A DNA stretch of 64,000 bases from Paraflavisolibacter caeni (GTDB taxonomy: Bacteria > Bacteroidota > Bacteroidia > Chitinophagales > Chitinophagaceae). The notes under the pieces were generated by a model, which was not told where the DNA came from, made no database searches, and worked only from the letters and a program-made list of their open reading frames with translations. Shown piece by piece: positions 1 through 64,000 of the stretch; position 1 is the first letter of the stretch; every line of letters starts with the position of its first letter. The stretch lies in contig NZ_JAOTIF010000005.1 in assembly GCF_025628885.1 (NCBI RefSeq), positions 1 through 64,000 on the forward strand. Reading direction: 5' to 3'. Both the position numbers and the translations under genes were made by a program.

Positions 1-177
1 TGTTCATATTTTTTTCAGCAGTAAATGCTGACTGAAGCACCCGCTTTTGTGCGATAAAATTATGCATATCCTTTCCGGAAAGCGAGCGCAGACGTTTGTG
101 CATTATTCCTCCGTTAAGCGGATGCCTTATTTTTTACGTTTCACATTTCACGTTTCACAACCAATTACCCCACTACT

Positions 178-324
178 CAATTTTATTTGGTATAATTCCA
201 ATGTTTCACTTTTAGCTAATACATCATGACTTAACCAGCTCCTTTCATATCTCTTTCCGTTTTTTGTTACCGATTGGATATCCTTGTTTTGCGATGGCTT
301 TTTCTTGTTATCTATTATTTGCCG
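178..324 (-). pseudogene. C-terminal tail fragment of a GH92 alpha-mannosidase
   Basis: Just downstream of the oxidoreductase stop, a minus-strand frame reads IQSVTKNGKRYERSWLSHD and then LAKSETLELY. This matches the usual end of GH92 alpha-mannosidases, where the beta-sandwich carries IQSxTLNGKPYxKSWxxHxD followed by a Gly-Gly-Leu segment and MGxKPN. The frame has no start of its own and no catalytic part, so it is read as a leftover tail. A second GH92 piece lies at 3664-3900, and the two may come from one broken gene. Confidence rests on pattern memory only. Confidence 0.5.
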
Positions 325-331
325 GATAGCA

Positions 332-1756
332 TTAAACTTTATAATACTGCTCCCAACCTTTGCGGGGAGGCGGGCCAACGAGTAATTCATTTGCCCGTTT
401 GCTGCTGGTAACAGTTTTCTTTTTGCGATTGAATACAATTTTCTCACCCGTCCATTGTGCCAACACGCCTAAGCAGAATACCTGGGATAAAGGACCCGCA
501 ATTGCAAATGGTGAACGTGTTTTTTCTTCACCCTTACAGGCTTTTAAAAAATTGGCAAAGTGATTGGATGGGCTTGCAGGAACATCCGGCAATTTTGAAG
601 CCATTGCTTTTGCTTTTTCTTCCGGAATAATGGACAGCGTACTTCCATGCGAACCGCCTTTAAAGATCAGGTCTTTGGTGTAAATGATCTTACCAGGATT
701 GAGCTTGGCAGGCTGTATTACGCCGTTGCTTGGCGGTGGAATGTTGGGATCGAGTGCTTGCACACCATATCCATCCGGAAGGGGTGGCTGGTTGTTAATC
801 CCGTCATACCATTTCACATCCACCGGGGGCATGTTACCACGCTTGGGAAATTTAAAAGATAGCGTTGTTGACATAGGGAAGAAGAAATTATTATGGCCTT
901 CTAACTTCAACGGGTTTACTTCGTACGGCAAACCAAGATCGAGGAACTCATGTGCAGTGTCGAGCAGGTGCGCACCCCAATCGCCAAGGGCGCCCATTCC
1001 AAAATCGTACCAGCAGCGCCATTGACCGTTTACAAAATTTTTATTGTATTCATGTCCCTGTGTTTGCATTTGCCACACATCCCAATCGAGTGTTGACGGA
1101 ATAGATTCTGCGGAAGGGAAGGATGTGATCTTCGGATTCCAGCCATGCCAGCGACGTGCAGAGTTCATGTGTGCAGTAATCGCTGTTACATCTTTAATGA
1201 TACCTGCCTCTTTCCACGCTTTAAATTGGAAATAGTTTGCTTCCGAATGTCCCTGGTTGCCCATTTGCGTAACCACATTCGGATGTTTGGCAGCCGCTTT
1301 CATCATCAGCTCCACTTCGTTAAAAGTATGAGCCATGGGTTTTTCTACATATACGTGTTTACCTAAACTGAGCGCCATCATGGTAACGGCAAAGTGAGCA
1401 AAGTCGGGTGTACATACAGACACCGCTTCAATTTGGTTGCCCATTTTATCAAACATCTGGCGGAAGTCTTTAAAGCGGGGCACATCTGGAAACTGTTTTA
1501 AGATAGTGAGCGTATGCGGTGCTTCCATATCCACATCACAAAGCGCTACAATATTGGCCAACCCTGTTTTGTGTAATTCCTGGATTACTTCTGCTGCACG
1601 GTTGCCAATACCCACACAGGCCAGGTTTACTTTTTCACCTGCGGGCATGCCAGGACTTTTTCCTTTAGCCAGCAATAGGCCCGGCGTAGCTGCCGCTGCA
1701 GAAGCCAGCAAAGCCTGTTGCAAAAACTTTCTTCTTGAATACTGGTTATTTGACAT
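332..1756 (-). CDS. Gfo/Idh/MocA family oxidoreductase, Tat-exported
   Basis: A 474-residue NAD(P)-dependent sugar oxidoreductase. A twin-arginine signal (SRRKFLQ, residues 7-13, then an Ala-rich stretch) predicts folded export with bound cofactor. The Rossmann start VNLACVGIGNRAAEV is at about 43-57, and the family EKP motif (residues 138-140) carries the lysine that contacts substrate and nicotinamide. The C-terminal half is the alpha/beta substrate domain, and family length is normal. The next gene upstream encodes a tandem DUF1080 protein 78 bases away. Such pairs are known in Bacteroidota, where an oxidoreductase makes a 3-keto sugar and DUF1080 enzymes cleave 3-keto glycosides. The role here is inferred from that pairing; the exact sugar is unknown. 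Confidence 0.88.
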   Translation of the reverse strand: MSNNQYSRRKFLQQALLASAAAATPGLLLAKGKSPGMPAGEKVNLACVGIGNRAAEVIQELHKTGLANIVALCDVDMEAPHTLTILKQFPDVPRFKDFRQMFDKMGNQIEAVSVCTPDFAHFAVTMMALSLGKHVYVEKPMAHTFNEVELMMKAAAKHPNVVTQMGNQGHSEANYFQFKAWKEAGIIKDVTAITAHMNSARRWHGWNPKITSFPSAESIPSTLDWDVWQMQTQGHEYNKNFVNGQWRCWYDFGMGALGDWGAHLLDTAHEFLDLGLPYEVNPLKLEGHNNFFFPMSTTLSFKFPKRGNMPPVDVKWYDGINNQPPLPDGYGVQALDPNIPPPSNGVIQPAKLNPGKIIYTKDLIFKGGSHGSTLSIIPEEKAKAMASKLPDVPASPSNHFANFLKACKGEEKTRSPFAIAGPLSQVFCLGVLAQWTGEKIVFNRKKKTVTSSKRANELLVGPPPRKGWEQYYKV

Positions 1757-1834
1757 AAATATCGTTTTTAATAAAAATGGAAGGCGTTAATCCCCGGCAG
1801 TAAAATAACTCACCTTTCTTAACCTGGCAATTAA

Positions 1835-3202
1835 CTATTTCAGTTCCCTGATCTTAATACTTCTAAACCATACTTCGTTACCATGATCCTGTATCAGGAT
1901 ATGCCCCTTGGGCGCTTCACCAAAGTTGGGCCATACCTTGTATTTGCTGATGGCAACCAGGTCACGAAACGCTTGTGAACCACGGTCGAACTCTACCACT
2001 TTTACACCATTGAGATAATGCTCTACACGATTGTTCGGATAAACAACAATGCGTCCTGTATTCCAGTTGCCGGGCTGGCGAAAAAAACGGGTGGACTTTT
2101 GTGATTTAATGAGATCATACAAAGAAGCCAGTGTACGATTGCCATCACGACCCAATTTTGCATCGGGATGAGTTGAGTCATCAAGCAATTGATATTCCAG
2201 GCCAATGGCCGATCCATTGCTGTTTTCTTTGAGTGTAACAAAATATTTCACACCGCTGTTGGCGCCTTTGGTAAGTTTAAAATCAAAAGACAGTTCAAAG
2301 GCGTTGTATAGATCTTTTGTAACAATATCGCCGCCATTGGTTGACTCAGCACCAGTTGATGGCAATACTCTTAGGGTACCACCTTTCACTTCCCATCCTT
2401 TTTCGGGAAACGAATCCTTGTGTGCGCCAACCCAGCCATTGGTTGTTTTTCCATCAAACAACAACTTCCAGCCATTTTGTTTTTCATAAGCTGTAAGTTG
2501 GTTGGGTTGCAGGTTGACAACATAAACCCCTTTGGGGAAAGACTTTGGTTTTATGTTCTTTGTTTGAATACGAATATCCTTCCAATAAATTTTCACACCT
2601 GCATGCTGAGGCTTACCAATAGCATGTACCTGTAAGCCAATTAAACCTTGATTGGCCGTTATTGTATCCACCAGGTAAGAAACGGCGTTTCCATCGAGCC
2701 AGGTTTTTACAGTATTACCAATACATTCAATCCTGATCTTGTGATACACATTCGGCGCAAAAAATATTTGCCCCTTAGGGTTGTAAGAAACCGGGTACAA
2801 CCAGCTTCTTCTTCCCTCTTCGTAAATACCGCCGGTCCAATTGCGTGAAGAAGGATCAAAATCGAATTGATAACCATAAATTCTCCCTTGTCCATTATTT
2901 GCTTTGGCATCAAAATTACTTTTGAACTGTACGCCAGAATTAGTATTAGTGTCGGCCATCATAGCCTCCAGTTCCAATACAAAATCGCCGGTAAATTTCT
3001 GATCACATACCAGGAAGGAATTGGGCGAACCCATTACAGTGGTACCAACAATCTGCCCATTCTCTACGGTATAAGGGGCAGAACCAGTCATCACATTCCA
3101 ACCATTCAACGACTTTCCATCAAATAAAGATTCCCATCCGCTCTTCTGTGCATAGCTGTTAAAAGAAATGACCAACAAAATGATCGCTAAAACCTGTTTC
3201 AT
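1835..3202 (-). CDS. Secreted protein with two DUF1080 (3-keto-disaccharide hydrolase) domains
   Basis: A 455-residue protein with a cleavable signal peptide (residues 1-18, ending in SYA). Two laminin-G-like DUF1080 domains follow, each opening with the family signature: SLFDGKSLNGWNV at about 25-37 and LLFDGKTTNGWVG near 247. Each has the usual ANSGVQFK / GANSGVKYF strand and a closing ILIQDHG-type motif (seen in the second). Characterised relatives hydrolyse 3-keto glucosides and disaccharides in the periplasm. It probably shares a transcript with the downstream Tat oxidoreductase. Tandem domains are common; one may bind rather than cleave. No break or frameshift is seen. Confidence 0.85.
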   Translation of the reverse strand: MKQVLAIILLVISFNSYAQKSGWESLFDGKSLNGWNVMTGSAPYTVENGQIVGTTVMGSPNSFLVCDQKFTGDFVLELEAMMADTNTNSGVQFKSNFDAKANNGQGRIYGYQFDFDPSSRNWTGGIYEEGRRSWLYPVSYNPKGQIFFAPNVYHKIRIECIGNTVKTWLDGNAVSYLVDTITANQGLIGLQVHAIGKPQHAGVKIYWKDIRIQTKNIKPKSFPKGVYVVNLQPNQLTAYEKQNGWKLLFDGKTTNGWVGAHKDSFPEKGWEVKGGTLRVLPSTGAESTNGGDIVTKDLYNAFELSFDFKLTKGANSGVKYFVTLKENSNGSAIGLEYQLLDDSTHPDAKLGRDGNRTLASLYDLIKSQKSTRFFRQPGNWNTGRIVVYPNNRVEHYLNGVKVVEFDRGSQAFRDLVAISKYKVWPNFGEAPKGHILIQDHGNEVWFRSIKIRELK

Positions 3203-3534
3203 AAATTGATTGTTGATAATGCTAAGTGTTTAAATGATTAAATATGGTTAAATGAGGTGCAGTTTTAATGAGTTTGCGAAATGCAGTACATGCGGATAAG
3301 CTTGCCCGTTTGTTTTCGGCAAATAAAATAAGTAGCAGTGTTTATAATAAAGCTTAGTAAAGCTCTTTGCATGCAACAAGCAATTTTGATTATTAAAGTG
3401 TAATCCTTTCAAGGGTTTAAAGTTGCTTGCAAGCATTGAGGAAGATGGGCGTAAAATGTATTTTTTTAGGGTAAAAATTGTCTCAGCCATGTTCTTTGAT
3501 CAGATAAAATGCATAAACACAGAAGGGCCGCCTA
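3203..3534. other. Intergenic stretch without a supported gene
   Basis: About 330 bases upstream of the DUF1080 gene. It is open in one minus-strand frame for about 80 codons, but the predicted peptide has no recognisable family, signal peptide or likely start context. It probably contains the promoter of the DUF1080-oxidoreductase pair. Confidence 0.4.
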
Positions 3535-3900
3535 TCAAAGCCAGCCCTTCTGTGTTTCCTGAATATTTTCAAAATAGCCTGCCTGGTCTTTTTTAAAGCT
3601 GCTGCTATTACCCGTAAAACCCACCACAATCGGATTCACCATTTTAAACCATACATCATCCTTACCCACCAACCCTAATTCGGGCGAATTGTGAAAAGCA
3701 TTTTCGCAAATTAACCGGGCCCATTTTTGTGTTAGCCAGGGTTTGCCCAATACATTAAACATGAAGGGTACATGGTGTACCGGTTCGTTGGCATGGTTGT
3801 AATAGTATAGCACTGAATTAATAAACTCTTTTCCATAGTTACCCATGTATATTTGGCGACCATGTTGTGAAAATTGAGCATAAGTAGCAGTAGCCATCAT
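3535..3900 (-). pseudogene. Chimeric fragment: GH92 mannosidase piece joined to a DUF4955 C-terminal piece
   Basis: A 121-codon open frame. Residues 17-80 read like the catalytic-domain end of GH92 enzymes (SVLYYYNHANEPVHHVPF, GKPWLTQKW, ICENAFHN, GLVGKDD in place of the usual GLVGNEDVGQMSAWY). From VWFKMVNPIVVGFTGNSSSF onward the frame is instead the C-terminus of the pectate-lyase-like gene at 11803. The DNA at 3567-3663 matches 11916-12012 with 9 differences in 97 positions by my count. It lacks a signal peptide and both catalytic halves, so a working enzyme is very unlikely. A junction at the shared Lys-Asp-Asp codons suggests recombination at short homology. Confidence 0.75.
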
Positions 3901-3970
3901 ATTTCATTGGTGGTATATTCGATTTCATTGGTATGTTCAACTGGCTTTAGTCCTTAAGCATCTAATCCTT

Positions 3971-6502
3971 TTATTTCACCATTTTCTCTTCAATCGCTAC
4001 CTTGTATCTGTACACCGGAACGATGTCAATTTCCTTTACTTTAGCCTTTAACTGATCGTCTAATGTTTTTTCTAAGCTACCCCAATAAATATCGAATTGC
4101 TTTTCGACAGGTAATACTTGAATTAATATAGGATCGGCTGTATTCTTAGATAAATAATTCAATCTAAACTTGCAAATACCATTATAGTTAAACTGGTCGT
4201 ACACCAATTTATTGTCTTGATACATTGTCATCAAATCTCCATCGTAATTCACCGTCACTTCCCAGTCAACTACACCGGCAGATGGCTTGCAACTATAGTT
4301 TGACTGATAAAGTTGCTGATTGGGCAAAGAATGAAATGTTGGTAAATATAGCGGACCAGGCTGCAGCGGATTAAACTCCTTTGACTTTTTAAACACAGAC
4401 AAAATAGAGTCTTTGAATGATTGAGCCGCTGCAATATTATTATCAACGATTGGCGAAAAATGTGCAGAAGGCTTGTTACCAACAGAAGGATTGATAATAA
4501 ATGAGCTGAATAAGTTGCCTGCATCCACCTGCTTGCAGGTTACCCCATTTGAAATTGATTTAACCACTACATCAGAGTTTGGATAGGTTTTAATCTCAAT
4601 CTTCCCGTCTTTGTTTGCAACTTCAAGACTCCATTGATTATTTGCTTCCTGTCTTATTAAGGCCTCTGTAAAGATCAATGCCTCTTTTTTATTACCATAA
4701 TCAATTTTATATGTCTGTAAGGCCTGCTCCCGGGTAACAACAAGCACTTTAACCAGTTCACCATTTTTACCCATTACTTCAAAATAAAAACTTCCTTCTT
4801 GTTTATCGCATGTTATCGTGCCGCTTTTTGCATTCCACAGACAACCTTTTAAAGCAGTTACTTTTTTTATGGTAGTGTTATCAAATACCATTTCCGGAGC
4901 AATGGCATCCCTGAAGAATACAAAAGTTTTTGTTCCACCATTATTTACAATAGAAAGCGGCTGTACCGTAGCATATTGTAGCAGTACACTTTGCATTTCT
5001 AACTTATAAGGCCAGATTACATAATGATTAGAAGGAAAAGTAATCGGCTTTGCCGGAACCATTTCCACCGTTGTGCCATTATTTAAACTAAGTTGAAAAT
5101 CTTTAACTGCGGGCAATGAAACAAGCCTTTGGTAATTGGAAAGAAATATAAAGCCCGCACCATTTTTGGTACGAACAGAAGCCTGCACTGTATCTGTTGA
5201 AAACATTGAACGTTTCAATTTAGCAGGAAAATAAGGGCGTGTTTCTGTCAATTTGCTTCCATAATCCTTTGCGAAAAGATTCATCAATTTTAATTCAGAG
5301 AAAGAAGGCGCCGGTATTCCCATCGCGCCTAAAGGAGCCTGGAAATCGTAATTAAGCAAGGGCATATCGTTAGGATAATTAGAAACCCTTGATTCCTGGA
5401 ACCCGTAATTGTTTCCCAAATCAAGAGGAGTCATCCCTCCATGAAACATAAAATATCCGAACCCATTTAAACCTGCTGCTAATTTTGCAAAAATATTGGC
5501 TGCTACATCTGCGGCAGACACGTCTACACGCCTGTGATAGGTTTTCTGCATACCGGCACCCAATTCAGCAGAAATTAATGGATAATTGTTTCGAACATTA
5601 GCATCCACTTTCCCTAACAAATCACTTCCGATATCATCATCTGCTTTCAACGGTTTAATGAAATACACGGGTTTAATAAATGCCTTTGTTGTTGTATTCC
5701 ACGGGCTATCGGGATAGCTGCCAAGAGTATACAAAAATTCATCCTGCTTATCTGGACCTGGGGCAAAACCACTATAATAAGGGACATCTATTCCATCACG
5801 AATTGCCATCTTTTTCAATGTCTTCATGTGTTCATATTCAGGAGCATTCTTAAAATTCAATTCATTTTCCAGTTGAAGTCCGATAATTGGCCCGCCTTGT
5901 TTAAAATAATATCCGTTACATTGTTTAGCTACCTGTTTATAATACAAATCAGAATAATGCAAGTAAGCTGAATCGTCTGTCCGTAGTTTTATGTTTTTAG
6001 CCATCAGCCAGTCGGGGAACCCGCCATTCTTAATTTCAGCATGTACCCATGGCCCTATTCTTACCCATACATACATTCCATGTTTTTTACAAAGAGCCAA
6101 AAACTTGTTGAGGTCATTGTTTCCACTCCAGTCAAAAACACCTTCTTTGGTTTCATGGAAGATCCAAATAATATAAGAACTGATCACCTGAACACCACCT
6201 GCTTTCATGGCAAGAATCTGCTGCTCCCATTGTTCAGCATTGTACCTCTCATAATTAAATTCACCCATAACAGGAAACCAGGGTTTTCCATTGCGTAGCA
6301 GGTAGTTTCCTGTATAGCTAAAGCTTTCGCCATCGGGCCTCACACTGGTTCCCATTTTCAACTTCGGTGTTATTACTGCCGCATTACTACTTTTAATTTT
6401 TATATCATATTCCAAGCGATTCTGAGCATGCAGTGCAATACACTGAATGCCAAGCATGCTCAAAAGAAAAAAAAGGCTTTTCATCATATTAATATTTCTC
6501 AC
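3971..6502 (-). CDS. GH35 family beta-galactosidase-like exo-glycosidase, secreted
   Basis: An 843-residue protein with a signal peptide (about residues 1-26, LHAQ cleavage). The N-terminal TIM barrel shows GH35 hallmarks: GEFNYERY at 80-87, AGGVQVISSYIIWIFHE near 101-117, WVRIGPWVHAEIKNGGFPDW at 146-165, then GLQLENE with the likely acid/base Glu214, and ISAELGAG with the likely nucleophile Glu313. The C-terminal 400 residues are beta-rich accessory domains that I cannot name. The usual role is release of terminal galactose from oligosaccharides in the periplasm. It lies in a run of minus-strand glycan genes, 225 bases after the fucosidase. Met6 or Met7 could equally be the start. Confidence 0.85.
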   Translation of the reverse strand: MRNINMMKSLFFLLSMLGIQCIALHAQNRLEYDIKIKSSNAAVITPKLKMGTSVRPDGESFSYTGNYLLRNGKPWFPVMGEFNYERYNAEQWEQQILAMKAGGVQVISSYIIWIFHETKEGVFDWSGNNDLNKFLALCKKHGMYVWVRIGPWVHAEIKNGGFPDWLMAKNIKLRTDDSAYLHYSDLYYKQVAKQCNGYYFKQGGPIIGLQLENELNFKNAPEYEHMKTLKKMAIRDGIDVPYYSGFAPGPDKQDEFLYTLGSYPDSPWNTTTKAFIKPVYFIKPLKADDDIGSDLLGKVDANVRNNYPLISAELGAGMQKTYHRRVDVSAADVAANIFAKLAAGLNGFGYFMFHGGMTPLDLGNNYGFQESRVSNYPNDMPLLNYDFQAPLGAMGIPAPSFSELKLMNLFAKDYGSKLTETRPYFPAKLKRSMFSTDTVQASVRTKNGAGFIFLSNYQRLVSLPAVKDFQLSLNNGTTVEMVPAKPITFPSNHYVIWPYKLEMQSVLLQYATVQPLSIVNNGGTKTFVFFRDAIAPEMVFDNTTIKKVTALKGCLWNAKSGTITCDKQEGSFYFEVMGKNGELVKVLVVTREQALQTYKIDYGNKKEALIFTEALIRQEANNQWSLEVANKDGKIEIKTYPNSDVVVKSISNGVTCKQVDAGNLFSSFIINPSVGNKPSAHFSPIVDNNIAAAQSFKDSILSVFKKSKEFNPLQPGPLYLPTFHSLPNQQLYQSNYSCKPSAGVVDWEVTVNYDGDLMTMYQDNKLVYDQFNYNGICKFRLNYLSKNTADPILIQVLPVEKQFDIYWGSLEKTLDDQLKAKVKEIDIVPVYRYKVAIEEKMVK

Positions 6503-6541
6503 TTAAGGTTTTTAATAAGAGCTGTTTAATACAACTTGACC

Positions 6542-6561
6542 AATAGCCTGTTTCGGCTATT
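6542..6561. terminator. Small hairpin between the GH29 and GH35 genes
   Basis: Seven-base arms AATAGCC and GGCTATT enclose a six-base loop. It lies between a gene relic and the GH35 start. It may attenuate read-through on the minus strand, but the flanking T-run is short, so the call is weak. Confidence 0.3.
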
Positions 6562-6614
6562 TTCCCGGTCGAATTTTTATAAAGTTTACTTGATTAACTC
6601 TTGGCGGCGTTACA

Positions 6615-6735
6615 TTATTTTACTGATACTTCAATTACATAGGCAGTATAGAACGGATAGCCGCAGGCACTTCTATCATCAACTTACCCTTTTCAACACT
6701 GTAAGCGGATTTCGTGTCAACCAGCATCAATTCAA
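6615..6735 (-). pseudogene. Relic of a glycosidase C-terminus after the fucosidase gene
   Basis: Directly past the GH29 stop, a frame offset from it reads IELMLVDTKSAYSVEKGKL, then MIEVPAA, and after one further frameshift YVIEVSVK followed by a stop at 6615-6617. This has the shape of the beta-sandwich ending of GH29-like enzymes (a strand, a short turn, xxVEVPA, then YVxxVxVK). It cannot be the end of the intact fucosidase, which already closes properly with IPVIELVLN. I read it as the tail of a second, deleted glycosidase gene. Family assignment is uncertain. Confidence 0.35.
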
Positions 6736-8103
6736 TACCAATTCTATTACCGGTATTTCATACAAAGGCTTTTTAGCTGGCAGTTTTATCACGACATCAT
6801 CTCCCTGCACTTCAAACTTTAATTCAGAGTTATCAAATAAAAACTGCGCATATTTTAGCTTGCTTTTATAACCCGGCAAAAGCAATTTGGCATCAGAAGG
6901 ATAATTATATAAATGCACATACAACCTTTTAATATCAGCATTATATGTAAGCTTGCTTCCTTCAGGCACTTTATATTCATCGGGGGCATAAGTACATTTG
7001 TAAATCGATTTGCTGTTGGCATGCATCCAATCAGCTAGACTGTCTAAAGCATTTTTTGCCCTGTAGTCAAATTCGCCACGGGCAGTAGGCCCAACATTCA
7101 AGATCAGGTTGCCGCCGTTGCTAACAGAAGATATGAGCAGGTCGAGCAGCTGCCTTTGCGATTTCCAGGTATTTTCATCTCTGTAATAGCCCCATGAGCC
7201 TGAAAATGTCTGGCAGGTTTCAAATGTCTTTCCCTTGAATTTTGCCAGTTCTTCGGGTTTCACCTGTTCAGGCGTTTCAAAGTCGGCGCCATCTTCGTAC
7301 TCCGTCAAGTCTAGACGGTTGTTTACGATAATATTGGGCTGAAGTTTTCTTACCTGTTTTAACAATGCAACAGACCCCCAGTCATCTTTACCCTTCCCAA
7401 GTAAATTACCTTTTGTGGCGTATGAATAATCCAGCCACAATAAGTCTATTTTACCGTAGCCTGTCAGCAACTCCGTAACCTGGTTATACAGGTATTTTCT
7501 GTACACGGCCATATCCCTGTTTTTATTCGCATCCTTATATGCCGCCGCCGTATCTGTAATATTGTTCAGTCGCTGCGGATGTATACGATCGATCGTAAAA
7601 TCCGGGTGGTGCCAATCAAGCAAAGAATAATAAAAGCCTATTTTAATTCCCTCCGCTCTGAAAGCATCTACAAATTCTTTCACCAGGTCTCTCTTTGCCT
7701 GCGTATTGGTGCTTTTGTAGTCTGTGTATTTGCTATCGAACAAACAAAATCCCTCGTGATGTTTGGTGGTGAGTATGGCGTATTTCATTCCGGCCGCTTT
7801 CGCCTCCTTCGCCCATAACTTTGGATCGAACTGATCAGGGTTGAAGAGGTCAAAATATTTTTGATATTGTTCATTGGTTTGCTTTTCCCTCATTTTTATC
7901 CACTCGTGGCGTGCAGGCAGGGCATACAAGCCCCAGTGAATAAACATTCCGAAGCGGGCATCCGTCCACCACTCCATCCTTTTCGTTTTCTGCTCAATCG
8001 TTTCATTACCTAACTTCTTTTGACCAAAGGCAAAACCTGCCATCATTACAAAAAAAGCAAACAACAAAAAAGTTTCACGAAAACTGCTTCTCATTTTGTA
8101 CAT
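6727..8103 (-). CDS. GH29 alpha-L-fucosidase, secreted
   Basis: A 458-residue enzyme with a signal peptide (about 1-27, FAFGQ). The GH29 barrel is clear: WWTDARFGMFIHWGLYALPA at 45-64, AILTTKHHEGFCLFDS at 109-124 with the paired histidines, and LLWLDYSY with the retaining nucleophile Asp225. The GGNLILNVGPTARGEF motif comes before a C-terminal beta-sandwich of about 90 residues. Family length is normal. It should cleave alpha-L-fucosyl ends from oligosaccharides in the periplasm. It lies 87 bases downstream of the acetylesterase in the same direction, so the two are probably co-transcribed. The acid/base residue cannot be fixed by eye. Confidence 0.93.
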   Translation of the reverse strand: MYKMRSSFRETFLLFAFFVMMAGFAFGQKKLGNETIEQKTKRMEWWTDARFGMFIHWGLYALPARHEWIKMREKQTNEQYQKYFDLFNPDQFDPKLWAKEAKAAGMKYAILTTKHHEGFCLFDSKYTDYKSTNTQAKRDLVKEFVDAFRAEGIKIGFYYSLLDWHHPDFTIDRIHPQRLNNITDTAAAYKDANKNRDMAVYRKYLYNQVTELLTGYGKIDLLWLDYSYATKGNLLGKGKDDWGSVALLKQVRKLQPNIIVNNRLDLTEYEDGADFETPEQVKPEELAKFKGKTFETCQTFSGSWGYYRDENTWKSQRQLLDLLISSVSNGGNLILNVGPTARGEFDYRAKNALDSLADWMHANSKSIYKCTYAPDEYKVPEGSKLTYNADIKRLYVHLYNYPSDAKLLLPGYKSKLKYAQFLFDNSELKFEVQGDDVVIKLPAKKPLYEIPVIELVLN

Positions 8104-8190
8104 AGTTTTTATTCAATTGAGTTTAAATGGATCATTTATTTTTGAAGACATAGACATACGCAGCATTTTTTACTAAACAGTGTAATGCTG

Positions 8191-9630
8191 TTACCAATCA
8201 TCAGTCCTAAAACTGCTCGTTGGAAATCCTTCCGTATTAAACAGGTCGCCCACTACAAAATCCTTAAAAGCATAGCGTACTGCCACCGGGTTGGGAACTT
8301 CGGGGCTTGATACCAGTAGTTTTCCCTGAAAGATGACAGCTCTCGCCGGGCGAAAGACTTTATCGGGGCCAGCAATTTCAAAATAGCTTAATTGCTTGCC
8401 AAAAGAAGTTAACCCGTTGGGTGCATTGGCGAATTTGATGGTAGCCACATTGCCTGCAAAGCTTACAGACTCATACATTGGAGAAGCATAGGGGAATCCT
8501 TTGAATCCGTATGTTTTTGCCAATGCCATATAAGCCAAACGTTTGCTAACAGTTTCCTTGTCCCAGGGATGAATGAAGATTTCATTGCCAATATCCATGG
8601 TTACCGCCATGCCGCTATTCGGGATTTTCGCTAATGCTTTTCGTTGGGCATCTCTCAAATAGGCAGAATTGTATTTGGTTGCCGAGTCGGGCTTATTGAG
8701 GGTATAGTTGAAAGGTGCAATTTGTACATAGTAAAATGGAAGACTATCGTTGTTGGATTTTGTTCTTAGCATTTTAACAAATGCAGGAAACAAGGTTTCG
8801 TATTGTTTGGATCTTGTGTAATTACTTTCTCCCTGGTACCAGATACAGCCTTTAATGGTATAACCTAAGAAAGGATGCATCATGCCATTGTACACTCCAG
8901 TGGCATTCTGATTGTTGATTTTTTTTGAAGTATCTGTTTTAGAGGGGAAGGATTTGATTTCAGGAAATGCTTTCAATGCTTCTTCATCCATAAAACCTTC
9001 AACAGGAGTGCCGCCATAGCTAATGCACACCAAACCAACCGGCACTTTTAGTTTTTCCTGCAATAATCTTCCAAAATAATAGGCTGTGGCACTGAAGTTG
9101 GAAACCGATTCAGGTTCTGCAGCACTCCATGCTTGCTTTATTGAAGTATCTTGGGGAACACGTTGAAGAGCACGTGGAACTGTGTATAACCTGATTTTAT
9201 CGTTGGTTGAATTAAAAATAGCATCATTGGAACCAAGAACGGGCTGATCTCTATACCCTTTCATATTCATTTCCATATTGCTTTGGCCACTGCAAAGCCA
9301 AACCTCTCCAATTAAAACATTTTTAATTGTGATTGAACTGTTCCCTTCACTTATACTGATCTCAAAAGGCCCGCCGGCAGCGGGGGTATCCACATTTGTT
9401 TTCCATTTGCCTTTTTCATCGGCAGTAACCACATACTTCTTTTTATTCCAGGAAGTGATGAGGATTACTTTGCTTCCTGCATTACTCCATCCCCATATCA
9501 ATGGCGCAGTCCGTTGTTGCAGTACCATATTATCCGAAAAGAAATAGGGAAGCTTAATAGCACCGAAAGATTGGCTCAACAGGCCAAAAATGCCTATAAA
9601 GATGACGATTGTTTGCTTATAGACCTTCAT
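8191..9630 (-). CDS. Sialate O-acetylesterase family carbohydrate esterase
   Basis: A 479-residue SGNH-type esterase with a signal peptide (residues 1-23). An N-terminal beta-sandwich (FFSDNMVLQQR, PLIWGWSNAGSKV) is followed by the catalytic core with block I GEVWLCSGQSNME (nucleophile Ser117), ISYGGTPVEGFM, the WYQGESNY block, and a late IHPWDKE carrying the likely catalytic His. The family removes O-acetyl groups from sugars, not only sialic acid. In this locus it probably deacetylates the target polymer so that the exo-enzymes can act. It is 56 bases from the DUF2264 gene and probably in the same operon. Confidence 0.9.
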   Translation of the reverse strand: MKVYKQTIVIFIGIFGLLSQSFGAIKLPYFFSDNMVLQQRTAPLIWGWSNAGSKVILITSWNKKKYVVTADEKGKWKTNVDTPAAGGPFEISISEGNSSITIKNVLIGEVWLCSGQSNMEMNMKGYRDQPVLGSNDAIFNSTNDKIRLYTVPRALQRVPQDTSIKQAWSAAEPESVSNFSATAYYFGRLLQEKLKVPVGLVCISYGGTPVEGFMDEEALKAFPEIKSFPSKTDTSKKINNQNATGVYNGMMHPFLGYTIKGCIWYQGESNYTRSKQYETLFPAFVKMLRTKSNNDSLPFYYVQIAPFNYTLNKPDSATKYNSAYLRDAQRKALAKIPNSGMAVTMDIGNEIFIHPWDKETVSKRLAYMALAKTYGFKGFPYASPMYESVSFAGNVATIKFANAPNGLTSFGKQLSYFEIAGPDKVFRPARAVIFQGKLLVSSPEVPNPVAVRYAFKDFVVGDLFNTEGFPTSSFRTDDW

Positions 9631-9686
9631 TGTTTTGATTATTTTCTGTTATGATTAATCCGCGGATATTGATACAATAATGATCT

Positions 9687-11750
9687 TTACTTTACCATGT
9701 CACTCTTAAAACTAATCTTTATATTTTTCGACGCAGTCTTTATCAGTATCTGTTTTTTATCGCCAGAAATGGTGTATGATTTCACCGGCATCAGTTCTTC
9801 ACTGCTCCATTTCTGACCCGATTTTTTCCAAAGCATCAATGTAATGTATATTTTTTCCTGCGAGGCATTCAACTGATCGGCTACGTTAATAACTTTCGAC
9901 AGCTTGCTTTGTGGATGCACATTTTCTGTACTTAAAATTTTCACGTCATTCCAGCCTTCCAAAGGCACCATCGCCAATTGATACTCCCCGTTATCAATAA
10001 TTTTTACCCAGTATTTTCCTGCTGTTTTAGTAGTTTCCACAATAGCTCCCTTTAGTTGCGGAAGTGCATAGTGCCCCAATCGCAAAGCAGTTGCTGTGTC
10101 GGAAGCTATTTCATCAACCCTCAATATCCCATTAGGAAGTGGTATATCTGCCAGGTTAAACTGAGTGGCGGGATGTGTTTCCAAAACAGCCTTGCGGTAA
10201 TAAACGCCATCTTCAAACTTTTGAAAATTGTACAGGTGTAACGGCTCCCAATTGCCTGAACTGTTTTTAGTAATATAATTCATGGCTACCACACCATCCA
10301 CACTATCAGCCTGCCAGGGGAAGGCACTATTATACGATAAGCGGTTGTAATTTTCGCTGGCTTTAATAGGCTCTTTTGCACCCAGTTCTTTACCCCAGGC
10401 CCTTATTTCCGAAGCGCCAATATTAGGATAATCGGTAATAAGAATATCGGTACCTTTTCCAAACTTGTTATATACCGTTCCTTTCTTTAATTCCTTACTC
10501 CAGGCACCTTCATTTTCTTTTGCATTCCAAAACGGATTATCATCCGGTATCATCAACCCAAGGAAGGCTTTAGCCATCCAAAATACACTGCCACGGCAGC
10601 TGTATGGCTGTATTGCAGGTTCAAACGCTCCATAAAAGCCAAGTGTAGGAATATTGTCCTGCATCAGATCAGGATCCTTCAAAAATTGCAACAATACACC
10701 TGATGCAATGCGGCGCATCCAGCCATAGTTGATAGCAGTATCATTCTCAAGTCCCATCAGCGGAAAAGGTATAATCGAGGCCATGCGATAACTCATACTC
10801 CTGCCCCTCATTATCACCTTTCCATCACGACTAAACATGTAAGGATAATCGTATTTGAGTTCATTAAAATTTTGCATGAACTTTTTGGCATATTCGGGAT
10901 AATATTTTTTGCCGAAGAACTCCGACCAAAGCGGGCCATACATTTGAAAAGCCCACATGCTGTAATAGTCATACGCAGGATTATCATGATACCAACCATC
11001 GCCCACATAATTAGCAAGCGATTTATTGAGGTAATCAACCAACAGCGCTTCGTTTACTTGATATCCTTTGCTTTTATAAAAACTCAACACTAAGATGTTG
11101 AAGAATTTCCAGTTGTTACCAAAGCTTCTCCCCTCTCCATAACTCAACATCGTAGCGGCCAATAAATCCTGTTGTGCTTTGGGTAGCGGATCAAATAATA
11201 TTTCTGGAATATAAAACAGAGCAACTGACAATCCGCCAAACTCTACCAGATTCTGGTGGGGGGCTGCACCCTTTTCCTGTTGTTTAATAAACTCAGGGCT
11301 TTGCGGGTTGATTAGTTGCATAAGATGGTGGCGGTAGTAGTCGGCCACTTTAATACCATGTATCGTTAGCCCTGGGTTATCTTTTAGCAGTGGTGCCGCA
11401 ATAAATAAAGTGCGGCAAAGTCCTTCTAATTTTTCAACAGGTACCTGTTCAATGGTTCTGGGATAACTCTTGCCTTGCATTTTGGGAAACTGCATGGGAT
11501 CATCAATATTATCAATGTAACTAAATGCTCCATTCAGTAAATAAAGTGCGGCATCCTTCCAATGTTTTTTGGTCATGCCTGTATAAGGACTTGTGGTATA
11601 ATCAGGGCCTTTAACTTGGAATAAAGGCTGATTAGGAACTCTTTTTTGTTGAAGCAAGGCCGATAGGTCTGCCTGATTCTGGGCATTTACTTTTCCAACA
11701 ACCATTATACAAAAAACAAAAGCAAGCGCTGTCAGGGCAAATTTCTTCAT
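9687..11750 (-). CDS. DUF2264 family protein, probable glycoside hydrolase
   Basis: A protein of 687 residues from the chosen Met (six residues inside the longest frame), placed to give a standard signal peptide (MKKFALTALAFVFCIMVVGK, cleaved after VNAQ). The middle carries the DUF2264 pattern of an (alpha/alpha)6 toroid: HWKDAALYLLNGAF, FGNNWKFFNILVLSF, GDGWYHDNPAYDYYSMWAFQ and YGPLWSEFFG. A beta-rich C-terminal part follows. Some members of this family have been linked to beta-glucuronidase activity (I recall CAZy GH154), which would fit a uronic-acid polymer. That activity is inference. No frameshift or missing block is seen. Confidence 0.8.
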   Translation of the reverse strand: MKKFALTALAFVFCIMVVGKVNAQNQADLSALLQQKRVPNQPLFQVKGPDYTTSPYTGMTKKHWKDAALYLLNGAFSYIDNIDDPMQFPKMQGKSYPRTIEQVPVEKLEGLCRTLFIAAPLLKDNPGLTIHGIKVADYYRHHLMQLINPQSPEFIKQQEKGAAPHQNLVEFGGLSVALFYIPEILFDPLPKAQQDLLAATMLSYGEGRSFGNNWKFFNILVLSFYKSKGYQVNEALLVDYLNKSLANYVGDGWYHDNPAYDYYSMWAFQMYGPLWSEFFGKKYYPEYAKKFMQNFNELKYDYPYMFSRDGKVIMRGRSMSYRMASIIPFPLMGLENDTAINYGWMRRIASGVLLQFLKDPDLMQDNIPTLGFYGAFEPAIQPYSCRGSVFWMAKAFLGLMIPDDNPFWNAKENEGAWSKELKKGTVYNKFGKGTDILITDYPNIGASEIRAWGKELGAKEPIKASENYNRLSYNSAFPWQADSVDGVVAMNYITKNSSGNWEPLHLYNFQKFEDGVYYRKAVLETHPATQFNLADIPLPNGILRVDEIASDTATALRLGHYALPQLKGAIVETTKTAGKYWVKIIDNGEYQLAMVPLEGWNDVKILSTENVHPQSKLSKVINVADQLNASQEKIYITLMLWKKSGQKWSSEELMPVKSYTISGDKKQILIKTASKNIKISFKSDMVK

Positions 11751-11802
11751 GTCTATATTATTTAACAATGCAGTGATTGTTACTTTTGCTGTTTTTGATG
11801 AG

Positions 11803-13395
11803 CTACAAGCAACAACAAAGAGCTTTTCTTTTTTTCAACCAACTTGGTATCTTTTTCAGTCGCAGTTCCAATTGGGCTTCATACAACGAAGCAGGAGCCA
11901 CATTTTGTCCTATGCTTTCAAAATAACCCGCCTGGTCTTTTTTAAAACTGCTGCCATTACATGTAAAACCAACCACAATGGGATTTACCATTTTAAACCA
12001 TACATCATCCTTTGGCCAAAAGTCAAAATCCTTTACTGGAGCGCTTGTTTGTGTATAATTCCAAAGCACCAACCCTGCCAAATGGTTGGGAAGGTTTTCG
12101 ATGGCGCCTCCCTGGCGGCCCGGCATAAAGCCGCCGGTTACGTTATCCAAAAGGGTGTTTCTCGGCTGGCTGGCATGCGATTCAAAACAGGTGGTAGCCG
12201 GATAGCTGCAATGCCAAATGACCGTGTTTACCGCCCCATGCGACGATCCAAAAGAATGCCATTGCGAAGCTTCATCCTTCAGGTTAGCTAGCAATACATT
12301 GGTGGAGTGGGTGGAAGAAATTGCTTCGTGCCCGGCATTACCCGTAACCACACAATCCATCACCGTTACATTGGCACTCTGGTTCACAATGGCGCCTATA
12401 TTGCAATCGGTAAAGCGACAGTTGCGCATCCACGAGTTGGTGCACCGGCTAAACAAAAAGAGGTTGAAACCACTATCGTGTTTCCAGGATTTGTGGTGTA
12501 CAAATGTTTCCTTCCAGTTACCCACAAAAGCTATGTCCTCAATACCCACTTCGTTGGCATGGGCAAACTGGTAAACTGTCCAGCCGTACTTGGGATCTAC
12601 GGGATAAGCCAATGGCGCATGCAGCCGTATGGTATTTTTTTTCACCTGCGCTACCTGGTAATAAACACAAACATCTACGCCTTCTTTTACAATGTATTTC
12701 CAACTGCTGTCCGGTTTATGCGGCGCCAGTTCCTGGTTTACCAGTACGGCATCGTTGTTTAGCATTTTCAGGGCAACCCAATCGCCCACTTTGATATCGG
12801 TGGTAGTATTGAGCGTAAGTTCCATCGCACCAACTGCGGCCGGCTCCTTTACTTTTCCTATTTCCTGATCGCGTCCATTAGCTGTAACCGTAAACATGGG
12901 CCGACCCGTCCACATTTGATCGGGATTTACGGGCACCAGTGGCTCTTTCATAAACAATTCGGTACCATTAGATCCCGAACCGCTGCCACGGAGTATGATA
13001 TTGTCTCCTTTGCAGATGATTCCCTTTTCCAGCGTGCTGTCGTCGTTAACTATAAACCGGCCTTTGGGGAAAAACACGATACCTAAACCATTTTTATTGG
13101 CAGCATTAATGGCTTGCTGTATGGCCTCCCGGTCGGAAATATCATCGTTGGGTTTGGCGCCAAAATCCAGCACATTAAAAACCTTATAGTTTCTGATATC
13201 AGGTATGGCCTTTTCGCCGCTATGGTAACCGGCGTAAGAAAAGTCTGGTAATGGCGATTGCTGTTTGTTTTGCCTATAGGCTTCAAACAATTGGGAGCCT
13301 GGAGCAGACTGCGCTGCCAAACGGCCGGAGGCCACGAATAGCAAGACAACAAGACAAGCATTGCTGAAATATAACTTTCGTTTGTTTTGAACCAT
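11803..13395 (-). CDS. Pectate-lyase-superfamily beta-helix protein with DUF4955 C-terminus
   Basis: A 530-residue protein with a signal peptide (about 1-28). The N-terminal Pectate_lyase_3 signature FNVLDFGAKPNDDISDREAI is near residues 73-92, followed by IVFFPKGRFIV. A right-handed beta-helix runs through the middle (NSWMRNCRFTDCNIGAIVN, SANVTVMDCVVTGNAGHEAI). The end matches DUF4955 (WPKDDVWFKMVNPIVVGF). The substrate is not established for this architecture; a lyase or hydrolase acting on an acidic glycan is plausible here. The final residues (KKRKALCCCL) look unlike an evolved C-terminus and may be read-through past a lost stop. A 97-base piece of this gene is duplicated inside the chimera at 3535. 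Confidence 0.78.
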   Translation of the reverse strand: MVQNKRKLYFSNACLVVLLFVASGRLAAQSAPGSQLFEAYRQNKQQSPLPDFSYAGYHSGEKAIPDIRNYKVFNVLDFGAKPNDDISDREAIQQAINAANKNGLGIVFFPKGRFIVNDDSTLEKGIICKGDNIILRGSGSGSNGTELFMKEPLVPVNPDQMWTGRPMFTVTANGRDQEIGKVKEPAAVGAMELTLNTTTDIKVGDWVALKMLNNDAVLVNQELAPHKPDSSWKYIVKEGVDVCVYYQVAQVKKNTIRLHAPLAYPVDPKYGWTVYQFAHANEVGIEDIAFVGNWKETFVHHKSWKHDSGFNLFLFSRCTNSWMRNCRFTDCNIGAIVNQSANVTVMDCVVTGNAGHEAISSTHSTNVLLANLKDEASQWHSFGSSHGAVNTVIWHCSYPATTCFESHASQPRNTLLDNVTGGFMPGRQGGAIENLPNHLAGLVLWNYTQTSAPVKDFDFWPKDDVWFKMVNPIVVGFTCNGSSFKKDQAGYFESIGQNVAPASLYEAQLELRLKKIPSWLKKRKALCCCL

Positions 13396-13497
13396 TTTAC
13401 TATCTAAATAACTTGAGAAATTGGATTCACTGTTTCAAAATTGCATTGACGTAACACCTCTCCCTCGCTGCTCAGCACTTCATATATTACTAAAGAA

Positions 13498-13518
13498 GCC
13501 GCCCTCAAAGAGAGCGGC
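13498..13518 (-). terminator. Probable terminator after the SusCD-DUF5017 operon
   Basis: The arms GCCGCCCTC and GAGAGCGGC pair with one mismatch around an AAA loop, and on the minus strand the hairpin is followed by TTCTTTAG. It lies in the 180-base gap between the DUF5017 gene and the pectate-lyase-like gene, where a transcript boundary is expected. Confidence 0.5.
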
Positions 13519-13577
13519 GTCCTGGTTATTGAACTCTATTTTCATGCGCTTGACACAAAAATAAATACTCGCCGCAC

Positions 13578-14564
13578 CTATTGTATAACAACAGGAAGTT
13601 TTCTTACAACAGTGTCCGTTGTATATACAGTAAGATTGGTGGCAGCAAAAACTGCTTCGTATTTTCCTATAGCTGGATAAGTGTACTTGTACGGTGAGGT
13701 CGTGACTGTAATATCCTTAACAGGCACACCCACATCGGGTGTTACTTTAGTTAAATCAATTCCACCCATAATAGCCCATGCTTCCGCATTGGAAGTAGCG
13801 GCTGCTGCTGTTGCAGCACCTGTAATGACCAATGAAGTACCTGCCGTAACAGCCCAATTGTATGTATTTGCAACAGGATAAGCTATCCAACCCGGGCTAA
13901 ACGCAAGTACACCATAGTTGGAAAAAGAAGTTGTTGGTGCATTTAAGTTAGCAAGCGTATAAGTAGTGTTATCAGGCAAACTATTGGTAATACTCAGGTT
14001 AGTGATCGTCCATTTATTTTGAACCGATCCAGCCGCTGCTGTATATTTAAACGCAATAAATGCCCGTTTACCACTTTTTGCATAAGAACTGAGGTCAACT
14101 GTATTTGTAACCGCCGTAGCATTGGTTGCCATATTTGCCGGTGTAACATCGTTCCAATTAGCAGCGGATATATTGGCAAGTGTTGCGGCAGTATCACCCA
14201 CAACCACACCTTTAAAATCAAAAGACAACATCACTTGCAACGAATTAGCTTGCGTACCTGTATTTAATGCATTGGTAAAATTAAGCTGGGAGATACCTGC
14301 AGCCGATGTTCTATTGCGATAAATGTACCTGTGCCCAACTTCGCCCGAATAGAAAGTAACCCCAACCGGGTTGCCGGTGAAATTAAAGGTTGTTTTACTG
14401 CCTAATGTATAATAAGCGGTATCATTGGAAGGCTCAGCAGATTTCGTACTATCTGCTTTAACATTGAATGTATTGATAGCGGCCAAGTCAACGTCTTTCT
14501 TATCACATGAAGCAATAAGAACGCCGCTAAGCATGATCAGAAAAATATTCTTATATGAAAACAT
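13578..14564 (-). CDS. DUF5017 surface glycan-binding lipoprotein (SusE/F position)
   Basis: A 328-residue protein with a lipoprotein signal: LSGVLIASCDKK places the acylated cysteine at residue 20, and acidic and polar residues follow. The DUF5017 motif is clear in TTFNFTGNPVGVTFYSGEVG and HRYIYRNR near residues 53-84. The rest is beta-strand-rich and Thr/Asn/Ala-rich. It is the third gene of the SusC-SusD operon, 43 bases downstream of SusD. Proteins in this position usually bind the target glycan on the cell surface and help hand it to the SusCD pair. There is no catalytic motif. Confidence 0.82.
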   Translation of the reverse strand: MFSYKNIFLIMLSGVLIASCDKKDVDLAAINTFNVKADSTKSAEPSNDTAYYTLGSKTTFNFTGNPVGVTFYSGEVGHRYIYRNRTSAAGISQLNFTNALNTGTQANSLQVMLSFDFKGVVVGDTAATLANISAANWNDVTPANMATNATAVTNTVDLSSYAKSGKRAFIAFKYTAAAGSVQNKWTITNLSITNSLPDNTTYTLANLNAPTTSFSNYGVLAFSPGWIAYPVANTYNWAVTAGTSLVITGAATAAAATSNAEAWAIMGGIDLTKVTPDVGVPVKDITVTTSPYKYTYPAIGKYEAVFAATNLTVYTTDTVVRKLPVVIQ

Positions 14565-14607
14565 AGCTTAATTTTTTTATCATTATTGTGAATGCGCATT
14601 GTGTCCT

Positions 14608-16656
14608 TTACCATCCAGGATTTTGTGTCATATTTTTATTAACAGTGATCTCGGATGCCGGGATGGGCAATAACAGGAACTTATACGGTGCTGCCGATGC
14701 TACATTGTTATAACCGGCAATCACCTGGGCTTTCGTGTTAGATGAAAATGTAGTCCAGGAATTTACCTGGTTAGCTATGGAAGTCATGGTTGGAACGAAA
14801 ATATTCCACCGGATAAGATCCCTGGTTCTCAAACCCTCATAACAAAGTTCCCTGGACCTTTCATCCTGGATGTTCTGGAGGGTTACAGCCATCAAGTCTA
14901 CATCTGCCTTTGTTAACAAAGTTCCGGTAGCTGTTGCAGCCGGGCCTGCATAGGTAAACACAGCCCCTGTAGTAGCAGCGATAGATGCTCCTGATGTTTG
15001 TGTGGGCGGTGTACTTGTAGATGTGCCGGCCGTAGTTATGGTATATAAATTTCCATTATTAATTACCTGCTGGTTAACCGAATAGGTTATATTGGCCGCC
15101 CAGGCATTTCCTAAGTAGATAGTAGTTGCTGATGTAGGGGTAAAACCTAAACCGCCCGAGGTTAAATTAACTGCGGTTACTTTGCCGCCGGTAATGGTGG
15201 ATGCATACCCCAGGTTATTGCCTTGATTGATATTGCCCAGGCTGGCATTATTATAGCCACTGGTAAGGGTAGTGTTATAACCCGACCCCTGATTTGTTAT
15301 CGTTAATGATTTAAGTGGAGCTGTTGTTTCTGCTAAACCAAAACCTCGTTCTCTAACCGCGTTAACAGCAGCTATACCTTCGGCAGAACAAGTACCTCCG
15401 TTCAGTTGTAAATCGGCTTCAGCAAACATCAATAACACATCAGCAAACCTTAAAATAGGAAAGTTGATGGCAGTGTTGTTTTTGCTTTTAGGGAAAACAA
15501 CCTCATAATTTCTTCTCCATTTTGCATTATTCCTGTTGTATGCAAAAGGGGTTGTATTGCTGATCGGGTCTCTTGAAACAATTGGAGACCTGGACGTATT
15601 AACACCGTAATTGAAGTTTTGGATATTCCAATCCCTCCTTGTATCAGACTTATCATATAAGTCATACAGTTTTTGTGTTACATAAATATAAGCATAGCTA
15701 TAGCCACTATCCTGCCAAATTGTAGTTGCTGAGCCAGCATATGTGTTTTCGGCAGTAAATCTGATTCCGTTTTGGCTGCCCAGGCCACCGGTAAGCCTTG
15801 CAGGATTGGCATCACTACCAGAAAAATCAGCCTCCCAAATGCTTTCCTTTACCTCATACTTATCTGCCGCATGGTTAATAAACACCTGGCTATAACTTGG
15901 GTTCAGGCTATGAAGGCCGGAATTAATTACTTTTTGGCTATACACACTTGAACTATCGTACATGGCCCTTGACCCGGCTTTACCTCCATTGAATGGATAA
16001 CCGGCCATGGTGAGATATACTCTTGCCAGGATTCCCTGCACTGCAGTTTTCGACACCCTGCTTGCAGTACCCAACTTACTGATAGGATACACTTTGCCTT
16101 CCGCCATTTTCATATCGCTAAGGATCGATTGATAAATACTGTCAACGGGTGTTCTTGACAGGCTCAGGTTATTGGGGTCGGTTGATGGTGTTAGCTTAAG
16201 GGGCACTGCGCCAAAATTCGATACAAGTAAAAAATGATAGTACCCTCTTAAAAAAAGTGCCTCCCCGTAAGCTGCCTGCACTTCAGCACTTGGGTCATTC
16301 TTGTCAACATAAGCAATCAATTGGTTAGCCCGTTCAATACCTGTATAGAGCTTGCTCCATAAGTTACTTACGTTTGAGTTTGCATAATCAAAAGAGAAAC
16401 TTGACTGAGCGTCGGGAGTATTTCTGCCCGGCCCTCCCCAAAACGTTTCATCATTACAGGTAAACAATCCTTTTGCATAATCTTGGCCATAAACACTTAA
16501 AGAATTGTAAACACCTGCCAGCGCATTGGTTAATGTGGCGCCAGTATAATACTGGTCCGGAGCCAAAAAACTGCTTGGTTTTGTGTCTAAAAATTTTTTG
16601 CAAGATGTAAATGCAACTAAAACCACCATTGCTATTATAGATATATTGTGTTTCAT
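14608..16656 (-). CDS. susD: SusD/RagB family outer-membrane nutrient-binding lipoprotein with an inserted domain
   Basis: From the chosen Met (12th residue of the longest frame, 19 bases after the SusC stop) it is 682 residues. The lipobox VAFTSCKKFLDTKP gives an acylated Cys at 19. TPR-like SusD features follow: YYTGATLTNALAGVYNSL, EALFLRGYYHFLLVSNFGAVPL and RILARVYL-like helices, with the C-terminal IQDERSRELCYEGLRTRDLIRW and FLLLPIPASEI blocks. Between AAVNAVRERGFG and the DLMAVTLQNIQDER helix sits an extra 135 or so residues (nt 14920-15327) rich in Gly, Thr and Asn, which explains the unusual length. It binds oligosaccharides as the lid of SusC. Confidence 0.9.
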   Translation of the reverse strand: MKHNISIIAMVVLVAFTSCKKFLDTKPSSFLAPDQYYTGATLTNALAGVYNSLSVYGQDYAKGLFTCNDETFWGGPGRNTPDAQSSFSFDYANSNVSNLWSKLYTGIERANQLIAYVDKNDPSAEVQAAYGEALFLRGYYHFLLVSNFGAVPLKLTPSTDPNNLSLSRTPVDSIYQSILSDMKMAEGKVYPISKLGTASRVSKTAVQGILARVYLTMAGYPFNGGKAGSRAMYDSSSVYSQKVINSGLHSLNPSYSQVFINHAADKYEVKESIWEADFSGSDANPARLTGGLGSQNGIRFTAENTYAGSATTIWQDSGYSYAYIYVTQKLYDLYDKSDTRRDWNIQNFNYGVNTSRSPIVSRDPISNTTPFAYNRNNAKWRRNYEVVFPKSKNNTAINFPILRFADVLLMFAEADLQLNGGTCSAEGIAAVNAVRERGFGLAETTAPLKSLTITNQGSGYNTTLTSGYNNASLGNINQGNNLGYASTITGGKVTAVNLTSGGLGFTPTSATTIYLGNAWAANITYSVNQQVINNGNLYTITTAGTSTSTPPTQTSGASIAATTGAVFTYAGPAATATGTLLTKADVDLMAVTLQNIQDERSRELCYEGLRTRDLIRWNIFVPTMTSIANQVNSWTTFSSNTKAQVIAGYNNVASAAPYKFLLLPIPASEITVNKNMTQNPGW
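14920..15327 (-). other. Inserted carbohydrate-binding or tail-fibre-like domain within SusD
   Basis: The extra segment has two parts. The first reads TITNQGSGYNTT and then ITGGKVTAVNLTSGGLGF, like the GGSGY repeats of adhesins and phage tail proteins. The second reads AWAANITYSVNQQVI, NGNLYTITTAGTSTSTPP and TGAVFTYAG, like the W-x(5)-Y-x(3)-Q-x-V / LY-x(4)-AGTSG modules found in tail fibres and chitin-binding-type domains. SusD normally has only a loop here. The frame is continuous, so it is likely expressed. Confidence 0.6.
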
Positions 16657-16675
16657 ATCACATTTCTTTTTTAGA

Positions 16676-19600
16676 TTAAAAAGTAACATCCAATCCTAAA
16701 GTAATGGTTCTTGCCTTAGGGTATGATGAGTAATCAAATCCGCCTGTCAATACCGAATTATACAAGCTCACTTCAGGATCCTGGCCCGAATATTTCGTCC
16801 ATGTAATCAAATTCTGAACAGAACTGTATGCCCTGATGGCTTTAATTTTCAACGGTTTTAAAGCTGAAGCGGGCAAATTGTAACCCATAGAAAGGGTTTT
16901 AAGCCGCAGGTAAGAGCCATCTTCAATAGTATAGGTAGAGTAACCCGTAAACGATCCTATGAAGCCGCCTGTTCTAACAATCTTTGTATCGGTATTGGTT
17001 GGGCTCCACCTGTCTAAAAAACTTTCATACTGGTTAAGGCTGGTACTTCCTCCTCTAAACTGGTAATTGTTTAGATTCTGAATATTGTTGCCATAACTCC
17101 ACTGGAAGAAAATATTTAAGTCGAAGCCTTTGTAAGCAAAATTGTTTGTAAAGCCACCTATATGAATGGGTAAACTTCTGCCGATAACTGTAAAGTCATT
17201 TTTATCAATTGTTCTATCGCCATTCAAATCCCTGTACTTAATATCGCCAGGCTTAATGCTCGCCCTGGACGCATTACCGTTACCGGTAATCTCGTCCTTT
17301 AAAATATAAGTGCCCGATGTAGTTTGATCAAAATCGCTGTATTGATACAGCCCGTCGGCTATTAAGCCAAACATAAGGCCCAGCGATTGCCCTACTTTTG
17401 CAATGTAAGAAGGTACTGAACCTAAGCCAGTAGTCCAGGGTGTTGTTATACCAAATGATTCTTGGTCTTCTGCCAATTGCAACACTTTGTTTTTATTAAA
17501 GGAAATATTAAAACCAGTTGTCCAGGTAAACGCTTTGCTTCTAATGTTTGTAGAATTTAAAGAAAACTCCAGCCCATCATTCTGCACTTTTCCTATATTC
17601 TTAAATACTTTTGAATAACCAGACGAAGTAGGAACGTTGGCATTTAAAAGCAAATTGGATGTAATTTTTCTATACGCGTCAACCTCTAAGTTTAGCCGGT
17701 TTTTAAAGAACCCCAGTTCCAATCCTACATCGGACTGGCCGGTGGTTTCCCATTTTAGCTTTTCGTTGCCGATAGTGGTGGGAATTGCCCCGCTTATTTG
17801 TTGGTTATTAAATGTGTATCCGAAAAAAGGATCCATGTTATAGACAGAGAGGTATGCAAAATCGCTTACCCTGTTATTCCCCGTTTTGCCATAGCTGGCT
17901 TTCAACTTGGCTTCGGATATCACATTACTCAACCCATCCATGAATTTTTCCCTGGAAATTCGCCATGCAATGGCGCCCGATGGAAAATAAGCCCAACGAT
18001 TTTCGGTAGAAAACTTGGATGATCCGTCAGCTCTGTAGGAAGCCGTTAACAGGTATTTTGATTTGTATGAATAATTCACCCTTCCTAATAATGAAACTGT
18101 AGTATTCGAAGAAGCTGTTGTTGTATTACTAAGGGGTGTACCCTGTGCTAATGCATTTATCCCCAATTGTTCGTTAGGAACCTTATTGGCCGAAAATCCA
18201 TGAATTGATGTTTGCACCTGTTGGTTGCTCATACCGGCCATTGCCGATATATCGTGAATTTTCTTAACAGATTTCGTATAGGTTATATAGTTTTCATTCA
18301 GAAGAGCAGTGTAGTTATTATCGTTAATTGAACCATTAGGACTGCCGCCTACACTTCCAAGAGAACCTTGTGCTGTTTGAGAATTATAAAATTTTTGCGA
18401 TGTTACCAGCCTGTTGTCTATACCACCAGTTACTTTTAGCACCAGGCTAGGTATAATACGATATTCCAGGTACGCATTCGTTAACAGATTTTTTGTAATA
18501 TTCTTACTGAGTGTATTCTTTAACGATTTAAAAGGATTAAACCTGTAATCATTCGCTGAAGACACCAGAGGATCGGTATTGCTATCGTCAGTAATGTCAA
18601 AATCCACGCCATTAAGCGCAGCTTTGCTGGCAGGGCTTGGGTTAACGGGTCTGTAACCCCAAACACTATACATCAGGTTCAATGTACCACTAAAATTAGA
18701 GCCGCCAACACTTAACCCGTTTTGCTCCAGGTAGCTATAATTGGTATTAATACCCACTTTCACCTTATTGTTAAGAGTCTGATCCAATACAAACCGCCCT
18801 TGGTATCTTTTGAACGCGGATGTGATGATCACCCCCTTTTGATCAAAGATGTTCCCGGAAAGAGCATATTTTGTTTTATCATTACCACCTGTTATTGAAA
18901 GAGAATTATTAAAAGTGGGAGCATCCTGAAATATCTGGCTTTGATAATCCAGGACATCGGCCGTATCCTTATAATAGTCCATTGTTGTACCGCCACCTAA
19001 ATAAAGTAGTGTAGGCGGCGGAGGAGTACCTGGTGTTTTGCTTGGGTTTGCTTCTATTTGATATTTAACATACTCGTACGGGTTCAAAACCTTCATCTCC
19101 TTAATGTTTTGCTGCCATCCATAATAACTATTCAATTTCACAACCGGAGCGCCTGCTTTACCTCTTTTAGTGGTAATCATTACAACACCGTTGGCACCAC
19201 GGGCGCCATAAATAGCTGTTGCTGAAGCATCTTTTAATACCTCGATCGATTCAATGTCGGCTGGATTAATTGTATTATTATCCATATTCTCGATCGGGAA
19301 TCCATCAACCACATATAGGGGTGTATTTGACTGTGTAACAGAATTAGGCCCCCGAACCACAATATTCATTGAACTACCGGGCTGCCCATCTGCTGCATTC
19401 ACTTGTACGCCTGCTACTCTTCCAGCCAGCGCCTGATCAAAAGAAGCAACGGGCGCTTTCTGAACATCACTCATGCTTAATTTTCCTACAGAACCGGTCA
19501 AGTCTTTTTTCTTGGCAGTACCGTAACCAATTACTACCACTTCCTCGGATTCAGCAACTTTCAATTGGAGGGTAACGTTCAATGTAGCATTAACCCCGGG

Positions 19601-19843
19601 GGAAAGCTCCCTTTGAATATAACCTACTGAGCTAAAAACAAGGAGGACATTACTGCCAGAAACCTGAATGGAATAACTACCACTGGTGTTGGTAAATGTG
19701 GCAACTTTTGTTCCCTTAACTGTTACGGTTACATTTTCCAATGGCTTACCATCAGGACCTGTTACCGTTCCTTTAATAATTTTCTTTTGAGCAAAAGCAA
19801 TACTGCTCAAAAGAACCATAATTGCAAACAACCAAATTCTCAT
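16676..19843 (-). CDS. susC: SusC/RagA family TonB-dependent outer-membrane transporter
   Basis: A 1055-residue transporter with a signal peptide (about 1-18). The carboxypeptidase-regulatory-like domain is at about 22-95 (IKGTVTGPDGKPLENVTVTV), and the family TonB-box region VIGYGTAKKKDLTGSV is near 105-120. The plug follows with LAGRVAGVQV and the invariant ADIESIEVLKDASATAIYG and ARGANGVVMITTKRG motifs, then a 22-strand barrel ending in an aromatic residue (DVTF). It imports oligosaccharides bound by the downstream SusD partner, powered by TonB-ExbBD. It is 71 bases after GH88, so GH88-SusC-SusD-DUF5017 probably form one transcript controlled by the nearby sensor kinase. Confidence 0.96.
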   Translation of the reverse strand: MRIWLFAIMVLLSSIAFAQKKIIKGTVTGPDGKPLENVTVTVKGTKVATFTNTSGSYSIQVSGSNVLLVFSSVGYIQRELSPGVNATLNVTLQLKVAESEEVVVIGYGTAKKKDLTGSVGKLSMSDVQKAPVASFDQALAGRVAGVQVNAADGQPGSSMNIVVRGPNSVTQSNTPLYVVDGFPIENMDNNTINPADIESIEVLKDASATAIYGARGANGVVMITTKRGKAGAPVVKLNSYYGWQQNIKEMKVLNPYEYVKYQIEANPSKTPGTPPPPTLLYLGGGTTMDYYKDTADVLDYQSQIFQDAPTFNNSLSITGGNDKTKYALSGNIFDQKGVIITSAFKRYQGRFVLDQTLNNKVKVGINTNYSYLEQNGLSVGGSNFSGTLNLMYSVWGYRPVNPSPASKAALNGVDFDITDDSNTDPLVSSANDYRFNPFKSLKNTLSKNITKNLLTNAYLEYRIIPSLVLKVTGGIDNRLVTSQKFYNSQTAQGSLGSVGGSPNGSINDNNYTALLNENYITYTKSVKKIHDISAMAGMSNQQVQTSIHGFSANKVPNEQLGINALAQGTPLSNTTTASSNTTVSLLGRVNYSYKSKYLLTASYRADGSSKFSTENRWAYFPSGAIAWRISREKFMDGLSNVISEAKLKASYGKTGNNRVSDFAYLSVYNMDPFFGYTFNNQQISGAIPTTIGNEKLKWETTGQSDVGLELGFFKNRLNLEVDAYRKITSNLLLNANVPTSSGYSKVFKNIGKVQNDGLEFSLNSTNIRSKAFTWTTGFNISFNKNKVLQLAEDQESFGITTPWTTGLGSVPSYIAKVGQSLGLMFGLIADGLYQYSDFDQTTSGTYILKDEITGNGNASRASIKPGDIKYRDLNGDRTIDKNDFTVIGRSLPIHIGGFTNNFAYKGFDLNIFFQWSYGNNIQNLNNYQFRGGSTSLNQYESFLDRWSPTNTDTKIVRTGGFIGSFTGYSTYTIEDGSYLRLKTLSMGYNLPASALKPLKIKAIRAYSSVQNLITWTKYSGQDPEVSLYNSVLTGGFDYSSYPKARTITLGLDVTF

Positions 19844-19914
19844 TGTGTAAAGGTTTGGATAATAAATAAAAACTTTTCAGCCCTGCGCCAATTAACCGGC
19901 TTGAGCTTTTCTTA

Positions 19915-21177
19915 TTATGATTTTCGCTTATTTAATTGCCGGTAGCGTAACAATGCTTCGAGGAAGTAATAATCAGCATAAACCAATGGCACATCTACTT
20001 CTGCACCGTGAGGAAAGCTGCCAACAGAATGTTTCAGCAAAAAATACGCATTGGTGCCAGGTTCTGCAAAATAAGCAGGCGAGCTTAAAGTATTTAGTGT
20101 TGCAATGGCAAAATCCTTATATTTTTTACCATCCTTACCCAAGTACCCATTGAGTTCAAAAAGAGCTGAACAAACAATTGCAGCAGCAGAGGCATCCCTG
20201 GGTATATAATTAAATTTATTAGGATCATAATTCCATTGAGGAGTATACCCTTTCTGATTCACGTTAAAATCCCAATAAGGAATCTTATCCTTAGGAAGAT
20301 TGGGATTATTCATGTAAAAATCAGCCATCTTCTTTGCTGCATCCAGGAACTTTTTGTTTCCCGTTTCCCTATATGCCATCGTGAACCCATAGATGGCCCA
20401 TGCCTGCCCACGTGCCCATGCTGAATTATCAGAATACCCCTGGCATGTTTGCCTATTCAATACCTTACCAGTCAGGGTATCATAATTCACTACATGATAA
20501 GAGCTATAATCACTTCTAAAATGATTTTTCAAAGTTGTTTCTGCATGTCGCACTGCCACCTGCTTATACAAAGGGTCTCCGGTTACTTTAGAAGCAAAAA
20601 ACAACAGTTCAAGGTTCATCATGTTGTCAATGATTACAGGGTAATACCACATCGTTTTACCATCCCATGATAAACGGGAATCCCAGGATTCTATGCAGCC
20701 AACCTTTGGATGATACCTGCTTACCAGGGATTTTGCAGATTGAATCAATATCTTTTTATAGCTTTCGTCTTTTGTAATCCGGTAAGCATTTCCATAGCTG
20801 CAATACATCATAAAGCCCAAGTCATGGTGACTTGTATTGAATTGATTTTTTTCTAAACTTTCGGTCCATTTAATGGCTTCCTTTTCCCAATTTTTGTTTT
20901 GGGTATACTCATACATGTACCAAAGGTTTCCGGGCCAAAAGCCGCCCGTCCAGTCAGAAATGGGCACATACTTTATGTCACCGTTTTTTTCACTGGTACG
21001 GGGATACATTGAAAGGTCTTCAGACTTGCGCAGCATAACAGCATATTGCTGTTCTGCTACTTTAAATATGTTATCAATAAATTTCTTATCCTCTTTTTTG
21101 TCTCCAAAGGCACTAAGAATAAAAACGAGCAGAATAGGGAACAGAAGCCCGGAAATCAAACGGAGTTTTTGATGCAT
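19915..21177 (-). CDS. GH88 unsaturated glucuronyl hydrolase
   Basis: A 420-residue (alpha/alpha)6 enzyme with a signal peptide (about 1-25). The family blocks are plain: SDWTGGFWPGNLWYMYEYT at 74-92, TSHHDLGFMMY with catalytic Asp119, WYYPVIIDNMMNLELLF with Asp184, and NSAWARGQAWAIYGF. GH88 enzymes hydrate and release 4,5-unsaturated uronic acids from the non-reducing ends that polysaccharide lyases create. It therefore fits with the PL8 lyase in this locus and points to a uronate-containing polymer. It is probably the first gene of the SusCD operon. Confidence 0.93.
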   Translation of the reverse strand: MHQKLRLISGLLFPILLVFILSAFGDKKEDKKFIDNIFKVAEQQYAVMLRKSEDLSMYPRTSEKNGDIKYVPISDWTGGFWPGNLWYMYEYTQNKNWEKEAIKWTESLEKNQFNTSHHDLGFMMYCSYGNAYRITKDESYKKILIQSAKSLVSRYHPKVGCIESWDSRLSWDGKTMWYYPVIIDNMMNLELLFFASKVTGDPLYKQVAVRHAETTLKNHFRSDYSSYHVVNYDTLTGKVLNRQTCQGYSDNSAWARGQAWAIYGFTMAYRETGNKKFLDAAKKMADFYMNNPNLPKDKIPYWDFNVNQKGYTPQWNYDPNKFNYIPRDASAAAIVCSALFELNGYLGKDGKKYKDFAIATLNTLSSPAYFAEPGTNAYFLLKHSVGSFPHGAEVDVPLVYADYYFLEALLRYRQLNKRKS

Positions 21178-21344
21178 ATCGCTAGACTTAATTAATGTTT
21201 AAAATATTTTTTAGCTGTTATACAAATCTGCACAGATTGGTCAGGATATAGGGGGCAAGAATTTATGCAATAAGGGGTAAATTTTTATTTGTTTCTGAAA
21301 ATCGCAATTGATTATATAGACACAATTTTCTTTATTCATTACAG

Positions 21345-22616
21345 TTAGTTATGAGATAATTGAACACTTAATTCTTTGGCTTCCTTGTTGGTTACCAGAC
21401 GCAGGGCAAAATAACTCACTACAAGAAAACACAAGGCCGGTACTAGATAAGCCACCTGGATGTTGAACAGATCAGACACCCTCCCCATCAACAAGGGCAT
21501 GACCGCTCCCCCTACTATAGCCATAATCAGCAAAGAAGAGCCTTGCTTGGTCTTTTCTCCCAGTCCGATCAGACTTAAGGAAAAGATTGTAGGAAACATG
21601 ATGGACATGAAAAACTGCAAAGCCACCAGGGCATAAATACCTGCCAGGCTCTTATTCATCACCACTACCACCAACAAGCCGATACTGATCAGACTATAAA
21701 GCAATAACAGGCGAGCTGCAGCAATGTATTGCATCAGGAAGGTACCAATGAAACGACCACCCATAAAGGCAAACAGGGCTGCCGACAAATACAGGGCAGC
21801 AACTTTTTCATCCATGCCATCAGCATAGCCTGCGTAGCGGATGAAAAAGCTACCCACACACACCTGGGCGCCTACATAAAAAAACTGGGCAACTACACCC
21901 CGCACAAAGTTCTTCTCTTTGAGTAAGCTTCCCTTGATTGGAGTAGCAGCGGCAGTTTGTGATTCGGTAATTTCCGGCAGCGTGGTTTTCCAGATCAGCA
22001 CCGCAAAGAGCAAAACAACGATGCCGATGAGGAGGTAAGGCAGTTGCACGACACTTGCTTCCCTGGTCAGAAAGGCATTCAATTCTTCGCTGGTCATGAC
22101 CTGTTTTGCTTCATCAGTAATAGAGTTATCCGTTAGAATAACGGCGCCTCCGATTAGTGAAGCTAAGGTAGCAGCCAGGCTTTTAAATGACTGGGCAAAG
22201 TTCAGGCGGGTGGTGGCCTTGCTTTGCTCCCCTAAAGCATTGATGTAGGGGTTAGCGGCCGTCTCCAGGAAGGTAAGCCCACTGGCAATGACAAAGAGGG
22301 CCAAGAGGAACAAACCATAGTTACGGGCACTGGCAGCAGGATAAAAAAGAAACGCCCCTATCGCAAACAGGAGCAAGCCAAAGACAATTCCGCCCTTATA
22401 GCCGTATTTTTTCATGAACATACCAGCCGGCATGGCGATGAGGAAGTAAGCAATGAAAAAAGCAGAATCGATAAAGGCCGATTGCATATCGGAAAGCTGA
22501 CAGGCCTTTTTCAGATGGGGAATCAGGATAAGATTGAGGTTATGGGCAAAACCCCACAAAAAAAACAAGGACGTCACTAAAATGACTGGCAGCTTATACT
22601 TACTATACTCATTCAT
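21345..22616 (-). CDS. MFS sugar transporter of the FucP (fucose/glucose:H+ symporter) type
   Basis: A 423-residue protein with about 12 membrane helices. It starts at the ATG giving MNEYSKYKLPVILVTSLFFL; a GTG four codons upstream is possible. Family marks include FFLWGFAHNLNLILIPHLKK, the first-half loop KKYGYKGGIVFGLLLFAIGAF, ETAANPYINALG near 125, the mid-protein GAQVCVGSFFIRYAGY, and FPTIFSLSLIGLGEKTKQGS. It moves a monosaccharide from periplasm to cytoplasm with protons. Its place downstream of the sensor-regulator pair suggests it takes up a product of this locus. The sugar cannot be told from sequence alone. Confidence 0.88.
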   Translation of the reverse strand: MNEYSKYKLPVILVTSLFFLWGFAHNLNLILIPHLKKACQLSDMQSAFIDSAFFIAYFLIAMPAGMFMKKYGYKGGIVFGLLLFAIGAFLFYPAASARNYGLFLLALFVIASGLTFLETAANPYINALGEQSKATTRLNFAQSFKSLAATLASLIGGAVILTDNSITDEAKQVMTSEELNAFLTREASVVQLPYLLIGIVVLLFAVLIWKTTLPEITESQTAAATPIKGSLLKEKNFVRGVVAQFFYVGAQVCVGSFFIRYAGYADGMDEKVAALYLSAALFAFMGGRFIGTFLMQYIAAARLLLLYSLISIGLLVVVVMNKSLAGIYALVALQFFMSIMFPTIFSLSLIGLGEKTKQGSSLLIMAIVGGAVMPLLMGRVSDLFNIQVAYLVPALCFLVVSYFALRLVTNKEAKELSVQLSHN

Positions 22617-22699
22617 ACAATTCCCCACTTGACAGTAAGTTGTAAAACTATTTAAGCAGACAATAGACAGGGGGGCAAAATTGTATCGGAATAGGGTTC

Positions 22700-22728
22700 A
22701 TCTTTTATTTTTTATCAAATAAAAAGAT
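22700..22728. terminator. AT-rich hairpin after the AraC-type regulator gene
   Basis: ATCTTTTATTT and AAATAAAAAGAT form an 11-pair arm with one bulge around a short loop, between the regulator stop and the MFS start. It is AT-only apart from the ends, so termination strength is doubtful. Confidence 0.35.
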
Positions 22729-22765
22729 AAAATGACAGTTATTTCTTAAGACTTTCTTTGATAGG

Positions 22766-23548
22766 TCACTCTGAAAATTCAGATCCGGTAACATATTCGG
22801 AAGGAGATTTACCAAAAAACTTTTTGAATTCTTTACTGAAATATTTGCGATCGCTGAAACCAACTTCCCATGCCACTTCAGCAATATTCATTTTATCGTG
22901 TGTGAGTAGCAAGGCAGCCTTTTTCAACCGTAACGATTTGATAAACTCCCCAATAGGAATCTTTGCCAGCGCATTAAACTTTTTATAGAGTACAGGTTTA
23001 CTCATTCCTATTTCCCTGGAAAGTTCGTTAATGTGAAAATCAGGATTGCTCAGATTTGCTTCTGCAATACTCATCAGGCGCTCCATAAACTTTTTATCGA
23101 CTGTTCCGATTTCAACTCCTGAAGGCTCTAAAAATATTTTCTGGCTATACAATAGTCGGTGGGTTTCTCTTATTTTCAACAGGTTTTTAATATAGGACTG
23201 TAAAACCTGGATACTAAATGGTTTGGTGAGGTATACATCAGCACCACTTTCCAGCCCTTCTACCTGCTGCTCTACAGACACTTTAGCCGTTAACATGATG
23301 ACGGGAATATGGCTTGTCCTTTCGTCATTTTTGAGATTCCTGCAAAACTCATTGCCATCCATTTCAGGCATCATAACATCTGTAATGATCAGGTCTGGAA
23401 GTTCCTCCACTGCTATTTCCCACCCTTCCTTCCCGTTGGCAGCCTCCAATATGGTATAGTCGGCTTCCAGGCAGACTTTAATAAGATCCCTTACTTCATC
23501 ATTGTCTTCAATAATTAAAATTTTGCAAGTATTCATATTGGTAAGCAA
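22766..23548 (-). CDS. Response regulator with AraC-type DNA-binding domain
   Basis: A 260-residue protein. The receiver domain (about 8-125) has the acidic pocket IIEDNDE, phospho-acceptor Asp57 in LIITDVMMPEMDG, the switch Thr in VIMLTAK and Lys in YLTKPFS. The HTH_18 AraC domain is at about 150-257 (HINELSREIGMSKPVLYKKF, SLRLKKAALLLTHD, IAEVAWEVGFSDRKYFSKEF), ending in a standard GKSPSEY. It starts 20 bases after the sensor kinase stop. Together they match the C-terminal part of a hybrid two-component system normally fused in one chain. It probably activates the SusCD, PL8 and transporter genes. Confidence 0.93.
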   Translation of the reverse strand: MLTNMNTCKILIIEDNDEVRDLIKVCLEADYTILEAANGKEGWEIAVEELPDLIITDVMMPEMDGNEFCRNLKNDERTSHIPVIMLTAKVSVEQQVEGLESGADVYLTKPFSIQVLQSYIKNLLKIRETHRLLYSQKIFLEPSGVEIGTVDKKFMERLMSIAEANLSNPDFHINELSREIGMSKPVLYKKFNALAKIPIGEFIKSLRLKKAALLLTHDKMNIAEVAWEVGFSDRKYFSKEFKKFFGKSPSEYVTGSEFSE

Positions 23549-23568
23549 TCATGATGATTAAAAACATT

Positions 23569-26500
23569 TTATTCTAAAATAATACTACTTTCATTAAAAT
23601 GGCCTTTACCCAGCTTAAGACAAACAAAAAAGCAGGTTTCCTGCGTACCTGTACTCTTGTTGATACCACTATGAAAATACATTTTGCCATGATGAAGTTC
23701 TATTAAGCTTTTGGAAAAAGCAAGGCCGACGCCTGAACCCGTTTTTTTATTCCCCCGGGAATCTACCTGGTAAAAATTGGTAAAGATCATTTCCTGACTT
23801 TCTTTGGGAATACCAATGCCATTATCGCAAACGCTAATGTGGACAGTCTCGTTACCGTTTCTTGCAACATTCATTGAAATTGTCCCCCTGTCGGGTGTAA
23901 ATTTAAGCGCATTTGAAAGTAAGTTGGAAAGCACAATTTCTAAATGTTCCGGATCAAAATAGGCTTCAATGATATCTTCTTCACTCGTAAAAGTAAACTC
24001 AATAGATTTACTGGTAGCAGCCGAAAGAAATTTAGCATAAACGGACTGGCAGAAATGAACCAAATTACCTTGCCTGATTTTTAATTGGGTATATCCGGAA
24101 TCAGCTTTTCTAAAATCCATTAAATCGTTAGTCAGCTTAAGTAGCCTGTCAGCATTGGTCTTTATTGAATGGAGCAACTTCTGACTGGTAGGGTTTTCAG
24201 GAATTATTTGCGACAACATTTCTACAGGCGTTAATATCAGTGTAAGTGGTGTTCTGATTTCATGGGAAATATGAGTAAAAAAGTCCATCTTCATCTGGTG
24301 TAACTCCTGCTGTTTTTTATTGACCATGTATTCGTAATGAAGTTTTCGCTTTAATTCTGTCCTGGAAGCTATGAAGTAAAAAATGCCATAAACAGTCAAT
24401 AAAAAGGTAAAAATATAGGTTGCATACGCCCACCATGTTTTCCAGGGAGGGGGAAGAATGGTAATTTGCAATACATTGGGATTAGGATTCCATACGCCAT
24501 CGTTATTGCATCCTGTGATCAGTAGTGAGTACTTGCCAGGAGGCAAATTGGTAAAAGAAGCATTATGGGTATCCGTAAAAACCCAATCCTTATCATAGCC
24601 TTCTAATTTGTAGGACGATTTATTTTTTCCAGGCTTTATGAAATTCATGACCGCATAATCAATCGAAACAATATTTTGATTATAGTTTAATATAACTTTC
24701 TTTGTTTCCGATAAATCATTTTTTAATATACCCCACGCATCCCTGGCATGGACATGATTGCCGTTAACGCTGAGTCCAGTCAGTTTTATATCGGGTGTTA
24801 CCAGGTTGGTCTCAATTTCATCAGGATTGAACTCAATAAATCCATTAAAACTACCAAAATAAAGGCGGCCTTCGTTGTCTTTATAAAAGGAATTATAATT
24901 AAATACATTCCCCGGCAATCCATCATAGGTATTAAATGTATTGAAACGCCGTCTTGACCGATCTAACCTGGAAAGACCGTTATTGGTACTGATCCATAAA
25001 TTATTGCTATTATCCACCAAAATGCCTACTACCTTATTTCCAGAAAGGCCATCTGAAGACGTGAATGTTCCAAAGCTTTTTGTCTCCGGATTGTAATAAG
25101 ACAGGCCCGTATAAGTGCCAATCCATATAATCCCTTTTTCATCTTCTGCAACACAATTGATATAATCGGATTTCAACTGGCCGGCATAATTCTTTTTCAA
25201 AAAAGTCTTTAGCGCATGATCAGCAGTCTGTAACATGCTTAAGCCCTGCTTTGTACCGATCCAGATATTCTTCCTTGAATCTTCAAACAGAAAGGTGATT
25301 GCCTTGGTAGGCAAAATTTTACCTGGATAAACCGTTTCAAATTGCTCCATCCTTTTTGCCTTGGTATCATATATGTTAATTCCATATTCCTGATGACCAA
25401 TCCATATCCGGTTCTTGTCATCCTGCATGAGACAGGAGAGTTCATCGGAATTAATGGCATCGGGAAGTTGATTCTTCCTGAACTCTTTTAACTTCTTTCC
25501 TGAACTATTTAAAACATTGACGCCCCCGCTGTGCAATCCTACCCATAAATTATTTTCATTGTCTGTTAGTATTGCTTTTACCAAATTCGAGCTCAATATT
25601 GCATTTGAATTTTCTTCATATTTGAAAGATCTGAATACCTGCAATTTCCGGTCAAAATAATTAAGTCCTTCTGCTTCGGTCCCAATCCATAGATTATCAC
25701 CTTGGTCACCTACAATGGAGCTGATCACATTGCTGCTGATCCAGTTTTTCCTATCTGTATTTTGATAAATTTTGAAATTGGTGGTGTATGCTTCCGCGAT
25801 ATTTACGCCTCCAAAAAATGTACCCACCCAAATGCTACCCTGTTGATCTTCAAAAATATCGTAAATGGAATTGTAATTGAGTGTATGCGGATCCTCTGGT
25901 TTATGAACATAGGAAATAAACCTGTCAGTTAAGGGGTCATATAAATTCAACCCTTTTAATGTGCCGATCCACAGCCGCCCTTTCCGGTCAGTCCTTATTT
26001 TACGGATAACATTGCTGACCAATCCCGTATTTGTGCCCACTTGGTGGCTGTAATGCTTTATGATCAAAAGCTCTTTATCGATTTTGAACACTCCTGAGGC
26101 TGTGGTACCGATCCATAAATTCTTATTTTTATCTTCTGCTATAGTAGAAATGCTGATACCTGATAATTGATCGGCAATCAGGCCCCATTTATGATCGCTA
26201 ACTTTTTGATTTTTACTAATAAAAATTCCCTGGGTGGTTCCAACAAGAATGTCTCCCGCACTATTTTCAAAAATGGCTTGAACATTTTTGAAACCGGAGC
26301 TGTCTTTTTTATTTATTATAGGAATAGACTGAAATTCAAATGGCTGGCCATAGTCAATTTTATTCAATCCACCCTCCGTTCCTACCCATATATTTCCTTT
26401 GCGATCCTGGTAAATTGCTTTAATGTTGTTATGGCTTAAGTTTTTCCTTCCTGCTCCAGCATAAAAAACGCTAAAGGAGTCTGTTCGTGTGTTGTAAACG

Positions 26501-26841
26501 TACAATCCATTATTAGTACCAATCCAAATGTTCTGTTGCTTATCTGCGATCAGTTGATTGATTTTTATACTTGGGCCTATTGGATTATCCTGGTAAAAAG
26601 ATTTGAATATCTTTACCTTATTACCATCATAACGATTCAATCCATCCATAGTACCAATCCATATGAATCCTTTCGCATCCTGGGTGATAGAAAGCACAGA
26701 TCCGGATGAAAGGCCATTTTCAACAGTTACATGATCGAAGACAATTGATTGTTGTCCTGCTGCAAATTGTGACTTAATAATGATAAAAAACAGCAGGAAA
26801 AACAGAGCTGGCAATCTACCCAAAAACGGACCTTTTAACAT
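23569..26841 (-). CDS. Sensor histidine kinase with two-component-regulator propeller
   Basis: A 1090-residue membrane sensor with a signal peptide (about 10-29). Fourteen or so propeller repeats (about 35-690) carry the IWIGTxxGLNxYD pattern. A Y_Y_Y domain (SYKLEGYDKDWVFT, FTNLPPGKYSLLI) is at about 695-790, and one membrane helix is near 800 (WWAYATYIFTFLLTVYGIFYF). HisKA follows with FFTHISHEIRTPLTLIL (phospho-acceptor His860), then HATPase_c with LLSNALKFTPDRG, VCDNGIGIP and GSGVGLAFSKSLI. It senses an oligosaccharide in the periplasm. It ends after the ATPase domain, with the receiver and AraC parts in the separate next gene. Confidence 0.95.
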   Translation of the reverse strand: MLKGPFLGRLPALFFLLFFIIIKSQFAAGQQSIVFDHVTVENGLSSGSVLSITQDAKGFIWIGTMDGLNRYDGNKVKIFKSFYQDNPIGPSIKINQLIADKQQNIWIGTNNGLYVYNTRTDSFSVFYAGAGRKNLSHNNIKAIYQDRKGNIWVGTEGGLNKIDYGQPFEFQSIPIINKKDSSGFKNVQAIFENSAGDILVGTTQGIFISKNQKVSDHKWGLIADQLSGISISTIAEDKNKNLWIGTTASGVFKIDKELLIIKHYSHQVGTNTGLVSNVIRKIRTDRKGRLWIGTLKGLNLYDPLTDRFISYVHKPEDPHTLNYNSIYDIFEDQQGSIWVGTFFGGVNIAEAYTTNFKIYQNTDRKNWISSNVISSIVGDQGDNLWIGTEAEGLNYFDRKLQVFRSFKYEENSNAILSSNLVKAILTDNENNLWVGLHSGGVNVLNSSGKKLKEFRKNQLPDAINSDELSCLMQDDKNRIWIGHQEYGINIYDTKAKRMEQFETVYPGKILPTKAITFLFEDSRKNIWIGTKQGLSMLQTADHALKTFLKKNYAGQLKSDYINCVAEDEKGIIWIGTYTGLSYYNPETKSFGTFTSSDGLSGNKVVGILVDNSNNLWISTNNGLSRLDRSRRRFNTFNTYDGLPGNVFNYNSFYKDNEGRLYFGSFNGFIEFNPDEIETNLVTPDIKLTGLSVNGNHVHARDAWGILKNDLSETKKVILNYNQNIVSIDYAVMNFIKPGKNKSSYKLEGYDKDWVFTDTHNASFTNLPPGKYSLLITGCNNDGVWNPNPNVLQITILPPPWKTWWAYATYIFTFLLTVYGIFYFIASRTELKRKLHYEYMVNKKQQELHQMKMDFFTHISHEIRTPLTLILTPVEMLSQIIPENPTSQKLLHSIKTNADRLLKLTNDLMDFRKADSGYTQLKIRQGNLVHFCQSVYAKFLSAATSKSIEFTFTSEEDIIEAYFDPEHLEIVLSNLLSNALKFTPDRGTISMNVARNGNETVHISVCDNGIGIPKESQEMIFTNFYQVDSRGNKKTGSGVGLAFSKSLIELHHGKMYFHSGINKSTGTQETCFFVCLKLGKGHFNESSIILE

Positions 26842-26976
26842 AAGAGCTTATTCAATGAAACTGTATTAAACTTCATAACTCAAGCTTCTAAAGATACGAT
26901 GTCGATTTTAATAATTAAAAGTAGCACAGAGCCTTAACAGCAACCCCTGTAAAATTTATTCACAGACCTATCGGCT

Positions 26977-29109
26977 TTACATCTTTTCAACGTTAATGGA
27001 AATAGTAGAACCTGCCATTTCGTTTTCAGGCAGGTTCATCTTAATGCTTTTTTGTCCATTTGTCTTCAGATTGACAAGATGTATTGTAATGTCCTGTTCT
27101 TTTTGACTTGGGTCTGCAATGAAAATGTTTTTACTTGTAGCATCCATATTCTTAACCATCATGATGCATGGCTTATCAACTGTTATCGAAAAAGAATCGG
27201 CGTGAACAGTACATGGCTTATAAAAAACCACCTGCATCATTTTTAAATTCGCATGTAGTACCGCCTGAACAGAATCATTATTGGCGATCACTTTAATCAA
27301 TTGGTCATTAAAGTCCATCATCTCTTTGGCGCTTTGCACACCTGGTAATATAATATAGGCATAGCTAGCGTTTACTGGCTTGACTCCATGATTGATCCAG
27401 AGTTTAAAAACATCCCCAGTTAATTTTTGATCTGTATATACTCTGTTGATCTGATACCAACTACCTGTTTGGTTAGCCTTAGAAATGGCAATATTACTTC
27501 CCTTGGGAAAAAAATACCCTATGCTGTCATGTAACACCCAAGCCTTATTTTCTTTATTTAAATGAAGCACTTCATTTTTGCTAACACTTCTCTTTTTACC
27601 AGATGTTAAAACATTTCCATTTATCCAGCATTGATTAACAGTTGTGGTGACAGATTCCTGTGCTTCACTGTTAATTCCGGCACCGAGGCATACAATTTCC
27701 TTATCAAAAAGAAACCATGCTTTTTTTGCTGTAACACTATCATAATTTAATTGATAACCGGAAACGCCGTATATCCCATCACTGACACCGCCGGAAAAAA
27801 CACTATTACCAACCTCTCCCCAGGTAATACTCATTGGTCTGTCTGATGTGTAATCTCTATTGGTTACACCCGGAACTTTGTCCCACTCCCAAAGTGGCAT
27901 AATATTATCATATTCCGCCCCTCTCCGCTGCAGATTTGTAGCACCATCCGACAAATACCTGCCCAATAAATTTTCTTGGTTTCCCATCTCACATCGTTTG
28001 GTTCGGCTGCTTACCATTCTAATATTAAATGAATAAGCAGGTCGTAAGTGCATGGTATAGTCTGCACACCAAAAATGCCTATGATAAGCGGTTACTTTAT
28101 AATCAGGCGGTTTAACACCTTCTGTTCTCAATGCTGCCAATTGCCACTCCATAAAATGCTGAGGGTCAATTAACGCCATGAGCTCCAGGCGTTTATTTTC
28201 AGTATACTTTGATAAAATATTTTTTCGGCTGATACCACGACCTTCCACGTTAAAATCTATAAAACTTCCGCGTATGGCCCGTAAATATGTATTTCTATAA
28301 TAGTTCGACAGTAACTCCAGTTTAGACTGGCTAAGTGCATATGGAGTGCCTCTTACATAGCTGGCTACAGTTATTGCACCTGTTAGGAAGACAGAACCAT
28401 AACTGGATATTTGTAATTGCGGCCCATGTTGCAGGTATGAACCATCGTACTGAAGTCCTTCTCTCAAATGAACAAACACGATCGGATAAAACAATTGCAC
28501 AACAGCTTCTTTCAACAATAAACTATCTCTATTTAAAAGTGCACGATAAAAATAATGTAATGCGACATCCGTTTTATTTGCTCCTGTTTGTTTATAAGGA
28601 TCGCCACGTTTCATGCGCCTGATCAATGAATCCTCTAAACTCGCAGGTAATTGTTTTTTAGCATACCTCATCAGAATTAATAATTCACCTAAGCTCTGTG
28701 GCATCGCAATTTCATTATGCCACCAGTTATTGCTTTGAGGGTCTTTTTCATACCAGAAAGTAAATGCATTCTGTATCGTCTTATATAGCTGCTCATCTTT
28801 CAAATCACTACCAGTAATATAACTCGTAATGAGCATACGAAGATTTAAAAGATGGTCGCCTGGTTTCCATTTAACAGCAGACTTGTCGTTATAATCTATA
28901 TCACCCCAACTACCATCAGGCTGTATTGAATTCAAAATAAATCGGGCAGAACTGTCTTGTTGCGCTGATTGACTCATTATATTCTGCCGGACCCTATTCA
29001 TAATGGTATCATAGTGATATGATTGGGCATACGATAAATTAGTAATCGTACAATTGAAGCATAATAAAATGACCAGGAAGAAAAGCTTTTTACTAGTCTT
29101 TACACACAT
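26977..29109 (-). CDS. PL8 family polysaccharide lyase (chondroitin/hyaluronan/xanthan lyase type)
   Basis: A 710-residue secreted lyase with a signal peptide (about 1-29, SYAQ). The (alpha/alpha)5-6 toroid has the active-site set of PL8: NNWWHNEIAMPQ at 127-138, Asn178 in TGANKTD, His228 in LQHGPQLQISSYG with Tyr237, and Arg291/Arg295 in EGRGISRKN. The central beta-sandwich shows RRGAEYDNIMPLWEWDKVPG. These enzymes cleave uronic-acid-linked glycans by beta-elimination and leave unsaturated uronate ends, the substrate of the GH88 enzyme in this locus. The true polymer may be plant, fungal or bacterial; chondroitin is only one option. Confidence 0.92.
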   Translation of the reverse strand: MCVKTSKKLFFLVILLCFNCTITNLSYAQSYHYDTIMNRVRQNIMSQSAQQDSSARFILNSIQPDGSWGDIDYNDKSAVKWKPGDHLLNLRMLITSYITGSDLKDEQLYKTIQNAFTFWYEKDPQSNNWWHNEIAMPQSLGELLILMRYAKKQLPASLEDSLIRRMKRGDPYKQTGANKTDVALHYFYRALLNRDSLLLKEAVVQLFYPIVFVHLREGLQYDGSYLQHGPQLQISSYGSVFLTGAITVASYVRGTPYALSQSKLELLSNYYRNTYLRAIRGSFIDFNVEGRGISRKNILSKYTENKRLELMALIDPQHFMEWQLAALRTEGVKPPDYKVTAYHRHFWCADYTMHLRPAYSFNIRMVSSRTKRCEMGNQENLLGRYLSDGATNLQRRGAEYDNIMPLWEWDKVPGVTNRDYTSDRPMSITWGEVGNSVFSGGVSDGIYGVSGYQLNYDSVTAKKAWFLFDKEIVCLGAGINSEAQESVTTTVNQCWINGNVLTSGKKRSVSKNEVLHLNKENKAWVLHDSIGYFFPKGSNIAISKANQTGSWYQINRVYTDQKLTGDVFKLWINHGVKPVNASYAYIILPGVQSAKEMMDFNDQLIKVIANNDSVQAVLHANLKMMQVVFYKPCTVHADSFSITVDKPCIMMVKNMDATSKNIFIADPSQKEQDITIHLVNLKTNGQKSIKMNLPENEMAGSTISINVEKM

Positions 29110-29172
29110 TTATTGTCATTTGTTTTTTGCAAAATAAGAAACAAATCACACTTTACTACTGCTTTATTAACC

Positions 29173-29577
29173 CTATACCATACTGTTTTGTTTCAAAACT
29201 GTTTTCACTTCACCAACTAATTCCTGAAAAGACCAGGGCTTTTCAATATATAGTTGAGCACCTTCATCGTAAGCCTTCTCAATTTCTAGTAATGAACAGG
29301 TAGTGCTCCACATAATAATTGGAATATCTGTTAATGCAGGATGGCTCTTAATCTGCTTTATATAGTCAATTCCATTTTTCTTAGGTAAGTGATACTCAAT
29401 AAAAATTAAACAAGGTTGCTCCTCTTCTAATGTTTTAAGAAGGTTATCTAAGTCTTGGGAACACTTTATTGCAATCTTATCAGAAATCCTTGTTATTGCC
29501 TCGGTAAACAGCCAGTAATCATCCAAATTATTTTCAATGAGAAAAATATTTTTCATTTGGTTGGTGTTCTTAATCAT
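29173..29577 (-). CDS. Stand-alone receiver-domain protein with Glu at the phosphorylation site
   Basis: A 134-residue single receiver domain; Met8 (MKNIFLIENNLDD) may be the true start. The fold is complete: the acidic pocket near IENNLDD, CLIFIEYHLPKKNG where the phospho-acceptor Asp is expected, the switch position in IIMWSTT, and the conserved Lys in YIEKPWSF. The codon at the acceptor position is GAG (Glu61), not Asp. Such Asp-to-Glu forms cannot be phosphorylated in the normal way and may act as a constantly on or purely scaffolding receiver. It is 63 bases downstream of nothing obvious and just upstream of PL8 in the same direction. Confidence 0.85.
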   Translation of the reverse strand: MIKNTNQMKNIFLIENNLDDYWLFTEAITRISDKIAIKCSQDLDNLLKTLEEEQPCLIFIEYHLPKKNGIDYIKQIKSHPALTDIPIIMWSTTCSLLEIEKAYDEGAQLYIEKPWSFQELVGEVKTVLKQNSMV

Positions 29578-29972
29578 TTATTTCCATTTAAGGTTCAAAA
29601 ATGATTTTATACAAGAGCATAATGGGTTATATCAATGATACAACCTCAGCAATAATTTACATGCTGAATATTGGATTTCATATTTTCAATAATTTATTAG
29701 GATAACTAATTAGGGAGGTCCGGAAAATTAAAATCTTACAAATCTGCAGGTATGATCAAAGCAACACCAATGCAAGCAAAACTTTACCATTTCTACCTTG
29801 AACGTAAAGTTGATTAAAACTTTGCTGCCCCAGGGTAGAAAAAGGATTCTATTTAGGGTGAAAAACGTATAGATTTAACAATAGAACAAACTTATTTCAT
29901 GAAGAGCTAGGTTTCTTTGCAATGTTTTGTTCATGTAAATACATTACCTGTCTCAAATTTCTTTTTGTTTAT
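29578..29972. other. Intergenic stretch between the polysaccharide locus and the sugar kinase module
   Basis: About 395 bases with only very short open frames, none with a recognisable pattern. A + strand frame of 34 codons near 29600 has no supporting context. It probably holds the promoter of the receiver gene. Confidence 0.4.
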
Positions 29973-31019
29973 TCAGGGCTGATAAGTAGCAAGCACAGAT
30001 TCCTTCTCCATTAACCGTTCCAAAAGCACAATTTGATTTTTGGCCCTTATTAAATTATGTCCAGGATATTTGGCACCATAATACACATCATCATTAATGT
30101 GATCGGTTAGAAAGCGAAGAGCCTGCATATAAATCATAAACTTACCTGCATAGAAAAAATATGACCTTTCTGTCTGGGTTAATTCATCTCTCATCTCATT
30201 GAAATATCCCTGCGCGATGGCCTTATAAAAGTCATCCTGGACTTCAATTTTCTCAAAATCACGTTCTTCTTCACTTACCGGCGACAAATACGTACGCATC
30301 ATATCGCCTACATCACTAATGAAATAGCCGGGCATTACCGTATCCAGGTCAATAACACACAAACCTCTATCCTCTGCATCAAATAGCACATTACTGATTT
30401 TGGTATCATGATGAGCAACCCTTAACTTAAATTCAGGATTTGATTTAATATGCTCATACTCCCTTACTATATCAGAGAAGCCAATTAATGTTTTGATCTG
30501 TTCCTCAGTTTCATGGATGCGAAGGGAATTACCTTTTTCAATTGCAGATAAAAACTGGTCATATCGTAATGAAAGGTCATGAAATGAAGGTATGGTGATT
30601 TTAAGCTTAGCCGTATCCATACCCGCAAGCAGTTTCGTAAATCTTCCAAACTGCTTGGCAGCTTCATAAGCCTGATCAGGTGTTTTTACAACATCCTTGG
30701 AATGGGAGCCACCTACAAATGGAAACAATCGAAAATAGCCTTCGCCATTCATATGAACCAGGTCTTCACCTTTTGAGGAAAGAAGCGGTGCTATGAATTT
30801 ATATTCCGGATAATATTCCTGTAAATAATCAGCGATCAACCTGATATTATGAGCAATATGTGAAGGTTTATGGAAAACCTCCTGGTTCACTCTTTGCAAT
30901 ATATAATTACCATCTGGTGCAATTATCTTCCACGTATGGTTTATCAGACCGCTGCCAAATGGTTCTATGCGCATTGACTCTTCTTTCAATCCAAAAGCCG
31001 GTAAAACTGATGGGCTCAT
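29973..31019 (-). CDS. Phosphotransferase of the APH / N-acetylhexosamine 1-kinase type
   Basis: A 348-residue cytoplasmic kinase. The N-lobe has FGSGLINHTWKI and the ATP-site YILQRVN lysine-region equivalent. The C-lobe carries the catalytic loop LRVAHHDTKISNVLFD (Asp205, Asn210) and the metal-binding VIDLDTVMPG (Asp224/Asp226). It most resembles sugar 1-kinases such as NahK rather than antibiotic kinases. It is divergent from a nucleotidyltransferase gene, so the pair could turn a free sugar into a sugar 1-phosphate and then an NDP-sugar. GCAAnCGnTTGC sites in the shared promoter region suggest LacI-type control. The sugar is not known. Confidence 0.82.
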   Translation of the reverse strand: MSPSVLPAFGLKEESMRIEPFGSGLINHTWKIIAPDGNYILQRVNQEVFHKPSHIAHNIRLIADYLQEYYPEYKFIAPLLSSKGEDLVHMNGEGYFRLFPFVGGSHSKDVVKTPDQAYEAAKQFGRFTKLLAGMDTAKLKITIPSFHDLSLRYDQFLSAIEKGNSLRIHETEEQIKTLIGFSDIVREYEHIKSNPEFKLRVAHHDTKISNVLFDAEDRGLCVIDLDTVMPGYFISDVGDMMRTYLSPVSEEERDFEKIEVQDDFYKAIAQGYFNEMRDELTQTERSYFFYAGKFMIYMQALRFLTDHINDDVYYGAKYPGHNLIRAKNQIVLLERLMEKESVLATYQP

Positions 31020-31127
31020 AACAAATCTCCTTTACAATAAATATGGTTTCAAGAGGAATGGTTCTAAATACGATACCATTGCCGCCATTTCAAGCAATAT
31101 TAACAATGATACCTTGACTTTTTTAGT

Positions 31128-31139
31128 GCAAACGAGTGC
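31128..31139. promoter_or_regulatory. Candidate LacI-family operator 1
   Basis: GCAAACGAGTGC, a pseudo-palindrome with a central CG, about 110 bases upstream of the kinase start. It matches the stronger sites at 31227, 31250 and 36290 at all but one or two positions. Confidence 0.5.
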
Positions 31140-31226
31140 ACAAAATTGAAACAATCCATAACAACAGGTAAAGTGAACCAGGAACATTTCTAACCCCTGT
31201 CTTTATTGACTCACAAACTTGTCTAT

Positions 31227-31238
31227 GCAAACGATTGC
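31227..31238. promoter_or_regulatory. Candidate LacI-family operator 2
   Basis: GCAAACGATTGC, a 12-base pseudo-palindrome (GCAA-n-CG-n-TTGC) with the central CG typical of LacI-family operators. It lies about 135 bases before the nucleotidyltransferase start and forms an inverted pair with the next site. Confidence 0.6.
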
Positions 31239-31249
31239 TCAAAATTCGT

Positions 31250-31261
31250 GCAATCGTTTGA
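31250..31261. promoter_or_regulatory. Candidate LacI-family operator 3
   Basis: GCAATCGTTTGA, the inverse of operator 2, whose first base is 23 bases further on. That spacing puts both on nearly the same helix face, which suits binding of two dimers or a tetramer. Confidence 0.6.
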
Positions 31262-31371
31262 GCCTTTTCTTCCCTGAAATTCGACAGATGCATTCCCTAA
31301 TTTCACCTGCAGATTTCCAATTCAGCGTTTACTGTTCAACTCAAAACATTTAAGAAAACATAATCTTCATC

Positions 31372-32286
31372 ATGAATTTATTAGTTTTAGCCGCAGGCAT
31401 GGCATCCCGCTACGGAAGTTTAAAGCAAATAGACAAATTTGGACCGTCGGGAGAAAGTATTATTGACTTTTCAATTTATGACGCTATTCAAGCCGGATTT
31501 ACCAAAGTAGTTTTTGTCATCAGAAAAGAATTCGCACAGGAATTTAAAGATATTTTCGAACCCAGGTTAAACGAAAAAATTGAAACCGACTATGTATACC
31601 AGGAAATAGATTCCTATACGGAAGGCTTCCCAATTCCTGAAGACAGAATTAAACCCTGGGGCACAGCCCATGCTGTATTATGCGCAAAAAACATCATTCA
31701 GGAGCCATTTGCAGTGATCAATGCAGATGACTTTTATGGAAGAGATGCTTTTGAAAAAGCTTGTCAATTCCTAACCAGGGAAGCCGGTTCAAAGCTTTGG
31801 GCAAATATCTGCTATCAATTGCCAAATACTTTATCCGAATATGGTTCTGTAAGCAGAGGTATCTGTCAAACAGATGAGAACAATTATATCAGTTCCATTG
31901 TAGAAAGAACAAAAGTGTTTAAAAAAGATCAAAATATATTCTTTGAAGAAAATGGAGCGTTGCATGAATTAGCTGCAACTAGCAAAGCCTCCATGAACTT
32001 CTGGTGTTTCACGCCCGATATATTTAATTTTTCACAAGAACTCTTTCAGCAATACCTTCAGGAAAACGGCCATTTACCCAAATCAGAATTTTTTATTCCG
32101 CTGGTTGGCGATGAGTTTATCCAGCAAGGTAAGGGAAACATCAAAGCAATTACCACCTCAGAGCAATGGTTTGGCGTTACCTATAAAGAAGACAAGCCCA
32201 TTGTACAAGCGTGCATCAACAGGTTGATTGCTGATAAAATCTATCCTATCAATCTTTGGAATCGACAACTTCAAACGCAATATTGA
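31372..32286 (+). CDS. Sugar-phosphate nucleotidyltransferase
   Basis: A 304-residue cytoplasmic enzyme. It opens with the nucleotidyltransferase signature LVLAAGMASRYGSLKQIDKFGPSGESII (the GxxxR-x(7-8)-K nucleotide loop), followed by the metal-site AVINADDFYGRDAF near 119-132 and the product-side FWCFTPDIFNF block. It transfers a nucleoside monophosphate to a sugar 1-phosphate to give an NDP-sugar and pyrophosphate. It is divergent from the APH-type kinase, which would supply the sugar 1-phosphate, and both lie next to the putative LacI operators. It ends a few bases before a strong hairpin. Confidence 0.85.
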   Translation: MNLLVLAAGMASRYGSLKQIDKFGPSGESIIDFSIYDAIQAGFTKVVFVIRKEFAQEFKDIFEPRLNEKIETDYVYQEIDSYTEGFPIPEDRIKPWGTAHAVLCAKNIIQEPFAVINADDFYGRDAFEKACQFLTREAGSKLWANICYQLPNTLSEYGSVSRGICQTDENNYISSIVERTKVFKKDQNIFFEENGALHELAATSKASMNFWCFTPDIFNFSQELFQQYLQENGHLPKSEFFIPLVGDEFIQQGKGNIKAITTSEQWFGVTYKEDKPIVQACINRLIADKIYPINLWNRQLQTQY

Positions 32287-32290
32287 TGTA

Positions 32291-32333
32291 GTCTTGCTCA
32301 AGTGTTGCATACCATGCAACACTTGAGCAAGAC
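32291..32333. terminator. Bidirectional terminator with a perfect 20-base stem
   Basis: Two perfectly complementary 20-base arms (32291-32310 and 32314-32333) enclose a three-base ACC loop between convergent genes whose stop codons are 5 and 4 bases away. It lacks a T-run on either side, so it might also act as an mRNA-stabilising hairpin. Confidence 0.7.
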
Positions 32334-32336
32334 TTC

Positions 32337-34427
32337 TCATCTTGTTATGACACCTATTTCAGCAACAGTTATCTGCTGATCATTTTCGTTCACTGTTGAA
32401 AGCACTTCTAATTTAATAAAGCGGGCTGCATAAGAACGCTCAAACAATACGTCTTGTTTAACCGGGTTGTTTTTAATATTGGCAAACGCAGCATTGTTTA
32501 CGACCCGCGTCCAGTTGATCCTATCTTCACTTGTAGAAAAACTGTACTGATATATAATACCACCTGTGTTTCCATCCTGCCGTGGCACATATGAGAAACC
32601 CTTTAATGTTAGCTTTTCTCCCAGGTCAATGATGATAGGACGCTGGCTTGTCTCATTACTTTGCGCACTCATCCAGAATGTCCGTGCGTCACCATCAATC
32701 ATGCGGTCAAGGCGTTTATCCTTGTCAGATCCGGCCACAGACCATTTTTGCGACGCCTGATCGTATGTATTAGAAACTGTTTCGCTTGCCTTTGCACCAT
32801 TATTGATAAAGGCCTTTGCTTTTACAATTCCGCCACTTCCAAAATCAAAAGGCTGTGTGTAGTGGCTGGAAGAAAAAGTCGGTTCACTTCCATCGGTAGT
32901 GTATCTAACTACAGCATCAGGGCTCTCCGACTGGATAGAAACTTTTCCTTCCCTGTTTCGGGAGATCTGGGGCAGCGACAGCAATTCCGGCGCTTTGTAC
33001 AACTGCACTTCGGCTATTACCGGGCAGGCCTTGGATTCCAGGATATTCACCCTGACCTTTGATGTTTTGATAACAGGAAAAGTCAAAATGCGTTTATAAC
33101 CAATGGTGGTCTGGCGATCCAACTCCCGGAACTTCTTGCCATCCCAATATTCAACAGCGAAAGATTTGACCCGCTGTCCCAATGGTATATATTCCTGCAA
33201 TACAATACGGTTGATGGCCGTTTCTTTGGCCAGATCAATAGTAAGTGAAGCTTCTGTTACTGCATCATCCGTGCTCCAGTAACTTTCATAATTGCCATCT
33301 GCCAGGTTATTGGCAGCAAACTGTTTTGCGCCCCCTCTTACATTCGATGCCGCCACTTTTGTACCCTTCGCCAAATTATTCGCAAAGGTCTGGTCCAGCA
33401 CTTTCCTGAATTCCATCAAACGGATGGAATCATTTGCATGAATGAGTCCGCGACGGTCAACCGGCACATTCAACAACAAGTTTGCATTACGCCCTACAGA
33501 ACCATAATAGATGTTTAAAAGATGATTGATGGATTTCACCTTATCATCCGTTGCAGCACTGTAAAACCAACCTGGCCTGATAGAAACATCCGCCTCGGTC
33601 GGCACCCAGGACTTTCCATCTTCATCCCCCTGGTTCAGCACTTTTGTGGAAGGCGCTTTTTGTCCGGGTTCAAATCCAGCCGTATTTAACGTGCTCCAAT
33701 TGGTGGTGCCAGCAAATCCATTCTCATTACCTACCCAGCGGCAACCAGGACCAACATCGCTGAAAATGACAGCTTTGGGTTGATTCCTGTAAACAGTCTG
33801 ATGGAAAAGCGGCCAGTCATACACCTGCCTTTTTCCATTGGGGCCTTCGCCGTTTGCACCGTCAAACCATTGCTCAAATACGGGCCCGTAATTGGATAAT
33901 ACTTCCGTAAGTGTATTGGCAAAAACGGTATTGTATTCCGGTGTTCCATAGGCCGGGTGGTTGCGATCCCATGGTGAGAGATAAACACCAAACTTTAAAC
34001 CGTATTTCCTGCAGGCATCGGACAGTTCCCTGAGCACATCTCCTTTCCCATTTTTCCATGCGCTTTCACGAACCGTATGGGTGCTATATTTACTAGGCCA
34101 GAGGCAAAACCCATCATGATGCTTTGCGGTGATAATGATACCTTTCATACCAGCGGCTTTTGCCGTGCGGGCCCACTGTCCTGCATCCAATTGTGTTGGG
34201 TTAAATACTTTAGGATCCTCATCGCCATGCCCCCATTCCTTATCTGTAAACGTGTTGGGGCCAAAATGAATGAACATATAGTATTCCATTTTTTGCCATT
34301 GAACCTGGTTTTCGCCAGGTAGTGTTCCATAAGGAGCAGGTGCTTTTACCTGTTGGGTAAAACCTATAATGGATAAAAGTTGGAACGTCAGTACAAAAAG
34401 TAATTGCTTCATTTTAAGATAAAACAT
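32337..34427 (-). CDS. GH29 alpha-L-fucosidase with CBM32-type domains
   Basis: A 696-residue secreted enzyme (signal peptide about 6-24, GFTQQ). The GH29 barrel has MEYYMFIHFGPNTFTDKEWG at 47-66, IIITAKHHDGFCLWPS at 97-112 and VFEQWFDGANG with likely nucleophile Asp189. After LLLNVPVDRRGLI come a F5/8 type C (CBM32-like) domain at about 360-470, a chitobiase/hexosaminidase C-terminal-like domain (VRYTTDGSEPTFSSS) near 525, and a second F5/8-like domain at about 570-695. It is only distantly like the fucosidase at 6727. It lies downstream of the LacI gene, so it is likely in that regulon. Confidence 0.9.
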   Translation of the reverse strand: MFYLKMKQLLFVLTFQLLSIIGFTQQVKAPAPYGTLPGENQVQWQKMEYYMFIHFGPNTFTDKEWGHGDEDPKVFNPTQLDAGQWARTAKAAGMKGIIITAKHHDGFCLWPSKYSTHTVRESAWKNGKGDVLRELSDACRKYGLKFGVYLSPWDRNHPAYGTPEYNTVFANTLTEVLSNYGPVFEQWFDGANGEGPNGKRQVYDWPLFHQTVYRNQPKAVIFSDVGPGCRWVGNENGFAGTTNWSTLNTAGFEPGQKAPSTKVLNQGDEDGKSWVPTEADVSIRPGWFYSAATDDKVKSINHLLNIYYGSVGRNANLLLNVPVDRRGLIHANDSIRLMEFRKVLDQTFANNLAKGTKVAASNVRGGAKQFAANNLADGNYESYWSTDDAVTEASLTIDLAKETAINRIVLQEYIPLGQRVKSFAVEYWDGKKFRELDRQTTIGYKRILTFPVIKTSKVRVNILESKACPVIAEVQLYKAPELLSLPQISRNREGKVSIQSESPDAVVRYTTDGSEPTFSSSHYTQPFDFGSGGIVKAKAFINNGAKASETVSNTYDQASQKWSVAGSDKDKRLDRMIDGDARTFWMSAQSNETSQRPIIIDLGEKLTLKGFSYVPRQDGNTGGIIYQYSFSTSEDRINWTRVVNNAAFANIKNNPVKQDVLFERSYAARFIKLEVLSTVNENDQQITVAEIGVITR

Positions 34428-34508
34428 TGAAATTTATTATAGTCATCAATTCTTTTCCTTCACCATTGGTCATAAATCGGCCTGTTTCTATTATTCAATC
34501 GTCTTCTA

Positions 34509-35546
34509 TTACAGCAGGCTTTGTTGATTCAGTACAAGTGTTGCAGGCATTTCTTCGTTGTAATAAACAACCTGTTGACCCGTTTTACCTTCAATCTTAT
34601 CGTTTAGAATACTGATCATGATCTCCATTGCTTTTTCCCCTTGTCCATATGGATACTGCTCGATGGACACCAGGGGAGGATGCGCTGTATAGCTGGTAAT
34701 AGGCAGATTTGCATAGCTAACAAATACAAGATCTTTGTTGATTTGAATGTTTTGCTGTTGTGCATACTGCACGGCATCCATGTGCACATAATCATTGAAT
34801 GAAATAATTGCAGTTGGTGGATTTTTCGACGCTAAAAGGCTTTTTACAGCCCGATAAGTGCTTTCTTTTGAAAGATCTGTATTTTCTACCAGTTGCATAT
34901 CTACTTTTAGCTTTTTCTTTGAGAAGCCTTCTATGTAACCATTCAACCGTTCCTTAGTAGCGGGTAGTTTTTCCGGCCCGTTAATGATGGCTATCCTCTT
35001 GTATCCCCTTCCAAATAGCCAGTTTACCATGTCCACGGTGCCTTTAAATAAATTGCAATATACCTTATGAGCATGCTCAAACGGAGGCACCCTGTCAAAA
35101 TATACAACCGGGATTCCGAACTTTTCTAATGCCTGCAGGTGCTCATAGTTTTGTGTCTGCTTTGATAAAGAAATAATCAATCCATCAACCCTTTGCTTTT
35201 TCATAGTTTCCACCACCTTCTTTTCCCTTTCAGGATCGTCAAAGCTCTGACCAAATAAAATTGTATACTCATGTTCCATAGCAGCCTTTTCAATGCCGCT
35301 AATTGCCTGGGAAAAGAATTCTTCCCGTATATATGGCAGAATAACACCTATGACAAAGGTCTTTCGCTGCTTGAAGAAGATGGCCTGGGCATTGGGTTCA
35401 TAATTCAACTCTTTTGCCAATTCCTGCACCCGCGTCTTGGTTCGCAATCCAATGCGAGGATGATCTGCTAATGCGCGGGAAACCGTGGATACAGAAACAT
35501 TAAGCCGTTTAGCGATCTCTTTAATGGTAGGAAGTTTATTATCCAT
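34509..35546 (-). CDS. LacI-family transcriptional regulator
   Basis: A 345-residue repressor. The N-terminal helix-turn-helix PTIKEIAKRLNVSVSTVSRA and hinge LADHPRIGLRTKTRVQELAKELNYEPN are complete. The periplasmic-binding-type effector domain follows (VIGVILPYIREEFFSQAISG, DGLIISLSKQTQ, PVVYFDRVPP, AIISFNDYVHMDAV, LVSIEQYPYGQGEKAMEI). It is likely to bind the four GCAAnCGnTTGC sites found nearby and to release them when a sugar is present. It sits between a CBM9-like gene (27 bases upstream) and the CBM32-fucosidase gene, all in one direction. Confidence 0.93.
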   Translation of the reverse strand: MDNKLPTIKEIAKRLNVSVSTVSRALADHPRIGLRTKTRVQELAKELNYEPNAQAIFFKQRKTFVIGVILPYIREEFFSQAISGIEKAAMEHEYTILFGQSFDDPEREKKVVETMKKQRVDGLIISLSKQTQNYEHLQALEKFGIPVVYFDRVPPFEHAHKVYCNLFKGTVDMVNWLFGRGYKRIAIINGPEKLPATKERLNGYIEGFSKKKLKVDMQLVENTDLSKESTYRAVKSLLASKNPPTAIISFNDYVHMDAVQYAQQQNIQINKDLVFVSYANLPITSYTAHPPLVSIEQYPYGQGEKAMEIMISILNDKIEGKTGQQVVYYNEEMPATLVLNQQSLL

Positions 35547-35573
35547 TATAGCAAAAATTTGGTACTCTGCTTA

Positions 35574-36203
35574 TTATTCAAATCGCAAGGTCCCAAAAAA
35601 CTGGGGCAAATGAAAATTTGGTTCTGCAGAACTGATCCTGGACCAGGATATGAAATGTGGTTCTGGTAAAAGATCACCACATTTATAAAAGTTGGCCCGG
35701 CACTGCTTTCCGTTAATCGTGGTCAGCGTATGATGAACAAAAACATCCAATGGAATAGATATTGATAATTCCCAATAAATCAAACCATCACGCTCCTTGC
35801 GAATGACTGATTGTGTATTTATTTTTTTGATCAAATCTACTGAAACCAGTTCCCGTTTACTTTTTTCTTTTCCAAAGCCCACAAGAGCTACACCCTCACA
35901 GTTAAATTCAAGATTATAATAGCCCTTATCATCAAAACTGATAAAAAATTCTACGCAACTGTCTTCCCAAACACTGCCATTTATATTTTTGGTAACGGCA
36001 CGTATAGACTTTTCTTTAACAAAATATTTAAGAAATATACGTTCTTCTTTGTGAGCAATGGCGAATGCTACCTCTGGTTGGTATGGATATGAAGACCAGG
36101 ATACCTGGTCGATCTTGTGTCTTTCCAGACTATCTAATTGCAAAAACTCCTTGTCTGGCAAGGGATATTTTCTTTTAAGATTCGAAACAGTCAACTCTTT
36201 CAT
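35574..36203 (-). CDS. CBM9-like carbohydrate-binding domain protein
   Basis: A 209-residue protein made of one CBM9-type beta-sandwich: KIDQVSWSSYPYQPEVAFAIAH, IFLKYFVKE, GSVWEDSCVEFFISFDDKGYYNLEFNCEG (the hallmark W-x-D-S-x-V-E-x-F), and a closing FISWSRISSAEPNFHLPQFFG. No signal peptide is visible, so it may be cytoplasmic or exported otherwise. Proteins of this type are frequent hypothetical neighbours of sugar regulators in Bacteroidota. It starts 170 bases from the MFS transporter gene on the other strand, with one LacI-type site between them. Confidence 0.75.
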   Translation of the reverse strand: MKELTVSNLKRKYPLPDKEFLQLDSLERHKIDQVSWSSYPYQPEVAFAIAHKEERIFLKYFVKEKSIRAVTKNINGSVWEDSCVEFFISFDDKGYYNLEFNCEGVALVGFGKEKSKRELVSVDLIKKINTQSVIRKERDGLIYWELSISIPLDVFVHHTLTTINGKQCRANFYKCGDLLPEPHFISWSRISSAEPNFHLPQFFGTLRFE

Positions 36204-36289
36204 AGAATATTTCCTACATTTAATACACTATACTTTTTTCAAATTTCCAATCTACTCAAACTTATCCAAATTACTATTGCTAAATCTGC

Positions 36290-36301
36290 GCAATCGTTTG
36301 T
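36290..36301. promoter_or_regulatory. Candidate LacI-family operator 4
   Basis: GCAATCGTTTGT in the divergent promoter between the CBM9-like gene and the MFS gene. It shares 11 of 12 bases with the site at 31250. Confidence 0.6.
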
Positions 36302-36374
36302 CCAAGGTAAGTTGTATATTGATGCAAAGCATTCCCTACTTTCACGTAACTATAAAAAGAAATTTTTTTGTCAT

Positions 36375-37712
36375 ATGCAGCACTCAAAGAGCAACAATCG
36401 TTATGCAATTGTTATTATTGGTATTTTATTTTTTGTCTTTGGTTTTATTACCTGGCTGAATGGGACATTGATTCCCTTCCTCAAACTGGCCTGCGAGCTG
36501 GAAAATGATATCCAGGCGTTTCTGGTCACCTTTGCTTTCTACATGGCTTATTTCTTCCTGGCCTTGCCGTCGTCCCTCATACTGAAGAAAACAGGATTTA
36601 AAAATGGTATGGCACTTGGCCTGTTGGTAATGGCAATAGGTTCCGTGATCTTTATACCGGCAGCTCAAACAAGAAACTTCTCCTTATTCCTTACCGGCTT
36701 GTTTGTTCAGGGCGCAGGACTTGCCATTTTGCAAACTGCAAGTAATCCATACATCAGTATCATTGGTCCTATCGAAAGTGCGGCACAACGTATCAGCATT
36801 ATGGGCATTTGCAATAAAATCGCAGGTATGCTCAGCCCAATCATTCTAGGCGCACTGGTTCTGAAAAATGCAAGCACGATCCAGGAAAAAGTAGCCACAG
36901 CCACTGATACTGCTACAAAAGAAAACTTATTGAATGAACTGGCAGGCAGGGTGATCACGCCTTATGCAATCATGGCTGTAGTGCTGGTTTTATTGGCATT
37001 TATGATCAAACGATCTTCCTTGCCTGAAATTGATACGGATAAAGCGGATGCTAATGATGCTGTATACGTTGAGAAAAAAAGCATATTCCAGTTCCCACAC
37101 CTGATGCTGGGTGTACTTTGCCTGTTCTTATATGTTGGAGCAGAAGTAATGGCAGGTGATGCTATTGGCGCATATGGCAGAGAACTGGGTATGCCGCTGG
37201 ATGAAACAAAATACTTTACATCCTTCACGTTGTTTGCCATGTTGGCTGGTTATATCGTTGGAATTTTCACCATACCAAAATACCTTTCGCAACAAAAAGC
37301 ATTGGCAATTTCCGCCATTTTAGGTAGTGTCTTCACGATTGGTGTTTTTGTTAGTGAAGGTTATACCGCTATTTCATTTATAGCTTTACTGGGACTTGCT
37401 AATGCCCTGATGTGGCCAGCTATTTTCCCTCTGGCTATCAGCGGGTTGGGCAAATTCACCAAAACGGGTTCTGCCTTACTGGTGATGGGTATTGCAGGTG
37501 GCGCCTTGATTCCGCTGTTGTACACAACTTTAAAAGATAAAGGCATTTTATCGAATCATACTTCATTTTTAGTATGCATGCTCCCCGCCTATCTTTATAT
37601 CATTTACTATGCAATAAAAGGTCACATTCAAAGAAAGCCAACAACAGTTTCATTGAATACCTCCGATAAAAAGAAAAGCTATGAAATGCAGGAAACCACT
37701 GTAGGAAACTAG
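36375..37712 (+). CDS. MFS sugar transporter of the FucP type
   Basis: A 445-residue protein from the chosen ATG (MQHSKSNNRYAIVIIGILFF), which starts right before the first membrane helix; the frame is open 79 codons further upstream but that part is promoter-like. About 12 helices are seen. Family motifs are FGFITWLNGTLIPFLKLACEL, LKKTGFKNGMALGLLVMAIGS, LQTASNPYISIIG, LYVGAEVMAGDAIGAYG and FPLAISGLGKFTKTGSALL. It probably imports the monosaccharide handled by the adjacent kinase/nucleotidyltransferase module and is controlled through the operator at 36290. Confidence 0.88.
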   Translation: MQHSKSNNRYAIVIIGILFFVFGFITWLNGTLIPFLKLACELENDIQAFLVTFAFYMAYFFLALPSSLILKKTGFKNGMALGLLVMAIGSVIFIPAAQTRNFSLFLTGLFVQGAGLAILQTASNPYISIIGPIESAAQRISIMGICNKIAGMLSPIILGALVLKNASTIQEKVATATDTATKENLLNELAGRVITPYAIMAVVLVLLAFMIKRSSLPEIDTDKADANDAVYVEKKSIFQFPHLMLGVLCLFLYVGAEVMAGDAIGAYGRELGMPLDETKYFTSFTLFAMLAGYIVGIFTIPKYLSQQKALAISAILGSVFTIGVFVSEGYTAISFIALLGLANALMWPAIFPLAISGLGKFTKTGSALLVMGIAGGALIPLLYTTLKDKGILSNHTSFLVCMLPAYLYIIYYAIKGHIQRKPTTVSLNTSDKKKSYEMQETTVGN

Positions 37713-37739
37713 TGCTTTTACATAGTATTAATTTGTGCA

Positions 37740-37774
37740 GCAAATGCGACAGGTACTTCTCCTGTCGCATTTGC
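37740..37774 (+). terminator. Terminator after the MFS gene
   Basis: A perfect 14-base stem (GCAAATGCGACAGG with its complement) encloses a seven-base loop 28 bases past the MFS stop and is followed by ATTTATAT. Confidence 0.75.
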
Positions 37775-37999
37775 ATTTATATCTAAGTTGCCAAGCCATT
37801 CCTGAACTTAACTCTTTCCTCCCTTAATTTGCATGATGAGTCTTTAATCGCTCATTGCTCCGGTTTTATTATTTTCCGAAATAACATAAACAATAAACAA
37901 TTAATATATAAATGTTTAATTTTAAGATCATATAAAACATAGCAAGTATATATTGTTTATATGGTTTGTCGCTGTTCTCAGTATGCTGACAGGAATTTT

Positions 38000-38746
38000 A
38001 CAAGCTCACTTATCCTTTTTCTATAGCCTTTCACTCCGCTTTACTGCTTTTTTTATTATCGATTGCAACAGCCTGCTTCCACCCTTCTGTTGGATTTATT
38101 CAATTGTTCACCGGCAACAGGTTCGGGAATATAATGATCAAGCGGCTCTTTCCATTGATTGTATCTGTAATGGTCATCCTGGGATATTATTGACATAGGT
38201 GATGAGCGTTTTTCGCTGACCATTTTCTATGATATTTCTGAACGAAAGATAGCAGAAAAGAAACTGGCGGAAGCAAAACAAATAGCAGAGGAGTCGTCTT
38301 TAGCCAAGGAACGGTTTTTAACCAATATGAGTCATGAAATAAGAACACCCATGAATGTGATTATTGGCTTTACGAACCTGATCGAAAAAACCACCCTTAG
38401 TGAAGAACAACATCAATACCTGAATTTCATTAAAACAGCGGTAAAAACCTGCTGGACCTCATCAACGATATTCTTGATTTTTCAAAAATAGAAGCAGGAA
38501 TGATGCAGTTAGAGCAGGTACCGTTCAAGATTGCTAACATTATGCATTCTGTTGAGATGATGTTTTCCGAAAAGGCAAAAGATAAGAGAAGAACTTGGAT
38601 TAACAGTCCCCATTATTGCAATGACGGCGCATGTGATGCCGGGAGAAAGGGACAGATGTATAAGTTATGGAATGAATGATTATATGTCGAAACCCTTCAA
38701 ACCGGAAGTATTGTATAACCTGATTGCAAAGTATGCGGAAGTTTAA
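38000..38746 (+). pseudogene. Decayed hybrid histidine kinase
   Basis: Only broken pieces of a hybrid kinase remain. Near 38085-38190 a frame reads IQLFTGNRFGNIMIKRLFPL, like the last helices of a MASE1-type membrane domain, then stops. From 38200, DERFSLTIFYDISERK and FLTNMSHEIRTPMNVIIGFTN give a PAS end and HisKA with its His (38333-38335). A one-base loss in the A-run near 38445 shifts the frame before DILDFSKIEAGMMQ. At about 38585 the HATPase domain and most of a receiver are missing, and the sequence resumes at the receiver end (PIIAMTAHVMPGERDRC, MSKPFKPEVLYNLIAKYAEV, stop 38744-38746). No working product is expected. Confidence 0.8.
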
Positions 38747-38949
38747 GTATCTCGTTAAAGCAGATGATGAGTTTGTTTCTTTTAATTTTCCTCAGTTAGT
38801 GTAAGACCTTACTCAAATCAATAAATCATCTGCATATTCCGAAAACATTATAAGCTGAAATATTAATTTCTTTTAAGTACGTTCATTCTGTATTACGCCT
38901 GTTAATTAATTACGTGATAGTTAATTGCCTGAACACTTAAAAATTATTC

Positions 38950-39096
38950 TTACCGTTCGAACAATGTCTCAAAAAATAAATAAACTTGTGCACCAAGAAA
39001 TATTACAATCAAACTAATAAGAATGATTGTTGGAATTATTTTTAAACCGGATTCTAATTGATCATTTATTTTTCTTATTGGGGTTATTGATTTCAT
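38950..39096 (-). CDS. Possible small single-pass membrane protein (48 residues)
   Basis: ATG at 39094-39096 and stop at 38950-38952. The peptide starts MKSITPIRKINDQLESGLK and continues with a helix-like hydrophobic run (IIPTIILISLIVIFLGAQVY) and a short charged end (ETLFER). The layout is that of a small inner-membrane protein. There is no Shine-Dalgarno sequence, which is not unusual in Bacteroidota. No family is recognised and the region is AT-rich, so a chance frame is possible. Confidence 0.4.
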   Translation of the reverse strand: MKSITPIRKINDQLESGLKIIPTIILISLIVIFLGAQVYLFFETLFER

Positions 39097-39410
39097 ATAC
39101 CTATATTAAGATAATACCGTGCCTTAATTTATTTATTTAAATATTTCATATAAAGAGGACGTCATTATTTATATATTATTGATGTAATGATGAGTTCAAT
39201 TCATTGTGTTATGGTGGCATAAGTTTAATAAGTGAAAAGATGGAATTAAATAATAAAACCAGTAATGCCGATTATATAGCGTACATTACATCTAACACTA
39301 GAAGCACCTCGTAATCATTCCTGTATATCTTTCTAACCTGTTTCAATTTTTGTATCTGTCTTTATGAAGCGCTAAAATAGATATTGACTATTCATTCAAA
39401 AAAAATCAAT

Positions 39411-39524
39411 ATGCTTAATAAAGATGAAATCAGCTTTATAAAAAATATAGGCTTACTCTTTTTGTCTTTTTTAATAATAGGTATTGCATGTCTACTTTTA
39501 GTTATGGCAATTACTTATCTCTAA
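39411..39524 (+). CDS. Possible small single-pass membrane protein (37 residues)
   Basis: ATG at 39411 and TAA at 39522-39524. The peptide MLNKDEISFIKN is followed by a hydrophobic stretch (IGLLFLSFLIIGIACLLLVM) and ends AITYL. It resembles tiny one-helix proteins often found in intergenic DNA of this phylum. It lies about 140 bases before methylglyoxal synthase. No family is recognised; the call depends on the amphipathic layout only. Confidence 0.4.
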   Translation: MLNKDEISFIKNIGLLFLSFLIIGIACLLLVMAITYL

Positions 39525-39666
39525 GCTGTATTAATTAGGAGTGCAATGAATGTCATCTATGTGCTATTAACATGTCACCATGCAAACACTCAAACTACTA
39601 TGAGTTTCAATCACTATAAGTGTAATTCCTTTGCTGCTCTAACATTTCACATTTAAATTTCAAAAC

Positions 39667-40182
39667 TTGGTAAACAATTTCAGAAGTATTCATAAAGCTA
39701 AACATATAGCGCTTGTAGCGCATGATCATAAAAAAGCTGATTTAATTGATTGGGCTTATTATAATAGAAAGTTATTAATTCAGCATGAATTAATCTCAAC
39801 AGGCACTACAGGAAAACTGTTGGAAGAAAAGTTGCAAATACCCATAAAAAAAGTATTTAGTGGCCCTTTAGGTGGGGATCAGCAATTGGGTGCGATGATT
39901 GCAGAAGGCAAACTGGATATAATTATATTCTTCTGGGATCCAATGGAAGCGCAGCCCCATGATAGCGATGTCAAAGCATTATTGCGTTTAGCAGTCGCCT
40001 GGAATATTTTAATGGCTTGTAACAGAACAACTGCAGACTTTATCTTGACATCTGTATTCTTTATCTTGACATCTGTATTAATGGATGAAGATTATCCAGT
40101 TACTATTCCGGATTATTCTACTTATTTAAAGCGGAAATTGCTTGTTGAGCAGAATAATAAGGAAACAGTTCTAATTTATTGA
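39667..40182 (+). CDS. mgsA: Methylglyoxal synthase
   Basis: A 171-residue cytoplasmic enzyme that converts dihydroxyacetone phosphate to methylglyoxal and phosphate, bypassing lower glycolysis when phosphate is short. Family motifs are IALVAHDHKKADLIDWA (with the catalytic-region Asp/His), LISTGTTGKLLE (phosphate site), VFSGPLGGDQQLGAMIAEG (catalytic Asp in GGDQQ) and IIIFFWDPMEAQPHDSDVKA. The frame has no ATG; TTG at 39667 is the only workable start and an in-frame stop lies shortly upstream. A perfect 21-base tandem repeat adds seven residues (FILTSVF repeated) before the MDEDY end. That insert lies near the C-terminus and may or may not be tolerated. Confidence 0.88.
   Translation: MVNNFRSIHKAKHIALVAHDHKKADLIDWAYYNRKLLIQHELISTGTTGKLLEEKLQIPIKKVFSGPLGGDQQLGAMIAEGKLDIIIFFWDPMEAQPHDSDVKALLRLAVAWNILMACNRTTADFILTSVFFILTSVLMDEDYPVTIPDYSTYLKRKLLVEQNNKETVLIY
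40038..40079 (+). repeat. 21-base perfect tandem duplication inside mgsA
   Basis: The unit at 40038-40058 is repeated exactly at 40059-40079. It keeps the frame and adds seven residues to methylglyoxal synthase. Confidence 0.9.
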
Positions 40183-40545
40183 AGTAATATTCGATCTTTA
40201 CTAATAGTACAAGTAGTCTTTTCCTCTCCTAAGTAGTGATTATGTGAAACGTGAAAAGGACTCCATCATTTATTATTCCTACACTGATTGCCTCCCGGTA
40301 ATTTAAGTTTTTCACATAAACTTATCAAAGGTTTTTCCTTAATCACCGATTTATTAAGCTATCTTTAGAGGCTTTCAGATTGTTTTGCTATCTCATATTT
40401 AATCCGGTTATATCTACTGAACAGCAAATTTCACTTGCCTTTTTATATTTCTTGTTTCACAAGCAGATTGTAAAATTCAAGGCCCACCTCATTGGTTGCA
40501 GGTAGTTTTACCCTACAGTTATTATTATATTTAAAATATCAAATT
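40183..40545. other. Intergenic stretch before the glycosyltransferase cluster
   Basis: About 360 AT-rich bases with no convincing gene. It should contain the promoter for the three-gene glycosyltransferase cluster. I see no clear match to the Bacteroidota promoter consensus. Confidence 0.4.
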
Positions 40546-41748
40546 ATGGTGTCATTAGATCAAAAATCTAAAATCCTGTTTATAAGCACTTTCACGCCTA
40601 AAAAATGCGGAATAGCAAGCTTTACCCAGGATTTGGTGAATGCAATCAATCCGAAATTGACAAAAGATATTCTTATTGAGGTATGTACTTTGGATAAGAA
40701 AAAGAATGGAAGTTTATATGACACTCCTGTGTGTATGGTAATGGACAGTTATCAAATGGACTCGTGTATAGAAACGGCTCAAAACATCAACAGGGATCCC
40801 TCTGTAAAGCTTATTTGTATAGAACATGAATTTGGCTTGTACGGCGGCGAGCTGGGTGAATACCTGCTTGGTTTTTTAGCATTGATAGAAAAGCCTTTTA
40901 TCATCCGTCTTCATACGGTGCTCCCCACTCCCGGTGAAAAAATGTTGAAAATTGTCCAGTCTATAGGATTATTGGCCGATAAAGTAGTTGTGATGACGAA
41001 AAACTCTGCCCGCTTACTGAAGGAAGATTACCAGTTAAGTGAAGACAAAATCATCATTATACCCCATGGCACACATGCCACTAGCAAAACAGGCACTAAT
41101 GAGTTAAAGGTTAAATACAATCTTGAGAATAAACAGGTGCTCACAACATTTGGATTGTTAAGTCCCAACAAAGGAATTGAAAAGGGTATTATGGCCATGA
41201 AAGAGATCAGCGCCGCTTTTCCAGATGCAGTCTATATTGTATTAGGGCAAACACATCCTAATTTATGGGAGCAGGAAGGGGAAAAGTACCGCGACTTTCT
41301 GCAGGAGTTAATTGATAATAATGGTTTGCAGGACAATGTACTACTAATCAACGAATATGTGCCTACCAGAATGCTCATGGAATATTTAGCGTTGACAGAT
41401 ATTTACCTGTTTACTTCTAAAGATCCTAACCAGGCCGTAAGTGGCACTTTTCTGTATGCTATGAGCGCCGGCTGCCCGGTGATCTCCAATTCATTTGTTT
41501 TGGCAAAGGAAATGCTCGACGAAAAAACGGGCATCATTCTAACGACGGGCCAGGAACATGAATTAGCAGAGCATGCAATCAGGATCCTGGAATATCCCCA
41601 ACTAAAAGAGGAAATGAGTAAAAATGCTTTTTTAAAAATGAGGAATACAACCTGGGAAAAAGTAGGTCAAAAACACGTCAACTTGTTCCACAATGTATTG
41701 GGAATTCCTGTCTTTACCTCGAAGTTATCTAACGAATACAGTAAGTAG
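40546..41748 (+). CDS. GT4-type glycosyltransferase
   Basis: A 400-residue cytoplasmic or membrane-associated glycosyltransferase. The chosen ATG gives MVSLDQKSKILFISTFTPKKCG; the frame runs 18 codons further upstream but with no sense as a protein. The N-terminal half has the acceptor-side Rossmann fold (CIEHEFGLYGGELGEYLL). The C-terminal GT-B half has TTFGLLSPNKGIEKGI, VYIVLGQTHPNL, YVPTRMLMEYLALTDIYLF and GTFLYAMSAGCPVIS, the position of the donor-binding Glu motif, although EX7E is not perfect. It is the first of three genes that are tightly packed with a GT4-like third gene. Confidence 0.82.
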   Translation: MVSLDQKSKILFISTFTPKKCGIASFTQDLVNAINPKLTKDILIEVCTLDKKKNGSLYDTPVCMVMDSYQMDSCIETAQNINRDPSVKLICIEHEFGLYGGELGEYLLGFLALIEKPFIIRLHTVLPTPGEKMLKIVQSIGLLADKVVVMTKNSARLLKEDYQLSEDKIIIIPHGTHATSKTGTNELKVKYNLENKQVLTTFGLLSPNKGIEKGIMAMKEISAAFPDAVYIVLGQTHPNLWEQEGEKYRDFLQELIDNNGLQDNVLLINEYVPTRMLMEYLALTDIYLFTSKDPNQAVSGTFLYAMSAGCPVISNSFVLAKEMLDEKTGIILTTGQEHELAEHAIRILEYPQLKEEMSKNAFLKMRNTTWEKVGQKHVNLFHNVLGIPVFTSKLSNEYSK

Positions 41749-41760
41749 TAAAATAAATTT

Positions 41761-42846
41761 ATGACAACAGGAGTAGCAATTTCTCAATCAACAGGAGCAG
41801 TTTTTCAACCCGGGGATTTACCAAAAGTAAATTTATCGCAGATCATTAATTTGACGGATGATACCGGCATGATACAGCATGCCTTATTCAACATACCCAA
41901 CAGGAAAGAAGGATATTGTATTGATGATAACGCACGTGCATTATTATTGGCAGTATTGACCTGTAAGGTTAAGAAGAATCCGGCAGTACTAGCATTGCTC
42001 CAGGTGTATTTAAGCTTTATACATTACATGCAGACTGACAACGGTGAGTTCAGGAACTTTATGAGTTATACCAAGATCTGCCTGGAAGAACGGGGTTCGG
42101 AAGATTCATTTGGAAGAACATTGATGGCGCTGGGGTTTCTTGCTAACGAAGGCCCTTCTAATGCGTTGGCCAGAACCGGGGCTGATATATTTTCCAGGGC
42201 ATATCGTCATATTGACAAATTGGTTTCTATACGTGGTATCGCCAATTCTATTATTGGGGTTTGCCAATTTATTAAATACAATTATCCTGATGATCTGAAA
42301 AGAGATCTTGTGATCGACCTTTCCAACAAAATGGTAAGGATGTATGAAGACAACAAAAAAGATAAATGGCATTGGTTTGAGCCTGTGCTTACATACGACA
42401 ACGCCATATTACCACTTGCTTTGCTGAATGCATACGAGATTACTAGTGATGAATCTTATTTGTTGGTAGCTTTCGAATCGTTGGATTTTTTAGAATTTAA
42501 AGTATTCCATAATGGCGTTTTAAGTCCTATAGGAAACCAGGGTTGGTTAGAACGCGGGCATGCCAGGGCACGGTTCGACCAGCAAGGCATTGATGCAATG
42601 GCCATGGTGCTTTGTTACCAGCAGGCTTTTCGGCTTACCCGCGATAAAAAGTACTTAAAGCGTATGTACCAGAGCTACCAGTGGTTCCTGGGCAGAAATG
42701 ACCTGGGTTTGTCTTTATACGACCCTTCCACAGGTGGATGTGCGGATGGATTGCATAGTGAAGGAATTAATTTAAACCAGGGGGCAGAAAGCACATTAGC
42801 CTATTGGATATCACACATGGTGGTAGCCTCCTCACTTAAAGAATGA
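41761..42846 (+). CDS. Predicted (alpha/alpha)6-barrel glycan-processing protein
   Basis: A 361-residue protein without signal peptide. The helical toroid pattern is visible in EGYCIDDNARALLLAVL, LSFIHYMQTDNGEFRNFMSY, ERGSEDSFGRTLMALGFLA, WHWFEPVLTYDNAILPLALL and ARFDQQGIDAMAMVL, each with acidic residues where such enzymes have catalytic or sugar-binding groups. I know it only as a conserved partner of GT4 and GH130 genes in Bacteroidota. Its last four bases overlap the next start (ATGA), so translation is coupled. A hydrolase, phosphorylase or epimerase-like role is possible; none is proven. Confidence 0.7.
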   Translation: MTTGVAISQSTGAVFQPGDLPKVNLSQIINLTDDTGMIQHALFNIPNRKEGYCIDDNARALLLAVLTCKVKKNPAVLALLQVYLSFIHYMQTDNGEFRNFMSYTKICLEERGSEDSFGRTLMALGFLANEGPSNALARTGADIFSRAYRHIDKLVSIRGIANSIIGVCQFIKYNYPDDLKRDLVIDLSNKMVRMYEDNKKDKWHWFEPVLTYDNAILPLALLNAYEITSDESYLLVAFESLDFLEFKVFHNGVLSPIGNQGWLERGHARARFDQQGIDAMAMVLCYQQAFRLTRDKKYLKRMYQSYQWFLGRNDLGLSLYDPSTGGCADGLHSEGINLNQGAESTLAYWISHMVVASSLKE

Positions 42847-43862
42847 AAGTAGCAATTTTAGCCCCGGTTACCTGGCGCACGCCGCCAAGAAATTATGGAC
42901 CGTGGGAACAAGTGGCCTCTGTATTAACAGAGGGATTGATAAAAGAAGGAATAGATGTAACCTTATTTGCCACAGGAGATTCTATTACACAGGCAAAGCT
43001 GAAATCCGTCTGTGAAAAGCCATTGGGAGAATACCCGGCTGATGCAAAAGTTATGGAATGTTTGCACATTTCTAATTTGATGGAACAGGCAGCAGCATTT
43101 GATATTATCCATAACCACTTTGACTTTCTTCCACTTACTTATTCCCGTTTGATCCGTACGCCTGTCCTGACAACCATACATGGGTTTTCTTCCGAACAGA
43201 TCATCCCCGTATATAAAAAATATAATGCGCACACCCACTATGTTTCTATAAGTAATAGCGATAGGCATCCTGATCTTAAGTATCTCGATACTGTTTATAA
43301 TGGATTAGACGAGCAACAGTTTGATTGGGGCAAGGGCAATGGTGATTATTTATTGTATTTCGGAAGAATTCATCCGCACAAAGGAACACATGAAGCCATC
43401 CAGATAGCTATTCAATCAAATAAGAAATTGATCCTTTGCGGGTTGATACAGGACACGTCTTATTTTGAAGAAAAAGTGGCTCCCTGGCTTAATGATTCAT
43501 CCATCATGTACATGGGGAATGCAGGTCCCCACCAGCGCAATCAATTATTAGGAGATGCATTGGCCTTATTACATCCTATTAGTTTTGAAGAACCCTTTGG
43601 CTTAAGTGTAGCAGAGGCTATGATGTGTGGCACCCCTGTGATTGCCTTTGATCGGGGTGCAATGAAAGAATTGATACTTGATGGGGAAACCGGTTTTTTA
43701 GTCAATAACATGGAAGAAGCTACTGCCGCCGTCAGAAAGGTTGCTGATATCAGCAGGTGTGCATGCCGGAAGCTTGCAATGGACAAATTCAGCAGCCGGG
43801 TGATGGTATTACATTACATGAGGTTGTACAAGCAAATTGCGCAAAGATCAAATGGCCTTTGA
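42843..43862 (+). CDS. GT4-type glycosyltransferase
   Basis: A 339-residue GT-B transferase. The start VAILAPVTWRTPPRNYGPWEQVAS has the Gly-rich N-terminal nucleotide-sugar fold; HNHFDFLPL, TTIHGFSS and ISNSDRHPDL follow. The donor half shows LYFGRIHPHKGTHEAIQIA (first GT4 signature), ALLHPISFEEPFGLSVAEAM (the E-x7-E motif that binds the donor) and GTPVIAFDRGAMKEL. It overlaps the barrel gene by four bases. The cluster with the facing GH130 gene suggests synthesis and turnover of a mannose-containing oligosaccharide or a storage glycan, which is inference. Confidence 0.86.
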   Translation: MKVAILAPVTWRTPPRNYGPWEQVASVLTEGLIKEGIDVTLFATGDSITQAKLKSVCEKPLGEYPADAKVMECLHISNLMEQAAAFDIIHNHFDFLPLTYSRLIRTPVLTTIHGFSSEQIIPVYKKYNAHTHYVSISNSDRHPDLKYLDTVYNGLDEQQFDWGKGNGDYLLYFGRIHPHKGTHEAIQIAIQSNKKLILCGLIQDTSYFEEKVAPWLNDSSIMYMGNAGPHQRNQLLGDALALLHPISFEEPFGLSVAEAMMCGTPVIAFDRGAMKELILDGETGFLVNNMEEATAAVRKVADISRCACRKLAMDKFSSRVMVLHYMRLYKQIAQRSNGL

Positions 43863-43876
43863 ACAGAGGATATAAA

Positions 43877-45334
43877 TTAATTGCTGTTAATAATTTCCTC
43901 CAACAATTCTTTAAGCGGAACGGTTGCAAAAGATGAGGCATGATCGGACACGGCATACGGGATGAATAGTTTGTCACCATGAATGATTGAACCACAGGAG
44001 TAAACCACATTAGGCACATAACCATGTCTTTCCTCTTCATTCGGCACTAGGAGTGGTTCGTTCAACCTTCCCAGTTCTTTAGTTGGATCATCCAAATCAA
44101 ATAAACTTGCACCCAGGCAATATTTGCGCATTGGTCCCACGCCATGGGTAATCACCAGCCATCCCTTTTCCGTTTCAATTGGGGAACCTGCATTGCCTAT
44201 CTGCACCAATTCCCATGGAAGCTTTGGCTGTTGTAATAATATAGCTTCTTCCCACAAGTACAGGTCATCAGAGAACATAATATAATTATTGATCCCATCA
44301 ATACGGGAGATCATTGCATATTGCCCATTGATCTTCCTGGGAAATAATGCAAGGTTTTTATTGATGGCTGCTCTTCCATGTAGGGGTGCTACTTTAAAAT
44401 CACAAAAATCACGGGTTGTAATTAAATGAGGCAAAATAAAAGAACCATCATAAGCAGTATAAGTGGCGATATAGGTGAATGAGCCATCATCTTCTATAAA
44501 CTTTACAAATCTTGCATCCTCTATTCCATTCTTCTCTGTAAGTGTTACCGGGAAAATAACACGTTCTGACAGCAGTGATTCAGGGGGGAAATGCACCTCG
44601 TAACTGGTATTCACCATACTAAGAATGTCATATTTGATCTTATTTTTCTCAGTAGCCGACTCTATTTTCAGTAAGGCATTTTTTAAGGCCTTCTCGATTT
44701 CTTTATAGGAAAACGGGTCTTGCAACTGTTTTAAAATGGTGGGATAAATATCTTCCGGCAACACCATTTGTGTCAATAACTTTTCAAAAGCTAGTTTGTT
44801 ATCATTTTTTTGCTGCGTCACTATTCCCTCACTGATATACTTGCCGGATGGTTCAAAATGGATCATTCCATTTTCATCCAATAAGCCCCGTTTGAACACC
44901 AATGAAGAAATATGGCTTTCACCAGTAGCCCTAAAACTTACGATTACTTTTTTTTGCCCGGCACCTGCGCCACCCTGGTCCGGATCTTCCACTATGGAAG
45001 GATTAAACAGGGCTGCCGCTTCGATGGAATATTCCATTGTAAAATAGGCCCCAATCAGCAATTTTTTTTCGGATATAGCATGTTGCTCATTAAGTGGCAA
45101 TAGATCTTTGACTAAAGCAAAATGTTTCAGAAAGATATCGTAGATGTTCCTGTAACGGTTAGAGAACTCTTTAAAAATATTACTTAATACGATTTCCGCA
45201 TCCTTATCATCCATCTGCATTACCTTATTGATGATCAGGAGTGAACGTTCATTACCTGTATTAAAAAACCTTGCGATCACTTTCTTATAATCCGGGTGGA
45301 TCCTTATGTTGGTCCTGTTAACAGGTATTGCCAT
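43877..45334 (-). CDS. GH130 family beta-mannoside phosphorylase-like protein
   Basis: The chosen Met (26th residue of the longest frame) gives MAIPVNRTNIRIHPDYKKVIAR and 485 residues; the stretch upstream looks untranslated. Five-bladed propeller features of GH130 are FPVTLTEKNGIEDARFVKF (the catalytic Asp within NGIEDAR), YTAYDGSFILPHLITTRDF, HGRAAINKNLALFPRKING, WELVQIGNAGSPIETEKGWL and THGVGPMRKYCLGASLFD. GH130 enzymes split beta-mannosides with phosphate to give mannose 1-phosphate. It converges on the GT4 cluster, ending 14 bases from it. The exact linkage is unknown. Confidence 0.88.
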   Translation of the reverse strand: MAIPVNRTNIRIHPDYKKVIARFFNTGNERSLLIINKVMQMDDKDAEIVLSNIFKEFSNRYRNIYDIFLKHFALVKDLLPLNEQHAISEKKLLIGAYFTMEYSIEAAALFNPSIVEDPDQGGAGAGQKKVIVSFRATGESHISSLVFKRGLLDENGMIHFEPSGKYISEGIVTQQKNDNKLAFEKLLTQMVLPEDIYPTILKQLQDPFSYKEIEKALKNALLKIESATEKNKIKYDILSMVNTSYEVHFPPESLLSERVIFPVTLTEKNGIEDARFVKFIEDDGSFTYIATYTAYDGSFILPHLITTRDFCDFKVAPLHGRAAINKNLALFPRKINGQYAMISRIDGINNYIMFSDDLYLWEEAILLQQPKLPWELVQIGNAGSPIETEKGWLVITHGVGPMRKYCLGASLFDLDDPTKELGRLNEPLLVPNEEERHGYVPNVVYSCGSIIHGDKLFIPYAVSDHASSFATVPLKELLEEIINSN

Positions 45335-46008
45335 TTGTGTAATTTTGGTTAGCTGTTGAAGGTAAGTTAATAATATCTTTTGAAGGGTTTTAATTCCGCG
45401 CAAACACATAAGTTCTCCGGGCGGCCGTTAGGCGACCGAACCCGCACCAGAAGCCATTGCTACTGTTCCTAGAGTACTTGTAACCCATTCAGTCAAGTAT
45501 ACAGTTATACCGGCATTTAGCATATCATCTGTATCATTAACTACAGTCAAATTCTTCAGAGGTAAATTTGTAAAGTGAAATAAGGAAGAAAGAGAAAATA
45601 AGAATTGTCCGACTAAAAAAATAACCCCTTGAATTTCAAGAGGTTATTTCCTAGTCTGTGATCCCGCTGGGATCAGAATATGATCACAGAAACCACTACT
45701 GTATTATATTTCAAAAAACCAGTTCAAAAAGGTAACCGAATTGGTAACCGGATAAATTGACTGACTTTATTGGAATTTATAAGAGCTTTAATGCGGTGCA
45801 AATATACAAGATAAAAGCATAAATAACAACAAATTGATTCAAAAATTATTGAAGCGAAATAATAATCAGGAGCCATGCTTTTACCAATTAGTGCACATTA
45901 TAGTGACCATTACATTTAGTTTATTTTGAACTGAATTAGGCTTGTTAATACTCTATCTATACTTTATCTTGGCTTTATCCATGCTACACTCCTATTCTAT
46001 CCTGGCAT
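45335..46008. other. Intergenic stretch with a terminator and a tRNA-end-like palindrome
   Basis: About 670 bases without a supported gene. It holds the terminator at 45619-45648 and, at 45659-45675, the palindrome TGATCCC-GCT-GGGATCA, which resembles a tRNA acceptor end or an integrase attachment core. The direct pair AACCGAATTGGTAACCGG follows near 45740. It marks the left edge of the accessory region. Confidence 0.4.
45619..45648 (-). terminator. Intrinsic terminator
   Basis: The arms AAATAACCCCTTGAA and TTCAAGAGGTTATTT pair with one mismatch, and on the minus strand they are followed by a run of seven T. It would end minus-strand transcripts coming from the small gene at 46009. Confidence 0.75.
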
Positions 46009-46215
46009 TTACCGGGTTAGGAATTGGCGGACCCTTTCTTCGTTCAGGTTTGTGTGTTCGCAAAATTCGTAGATGGTGATAAGGTCGCCGGGCTTTTTGT
46101 TGTAACGGCGGCGGATCTGGGCAATGATCTTTCGGGCAGTGCGCTCCTTCCTGCCTGTTATATTGCTGATGTCTTTGGCATAGATGACTATGCGAGTTGG
46201 TACAATTTCCTGCAT
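46009..46215 (-). CDS. Small basic helical protein (68 residues), possible DNA-binding
   Basis: The peptide begins MQEIVPTRIVIYAKDISNIT and contains GRKERTARKIIAQIRRRYNK, then LITIYEFCEHTNLNEERVRQ. The charge and two helix-turn-helix-like blocks suggest nucleic-acid binding. I have seen similar short proteins in Chitinophagaceae as hypothetical genes, often next to a 250-residue protein like the one divergent here. No named family. A strong terminator lies downstream, which supports it being a real transcribed gene. Confidence 0.65.
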   Translation of the reverse strand: MQEIVPTRIVIYAKDISNITGRKERTARKIIAQIRRRYNKKPGDLITIYEFCEHTNLNEERVRQFLTR

Positions 46216-46368
46216 AATGCTGCAATAGCGGTACCGCTACTTTGGGCTTCTAATATGGTGTAATAATCTTGTGGTGAGGAACTTAAAATTAATCATTATT
46301 TATCATTTCTTGTTGGGCTTGCAATTGCTTCCTCCCTGCCTGGCAAGACTTTTTAAAAACTTTATCCT

Positions 46369-47124
46369 ATGGCTAAACAAATGGGTATCATCAAACTCCA
46401 GGGAACGATTGGTGATATCACTTTTTACAAATCCCAGGACGGTTACCTGGCTCGCGAGAAAGGCGGCGTAGACGGTGACCGCATTGCAACCGATTCTGCC
46501 TTTGAAAGAACCCGGGAAAACGGAGCTGAATTCGGTAGGGCCGGTAAGGCTGCCAAACTCCTCCGGAATTCCATCCAGGGCTTACTGCAAAACGTGGCTG
46601 ATAGCAGGCTGGCCAGCCGTCTGACTACTGAAATGGTCAAAGTGGTGAAGGCGGATGACACCAGTACACGCGGTATGCGAAATGTGCTGGATGGTGAATT
46701 AGAGCTGTTACAGGGCTTTGAATTCAACATCAATGGGAAGTTAACTACAGCTCTTTATGCGCCTTATGATGCTGTTATCAACAGGGCTACAGGTCAGTTT
46801 ACCGTATCGGTAGCACCTTTCATTCCTGCTCATATGATTGCAGCTCCCGTAGGTGCCACGCATTTCAGGATTAATTCCGGGGCAGCCGAAGTTGACTTTG
46901 AAGGAGGCAAGTTTGTAGTGGACACCAAGCAAACTGCTATTCTGCCGCTGGACAACATGCCAACAGCAGCCCTCAGCCTGGAATCTACACTTACTGCAGC
47001 GAGTGTGCATCCGTTGTTCCAGGTGCTGGGCATTGAATTCCTGCAACAGGTGAATGGTGAATATTATCCACTGAAGAATGGCGCCTACAATGCCCTGGCT
47101 TTGATCAAAGTTGAGGGTGTATAA
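46369..47124 (+). CDS. Conserved hypothetical protein of the orphan cassette (251 residues)
   Basis: A 251-residue protein without signal peptide. The N-terminal MAKQMGIIKLQGTIGDITFY and KSQDGYLAREKGGVDGDRI look like two beta-hairpins, then comes a helical segment (RTRENGAEFGRAGKAAKLLR, LQNVADSRLASRLTTEMVKV), and the last 120 residues are beta-rich. I recall near relatives as a widespread Bacteroidota hypothetical family. Its layout, alongside two small holin-like membrane proteins, recalls phage-derived structural genes. Function is unknown. It is followed by a strong terminator at 47148, so it is probably made on its own transcript in larger amounts than the genes beyond. Confidence 0.7.
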   Translation: MAKQMGIIKLQGTIGDITFYKSQDGYLAREKGGVDGDRIATDSAFERTRENGAEFGRAGKAAKLLRNSIQGLLQNVADSRLASRLTTEMVKVVKADDTSTRGMRNVLDGELELLQGFEFNINGKLTTALYAPYDAVINRATGQFTVSVAPFIPAHMIAAPVGATHFRINSGAAEVDFEGGKFVVDTKQTAILPLDNMPTAALSLESTLTAASVHPLFQVLGIEFLQQVNGEYYPLKNGAYNALALIKVEGV

Positions 47125-47147
47125 GATATCATCCTGTGAAACACCAT

Positions 47148-47190
47148 GGAAACCGGAGAGAGGCATGGCAAGCGCTCTGGTTTCCTTTTT
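47148..47190 (+). terminator. Intrinsic terminator after the 251-residue gene
   Basis: Arms GGAAACCGGAG and CTCTGGTTTCC (one G-T pair) enclose a 16-base loop and are followed by a run of five T. Confidence 0.75.
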
Positions 47191-47225
47191 CTAAATCCAT
47201 TTTCCTTACTTCTTAATTCAGAGTT

Positions 47226-47435
47226 ATGAAACAAATCATGAGCAGGATCCAGGCCCCTACTCCACCCTTCTTTGTAAAGCTGCGGAACATTGGTTTGGCA
47301 CTTACAGCGGTAAGCATTGCCCTGACCACTTCACCATTGGCCCTGCCGTTAGTGGTGGTCAAAATAGCCGGATACCTGGCCATTGCCGGATCTGTGGCTT
47401 CTGCGGTGAGTCAGGCAGCTGTTGAAGGAGAATAA
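47226..47435 (+). CDS. Small membrane protein of the orphan cassette (69 residues)
   Basis: The peptide MKQIMSRIQAPTPPFFVKLR is followed by two hydrophobic helices, IGLALTAVSIALTTSPLALP and VVVKIAGYLAIAGSVASAV, with a short end QAAVEGE. A basic N-terminus with two helices gives it a holin-like layout. The end of the gene contains GAAGGAG, which serves as ribosome binding site for the next gene, so the two are translationally linked. Function is unknown. Confidence 0.65.
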   Translation: MKQIMSRIQAPTPPFFVKLRNIGLALTAVSIALTTSPLALPLVVVKIAGYLAIAGSVASAVSQAAVEGE

Positions 47436-47439
47436 AGTT

Positions 47440-47622
47440 ATGGAGCACGTGTTCGACAATACCACTAAGGCAGGCACAGCAGCAGGTACGATGCTTACCA
47501 TCCTGGTGAACATCAGTAGCGAGGATCTGCTTAAGACCGCAGTCCTGGCGGCTGTGGGTGCGGCCGTGAGTTTTGTGGTAACTTTAGTGTTGAAAGCAGT
47601 GGTTAGGTATTTCCATAAATGA
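47440..47622 (+). CDS. Small membrane protein of the orphan cassette (60 residues)
   Basis: The start at 47440 (MEHVFDNTTKAGTAAGTML) is chosen because AAGGAG lies nine bases upstream; the frame extends six codons further. One or two hydrophobic helices follow (TMLTILVNIS, TAVLAAVGAAVSFVVTLVLK) and a basic end VVRYFHK. Its size and layout again resemble a holin-like or anchor protein. It is in a tight pair with the previous gene and is closed by the terminator at 47662. No family is named. Confidence 0.65.
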   Translation: MEHVFDNTTKAGTAAGTMLTILVNISSEDLLKTAVLAAVGAAVSFVVTLVLKAVVRYFHK

Positions 47623-47661
47623 ATGTTCTCTATAAGTAGTGGTGACTTTAGAGAAAATAAG

Positions 47662-47679
47662 AAGGGCCGGTTGGCCCTT
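47662..47679. terminator. Bidirectional terminator between convergent genes
   Basis: AAGGGCC and GGCCCTT form a perfect 7-base stem around a GGTT loop, followed by TTCTTCATTT on the + strand. It separates the small membrane pair from the DUF6876 gene. Confidence 0.7.
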
Positions 47680-47687
47680 TCTTCATT

Positions 47688-48038
47688 TCAGTATTCTTTA
47701 GGTAGCATCAGCGTACCATTAACCAGCCAAAGGGTGGCGAGATCGTAAGTAAAATCACTGTAAAGAATGTACTGATAGGCAATGCGGTTGTGGCTTCCAT
47801 CGGTAGCAACGATCGTAAACCGGTTTTCATTGATCCGTTTTAGTTCCCACACCTGGAAGCGGTGATTTTTTATCTGTCTTTTATACTGGTGAGAGATGAT
47901 CACATCAATGAACCAATAGGCGGAGCAGGTATCTACCAGGTGTTTTACTCCTGATGTTAAAAAGATCCTGGAAGGTTGATTATAGAAGAAGCGTTCTGAG
48001 CCATTGCTGTAGCCGAAGTGGTCGTTTGCGTTAGTCAT
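47688..48038 (-). CDS. DUF6876-family protein
   Basis: The start is placed at the internal Met (29th residue of the longest frame), giving MTNANDHFGYSNGSERFFYN and 116 residues. It continues with SRIFLTSGVKHLVDTCSAYW, FIDVIISHQYKRQIKNHRFQ and VWELKRINENRFTIVATDGS, which fit the DUF6876 pattern known from mobile-element-linked genes of Bacteroidota. It is not membrane-bound. Role unknown; such genes are commonly found with plasmid or phage-like cargo, so they mark accessory DNA. Confidence 0.65.
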   Translation of the reverse strand: MTNANDHFGYSNGSERFFYNQPSRIFLTSGVKHLVDTCSAYWFIDVIISHQYKRQIKNHRFQVWELKRINENRFTIVATDGSHNRIAYQYILYSDFTYDLATLWLVNGTLMLPKEY

Positions 48039-48615
48039 GACATTTACATTTGTAGGTTTTAAAAAGTCATTTTCCCAAAAGAAAAAAGGGAAAAAAAGAA
48101 AGCCCCGGAGAAGCAAGGGCAATGCTGCAGACCAAATTTTTTGGCTATAAAAGAGAGCTGTTAGAATCTTCGAGAGAAATGTAGGAACGCCGCAGCGCAG
48201 GCATCTGTGTTTATGGCCTTAAAAAATTTGGTAGCAGCTAAAAGCCTGATGTAGCAAGGCTTGCCCTTGCTACCTTGTTTTGCTTTTTTTCTTTTTCTTT
48301 TGGGAAGGACAGACAGCAAGAAAAATGCTCTTGGGAAACGAGGAATGCAATTGCGTATTCTTGTGTTCAGATTAGCACTATGGATGGCTCATTCAGATGG
48401 GGCAACAAAGAATGCAAAATAGAAAAGCATTGAAAGACATTGATTAGCATGAAGTTATATAGATTTTTAAAAAATCTCATGACAGGATGAGCTTGATTCG
48501 TAAATTAGTAGTGTAAGCAGCAATGAGTGAGAGTCCCCGAAATGAGAAAGTGTAAATCATACGTTTTTACAATGTTTGCTTATAAATGGGGCTTCGATTG
48601 CAGCTAGCAGTTTTC
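48039..48615. other. Intergenic stretch with inverted repeats before the nuclease-ATPase gene
   Basis: About 580 bases with no supported gene. Inverted copies of CCAAATTTTTT / AAAAAATTTGG lie near 48133 and 48228. A nine-base hairpin GTAGCAAGG / CCTTGCTAC (48251-48273) is followed by a T-rich run and could terminate + strand transcripts. The rest is AT-rich with many short stops. Confidence 0.45.
48251..48273 (+). terminator. Candidate terminator hairpin
   Basis: Nine-base perfect stem GTAGCAAGG / CCTTGCTAC with a five-base loop, followed by CTTGTTTTGCTTTTTTTCT. Confidence 0.45.
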
Positions 48616-48623
48616 TAGATTTG
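48616..48623 (+). promoter_or_regulatory. Bacteroidota-type -7 promoter element
   Basis: TAGATTTG matches TAnnTTTG exactly, with a TTG 15 bases upstream as a possible -33 part (spacing shorter than typical). It would start transcription near 48630, so the coding start at 48626 could not be used and the ATG at 48701 is favoured. Confidence 0.45.
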
Positions 48624-48700
48624 TTATGGCAACTCAGGTTTTAAGAATATCATTGTCATTAAAATCCAGAACTAGCCTACGAGTTAAATATAGATTGTTA

Positions 48701-51652
48701 ATGAACGAAGAAGAAATAAGAGGTAAGCTATTATTACCCTTTTTAAATGACCTTGGTTTTGATGTTTCCGAGATTTCGTTAGAAAAGTCATTCTCGATTA
48801 AACTTGGAAAGTCTAGACATACTATTAATGGAAGATCAGATATTTTATGTAAAAGAAATGGGAACAATCTCTTCATTGTTGAATTAAAAAATGATTCAAT
48901 TTCCATTGAACAAGAAGACATCGAGCAAGGAATCTCATATGCAAGACTACTTACCGACAATATTGCTCCATTTACTATTATTACAAACGGAAAAACAACA
49001 AGGATTTTCGATTCAATCTCTCGAAAAGAATTAACTGGAACCAAGATTTCTGACCAGTCAAGCTATTGGCAAAATGATTGTACACTATCCACAGATATTG
49101 ATCTACGAATAAGATATGAAGCTCTAAAGAAATTTGTTTCATTTTCATCAGAAAACTTAAAGAAATTTTGCGAAGATCAAGTTCGGGATAGAATGGGTCC
49201 GATAATAGGCAATATCAATGAACCTTATGCAAAATTTGTAAAAGAACTTCATGTTCAAAGACAAGGCTTACAAAATGCATTTAATACTTTTACCAGTTCA
49301 GAAGCTTCAGTATTTGGAATAGTTGGATCGGCAGGGGTTGGCAAAACAAATGCAATGTGCTCATTGGCTCTTCAACAATTAGAAAATGAATTTGTTTTTT
49401 TCTATAATGCAGCTATAATCAACAAATCTCCTTTACAGCATATCGCTCAAGATTTAAATGTTGTTTTTTCCAGCAAAAGTGAAAGTAATAGCGTTTTAAA
49501 AAAGCTTGATGAATTAGGTAGTTTTCTTAATAGAAATATTCTAATCTTCATCGATGCAATAGATGAAAGTAGAGATTCTCATTTAGCCATTGAATTAAGC
49601 GAAATAGCTCTTTCGATAAGAACTATGAGGAGAGTCAAGATATGCATTAGCTGTAAAGCAAATATTTGGAACAATATCTTAAAGAAAAACGGCACTCCCA
49701 CTCATTTATTTGAGGAGCTAAGTAGATTTCATGAAAAGATCTCTAGCGCTGACAATTGCCCAGGTTTTCTATTAGAAGATTTCAGTGATGAAGAGATCAA
49801 CTCAATATTACCATTATACAAAGAGGCTTTTGGTTTTCAAGGCCAAATTTCAAAGTCAATATCGGAAGCGCTAAGAAATGGCTTCTTCTTAAGAATATTC
49901 AGTGAAGTGTATAGTCAAAGAGAGGTTCCTCAAGAAATAAATGATAAAGACTTAATTAAAAGATATCTCAAACAATCCCTTGAAAAGACTGACATAGGAT
50001 TTCAAGTTGGTTTGCGGATTCTGTCAAAAATCGGAGAGATTTTAATAAATCAAAAATACGCCTCCTGGGAAACTTTCCATGACGAAGGAATGGAAGTGGA
50101 AAGCTTAATAGAAAAATTAGAGTTTTCCATAGATGAAACTATACCTGAAGATTTATTCGCAAGAAACATACTTATTAGGTCTAATAAAAATGATTCATAC
50201 AATATATCATTCTACTATTCTAAAATCCGTGATTATATCATCTGTTTTCATTCTTATAAACTTTATAAACTTAGTGAAGATGAATTTTATGACACACTCG
50301 AGAGATTCTATGAAAATTACATCGGGCAAAGTGCAATCTCTTTCTATCTAGAAAACGCAAGTGATGGACACAAGAGAACATTAATCAAATTCAAGAGGGA
50401 TAAATCGTTAAAATATGTGAATAGCTATAATTCTTATCTGGAACAGCATTTCAAAAGTTTTAAGGAAAAATTCGATCCCCAAACCAAAGGTGATATAGGA
50501 ATATTCTTGCCAGAAGATTTATTGCAGAAAGACGGTTACGCACTTTTCCCTTTAGACTCTAATTCGACGAATAAAGTTCAATTTGCAAAATTGGGAAACA
50601 TATTTTCAAATTTAGATAATGATCTTTTTTTTGAAAAAGGTGTAAACACAGTTTACGGAAGTAACCTATCATTATTGATCGAAGATCAAAGCAAAACTGT
50701 TCAGAAAAACATATTTAAACAGCTTAAAGAAATAATTGAAAAAGGCAGACTAAGTGTATATAATTCCGATATTCTTTTGTTGGAACAAGTTTCGACCATT
50801 CTTTATTATTATTTCAAAGAACTCGGATATAGCTTTACAATAAAGGATTATTACCTGCCAAGATTTAACTTAATCTATCCAATCGATTTAAAGAATCTAA
50901 GAGACCAACTGTATAAATTCTGTGTTAGTGAATATTACAAAAGGCAGTATCATTTAGATCCAAAAGTAAAAGCTGATAAGATTGATGCAGCTTTAAGAGG
51001 AAATTTTGATGTTCCGAGATTAAATATCATAGGAGATTTCCCTCCGATGGAGGAACTATTTAAACTTGTAGAGATCCTATTAAGTAAAGGCTATAGCGAA
51101 CTTGCAGAACATCACTTGCCTTGCCCAGATATATCGATTAGTGAAACAAAAGCATTTTGCGAAAGAGAAAGAAACCTAGATATACCGCAAATTCGAACAC
51201 GGCAATTTAGTAAAGGACAAGCTAAATTATACATAGAAACCTTTTTGAAGCATTTAGATTCTTGTTACAAAGAATTTGTTGAATATTGTTTTCCAACCTT
51301 TAAAGACAGGTTTCCATTTTTTATGACAATTCCACATGAGTACTTTTTTTACATGAAGGATGAAGATGTTCGTAAGTGGGGGATGTTAGGTTATCGCTCC
51401 TCTAAAGATGGAGAAGTGAAAATAAATTTTAAGAAATTAACTCAAACAGATGAACCCTTTACAAGAGGAGAAACAAACGTTTTGAGAGGATTCTCGCTTG
51501 ACCAAATTCTTCATAATGATTACTATAATTTAATCAAAACAATAGACAAGATAAACACTCCCAAAGTTGACGAGTTTTGTGTTTTAAGGAATTGGGTTTA
51601 TAGTTTTCTTAAATCGGATATGGAAACACTTTTTAAAGAAAATAAAGAATAA
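48701..51652 (+). CDS. PD-(D/E)XK nuclease fused to a NACHT/STAND ATPase, probable antiphage protein
   Basis: A 983-residue protein from the chosen ATG (MNEEEIRGKLLLPFLNDLGF); an ATG 25 codons upstream is less likely given the -7 promoter match at 48616. Residues 1-125 resemble the HsdR N-terminal nuclease fold, with GRSDILC (Asp47) and FIVELKN (Glu61, Lys63) as the PD-(D/E)XK set. Around 209-216 is the Walker A GSAGVGKT, and ILIFIDAIDE at about 280-289 is Walker B, typical of NACHT/STAND signal ATPases. The remaining 550 or so residues form an unrecognised C-terminal region, presumably a sensor. The gene is strikingly AT-rich. Other nuclease-STAND fusions (Avs) defend against phages; assignment to that class is inference. 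Confidence 0.8.
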   Translation: MNEEEIRGKLLLPFLNDLGFDVSEISLEKSFSIKLGKSRHTINGRSDILCKRNGNNLFIVELKNDSISIEQEDIEQGISYARLLTDNIAPFTIITNGKTTRIFDSISRKELTGTKISDQSSYWQNDCTLSTDIDLRIRYEALKKFVSFSSENLKKFCEDQVRDRMGPIIGNINEPYAKFVKELHVQRQGLQNAFNTFTSSEASVFGIVGSAGVGKTNAMCSLALQQLENEFVFFYNAAIINKSPLQHIAQDLNVVFSSKSESNSVLKKLDELGSFLNRNILIFIDAIDESRDSHLAIELSEIALSIRTMRRVKICISCKANIWNNILKKNGTPTHLFEELSRFHEKISSADNCPGFLLEDFSDEEINSILPLYKEAFGFQGQISKSISEALRNGFFLRIFSEVYSQREVPQEINDKDLIKRYLKQSLEKTDIGFQVGLRILSKIGEILINQKYASWETFHDEGMEVESLIEKLEFSIDETIPEDLFARNILIRSNKNDSYNISFYYSKIRDYIICFHSYKLYKLSEDEFYDTLERFYENYIGQSAISFYLENASDGHKRTLIKFKRDKSLKYVNSYNSYLEQHFKSFKEKFDPQTKGDIGIFLPEDLLQKDGYALFPLDSNSTNKVQFAKLGNIFSNLDNDLFFEKGVNTVYGSNLSLLIEDQSKTVQKNIFKQLKEIIEKGRLSVYNSDILLLEQVSTILYYYFKELGYSFTIKDYYLPRFNLIYPIDLKNLRDQLYKFCVSEYYKRQYHLDPKVKADKIDAALRGNFDVPRLNIIGDFPPMEELFKLVEILLSKGYSELAEHHLPCPDISISETKAFCERERNLDIPQIRTRQFSKGQAKLYIETFLKHLDSCYKEFVEYCFPTFKDRFPFFMTIPHEYFFYMKDEDVRKWGMLGYRSSKDGEVKINFKKLTQTDEPFTRGETNVLRGFSLDQILHNDYYNLIKTIDKINTPKVDEFCVLRNWVYSFLKSDMETLFKENKE

Positions 51653-51916
51653 ATTTCCGTTCCTAAGGTCTTTATTCTCTAATTGTTATAATTGTTTTCT
51701 TAGAGGTTGCCATATACTTACCTCGTGCTATTGCTGGCGGCACTTAGCTATAATGCAAAAGTTTTTAAGGAGTGGTATTACCAATCGCAGAGGTAGCAAT
51801 CACAACGCAAGCTTGCACACGACAGACCCTACTGCGATACGATTATTTTCTCAAAGAGGCACTTTTAGTTACACATTTAAGTTAGCGTAATCACAGATAA
51901 AGTGAATGCTGATAAA
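51653..51916. other. Intergenic tail after the nuclease-ATPase gene
   Basis: About 260 bases without a supported gene. An eight-base hairpin AGAATAAA / TTTATTCT (51643-51678) directly follows the stop codon and may end the transcript. A phrase GGCGGCACTTAG near 51734 returns at 52147, linking this stretch with the GC-rich region. Confidence 0.4.
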
Positions 51917-51997
51917 CGAGTAGACAGCCCTGAAACTTGTGGGTAGTAGGGAGCGCCTCGCACACCACTGTACGTACGGGCCTCGTATAAAGCGGTT
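51917..51997 (-). mobile_element. Relic of a group II intron 3' end (domain V-VI-like)
   Basis: On the minus strand the sequence has the shape of a group II intron end: a short hairpin GAACCGCTTTATACGAGGCC with partner CCGTACGTACAGTGG, then GTGTGCGAGGCGCTCCCT, a second hairpin, and an ending CTACTCG. I remember near-identical endings after reverse-transcriptase genes of this phylum. No reverse transcriptase is seen upstream, so only the 3' end remains. A related copy lies at 57560-57625. Identification is by memory and shape. Confidence 0.45.
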
Positions 51998-52750
51998 CAT
52001 TAAGTGCAGGAGCCACTTTAAAGTAATATTCCGAAAGGCTACATATTCTCTTTTCCTCAATCCTACTCACTTAGGCGGAAATCTCCGATTCAAATGCCGT
52101 AATAAGGTTTTTCTCTTTAATGAAGCCCGGGGCGTGCCGAATACTTGCGGCACTTAGGGGGCGAGCCGTTAAAGCCGCTGGAGGAAGCCCGTTGTGCGGA
52201 GGGATTTGCAGCATGGCAGGGCTGAACGGAAGCGGCTGCGAGCGCTGCCGGCTGGGGCGCACAGGTAATGACCGTCAGGGAATGATGGGCGCACAGAGAC
52301 GGGGCGGAACGTGGCATGTTTGTGTTTTGGATATGTGGTGTGGAAACATAAGGTAGGGTACTGCGCCAGTGAAGCCCAGGAACGCAGCCGGCAGCAGCGC
52401 AGGCGAGCACAAATGTGGGCAGCGGGTGGACTGAACCCTGCTGAAGTGAATGACCGACGGAGGGGAGCGGAATGGAACCCAGTGAGCCTTTGTGCTGATT
52501 GCTTTGCGGAAAGGTATGTGCAGGCCTTGGGGTATTGCTTGTGTGTTAAGGTTTGGAGCGTTGCATTTGTGTTTTGGTAAGGACTGCCATGCCTTGGAGC
52601 AAAATGTAGGGGGCGAACGGGTGGAATGGAGCGGAACGCAGGAGGGAATGAACGAAGATGGGTGAAGGACACAGGAGCTGCCCGAACGAAGGCAGAGGGA
52701 GCTGCAAACAGCATGACAAACTGCGGAGCGATAGCGGAGCACCCAGAGGG

Positions 52751-52811
52751 CCTTGCAGCGGCGCCAATACCATACAAGAGACGTATAGACCTTATTGGCG
52801 CTGCTGCAAGG
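52751..52811. repeat. 19-base inverted repeat with nested inner stem
   Basis: The arms 52751-52769 and 52793-52811 pair at 18 of 19 positions (one G/A difference), and ATAC/GTAT (52772-52775, 52783-52786) can pair inside. Confidence 0.85.
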
Positions 52812-52942
52812 GTTTGGCACGCCTGCTTGCCGACCCTGCCTGAGAGAGACCTTTTTACCTGGAACAGCCGACGACAGGAGGATGAGGGCACGCAAGTCGA
52901 ATATTAGAGGCTTACAAGCAAGATCAAGAGGAAGCGCTGGTA

Positions 52943-53024
52943 AGCCCCGCCAGGACCGGGCTAGTGGTGCTGCGTATTGTGGGTGCAGTGAGATGCTGCA
53001 CCTGCTGCCCGGCTTGGCGGGGCT
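52943..53024. repeat. Multi-stem inverted repeat
   Basis: Three nested stems: AGCCCCGCC / GGCGGGGCT (outer), CCGGGC / GCCCGG (middle) and GGTGCAG / CTGCACC (inner). Together they fold the 82 bases into one long branched or interrupted hairpin. Confidence 0.8.
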
Positions 53025-53671
53025 GTGCGGGGTACGATTGATATATACTGCGGTTGTTCGAAATAGAGAGTGAATGAAGCGTTGGCAGAAAGCAGCTTTG
53101 TGATGAACGAATGAGCATAGTGAAAGAGAGAATGAACAAGGCTGCTGTGCGGAGGGAAAAGAAGCGAGGTTTTGTGTCAGGAGTGAGTTGGCAGAAAACT
53201 TTATGGCTGCTTTGTGGATCTTGTGCGGTTAGAGCAGTGATAAAGTTTTTGTGTGCGGTGGGTAGATCAAAAGACTCTAAATTCAGGAACTGCTAAATAG
53301 AATTACAGAAAGTTGAACGGAGCGTCGCAACAGAAGATCAACTGAACTTACTTGTGTTGGGTTCATCCTAATAATCAATACACTATTTCTTTAATACCAT
53401 ACCTTGTTTTAAGTCCTCCCATTTATAGGATAAGGTAAACTAGGAAAAATGGATTTTATTAGTATTATTTACATCTGATGATGCAACTATATTTTTTCTG
53501 ATGCTGCTTTATGCATATAAAGCCTAGTAATAAGGCTGATACAGTTTATTTATTTAGGGAAACTTTTAGAATATAAAATTGTTCTTTCATTCTGAGGTAA
53601 GTTTGAAAAAAAATTATAGCAGTTTGATTCTATTATATATTAATGAATAAAGCTGCCTCAGATTATTCCTG

Positions 53672-53775
53672 ATGAAACAATCTCAATCCTCTCTCCGAAC
53701 GTTGATGTTTGTTGGTACCGGCTCTGATGTAGGGAAAAGCATCATTACAGCCTGATTTTGCAGGGGCGACTTATA
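53672..53775 (+). pseudogene. 5' fragment of a cobyric acid synthase (cobQ) gene
   Basis: From the ATG at 53672 the frame reads MKQSQSSLRTLMFVGTGSDV and GKSIITA, then a stop where glycine is expected, then FCR. This is the ATP-binding start of cobyric acid synthase (MFVGTGSDVGKSxxxAGFCRIF). After some 33 codons the similarity ends. Only the first part is left, with a nonsense change, so it is a dead fragment of the cobalamin pathway gene. Confidence 0.75.
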
Positions 53776-53844
53776 TAAATGTTTCAACATCAAATATGCG
53801 AACTGTTTGTACCTTTAAGGCGAACACATATAACCTATAATAAC

Positions 53845-54180
53845 ATGTATAAGAATAGCGAGGGTTGGGAATAATCGATTTACAGGTCTTCCGGGGCGAA
53901 ATAGCACCCTGCGACCATGTAGTTCAGATTTATGAGAATGGCAAGATATTCTTAGACTCTTTAGAAGGATTTATCGGCTCTGGTTTTATTGCAGGTGATA
54001 GCATTATCATTATTGCAACAAAAGAACATCTTACAGCTTTGGAAGTACGAATTAAAAAACAAGGCTTCAACCTTGATTCTTTATCCCTTACTAACCGATA
54101 CATTGGATTAGATGCAGAAGACACACTTTCCAAGTTTATGGTAAATGGCTGTCCTACAAGAGCAGCCATTTTATTACCAT
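53845..54180 (+). pseudogene. Truncated MEDS-domain (sensory) gene
   Basis: The MEDS pattern is clear: APCDHVVQIYENGKIFLDSL, then FIGSGFIAGDSIIIIATKEH and LDAEDTLSKFMVNGCP. The natural ATG at 53845 (MYKNSEGWE) runs into a stop, and one extra T in the GGGTTGGGA run would join it to the frame of the domain. Near 54160 the similarity ends and the frame continues as antisense of the lactonase gene. MEDS proteins of about 200 residues usually sense small molecules next to regulators. Here both ends are damaged. Confidence 0.7.
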
Positions 54181-54191
54181 TGAGTTTAACT

Positions 54192-55310
54192 TTAATTAGC
54201 CACAAGACCACTGGTGCCTATTGGCAAACCTCCTTCTTCTTCAATCAGTTTTAAACTGCCATCGTTATGTACCGAAAATCCCTGAATAGTATGGCTCCCG
54301 GAAGTTAATATGTATAGGAAATTTGAATGGGAGCTCAAAGCTGCATCTATAGGCCCTTTGCCTGTTTGAGCAGTCATGCCATCGCTATTCAGCAACTCAG
54401 CATCGCCAGTTTGGCTGATGCTATAACCGCTAATGGTGTTGCTTCCAGCGTTGGTAACATAAGCATATTTTTGGTTACCAGTCAATACCGCCCAGCAGGC
54501 TGCGGTTTCTGTAGTGGATTCAGGTCCGTCTATCAAACTTAGATTTGCGTTGCCATCTACATGATATACTGATAAAGCGCTGGCATCGGGAACACTGCCT
54601 GCTGCTTCAGATACAAAAATCTTTCCTTCCTGGCCTACAGCAAATCCAAAAGGAGTGGGAGCTGCTGAGGCAAAGTTATGCACAGCTATTGGTTCACCGG
54701 ATGAATTCAATTCCCAGCTACGGATATTATTAGTTGCTTTTTCGGTTACAATTAAAGCAGTACCGTTATGGGAAAATGAAATTTGTGCAGGGTCGGCTGC
54801 ATTACTGCTCAAAGGCTTGATGGAGTTAGATATAGGTGATAAGGTGCCATTTGAATGAAGATAGAACCCTGCGATATTGCCATCACCTCCTGCATTCAAT
54901 ACATATACCCAGTACCCAAAATTGGTTATGCTGATGGGTTTAGTTCCACCGGAGGCTATCAAGTCGGTTACAGTAAGACTCTTATCATAAACTTTAAGCA
55001 CAGAAATATCATTACTGCCTGAGTTTACGGCAAAAAGCCACTTGTGATTTTCGCTAAGGAACAAAGCCCCTTGGCTGCCCAATCCACTACCAGTTCCTTG
55101 GCCTCCTGTCGGTGTTGTACCGGTAAGTGATAGTAAGCCGCTGGCGTTTCGTTTGTACTGAATAATACTGTTCCCTTTAACTTGATTGTTTAGTGTATAG
55201 ACATTACCGTTATTAAATAAATCGTCAAATTCATCCTTACCATCTTTATGACATGACGAAAGAAGTGTGGCAACAGCAAGCACAGCAACAATTGCTCTGG
55301 TGTTTTTCAT
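54192..55310 (-). CDS. Lactonase-family beta-propeller lipoprotein
   Basis: A 372-residue protein from the internal Met (38th residue of the longest frame), which gives MKNTRAIVAVLAVATLLSSC with a lipobox Cys at 20. Seven-bladed propeller repeats of the lactonase / 3-carboxymuconate cyclase type follow, such as WLFAVNSGSNDISVLKV, YWVYVLNAGGDGNIAGFYL, TEKATNNIRSWELNSSG, YAYVTNAGSNTISGYSI and LYILTSGSHTIQGFSV. It is likely anchored to a membrane facing the periplasm. The enzyme activity is uncertain; many relatives are plain binding propellers. It overlaps the broken MEDS gene at its end and seems intact. Confidence 0.8.
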   Translation of the reverse strand: MKNTRAIVAVLAVATLLSSCHKDGKDEFDDLFNNGNVYTLNNQVKGNSIIQYKRNASGLLSLTGTTPTGGQGTGSGLGSQGALFLSENHKWLFAVNSGSNDISVLKVYDKSLTVTDLIASGGTKPISITNFGYWVYVLNAGGDGNIAGFYLHSNGTLSPISNSIKPLSSNAADPAQISFSHNGTALIVTEKATNNIRSWELNSSGEPIAVHNFASAAPTPFGFAVGQEGKIFVSEAAGSVPDASALSVYHVDGNANLSLIDGPESTTETAACWAVLTGNQKYAYVTNAGSNTISGYSISQTGDAELLNSDGMTAQTGKGPIDAALSSHSNFLYILTSGSHTIQGFSVHNDGSLKLIEEEGGLPIGTSGLVAN

Positions 55311-55581
55311 ACTACAGGTTTTAAAGATTAAAAAAGATAGGCAGCTAAGGATGTGGCACAGTATAGAGCAGTATAGATAGGGTAAGCGAATATTGTTCAG
55401 TGAAGGTGCAACCTTGTACAATGTTGCAAAATTAATTTTTCTATTTCAGTTGCCAGTCGGCTTTGTCGCATTTATTAAAATAGAAACAATAAAGGAAATT
55501 ACTGAGCATGAATTTATGCTGCTCATGAGCATAAAGATTGGTATGTAGTTTTCAATGGAATTGGAGCTGTTGTTTCTTTTT

Positions 55582-55897
55582 CATGTCGTGATGAATGTGG
55601 TAAACATCAAACAGAACATTGCCAGGAATGTGCAAGAGCTTGCAGGAGCTGTATGGAAGAGTGCAGCAGGATGGCAGCCTAGTAAATAGACTTCCAATAT
55701 CCTTTTTTTTAAGGTGAACACTTGACGTTTAAAAGAATAACGTCTAAGTGAAGTATGACGGGTTCATATCTTCGTTCCGCCAGTGACAGTTCTTTTGAAA
55801 GCTGCTGATTCAAATGGCGGAATGGGGATATGAATTCTAATCAACTTCTAATTCTGAAAACAGTAAAGTGGCACAATCACAGCACTGATAAATAAAT
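55582..55897 (+). repeat. About 316-bp repeat, copy 1
   Basis: It begins inside a DUF326 gene tail and continues through two hairpins to GATAAATAA. It matches 57767-58084 along its length with scattered changes and small indels. The first hairpin (55719-55750, CACTTGACGTT / AACGTCTAAGTG) and the second, 72-base hairpin (55763-55834) both keep pairing in the other copy. Confidence 0.85.
55585..55683 (+). pseudogene. C-terminal fragment of a DUF326 four-helix cysteine-rich protein
   Basis: The frame reads CRDECGKHQTEHCQECARAC and RSCMEECSRMAA, then a stop at 55681-55683. This is the last helix pair of a DUF326 copper-binding-type four-helix protein (regular Cys-x3-Cys spacing). There is no start and no N-terminal half. 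It is nearly the same as the end of the gene at 57628. Confidence 0.75.
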
Positions 55898-55906
55898 AGT
55901 GAGAAG

Positions 55907-56062
55907 ATGGCACAACAAGCTGCAGAAGAAATCAGTAATATCATTTGTAATAAAGTTATTCCAGAGTTTGAAGGGTTAAAGACTACAACTGAATTATCTG
56001 CGCTTTGGAGACAAGGTTCATGTCCTGGACTGACAGAGCGCCAGCGGAAAGAATACCTCTAG
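55907..56062 (+). CDS. Small unrecognised ORF (51 residues)
   Basis: ATG at 55907 follows GAGAAG closely. The peptide starts MAQQAAEEISNIICNKVIPE and continues FEGLKTTTELSALWRQ, ending ERQRKEYL. It is charged and predicted helical. It may be a small protein or the remains of a larger one; similar sequence continues past the stop (LAEQS). No family is recognised. Confidence 0.3.
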   Translation: MAQQAAEEISNIICNKVIPEFEGLKTTTELSALWRQGSCPGLTERQRKEYL

Positions 56063-56112
56063 TTATTAGCAGAGCAAAGTACTTAGATTCAGAACAGGGC
56101 ATATAACAATAA

Positions 56113-56220
56113 TATTTGTGAAACGGCTACTCCTGTATTAACTTTCAGCCATAAATTAATAATCAATGGCATGGGTACAATGAAACGGTAGTAACCCAGA
56201 CTTCAGCCGTTTCACAAATA
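56113..56220. repeat. Perfect 16-base inverted repeat upstream of the FAD gene
   Basis: TATTTGTGAAACGGCT (56113-56128) pairs exactly with 56205-56220, with 76 bases between. It stands just before GTTAGGC at 56230, a layout that resembles the folded recombination sites (attC) of integron cassettes. Confidence 0.8.
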
Positions 56221-56228
56221 CTGGTGAT

Positions 56229-57563
56229 CGTTAGGCAACATTTGAGAACGAAAGCGCAGATATGCAAGAATAATTTCATGATTGTAAAATTGTATTGTGA
56301 AAAATCCTTAAGCCATGTACGATGTCATAGTTATTGGTGCCCGCTGTGCCGGTTCACCAACTGCGATGCTGCTTGCACGCAAGGGTTACAAGGTGCTCTT
56401 AGTAGACAAAGTTGCATTTCCGAGTGACACTATCTCAACCCATATCATCTGGCCGCCGGGAGCATCACGGCTGAAGCACTGGGGACTGCTGGACACTATA
56501 CTGTCATCAAACTGCCCGAAAATAAGCAAAGTGACCCTAGACCTTGGTCCATTTGCTTTAACGGGCTCACCCCTTTTCTCTGAAGTTGTGGAGGTGATTG
56601 CACCGAGGCGTACTGTGCTCGATAAAATTTTGGCAGATGCAGCAGTAAATGCCGGCGCAGAACTGCGTGAAAACTGTGTGGTAGAGGAAATTATAATGGA
56701 TGAAAATCGGGTTACGGGCATTCGCTGCCGCAACAAGGGCGGCTCATTAGTCAGGGAGAATGCGCGGATGGTAATTGGTGCAGACGGTAAAAATTCAATT
56801 GTGGCACGGACAGTGGACGCACAGGAGTACAATAGCCGACAGCCACTGACATGCTGGTATTATACTTACTGGAGCGGCATGCCGGTGGAAGATATTGTGT
56901 TATACTCTGTGCCGAACCGGGCTATCGGTGCCATTCCAACGAATGATGGCCTTACCTGCCTTCCTGTGGCATGGCCTGCAAATGAATTTCACGATTACCG
57001 CAGTGACATTGAAGGCAACTACATGAAGACACTAGAACTTAATAAAAGTCTTGCCGAACTGGTACGCCAGGGTAAAAGGGAGGAGCGTTTTTTTGGCATG
57101 GCTGACTTGCGCAACTTCTTTCGTAAATCATCAGGTCCTGGTTGGGCGCTTGTGGGTGATGCAGGCTATCACAAAGACCCTATAACAGCACAAGGCATCA
57201 GCGATGCGATCCATGCAGCCGAAATGCTCACTGATGCACTGGATGCAGGGTTTTCAGGAAAGGAAACGTTGGAGAAAGCGCTGGAGCATTACGAACTGAC
57301 TCGTGATGAAGAGGTAATGCCTATGTATGAATTTACCTGCGATTGGGCAACACTCCAGCCGCCGCCACCTGATATGGAATATCTTTTTACTGCCTTGCGG
57401 GAAAACCAGGTAGAAACTAATCGTTTTATTGGAACTCTCGCTGGAACAGTACCCATTCCTGAATTTTTTTCGCCTGAAAACATACAGCGAATAACCGGTA
57501 CGATGGAAACCGGAAGCAATATTACTTAACATTGATCCTAAACTGATGATAAACGTTGCCTAA
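56229..57563. repeat. Inverted GTTAGGCAAC / GTTGCCTAA boundaries around the FAD gene
   Basis: CGTTAGGCAAC (56229-56239) and GTTGCCTAA (57555-57563) are inverted copies that flank the FAD oxidoreductase gene, 75 bases before its start and 26 bases after its stop. They match the integron core patterns GTTRRRY and RYYYAA(C), with the last base differing on the right. Confidence 0.5.
56315..57529 (+). CDS. FAD-dependent oxidoreductase (FAD_binding_3 / geranylgeranyl-reductase-like)
   Basis: A 404-residue flavoprotein. MYDVIVIGARCAGSPTAMLLA gives the N-terminal FAD Rossmann motif (GxRxAGSxxA in place of GxGxxG, as in this subgroup), MVIGADGKNSIVARTV the DG motif, and WALVGDAGYHKDPITAQGIS and DAIHAAEML the GD motif that holds the FAD ribityl chain. 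The middle is the substrate domain. Relatives hydroxylate or reduce aromatic or isoprenoid compounds. Base composition is richer in GC than the neighbours. It is intact and flanked by inverted repeats, so it may be transferred cargo. Confidence 0.85.
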   Translation: MYDVIVIGARCAGSPTAMLLARKGYKVLLVDKVAFPSDTISTHIIWPPGASRLKHWGLLDTILSSNCPKISKVTLDLGPFALTGSPLFSEVVEVIAPRRTVLDKILADAAVNAGAELRENCVVEEIIMDENRVTGIRCRNKGGSLVRENARMVIGADGKNSIVARTVDAQEYNSRQPLTCWYYTYWSGMPVEDIVLYSVPNRAIGAIPTNDGLTCLPVAWPANEFHDYRSDIEGNYMKTLELNKSLAELVRQGKREERFFGMADLRNFFRKSSGPGWALVGDAGYHKDPITAQGISDAIHAAEMLTDALDAGFSGKETLEKALEHYELTRDEEVMPMYEFTCDWATLQPPPPDMEYLFTALRENQVETNRFIGTLAGTVPIPEFFSPENIQRITGTMETGSNIT

Positions 57564-57625
57564 TCGAGTTGACGACCCTGCCACTTGTAGGTAGCAGGGA
57601 GAGCCTCTCACACGACTGTACGCAG
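57560..57625 (-). mobile_element. Second relic of a group II intron 3' end
   Basis: On the minus strand: GCGTACAGTCGTGTGAGAGG, CTCTCCCTGC, a loop, GCAGGGTCGTC and the ending AACTCGATT, followed by AGGCAACG. It parallels 51917-51997 with about four fifths identity by eye. The right side joins directly to a headless DUF326 gene, so the intron body and the gene's start were probably lost in one deletion. Confidence 0.45.
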
Positions 57626-57627
57626 GA

Positions 57628-57867
57628 AGATGATGTTAAAATGATGGCAAGATGCATTCAATTGGATATGGAATGCGCTGCTATCTGCTATCATCAGCGC
57701 AGCTCATGAGCTTAGGAAGCAGTAAGGCACAGGAGATTTGTCGTATTTGTGCAGATATATGCCAGGCATGTGGTGATGAATGTGGCAAACATCAAACAGA
57801 ACATTGCCAGGAATGTGCAAGAGCCTGCAGTAGCTGTATGGAAGAGTGCAGCAGGATGGCAGCCTAA
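57628..57867 (+). pseudogene. DUF326 cysteine-rich four-helix protein, truncated and frameshifted
   Basis: The sequence starts in mid-gene (DDVKMMARCIQLDMECAAIC), shifts frame near 57695, and goes on SSKAQEICRICADICQACGD, ECGKHQTEHCQECARACSSC and MEECSRMAA to a stop. DUF326 proteins of about 110 residues bind copper through Cys-x3-Cys helices. The first 30 or so residues are missing because the intron relic stands in their place. It is the long version of the fragment at 55585. Confidence 0.75.
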
Positions 57868-58084
57868 TAAATAGATGTCCAATATCCTTTTGTTTTATGG
57901 TGAGCACTTGATGTTTACTTAAAAAGTGAACATCTAAGTGAAGTTTGACGGTTTCATATCTTCGTTCCGTCTGTGACAGTTTCTTCTACGAATGCAGATT
58001 CAACAGGCGGAATGGGGATATGAATTCTAATCTACTTCTAATTTGTAAAACCGCACAATGGCATAATCACTGTGCTGATAAATA
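57767..58084 (+). repeat. About 316-bp repeat, copy 2
   Basis: Second copy of the element at 55582. The hairpin 57905-57940 reads CACTTGATGTT / AACATCTAAGTG and the 72-base hairpin lies at 57953-58024 (TTCATATC, TTCCGTCTGT with ACAGGCGGAA, GATATGAA). Confidence 0.85.
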
Positions 58085-58113
58085 ATTCCACATTTGATAC
58101 ACCCAACTAGCAT

Positions 58114-58564
58114 ATGCAAGAAATGTTTAGGAGGTTTGACATACGTACTGAGATCATACTTGCGATTATGCCTGTATCAATGATTATAGCAGTGTTGATC
58201 TTACTGGAAACCTTTAGTAAGCAGCTGTTGCTATTTTCTTCTCTTGTTTCCAGCGCGGTTCTCATCTGCCTGGATCCCAGACACCCTACGAACTCTTTCT
58301 ATTGCCCAAATGTCGGCTGCTGTTATTGGCTATCTGATGTATCTTTTACTGGGACCAGGTTATTTAACAGCTGACACTTCCATGATCATTGCTATTGCTG
58401 TAATGATTGGTGCTAAAGCTATGCATCCTCCTGCCGTTTCCTCTGCCATGATCTTTGCTTTTCAATACACAAAACCTAATACTCTAATGCTGTTTATTTC
58501 AGCGGTTGTACTGATAGTGATTCTGATAGGACTACAAAGGGCGTCACACTGGCTGATCAGGTAA
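58114..58564 (+). pseudogene. HPP-family membrane protein gene with a frameshift
   Basis: The start MQEMFRRFDIRTEIILAIMP and the first helices up to ICLDPRHPTNS read in one frame. The remainder, RTLSIAQMSAAVIGYLMYLL, MIGAKAMHPPAVSSAMIFAF and WLIR, reads in another. The change falls at 58285-58300, between two CGAACT-like words, so a short deletion is likely. The HPP family has four or five helices and is linked to nitrite uptake in some organisms. Intact neighbours of this kind often stand beside DUF326 genes. Confidence 0.8.
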
Positions 58565-58617
58565 AGTGAACGAGATTTTCAAAGAAGAAAGAAAAAATTG
58601 GCTGAAATAACCACAAA

Positions 58618-58731
58618 ATGCGTGAAGTGATCTGTAATATAGTGGTAGGCATTATAGTACTAGCTACGATTTTAATAAAGATATTTTTAACTGAAGATCC
58701 TTATAGTTGGGGAAAGATTATTATTTGTTAA
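58618..58731 (+). CDS. Possible small single-pass membrane protein (37 residues)
   Basis: ATG at 58618 and TAA at 58729-58731. The peptide MREVICNIVVGIIVLATILI then reads KIFLTEDPYSWGKIIIC. A hydrophobic helix follows a short start, as in tiny membrane proteins. There is no family and no strong ribosome binding site; the region may be plain intergenic DNA. Confidence 0.35.
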   Translation: MREVICNIVVGIIVLATILIKIFLTEDPYSWGKIIIC

Positions 58732-58868
58732 GCAGCTTCGCAAGTATGAATAAGGTGATTTTAAAAATTTTAATTTGACAACGAATTCAAGTTCAGTTAT
58801 TTATTGGTATTTTTCACTGTTGCAAAACAAACATAAACAAATTATACCTCTAAACATTATCGAATACT

Positions 58869-60191
58869 GTGAAAGAAATTATCACTGCTATAAAGAATTT
58901 TTTCAAACATCGTTTTAATCTTGATGAAGATAAAGCGGATGAACGGCAAATTGTGGAAATTATCAAGCGTGACGTGCAATTCAAGGGCACAAATCTTTGG
59001 ACATTGATTTTTGCCATATTCATTGCATCCATTGGATTGAATGTAAATTCCACTGCTGTTATTATTGGCGCGATGCTCATATCACCTTTGATGGGGCCTA
59101 TAATGGGCATTGGACTTGGCATTGGTATTAATGATTTTGATTTGTTAAAGCAGGGGATTAAGAATTTATTGGTTGCGGCAAGTATTAGTGTGATTGCATC
59201 AAGCCTGTATTTCATCATAACGCCATTACATGTTGCGAAATCAGAATTATTAGCCAGGACCACACCTACTATCTGGGACGTTTTCATTGCCTTTTTTGGC
59301 GGTTTAGCAGGTATTGTAGCAGGAACAAGACGGGAGAAAAGTAATGTGATCCCAGGTGTAGCTATAGCCACAGCTTTAATGCCGCCTTTATGTACGGCTG
59401 GTTTTGGATTGGCTACAGGACAATGGTTTTATTTTTTAGGCGCTTTTTACCTGTTTTTTATCAATTGTCTTTTTATATGCCTGGCCACATTTTTAATTGT
59501 CCGCTACTTAAAATTTCATAAAAAGGAATTTGCCACTTTATCACAACAAAAAAGAGTAATCCGCTCTATTTGGTTTATCGTTATCCTGACTATTTTGCCA
59601 AGTATTTACCTGGCCTGGCGAATAGTGCAAAGAACCATATTTGAAGAAAACGCCAAGAGCTTTGTTCAAAATGAATTTAGTTTTCCGCAAACACAGGTAG
59701 TGGATAGGAATTTTAAATTTCAACCCAAGGCATCTTCTATTGAACTATTGCTGATCGGGCAAAGATTACCGGAAAATAAAATTGATTCGCTCCGAAAACG
59801 GATGCACATTTATAATTTGGATAGAACAAATCTTGTGATACGTCAGGGACTGGATGCAAAACAGGAAATAGATCTGGCACAAATAAAAGCAAGTGTATTG
59901 GAAGATGTTTTTAGTAATAGGAAATTGGGAGACACCACGTCCAGTTTTAGTAATAAGCTGGAAATGCCTTTGCCAGACCTGAAAACTGAAATTAAGTCAC
60001 TCTATCCGGACATGAAGGATTTTAGCTTATCGCAATCTGTTGTACAGAGATTGGATACAGTTCACTTTGACACAGTCACCTTATTCGTAGGTAATTTTGA
60101 CAGGTATTTTTCAGCCAGGGAAAGAACAAGGCTCAGGACATGGTTGAAAGAACGCGTTAAAACAGATTCAATAAAACTGATCATTGAATAA
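58869..60191 (+). CDS. DUF389 family membrane protein
   Basis: A 440-residue protein with a GTG start at 58869. The membrane core (about 40-250) has the DUF389 signature IASIGLNVNSTAVIIGAMLI, SPLMGPIMGIGLGIGINDFD, IVAGTRREKSNVIPGVAIAT and ALMPPLCTAGFGLATGQW, with about six helices. The remaining 190 residues form a soluble, mixed alpha/beta end. Function of the family is not settled. The gene is intact, unlike most of its neighbours, and no operon partner is visible. Confidence 0.88.
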   Translation: MKEIITAIKNFFKHRFNLDEDKADERQIVEIIKRDVQFKGTNLWTLIFAIFIASIGLNVNSTAVIIGAMLISPLMGPIMGIGLGIGINDFDLLKQGIKNLLVAASISVIASSLYFIITPLHVAKSELLARTTPTIWDVFIAFFGGLAGIVAGTRREKSNVIPGVAIATALMPPLCTAGFGLATGQWFYFLGAFYLFFINCLFICLATFLIVRYLKFHKKEFATLSQQKRVIRSIWFIVILTILPSIYLAWRIVQRTIFEENAKSFVQNEFSFPQTQVVDRNFKFQPKASSIELLLIGQRLPENKIDSLRKRMHIYNLDRTNLVIRQGLDAKQEIDLAQIKASVLEDVFSNRKLGDTTSSFSNKLEMPLPDLKTEIKSLYPDMKDFSLSQSVVQRLDTVHFDTVTLFVGNFDRYFSARERTRLRTWLKERVKTDSIKLIIE

Positions 60192-60200
60192 ATAACGGGA

Positions 60201-60670
60201 TTATGATAAATCCCTTTTCGACTTGAAAACGAGTTTGGTTGGTGAATTATTTATGATCAACGAGCCTAACCTGCTGTTAAATCCTATGATAGGAGAAGAC
60301 ATCACAAAAGACTATCATTTACCTGTTCAACGACCGTATTATTTGTATTTAAGTATGACTTATTTCCAACGGTTGCGAAATATTGTCCTTCCAGCTTTTT
60401 ATCAGTTGAAGAAACAATAATTCCTTTATTGTTGACGATCAATATAGTCTTAAAGTTTTTTTCCTTCACCATGTCATTAGCATATAAATGTACCTGGTTC
60501 ATGTTTCCATTCATCATCTCGGTGCGTACAGCCCAAACGTAGGGTTTTGCTATCAATTGCAAATAGTGTTTAACTGAGTTGGCAAGCAAGGTTTTCGTTT
60601 GTTCTATTAATTGCTGTTGCTGGACTGCATGCTGCTTCTTTAGTGAATTGATCTGATACCAAACCGCCAT
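60201..60670 (-). pseudogene. Broken cache-like periplasmic sensor gene
   Basis: A frame reads WYQINSLKKQHAVQQQQLIE, VKHYLQLIAKPYVWAVRTEM, KNFKTILIVNNKGIIVSSTD and VEQVNDSLL, then stops. One base further on, the neighbouring frame reads VMSSPIIGFNSRLGSLIINN up to a stop at 60201-60203. This is a small extracellular sensing domain with one base lost. Its beginning (signal anchor) is missing beyond about 60670, where repeat DNA starts. No partner kinase is nearby. Confidence 0.6.
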
Positions 60671-60729
60671 TAAGCTGGGAAGATAATGCATTGTTATGGA
60701 GGTGTCCTTTAGATAGCTTTCTAATGTCA

Positions 60730-60796
60730 CCCCTTCGGGGCTTTTGAGTAGTGGAGGGGGATTGGTGGTACTATATTAATGCCGTCCCTTCGGGAC
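60730..60796. repeat. Short CCCTTCGGG palindromes
   Basis: CCCCTTCGGGG (60730-60740) and GTCCCTTCGGGAC (60784-60796) lie on one side of the IS110 fragment and an inverted CCCGAAGGG (61030-61038) on the other. They resemble dispersed intergenic palindromes of Bacteroidota. Confidence 0.6.
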
Positions 60797-60798
60797 TT

Positions 60799-60984
60799 TC
60801 AGTCTTTATGGCTGTAAAGGCCCTTGAATATTGACCTTGTGTTCAGTGGAAATAAATTGTGCCTGCGATCACCCAGGCCCGTGTGCTTTTCCCGCTCTCC
60901 GCTGCTGTGGCTATCCGGGCAAAGCCCCACAAAGTGGTTCAGGGCATCAAAGCTCTTGAAGCGATGCAGGTCGCCCACTTCCAC
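60799..60984 (-). mobile_element. IS110-family transposase C-terminal fragment
   Basis: The frame reads EVGDLHRFKSFDALNHFVGL and CPDSHSSGEREKHTGLGDRR, matching the C-terminal Transposase_20 part of IS110 elements (LxExGDxxRFxxxxxLxxFxGL-x-PxxxxSG). The DEDD catalytic half is missing. It is a dead insertion-sequence remnant set between CCCTTCGGG repeats. Confidence 0.75.
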
Positions 60985-61239
60985 TAAAAGAGGTCATGGG
61001 CTGAAAAGTCAGTTTTATTTTGTACCTTCCCCGAAGGGTTTCCTTTAGGAGCAGAAGTAAGTTGATTGGTTTTCATTTTTATGCATTTTATGTACAACAA
61101 GTTACTTCTTTGCAGCGCCATTTTAATCGGTGACTACTGCCTTGAGGGAACCCCCTTTTACATATAGACTTGGTATAATAATGTTCCATATCATTATTCA
61201 AGTTTTCAAATCTTAAGTTACAAACAACGTGCTATTCTG

Positions 61240-61683
61240 TTAATAATGACTGGTTGTCAACACTACCTGTCCTCCAGGGTATTGAATTTTGGCTTCATCT
61301 TCTGCGGTAATAAAGAAGCGGTTAGGTTTAAATGATGTAACAGTATTTAAGGTTGCCTTCAGGGTTTTAGTAAGAAAGCCACTGGAGCTTTTTAGCTGTC
61401 CTATATTCTTAATTCCATTCCGCTCTGTTTCTATCCAAACAACATATGTGCTTTTGGGCGGGAGGAGTTTTTCGGGTTCAGCTAAGTTGATGGCACTTAC
61501 TTTAATGGAATAATTCTTATTCCGGTCCTTTTTAACCTTTACTGAACCTTCAGCTGCAGGCACTACGACAGATGACGAAAAGTTTAATTTTCTGGAACAG
61601 GAGTTTAATAGTAACATAAGACTTCCTGCTAATAATATATTTATAAAAATGCTTTGCGAGAAGCTGATTGATTTACTTTGCAT
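61240..61683 (-). CDS. Conserved hypothetical lipoprotein
   Basis: A 147-residue protein with a lipobox LAGSLMLLLNSC placing the acylated Cys at 29. The rest is a compact beta-rich domain (SVVVPAAEGSVKVKKDRNKN, YSIKVSAINLAEPEKLLPP, YVVWIETERNGIKNIGQL and ATLNTVTSFKPNRFFITAED). I know the pattern as a common hypothetical lipoprotein of this family but have no function for it. It is 30 bases downstream of the transpeptidase gene and may be co-transcribed. Confidence 0.7.
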   Translation of the reverse strand: MQSKSISFSQSIFINILLAGSLMLLLNSCSRKLNFSSSVVVPAAEGSVKVKKDRNKNYSIKVSAINLAEPEKLLPPKSTYVVWIETERNGIKNIGQLKSSSGFLTKTLKATLNTVTSFKPNRFFITAEDEAKIQYPGGQVVLTTSHY

Positions 61684-61713
61684 AAAAGAAAACTTTTATT
61701 TTAAAAACTTAGA

Positions 61714-63360
61714 TTATTGAAATAGATGTTGCGCCATTTTACTGTCATGCCCGTAAATATCCTCTCTAAAGTTTATAACACCTGTCGGGGTTACCCAGCA
61801 AGTAAAGTAGGTTATGAAAACTGGTACTGGCTGATCAAGAGTGAGCCATCTTTCTGTTTTATTGTTCATTATAGCTTTCAATTGTTCGGGCGTCCATTGA
61901 GAATAGCTTTGTAACAAATAATTTGCAAGAAGCATTGGTTTTTGCAATCGAATGCAGCCATGGCTAAAAGCTCTTTTCTGCCTACTAAATAAAGTTTTGG
62001 CAGGCGTATCATGAAAGTAGATGTTGTATTGGTTAGGAAATATAAATTTCACATTACCGAGTGCATTGCCTGGACCGGGTTTTTGCCGTACTACAGGCAG
62101 CCCATCTTTATAGCCGGTAATTTCCATGTTATTCCGACTTAGATAGTTGGCATTTCGCTGGATTGCAGGCATCATTTCTTTCCGTACGATACTGCGAGGC
62201 ACATTCCAGTATGGATTAAAAACTACATACTTCAACTGGTCGGAAAAAATAACAGTTTTGTTTGCTGCCTTTCCTACCACAATGTTCATACTGATTACTT
62301 TTCTTCCACCTTCATATACATGTAATTTGTATTCGGGAATATTGGCGACTATGTAATTCTGAGGTTGTTCAGGCATCCAGCGCATCCTTTCCAGATTTAC
62401 CAGCATTTGCTTTAACCGCTCCCCTACTGATACATTTAGCTCTTTGATAAAAGCGGCATCAATGATCCCATTATCTTTCATTCCATAACTTACCTTTATT
62501 CTTTTCACTGCATCCTCTAATGAGTCTGTATATAAGAAAGAAGAATCTGCAGAAGGGAAATCACCGGAAGTTCTCAGGCGCCGCTTTATTTGTCCTATAA
62601 CCTTATGTTTATCTCCTTTTTTCCATTTATAACTGGAAGTTTGTATGGTAGGCCAACCACCGTTTTTTTCTATGGAATAATATTGAAATAAGGCATCATA
62701 TAACCGGTGAAAAGATGGATTTAAAGGCTTCCACTCCTTTATATTGTTTTTCTTTACGAACAAGGAATCGAGTAATACTACGGCATCCAGTTTTCTTCTG
62801 GGTATATACCATTTCATTTGCTCGGGATGCAGTTTTCCTTTATAGGCAACCTGAACATATCGGAAAAAAACTTGTGTTAGTCTTAATTCTAATAATGCTT
62901 GTTGCTCCGGATCTAATGGGTATAAAGTATCTTCATTAAGCAATTGATCCATCTTGTAGTAAAGGGACCGGTTGTAAATTGAACTGTCCACATTACTAAT
63001 CATATCAACGTATAAATTCCAGAAGACATCCGCCTGCTCTGTTAACCCATCTTCATGAAACCAGGCATATTGAAAATTTCGTATGTTGTAAAAATTAGTG
63101 ATATCATTAGCAACTGAATCAGAACTTACTTCGGATTTGATGAAGGATGCTACAAAATTACTATCCAAAAAAAGTTGAGAATAAGCATCCTGTGGCTTTA
63201 TTGTTGTATCTCTTGGCACGACTGGCAATGATGCTTTCAGTTGCTTTCCCTGACAATTCATTTGTGTAAGGAAACCAACAACGATCATAACCCAAACGCA
63301 CACCTTCAGGCACCAATCGCTTTTTATTAACATCTGGCCATATATGCAATTTTTAGCCAT
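61714..63360 (-). CDS. L,D-transpeptidase (YcbB/LdtD-like, YkuD domain)
   Basis: A 548-residue enzyme; Met10 could also start it. A hydrophobic segment with a possible lipobox (FLTQMNC) anchors it. The scaffold and peptidoglycan-binding-like part occupies about 60-320. The catalytic YkuD domain (about 335-505) has YIVANIPEYKLHVYEGGRKV, NPYWNVPRSIVRKEM, YNIYFHDTPAKTLFSR and the SHGCIRL motif with catalytic Cys469 (His467). It cross-links peptidoglycan by 3-3 bonds or attaches proteins. Complete, with no frameshift. Confidence 0.93.
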   Translation of the reverse strand: MAKNCIYGQMLIKSDWCLKVCVWVMIVVGFLTQMNCQGKQLKASLPVVPRDTTIKPQDAYSQLFLDSNFVASFIKSEVSSDSVANDITNFYNIRNFQYAWFHEDGLTEQADVFWNLYVDMISNVDSSIYNRSLYYKMDQLLNEDTLYPLDPEQQALLELRLTQVFFRYVQVAYKGKLHPEQMKWYIPRRKLDAVVLLDSLFVKKNNIKEWKPLNPSFHRLYDALFQYYSIEKNGGWPTIQTSSYKWKKGDKHKVIGQIKRRLRTSGDFPSADSSFLYTDSLEDAVKRIKVSYGMKDNGIIDAAFIKELNVSVGERLKQMLVNLERMRWMPEQPQNYIVANIPEYKLHVYEGGRKVISMNIVVGKAANKTVIFSDQLKYVVFNPYWNVPRSIVRKEMMPAIQRNANYLSRNNMEITGYKDGLPVVRQKPGPGNALGNVKFIFPNQYNIYFHDTPAKTLFSRQKRAFSHGCIRLQKPMLLANYLLQSYSQWTPEQLKAIMNNKTERWLTLDQPVPVFITYFTCWVTPTGVINFREDIYGHDSKMAQHLFQ

Positions 63361-63404
63361 TCAGAATCTCCTTTATTCTTTTTTTGAACCCAACACTTAC
63401 TGAC

Positions 63405-64000
63405 TCATGTGTGTGTAATGAATAAAGCTGTTTTTGCTTTAGCCAGAACTACATTTGCCAGGCTTTCTTTAAAAAAGCGAGATAAAGAACTGCGCCCAAA
63501 TGCCCCCATGACCACTATTGCATCCTGGTTCAAACTGATAAAAAGCGGCAATTCTTCTTTGACATCGCCTTTTAAAACATTAATATGGGCATCAGGGAAT
63601 TGCAGGCTGAGCCATTCCTGAACCTGTTCTTTATATTCTATTTCCCTAATATTTTGAGGCAGGACGGAGACCAAGTAAACAGGCAGATGGTGCCAGGAAG
63701 TAAATAGATAGGCAAACTGCCTCATAGCATGGATACTGGAAGAATGCCCATCATAAGCAATAATTATTTTATCAAAAATTCCGACTTCCTTTGATAAAAG
63801 CAAAACCGGGCAATACAGATTTGTAAGCAGGCTATTTAAGGAATAATAAGTGGTATCTACTTCAGCATTAATGATCACCAGATCAGCAAATGCACTATTA
63901 TAGATAAGTGCATCCAGAAAATTTTCATGGATTAATTGAGACTTAAAACTAACTCCGCCGGATGAACAAATGTCTTCAAATAATTTAACCTGAGCACTTT
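63405..64000 (-). CDS. Universal stress protein (UspA) family, partial, 5' end beyond the window
   Basis: The open frame continues past base 64000, so the start is outside. What is visible includes the end of a first Usp domain (ADLVIINAEVDTTYYSL, CPVLLLSKE) and a second domain DKIIIAYDGHSSSIHAMRQF through VVMGAFGRSSLSRFF and SLANVVLAKAKTALFITH (the GxxGRS ATP-binding-type loop). Two-domain Usp proteins of about 270-280 residues are normal in this phylum. An internal GTG at 63878 is not a sensible start. Confidence 0.88.
   Translation of the reverse strand, partial: SAQVKLFEDICSSGGVSFKSQLIHENFLDALIYNSAFADLVIINAEVDTTYYSLNSLLTNLYCPVLLLSKEVGIFDKIIIAYDGHSSSIHAMRQFAYLFTSWHHLPVYLVSVLPQNIREIEYKEQVQEWLSLQFPDAHINVLKGDVKEELPLFISLNQDAIVVMGAFGRSSLSRFFKESLANVVLAKAKTALFITHT

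Follow-up and report, generated by a model that had tools for sequence, protein, structure and literature searches.

The window analysed here comprises the first 64,000 nucleotides of contig NZ_JAOTIF010000005.1 of Paraflavisolibacter caeni. It contains an intact gene on the + strand whose frame is uninterrupted from 48701 to 51652 and whose translation, here termed P0001, has 983 residues. A first-pass annotation had read this gene as a single chain joining a nuclease to an ATPase and had quoted the motifs GRSDILC, FIVELKN, GSAGVGKT and ILIFIDAIDE; the open frame agrees with this reading, and all four motifs are found in P0001. The locus has the following features:

48593..48623, + strand: promoter-like site TTcG-N19-TAGATTTG, near the Bacteroidota −33/−7 consensus, with one mismatch in the −33 box.
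48701..51652, + strand: whole gene of P0001, a predicted nuclease-STAND-sensor protein of 983 aa (open frame and full-length orthologues).
48701..49030, + strand: predicted effector, an HsdR-N-type PD-(D/E)XK nuclease, residues 1–110 with E28, D47, E61, K63, Q76 and Y80 (Pfam and invariant residues).
49031..49234, + strand: presumed linker between two matched domains, residues 111–178, conserved.
49235..49930, + strand: STAND NTPase core, residues 179–410, with Walker A GSAGVGKT (K215) and Walker B FIDAIDE (D285, D288, E289) (PADLOC Avs2 and profile match to 9o4e).
49931..50281, + strand: probable winged-helix-like part of the STAND module, residues 411–527, with a conserved SFYYSKIRDYII segment (judged by position and conservation).
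50282..51649, + strand: putative sensor, residues 528–983, without a recognised family (no significant Pfam match, no PDB match).

An in-frame ATG at 48626 offers an alternative start that would yield 1008 residues. We consider 48701 the likelier start because MNEE is the first possible start in four of the five close orthologues (L002, L006, L007 and L008); the orthologue in L003 starts two residues further upstream. Bacteroidota promoters have the −33/−7 consensus TTTG/TAnnTTTG. When the first box was relaxed to TTYG, the motif occurred once on each strand of the whole window, and the strict TTTG form had no site on the + strand.

The head of P0001 matches the Pfam families HSDR_N_2 (residues 2–105, E=8.4e-11, 42.4 bits compared to a cut-off of 25) and HSDR_N (residues 43–109, E=3.2e-8), and a nuclease family is matched in all seven members of the family that we aligned. 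In the sequence alignment, D47, E61 and K63 stand where the PD-(D/E)XK pattern expects them in all seven members and in all nine heads compared (the members plus L010 and L011); E28, Q76 and Y80 are likewise invariant in the nine heads. We take the Q76xxxY80 pair to agree with an additional motif that marks RecB/HsdR-type nucleases. A profile of the nine heads had no significant match in the PDB (best E=0.81), and the assignment thus rests on Pfam and on the residues. By family score and residues, the head is predicted to be an HsdR-N-type PD-(D/E)XK nuclease, in line with the earlier proposal of an HsdR-like head from the Asp in GRSDILC and the Glu and Lys in FIVELKN.

The central part had been proposed to be a STAND ATPase on the basis of GSAGVGKT and ILIFIDAIDE, and K215, D285, D288 and E289 are indeed identical in all members. 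The sole PADLOC match of P0001 is Avs2 (E=1e-13, residues 179–332), which is matched by 7/7 members (best E=1.8e-15). The remaining PADLOC matches in the family are PDC-M16A in two of the seven (1.2e-4), three matches in single members, one of them to a second Avs2 model, and a type II methyltransferase model in six (best 1.4e-7), which we attribute to the shared nuclease head. Furthermore, a profile of nine NTPase domains had one clear match in the PDB, the Avs2 entry 9o4e with four chains (1.4e-7, profile positions 24–228 of 248), followed by a precorrin methyltransferase (1.3e-3) and AAA+ ATPases (3.8e-3 or worse). The single P0001 sequence had no PDB match up to E=1; two GFP matches of the whole-family profile (E about 0.5) were taken as chance. 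Scores for NACHT (14.9 bits) and nSTAND_NTPase5 (20.2 bits) are below the Pfam cut-offs of 26.7 and 34, respectively, and NCBIfam yields a weak match to EruA only (residues 277–410, 1.7e-4, 19.9 bits compared to a cut-off of 1000). L011 has the Walker A motif GPPQHGKT, but DGWNE in place of the DxxDE of the others. Judged by these comparisons, the NTPase of P0001 is homologous to that of Avs2 and is closest to Avs2 specifically. This is homology of the NTPase and not membership in Avs2, because the head and the C-terminus do not match the Avs2 model. Residues 411–527 had no significant match in the libraries.

The first-pass annotation had ended the protein with a sensor of 550 residues in which no pattern could be named. 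The second half of this description stands: none of the libraries searched, Pfam among them, contains a significant match to the C-terminal ~455 residues, and a profile of residues 529–983 has no PDB match up to E=10. The length is nearer to 455 than to 550 because residues ~411–527 look like a winged helix, with a putative boundary. When all seven members were scanned with Pfam, families outside the nuclease and P-loop types were matched at chance level only: DUF3472 on residues 517–583 of P0001 (0.2), and, in one or two of the remaining members, XLF (0.089), PNGase_A_C (0.14), GATase_7 (0.14) and SRI (0.3). Where P0001 matches PHROGs, it does so in the head and the NTPase. AlphaFold2 models from six sequences (two partial) have low confidence both for the full-length protein (pLDDT 38.5, pTM 0.28) and for residues 529–983 (pLDDT 41.6, pTM 0.32); they suggest a largely helical chain with a few strands close to its end.

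To compare the parts of the protein, we used the mean pairwise identity among six orthologues, with domain borders that we set ourselves. The identity amounts to 0.77 in the nuclease, 0.68 in the NTPase and 0.66 in residues 411–527; along the C-terminus it is 0.64 (528–620), 0.35 (621–660), 0.50 (661–770) and 0.55 (771–983). Thus, only residues 621–983 clearly diverge faster, with 0.35–0.55 compared to 0.77 in the nuclease. A profile of the sensor found 5/395 genomes, which carry the gene itself, two orthologues and two distant relatives that were already known; none of these 395 genomes showed the P0001 sensor swapped onto a different head. L011 (genome G021), which has a related head and NTPase, is absent from the sensor matches, and its C-terminus is therefore probably different.

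P0001 has five full-length orthologues of 982–987 aa with 58–66% identity, in Kaistella haifensis, an Aequorivita bin, Empedobacter brevis and two further genomes of the same class. A sixth full-length relative (L009) from the same phylum has 33% identity by BLASTP (residues 2–975) and 35% in the multiple alignment. Partial copies were found at contig ends of a Chitinophagales bin and of Chryseobacterium. In the family alignment, the ten active-site residues checked (E28, D47, E61, K63, Q76, Y80, K215, D285, D288 and E289) are identical in 7/7 members. Since six full-length relatives keep them, P0001 is a conserved protein and not a chance fusion; chance is excluded by the HSDR_N_2 score together with these relatives.

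The distribution of the family is sporadic and patchy. In the genus, only the genome under study carries the gene (1/18). The phylum sample contains matches in 8/395 genomes at 1e-10, full length in three (the own genome, G084 and G379), and the class sample in 4/395 at 1e-20, the own genome being included in both counts; the two samples overlap in their genomes and are not independent. A profile search of the phylum sample extended the matches to 13/395 at 1e-5, the weakest being a head or an NTPase alone. Of the eight phylum-sample matches, the alignments omit two: L012, whose head is matched weakly (760 aa read), and L013, in which the head is fused to an N6 methyltransferase. Phage records contain no match to P0001, and scans of viral_contigs contain no relative. 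Plasmids have 17 partial matches, none of which covers 80%.

The base composition sets the gene apart from its surroundings. As had been noted before, it is more AT-rich than its neighbours: its GC content is 0.317 (GC3 0.264), compared to 0.399 for the window and 0.375–0.496 for the eight other window genes measured. The genes of six relatives have a GC content of 0.276–0.384, each below its own flanks by 0.002 to 0.121. As all six relatives measured are AT-rich too, low GC is in part a trait of the family and thus weaker evidence of recent transfer. The gene was probably acquired horizontally. The two flanking genes that were searched are each scarce in the genus (2/18 and 4/18 genomes, own included). 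Repeats that could mark the ends of a mobile element at the P0001 gene are short, low-identity pairs only, and the window contains no tRNA.

The region 3' of the gene had been called a gene graveyard. This is true in part, as it includes a GC-rich repeat in which no gene is clear, a truncated MEDS domain and a seemingly split HPP gene; the lactonase, FAD-oxidoreductase and DUF389 genes in the same region are apparently intact. The GC-rich stretch (52130–53270; 0.557 GC in 52001–53000) contains no convincing gene. It has copies with 84–93% identity on two other contigs of its own genome and shorter or weaker pieces elsewhere, and could be a degenerate repeated element. A search of 45500–56500 with Rfam, this stretch included, found nothing at gathering score. 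The MEDS domain (53865–54254) is cut short, with 71 of 161 profile positions and 27.2 bits compared to a cut-off of 29.8, and is probably a gene remnant. The HPP transmembrane protein (58114–58564) appears split over two overlapping frames, the second of which matches TM_HPP with 3.2e-9.

P0001 might itself be a selfish or decaying gene of horizontal origin without a present function in its genome, being isolated, AT-rich and adjacent to partly broken genes. Against such decay, the frame is fully open, the active-site residues are intact and a promoter-like site lies upstream, and we consider this explanation highly improbable.

None of the nine window neighbours scanned with PADLOC has a match, and the link to defence thus comes from the relatives. 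In the loci of relatives, we looked at 18 ORFs from six of the ten loci (L002, L004, L005 and L030 were left out); these were picked by eye and without a background rate, and three had no match. Two of the five close orthologues have a complete known system beside them: GajA and GajB of Gabija lie 4 kb away from the orthologue of Empedobacter (L006), and HamA and HamB of Hachiman lie about 1.2 kb away from that in L029. A PDC-M49A-like ATPase is encoded nearby in L028, and Mrr-catalytic and TIR-like genes lie directly upstream in L003, with weak scores. Among the distant relatives, the one in L031 directly follows a type III R enzyme, which is itself preceded by AbiD, and in L032 DndE/D/C directly adjoin the gene.

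When comparing P0001 to known systems, we find the layout of AVAST proteins, with an N-terminal effector, a central STAND NTPase and a C-terminal part with a presumed sensor role in one chain. Avs2 has the domain order effector-NTPase-sensor. P0001 resembles it (PADLOC PDLC02164, PDB 9o4e) as a single protein with a homologous STAND NTPase in this order; it differs in length (983 compared to 1484 positions in 9o4e or 1504 in the model), and the match is confined to the NTPase. A full-length match to a named Avs type was not found, as the Avs2 model covers residues 179–332 only. Avs4 is an Mrr-STAND/NACHT fusion. P0001 shares with such fusions a head of the PD-(D/E)XK superfamily on a STAND/NACHT ATPase, whereas the nuclease family differs; no Avs4-labelled PADLOC match occurs in the seven members, the presence of an Avs4 model in the library being unconfirmed. 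An Mrr-NACHT fusion is mentioned in PMC1913061. According to PMC12169576, bNACHT25 and bNACHT32 (clade 6) likewise have an N-terminal PD-(D/E)XK DNase with an essential Asp48 (D47 in P0001), a central NTPase and a C-terminal sensing part. The heads of P0001 and bNACHT25 belong to the same superfamily, as compared by that description and not by sequence. The two bNACHT proteins carry an NCH1 domain (PMC12169576); the Pfam scan of the seven members had no NCH1 match, with the NCH1 model in the library unconfirmed. The NTPase of P0001 scores below the Pfam cut-off for NACHT.

The head also resembles the nuclease domain at the N-terminus of HsdR from type I restriction-modification (HSDR_N/HSDR_N_2), which elsewhere is part of DNA-recognising enzymes. 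P0001 could therefore act as a direct restriction-type enzyme, in which the C-terminus would recognise (modified or structured) DNA and the NTPase would power or gate the cutting of DNA that enters the cell; neither a phage protein as ligand nor cell death would be involved. The fusion of the distant head L013 to a methyltransferase and the type II methyltransferase matches would fit such an enzyme. We consider it quite unlikely: P0001 has neither a helicase nor a methyltransferase domain (no superfamily-2 helicase in Pfam; among the other members, one ResIII match at chance level, 0.19), its head is fused to a STAND NTPase in place of a helicase motor, this NTPase is specifically Avs2-like, and no restriction-modification match, such as HsdM or HsdS partners would give, occurs among the nine window neighbours.

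We thus return to the Avs-like logic that the first-pass annotation had recognised, which gains from the HSDR_N_2 head and from the homology of the NTPase to Avs2 (PADLOC in 7/7, 9o4e at 1.4e-7). The same annotation had named the gene a candidate for an undescribed defence system. This goes too far with regard to the principle, as the effector-STAND-sensor arrangement and PD-(D/E)XK-NACHT fusions are described (Avs1–4 and bNACHT25/32) and the NTPase has its homologue in Avs2; the undescribed part may be the P0001 family and its sensor. As far as the libraries searched show, an HsdR-type head with an Avs2-like NTPase and an unrecognised sensor looks like a new combination. It is not described in any title or abstract beginning among the literature matches listed, nor was a defence assay of the family found among them.

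Taken as a candidate, P0001 is quite likely a receptor of the STAND class, encoded by one gene and directed against phages (or mobile elements). It would be kept inactive in resting cells. During an infection, the C-terminal ~455 residues would bind a molecule made by the invader, most likely a conserved phage protein. The Avs2-like NTPase would bind ATP and P0001 would oligomerise, perhaps as a tetramer like the four-chain Avs2 entry. The HsdR-type heads would thereby be brought together and would cut host and phage DNA, so that the infection is stopped at the cost of the cell. Going by the domain anatomy, this action (sensing, oligomerisation, DNA cutting and arrest) should be the same as in Avs1–4 and bNACHT25. 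As stated in PMC12931631, Avs1–4 recognise phage proteins, chiefly those of the packaging machinery, whereupon their nuclease effectors cleave the DNA of both phage and host. For bNACHT25, with its PD-(D/E)XK DNase, NACHT and C-terminal domain, PMC12169576 reports that Asp48 is required for DNA degradation on infection.

The trigger could also be internal. bNACHT25, of like general layout, depends on the host protein DnaJ (PMC12169576), and the sensor of P0001 might similarly watch a host factor, such as a chaperone or another defence system, and fire a death switch when phages disturb that factor. The sporadic occurrence across genera speaks for a portable trigger instead, and the faster divergence of the C-terminus better fits direct contact with changing invaders; we thus regard a host-monitoring switch as unlikely. 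For the preferred receptor of an invader molecule, we tentatively suggest that the C-terminal ~455 residues could have a sensor fold undescribed in STAND immune proteins that reads a phage component unlike those of Avs1–5, which might make the family a separate AVAST-like type of Bacteroidota. To our knowledge, few STAND receptors have been worked out in Bacteroidota. Each such receptor family can reveal one conserved feature of invaders that cells read. A compact one-gene family whose predicted DNase head can be assayed and whose sensor is unassigned leads directly to what may be a new phage pattern, and the conserved head and diverging C-terminus among the orthologues make comparative activation experiments feasible.

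Lastly, we describe further genes that were observed beside relatives of P0001. On a Massilia plasmid (L052, 4965–7533), an HsdR-head/STAND relative ends after 345 aa; it is preceded by a site-specific integrase, and a small HTH gene and an IS3 transposase come after it. Another of the partial plasmid matches is to unannotated pieces in an E. coli megaplasmid, with IS66 genes nearby. Directly 3' of the Empedobacter orthologue, between it and Gabija (L006, 10989–14845), lie genes of 945 and 340 aa, and the product of the former has no PADLOC or Pfam match. In L029 (9820–10893, genome G379), a 357-aa protein encoded between the orthologue and Hachiman matches PDC-M58A (5.2e-13) and has a weak match to a type IV restriction model. 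Upstream of the distant relative in L031 (2–2971, genome G373), a 989-aa protein that runs off the locus matches PD-Lambda-4_A with 7e-25 and is a further large candidate for defence within that island.
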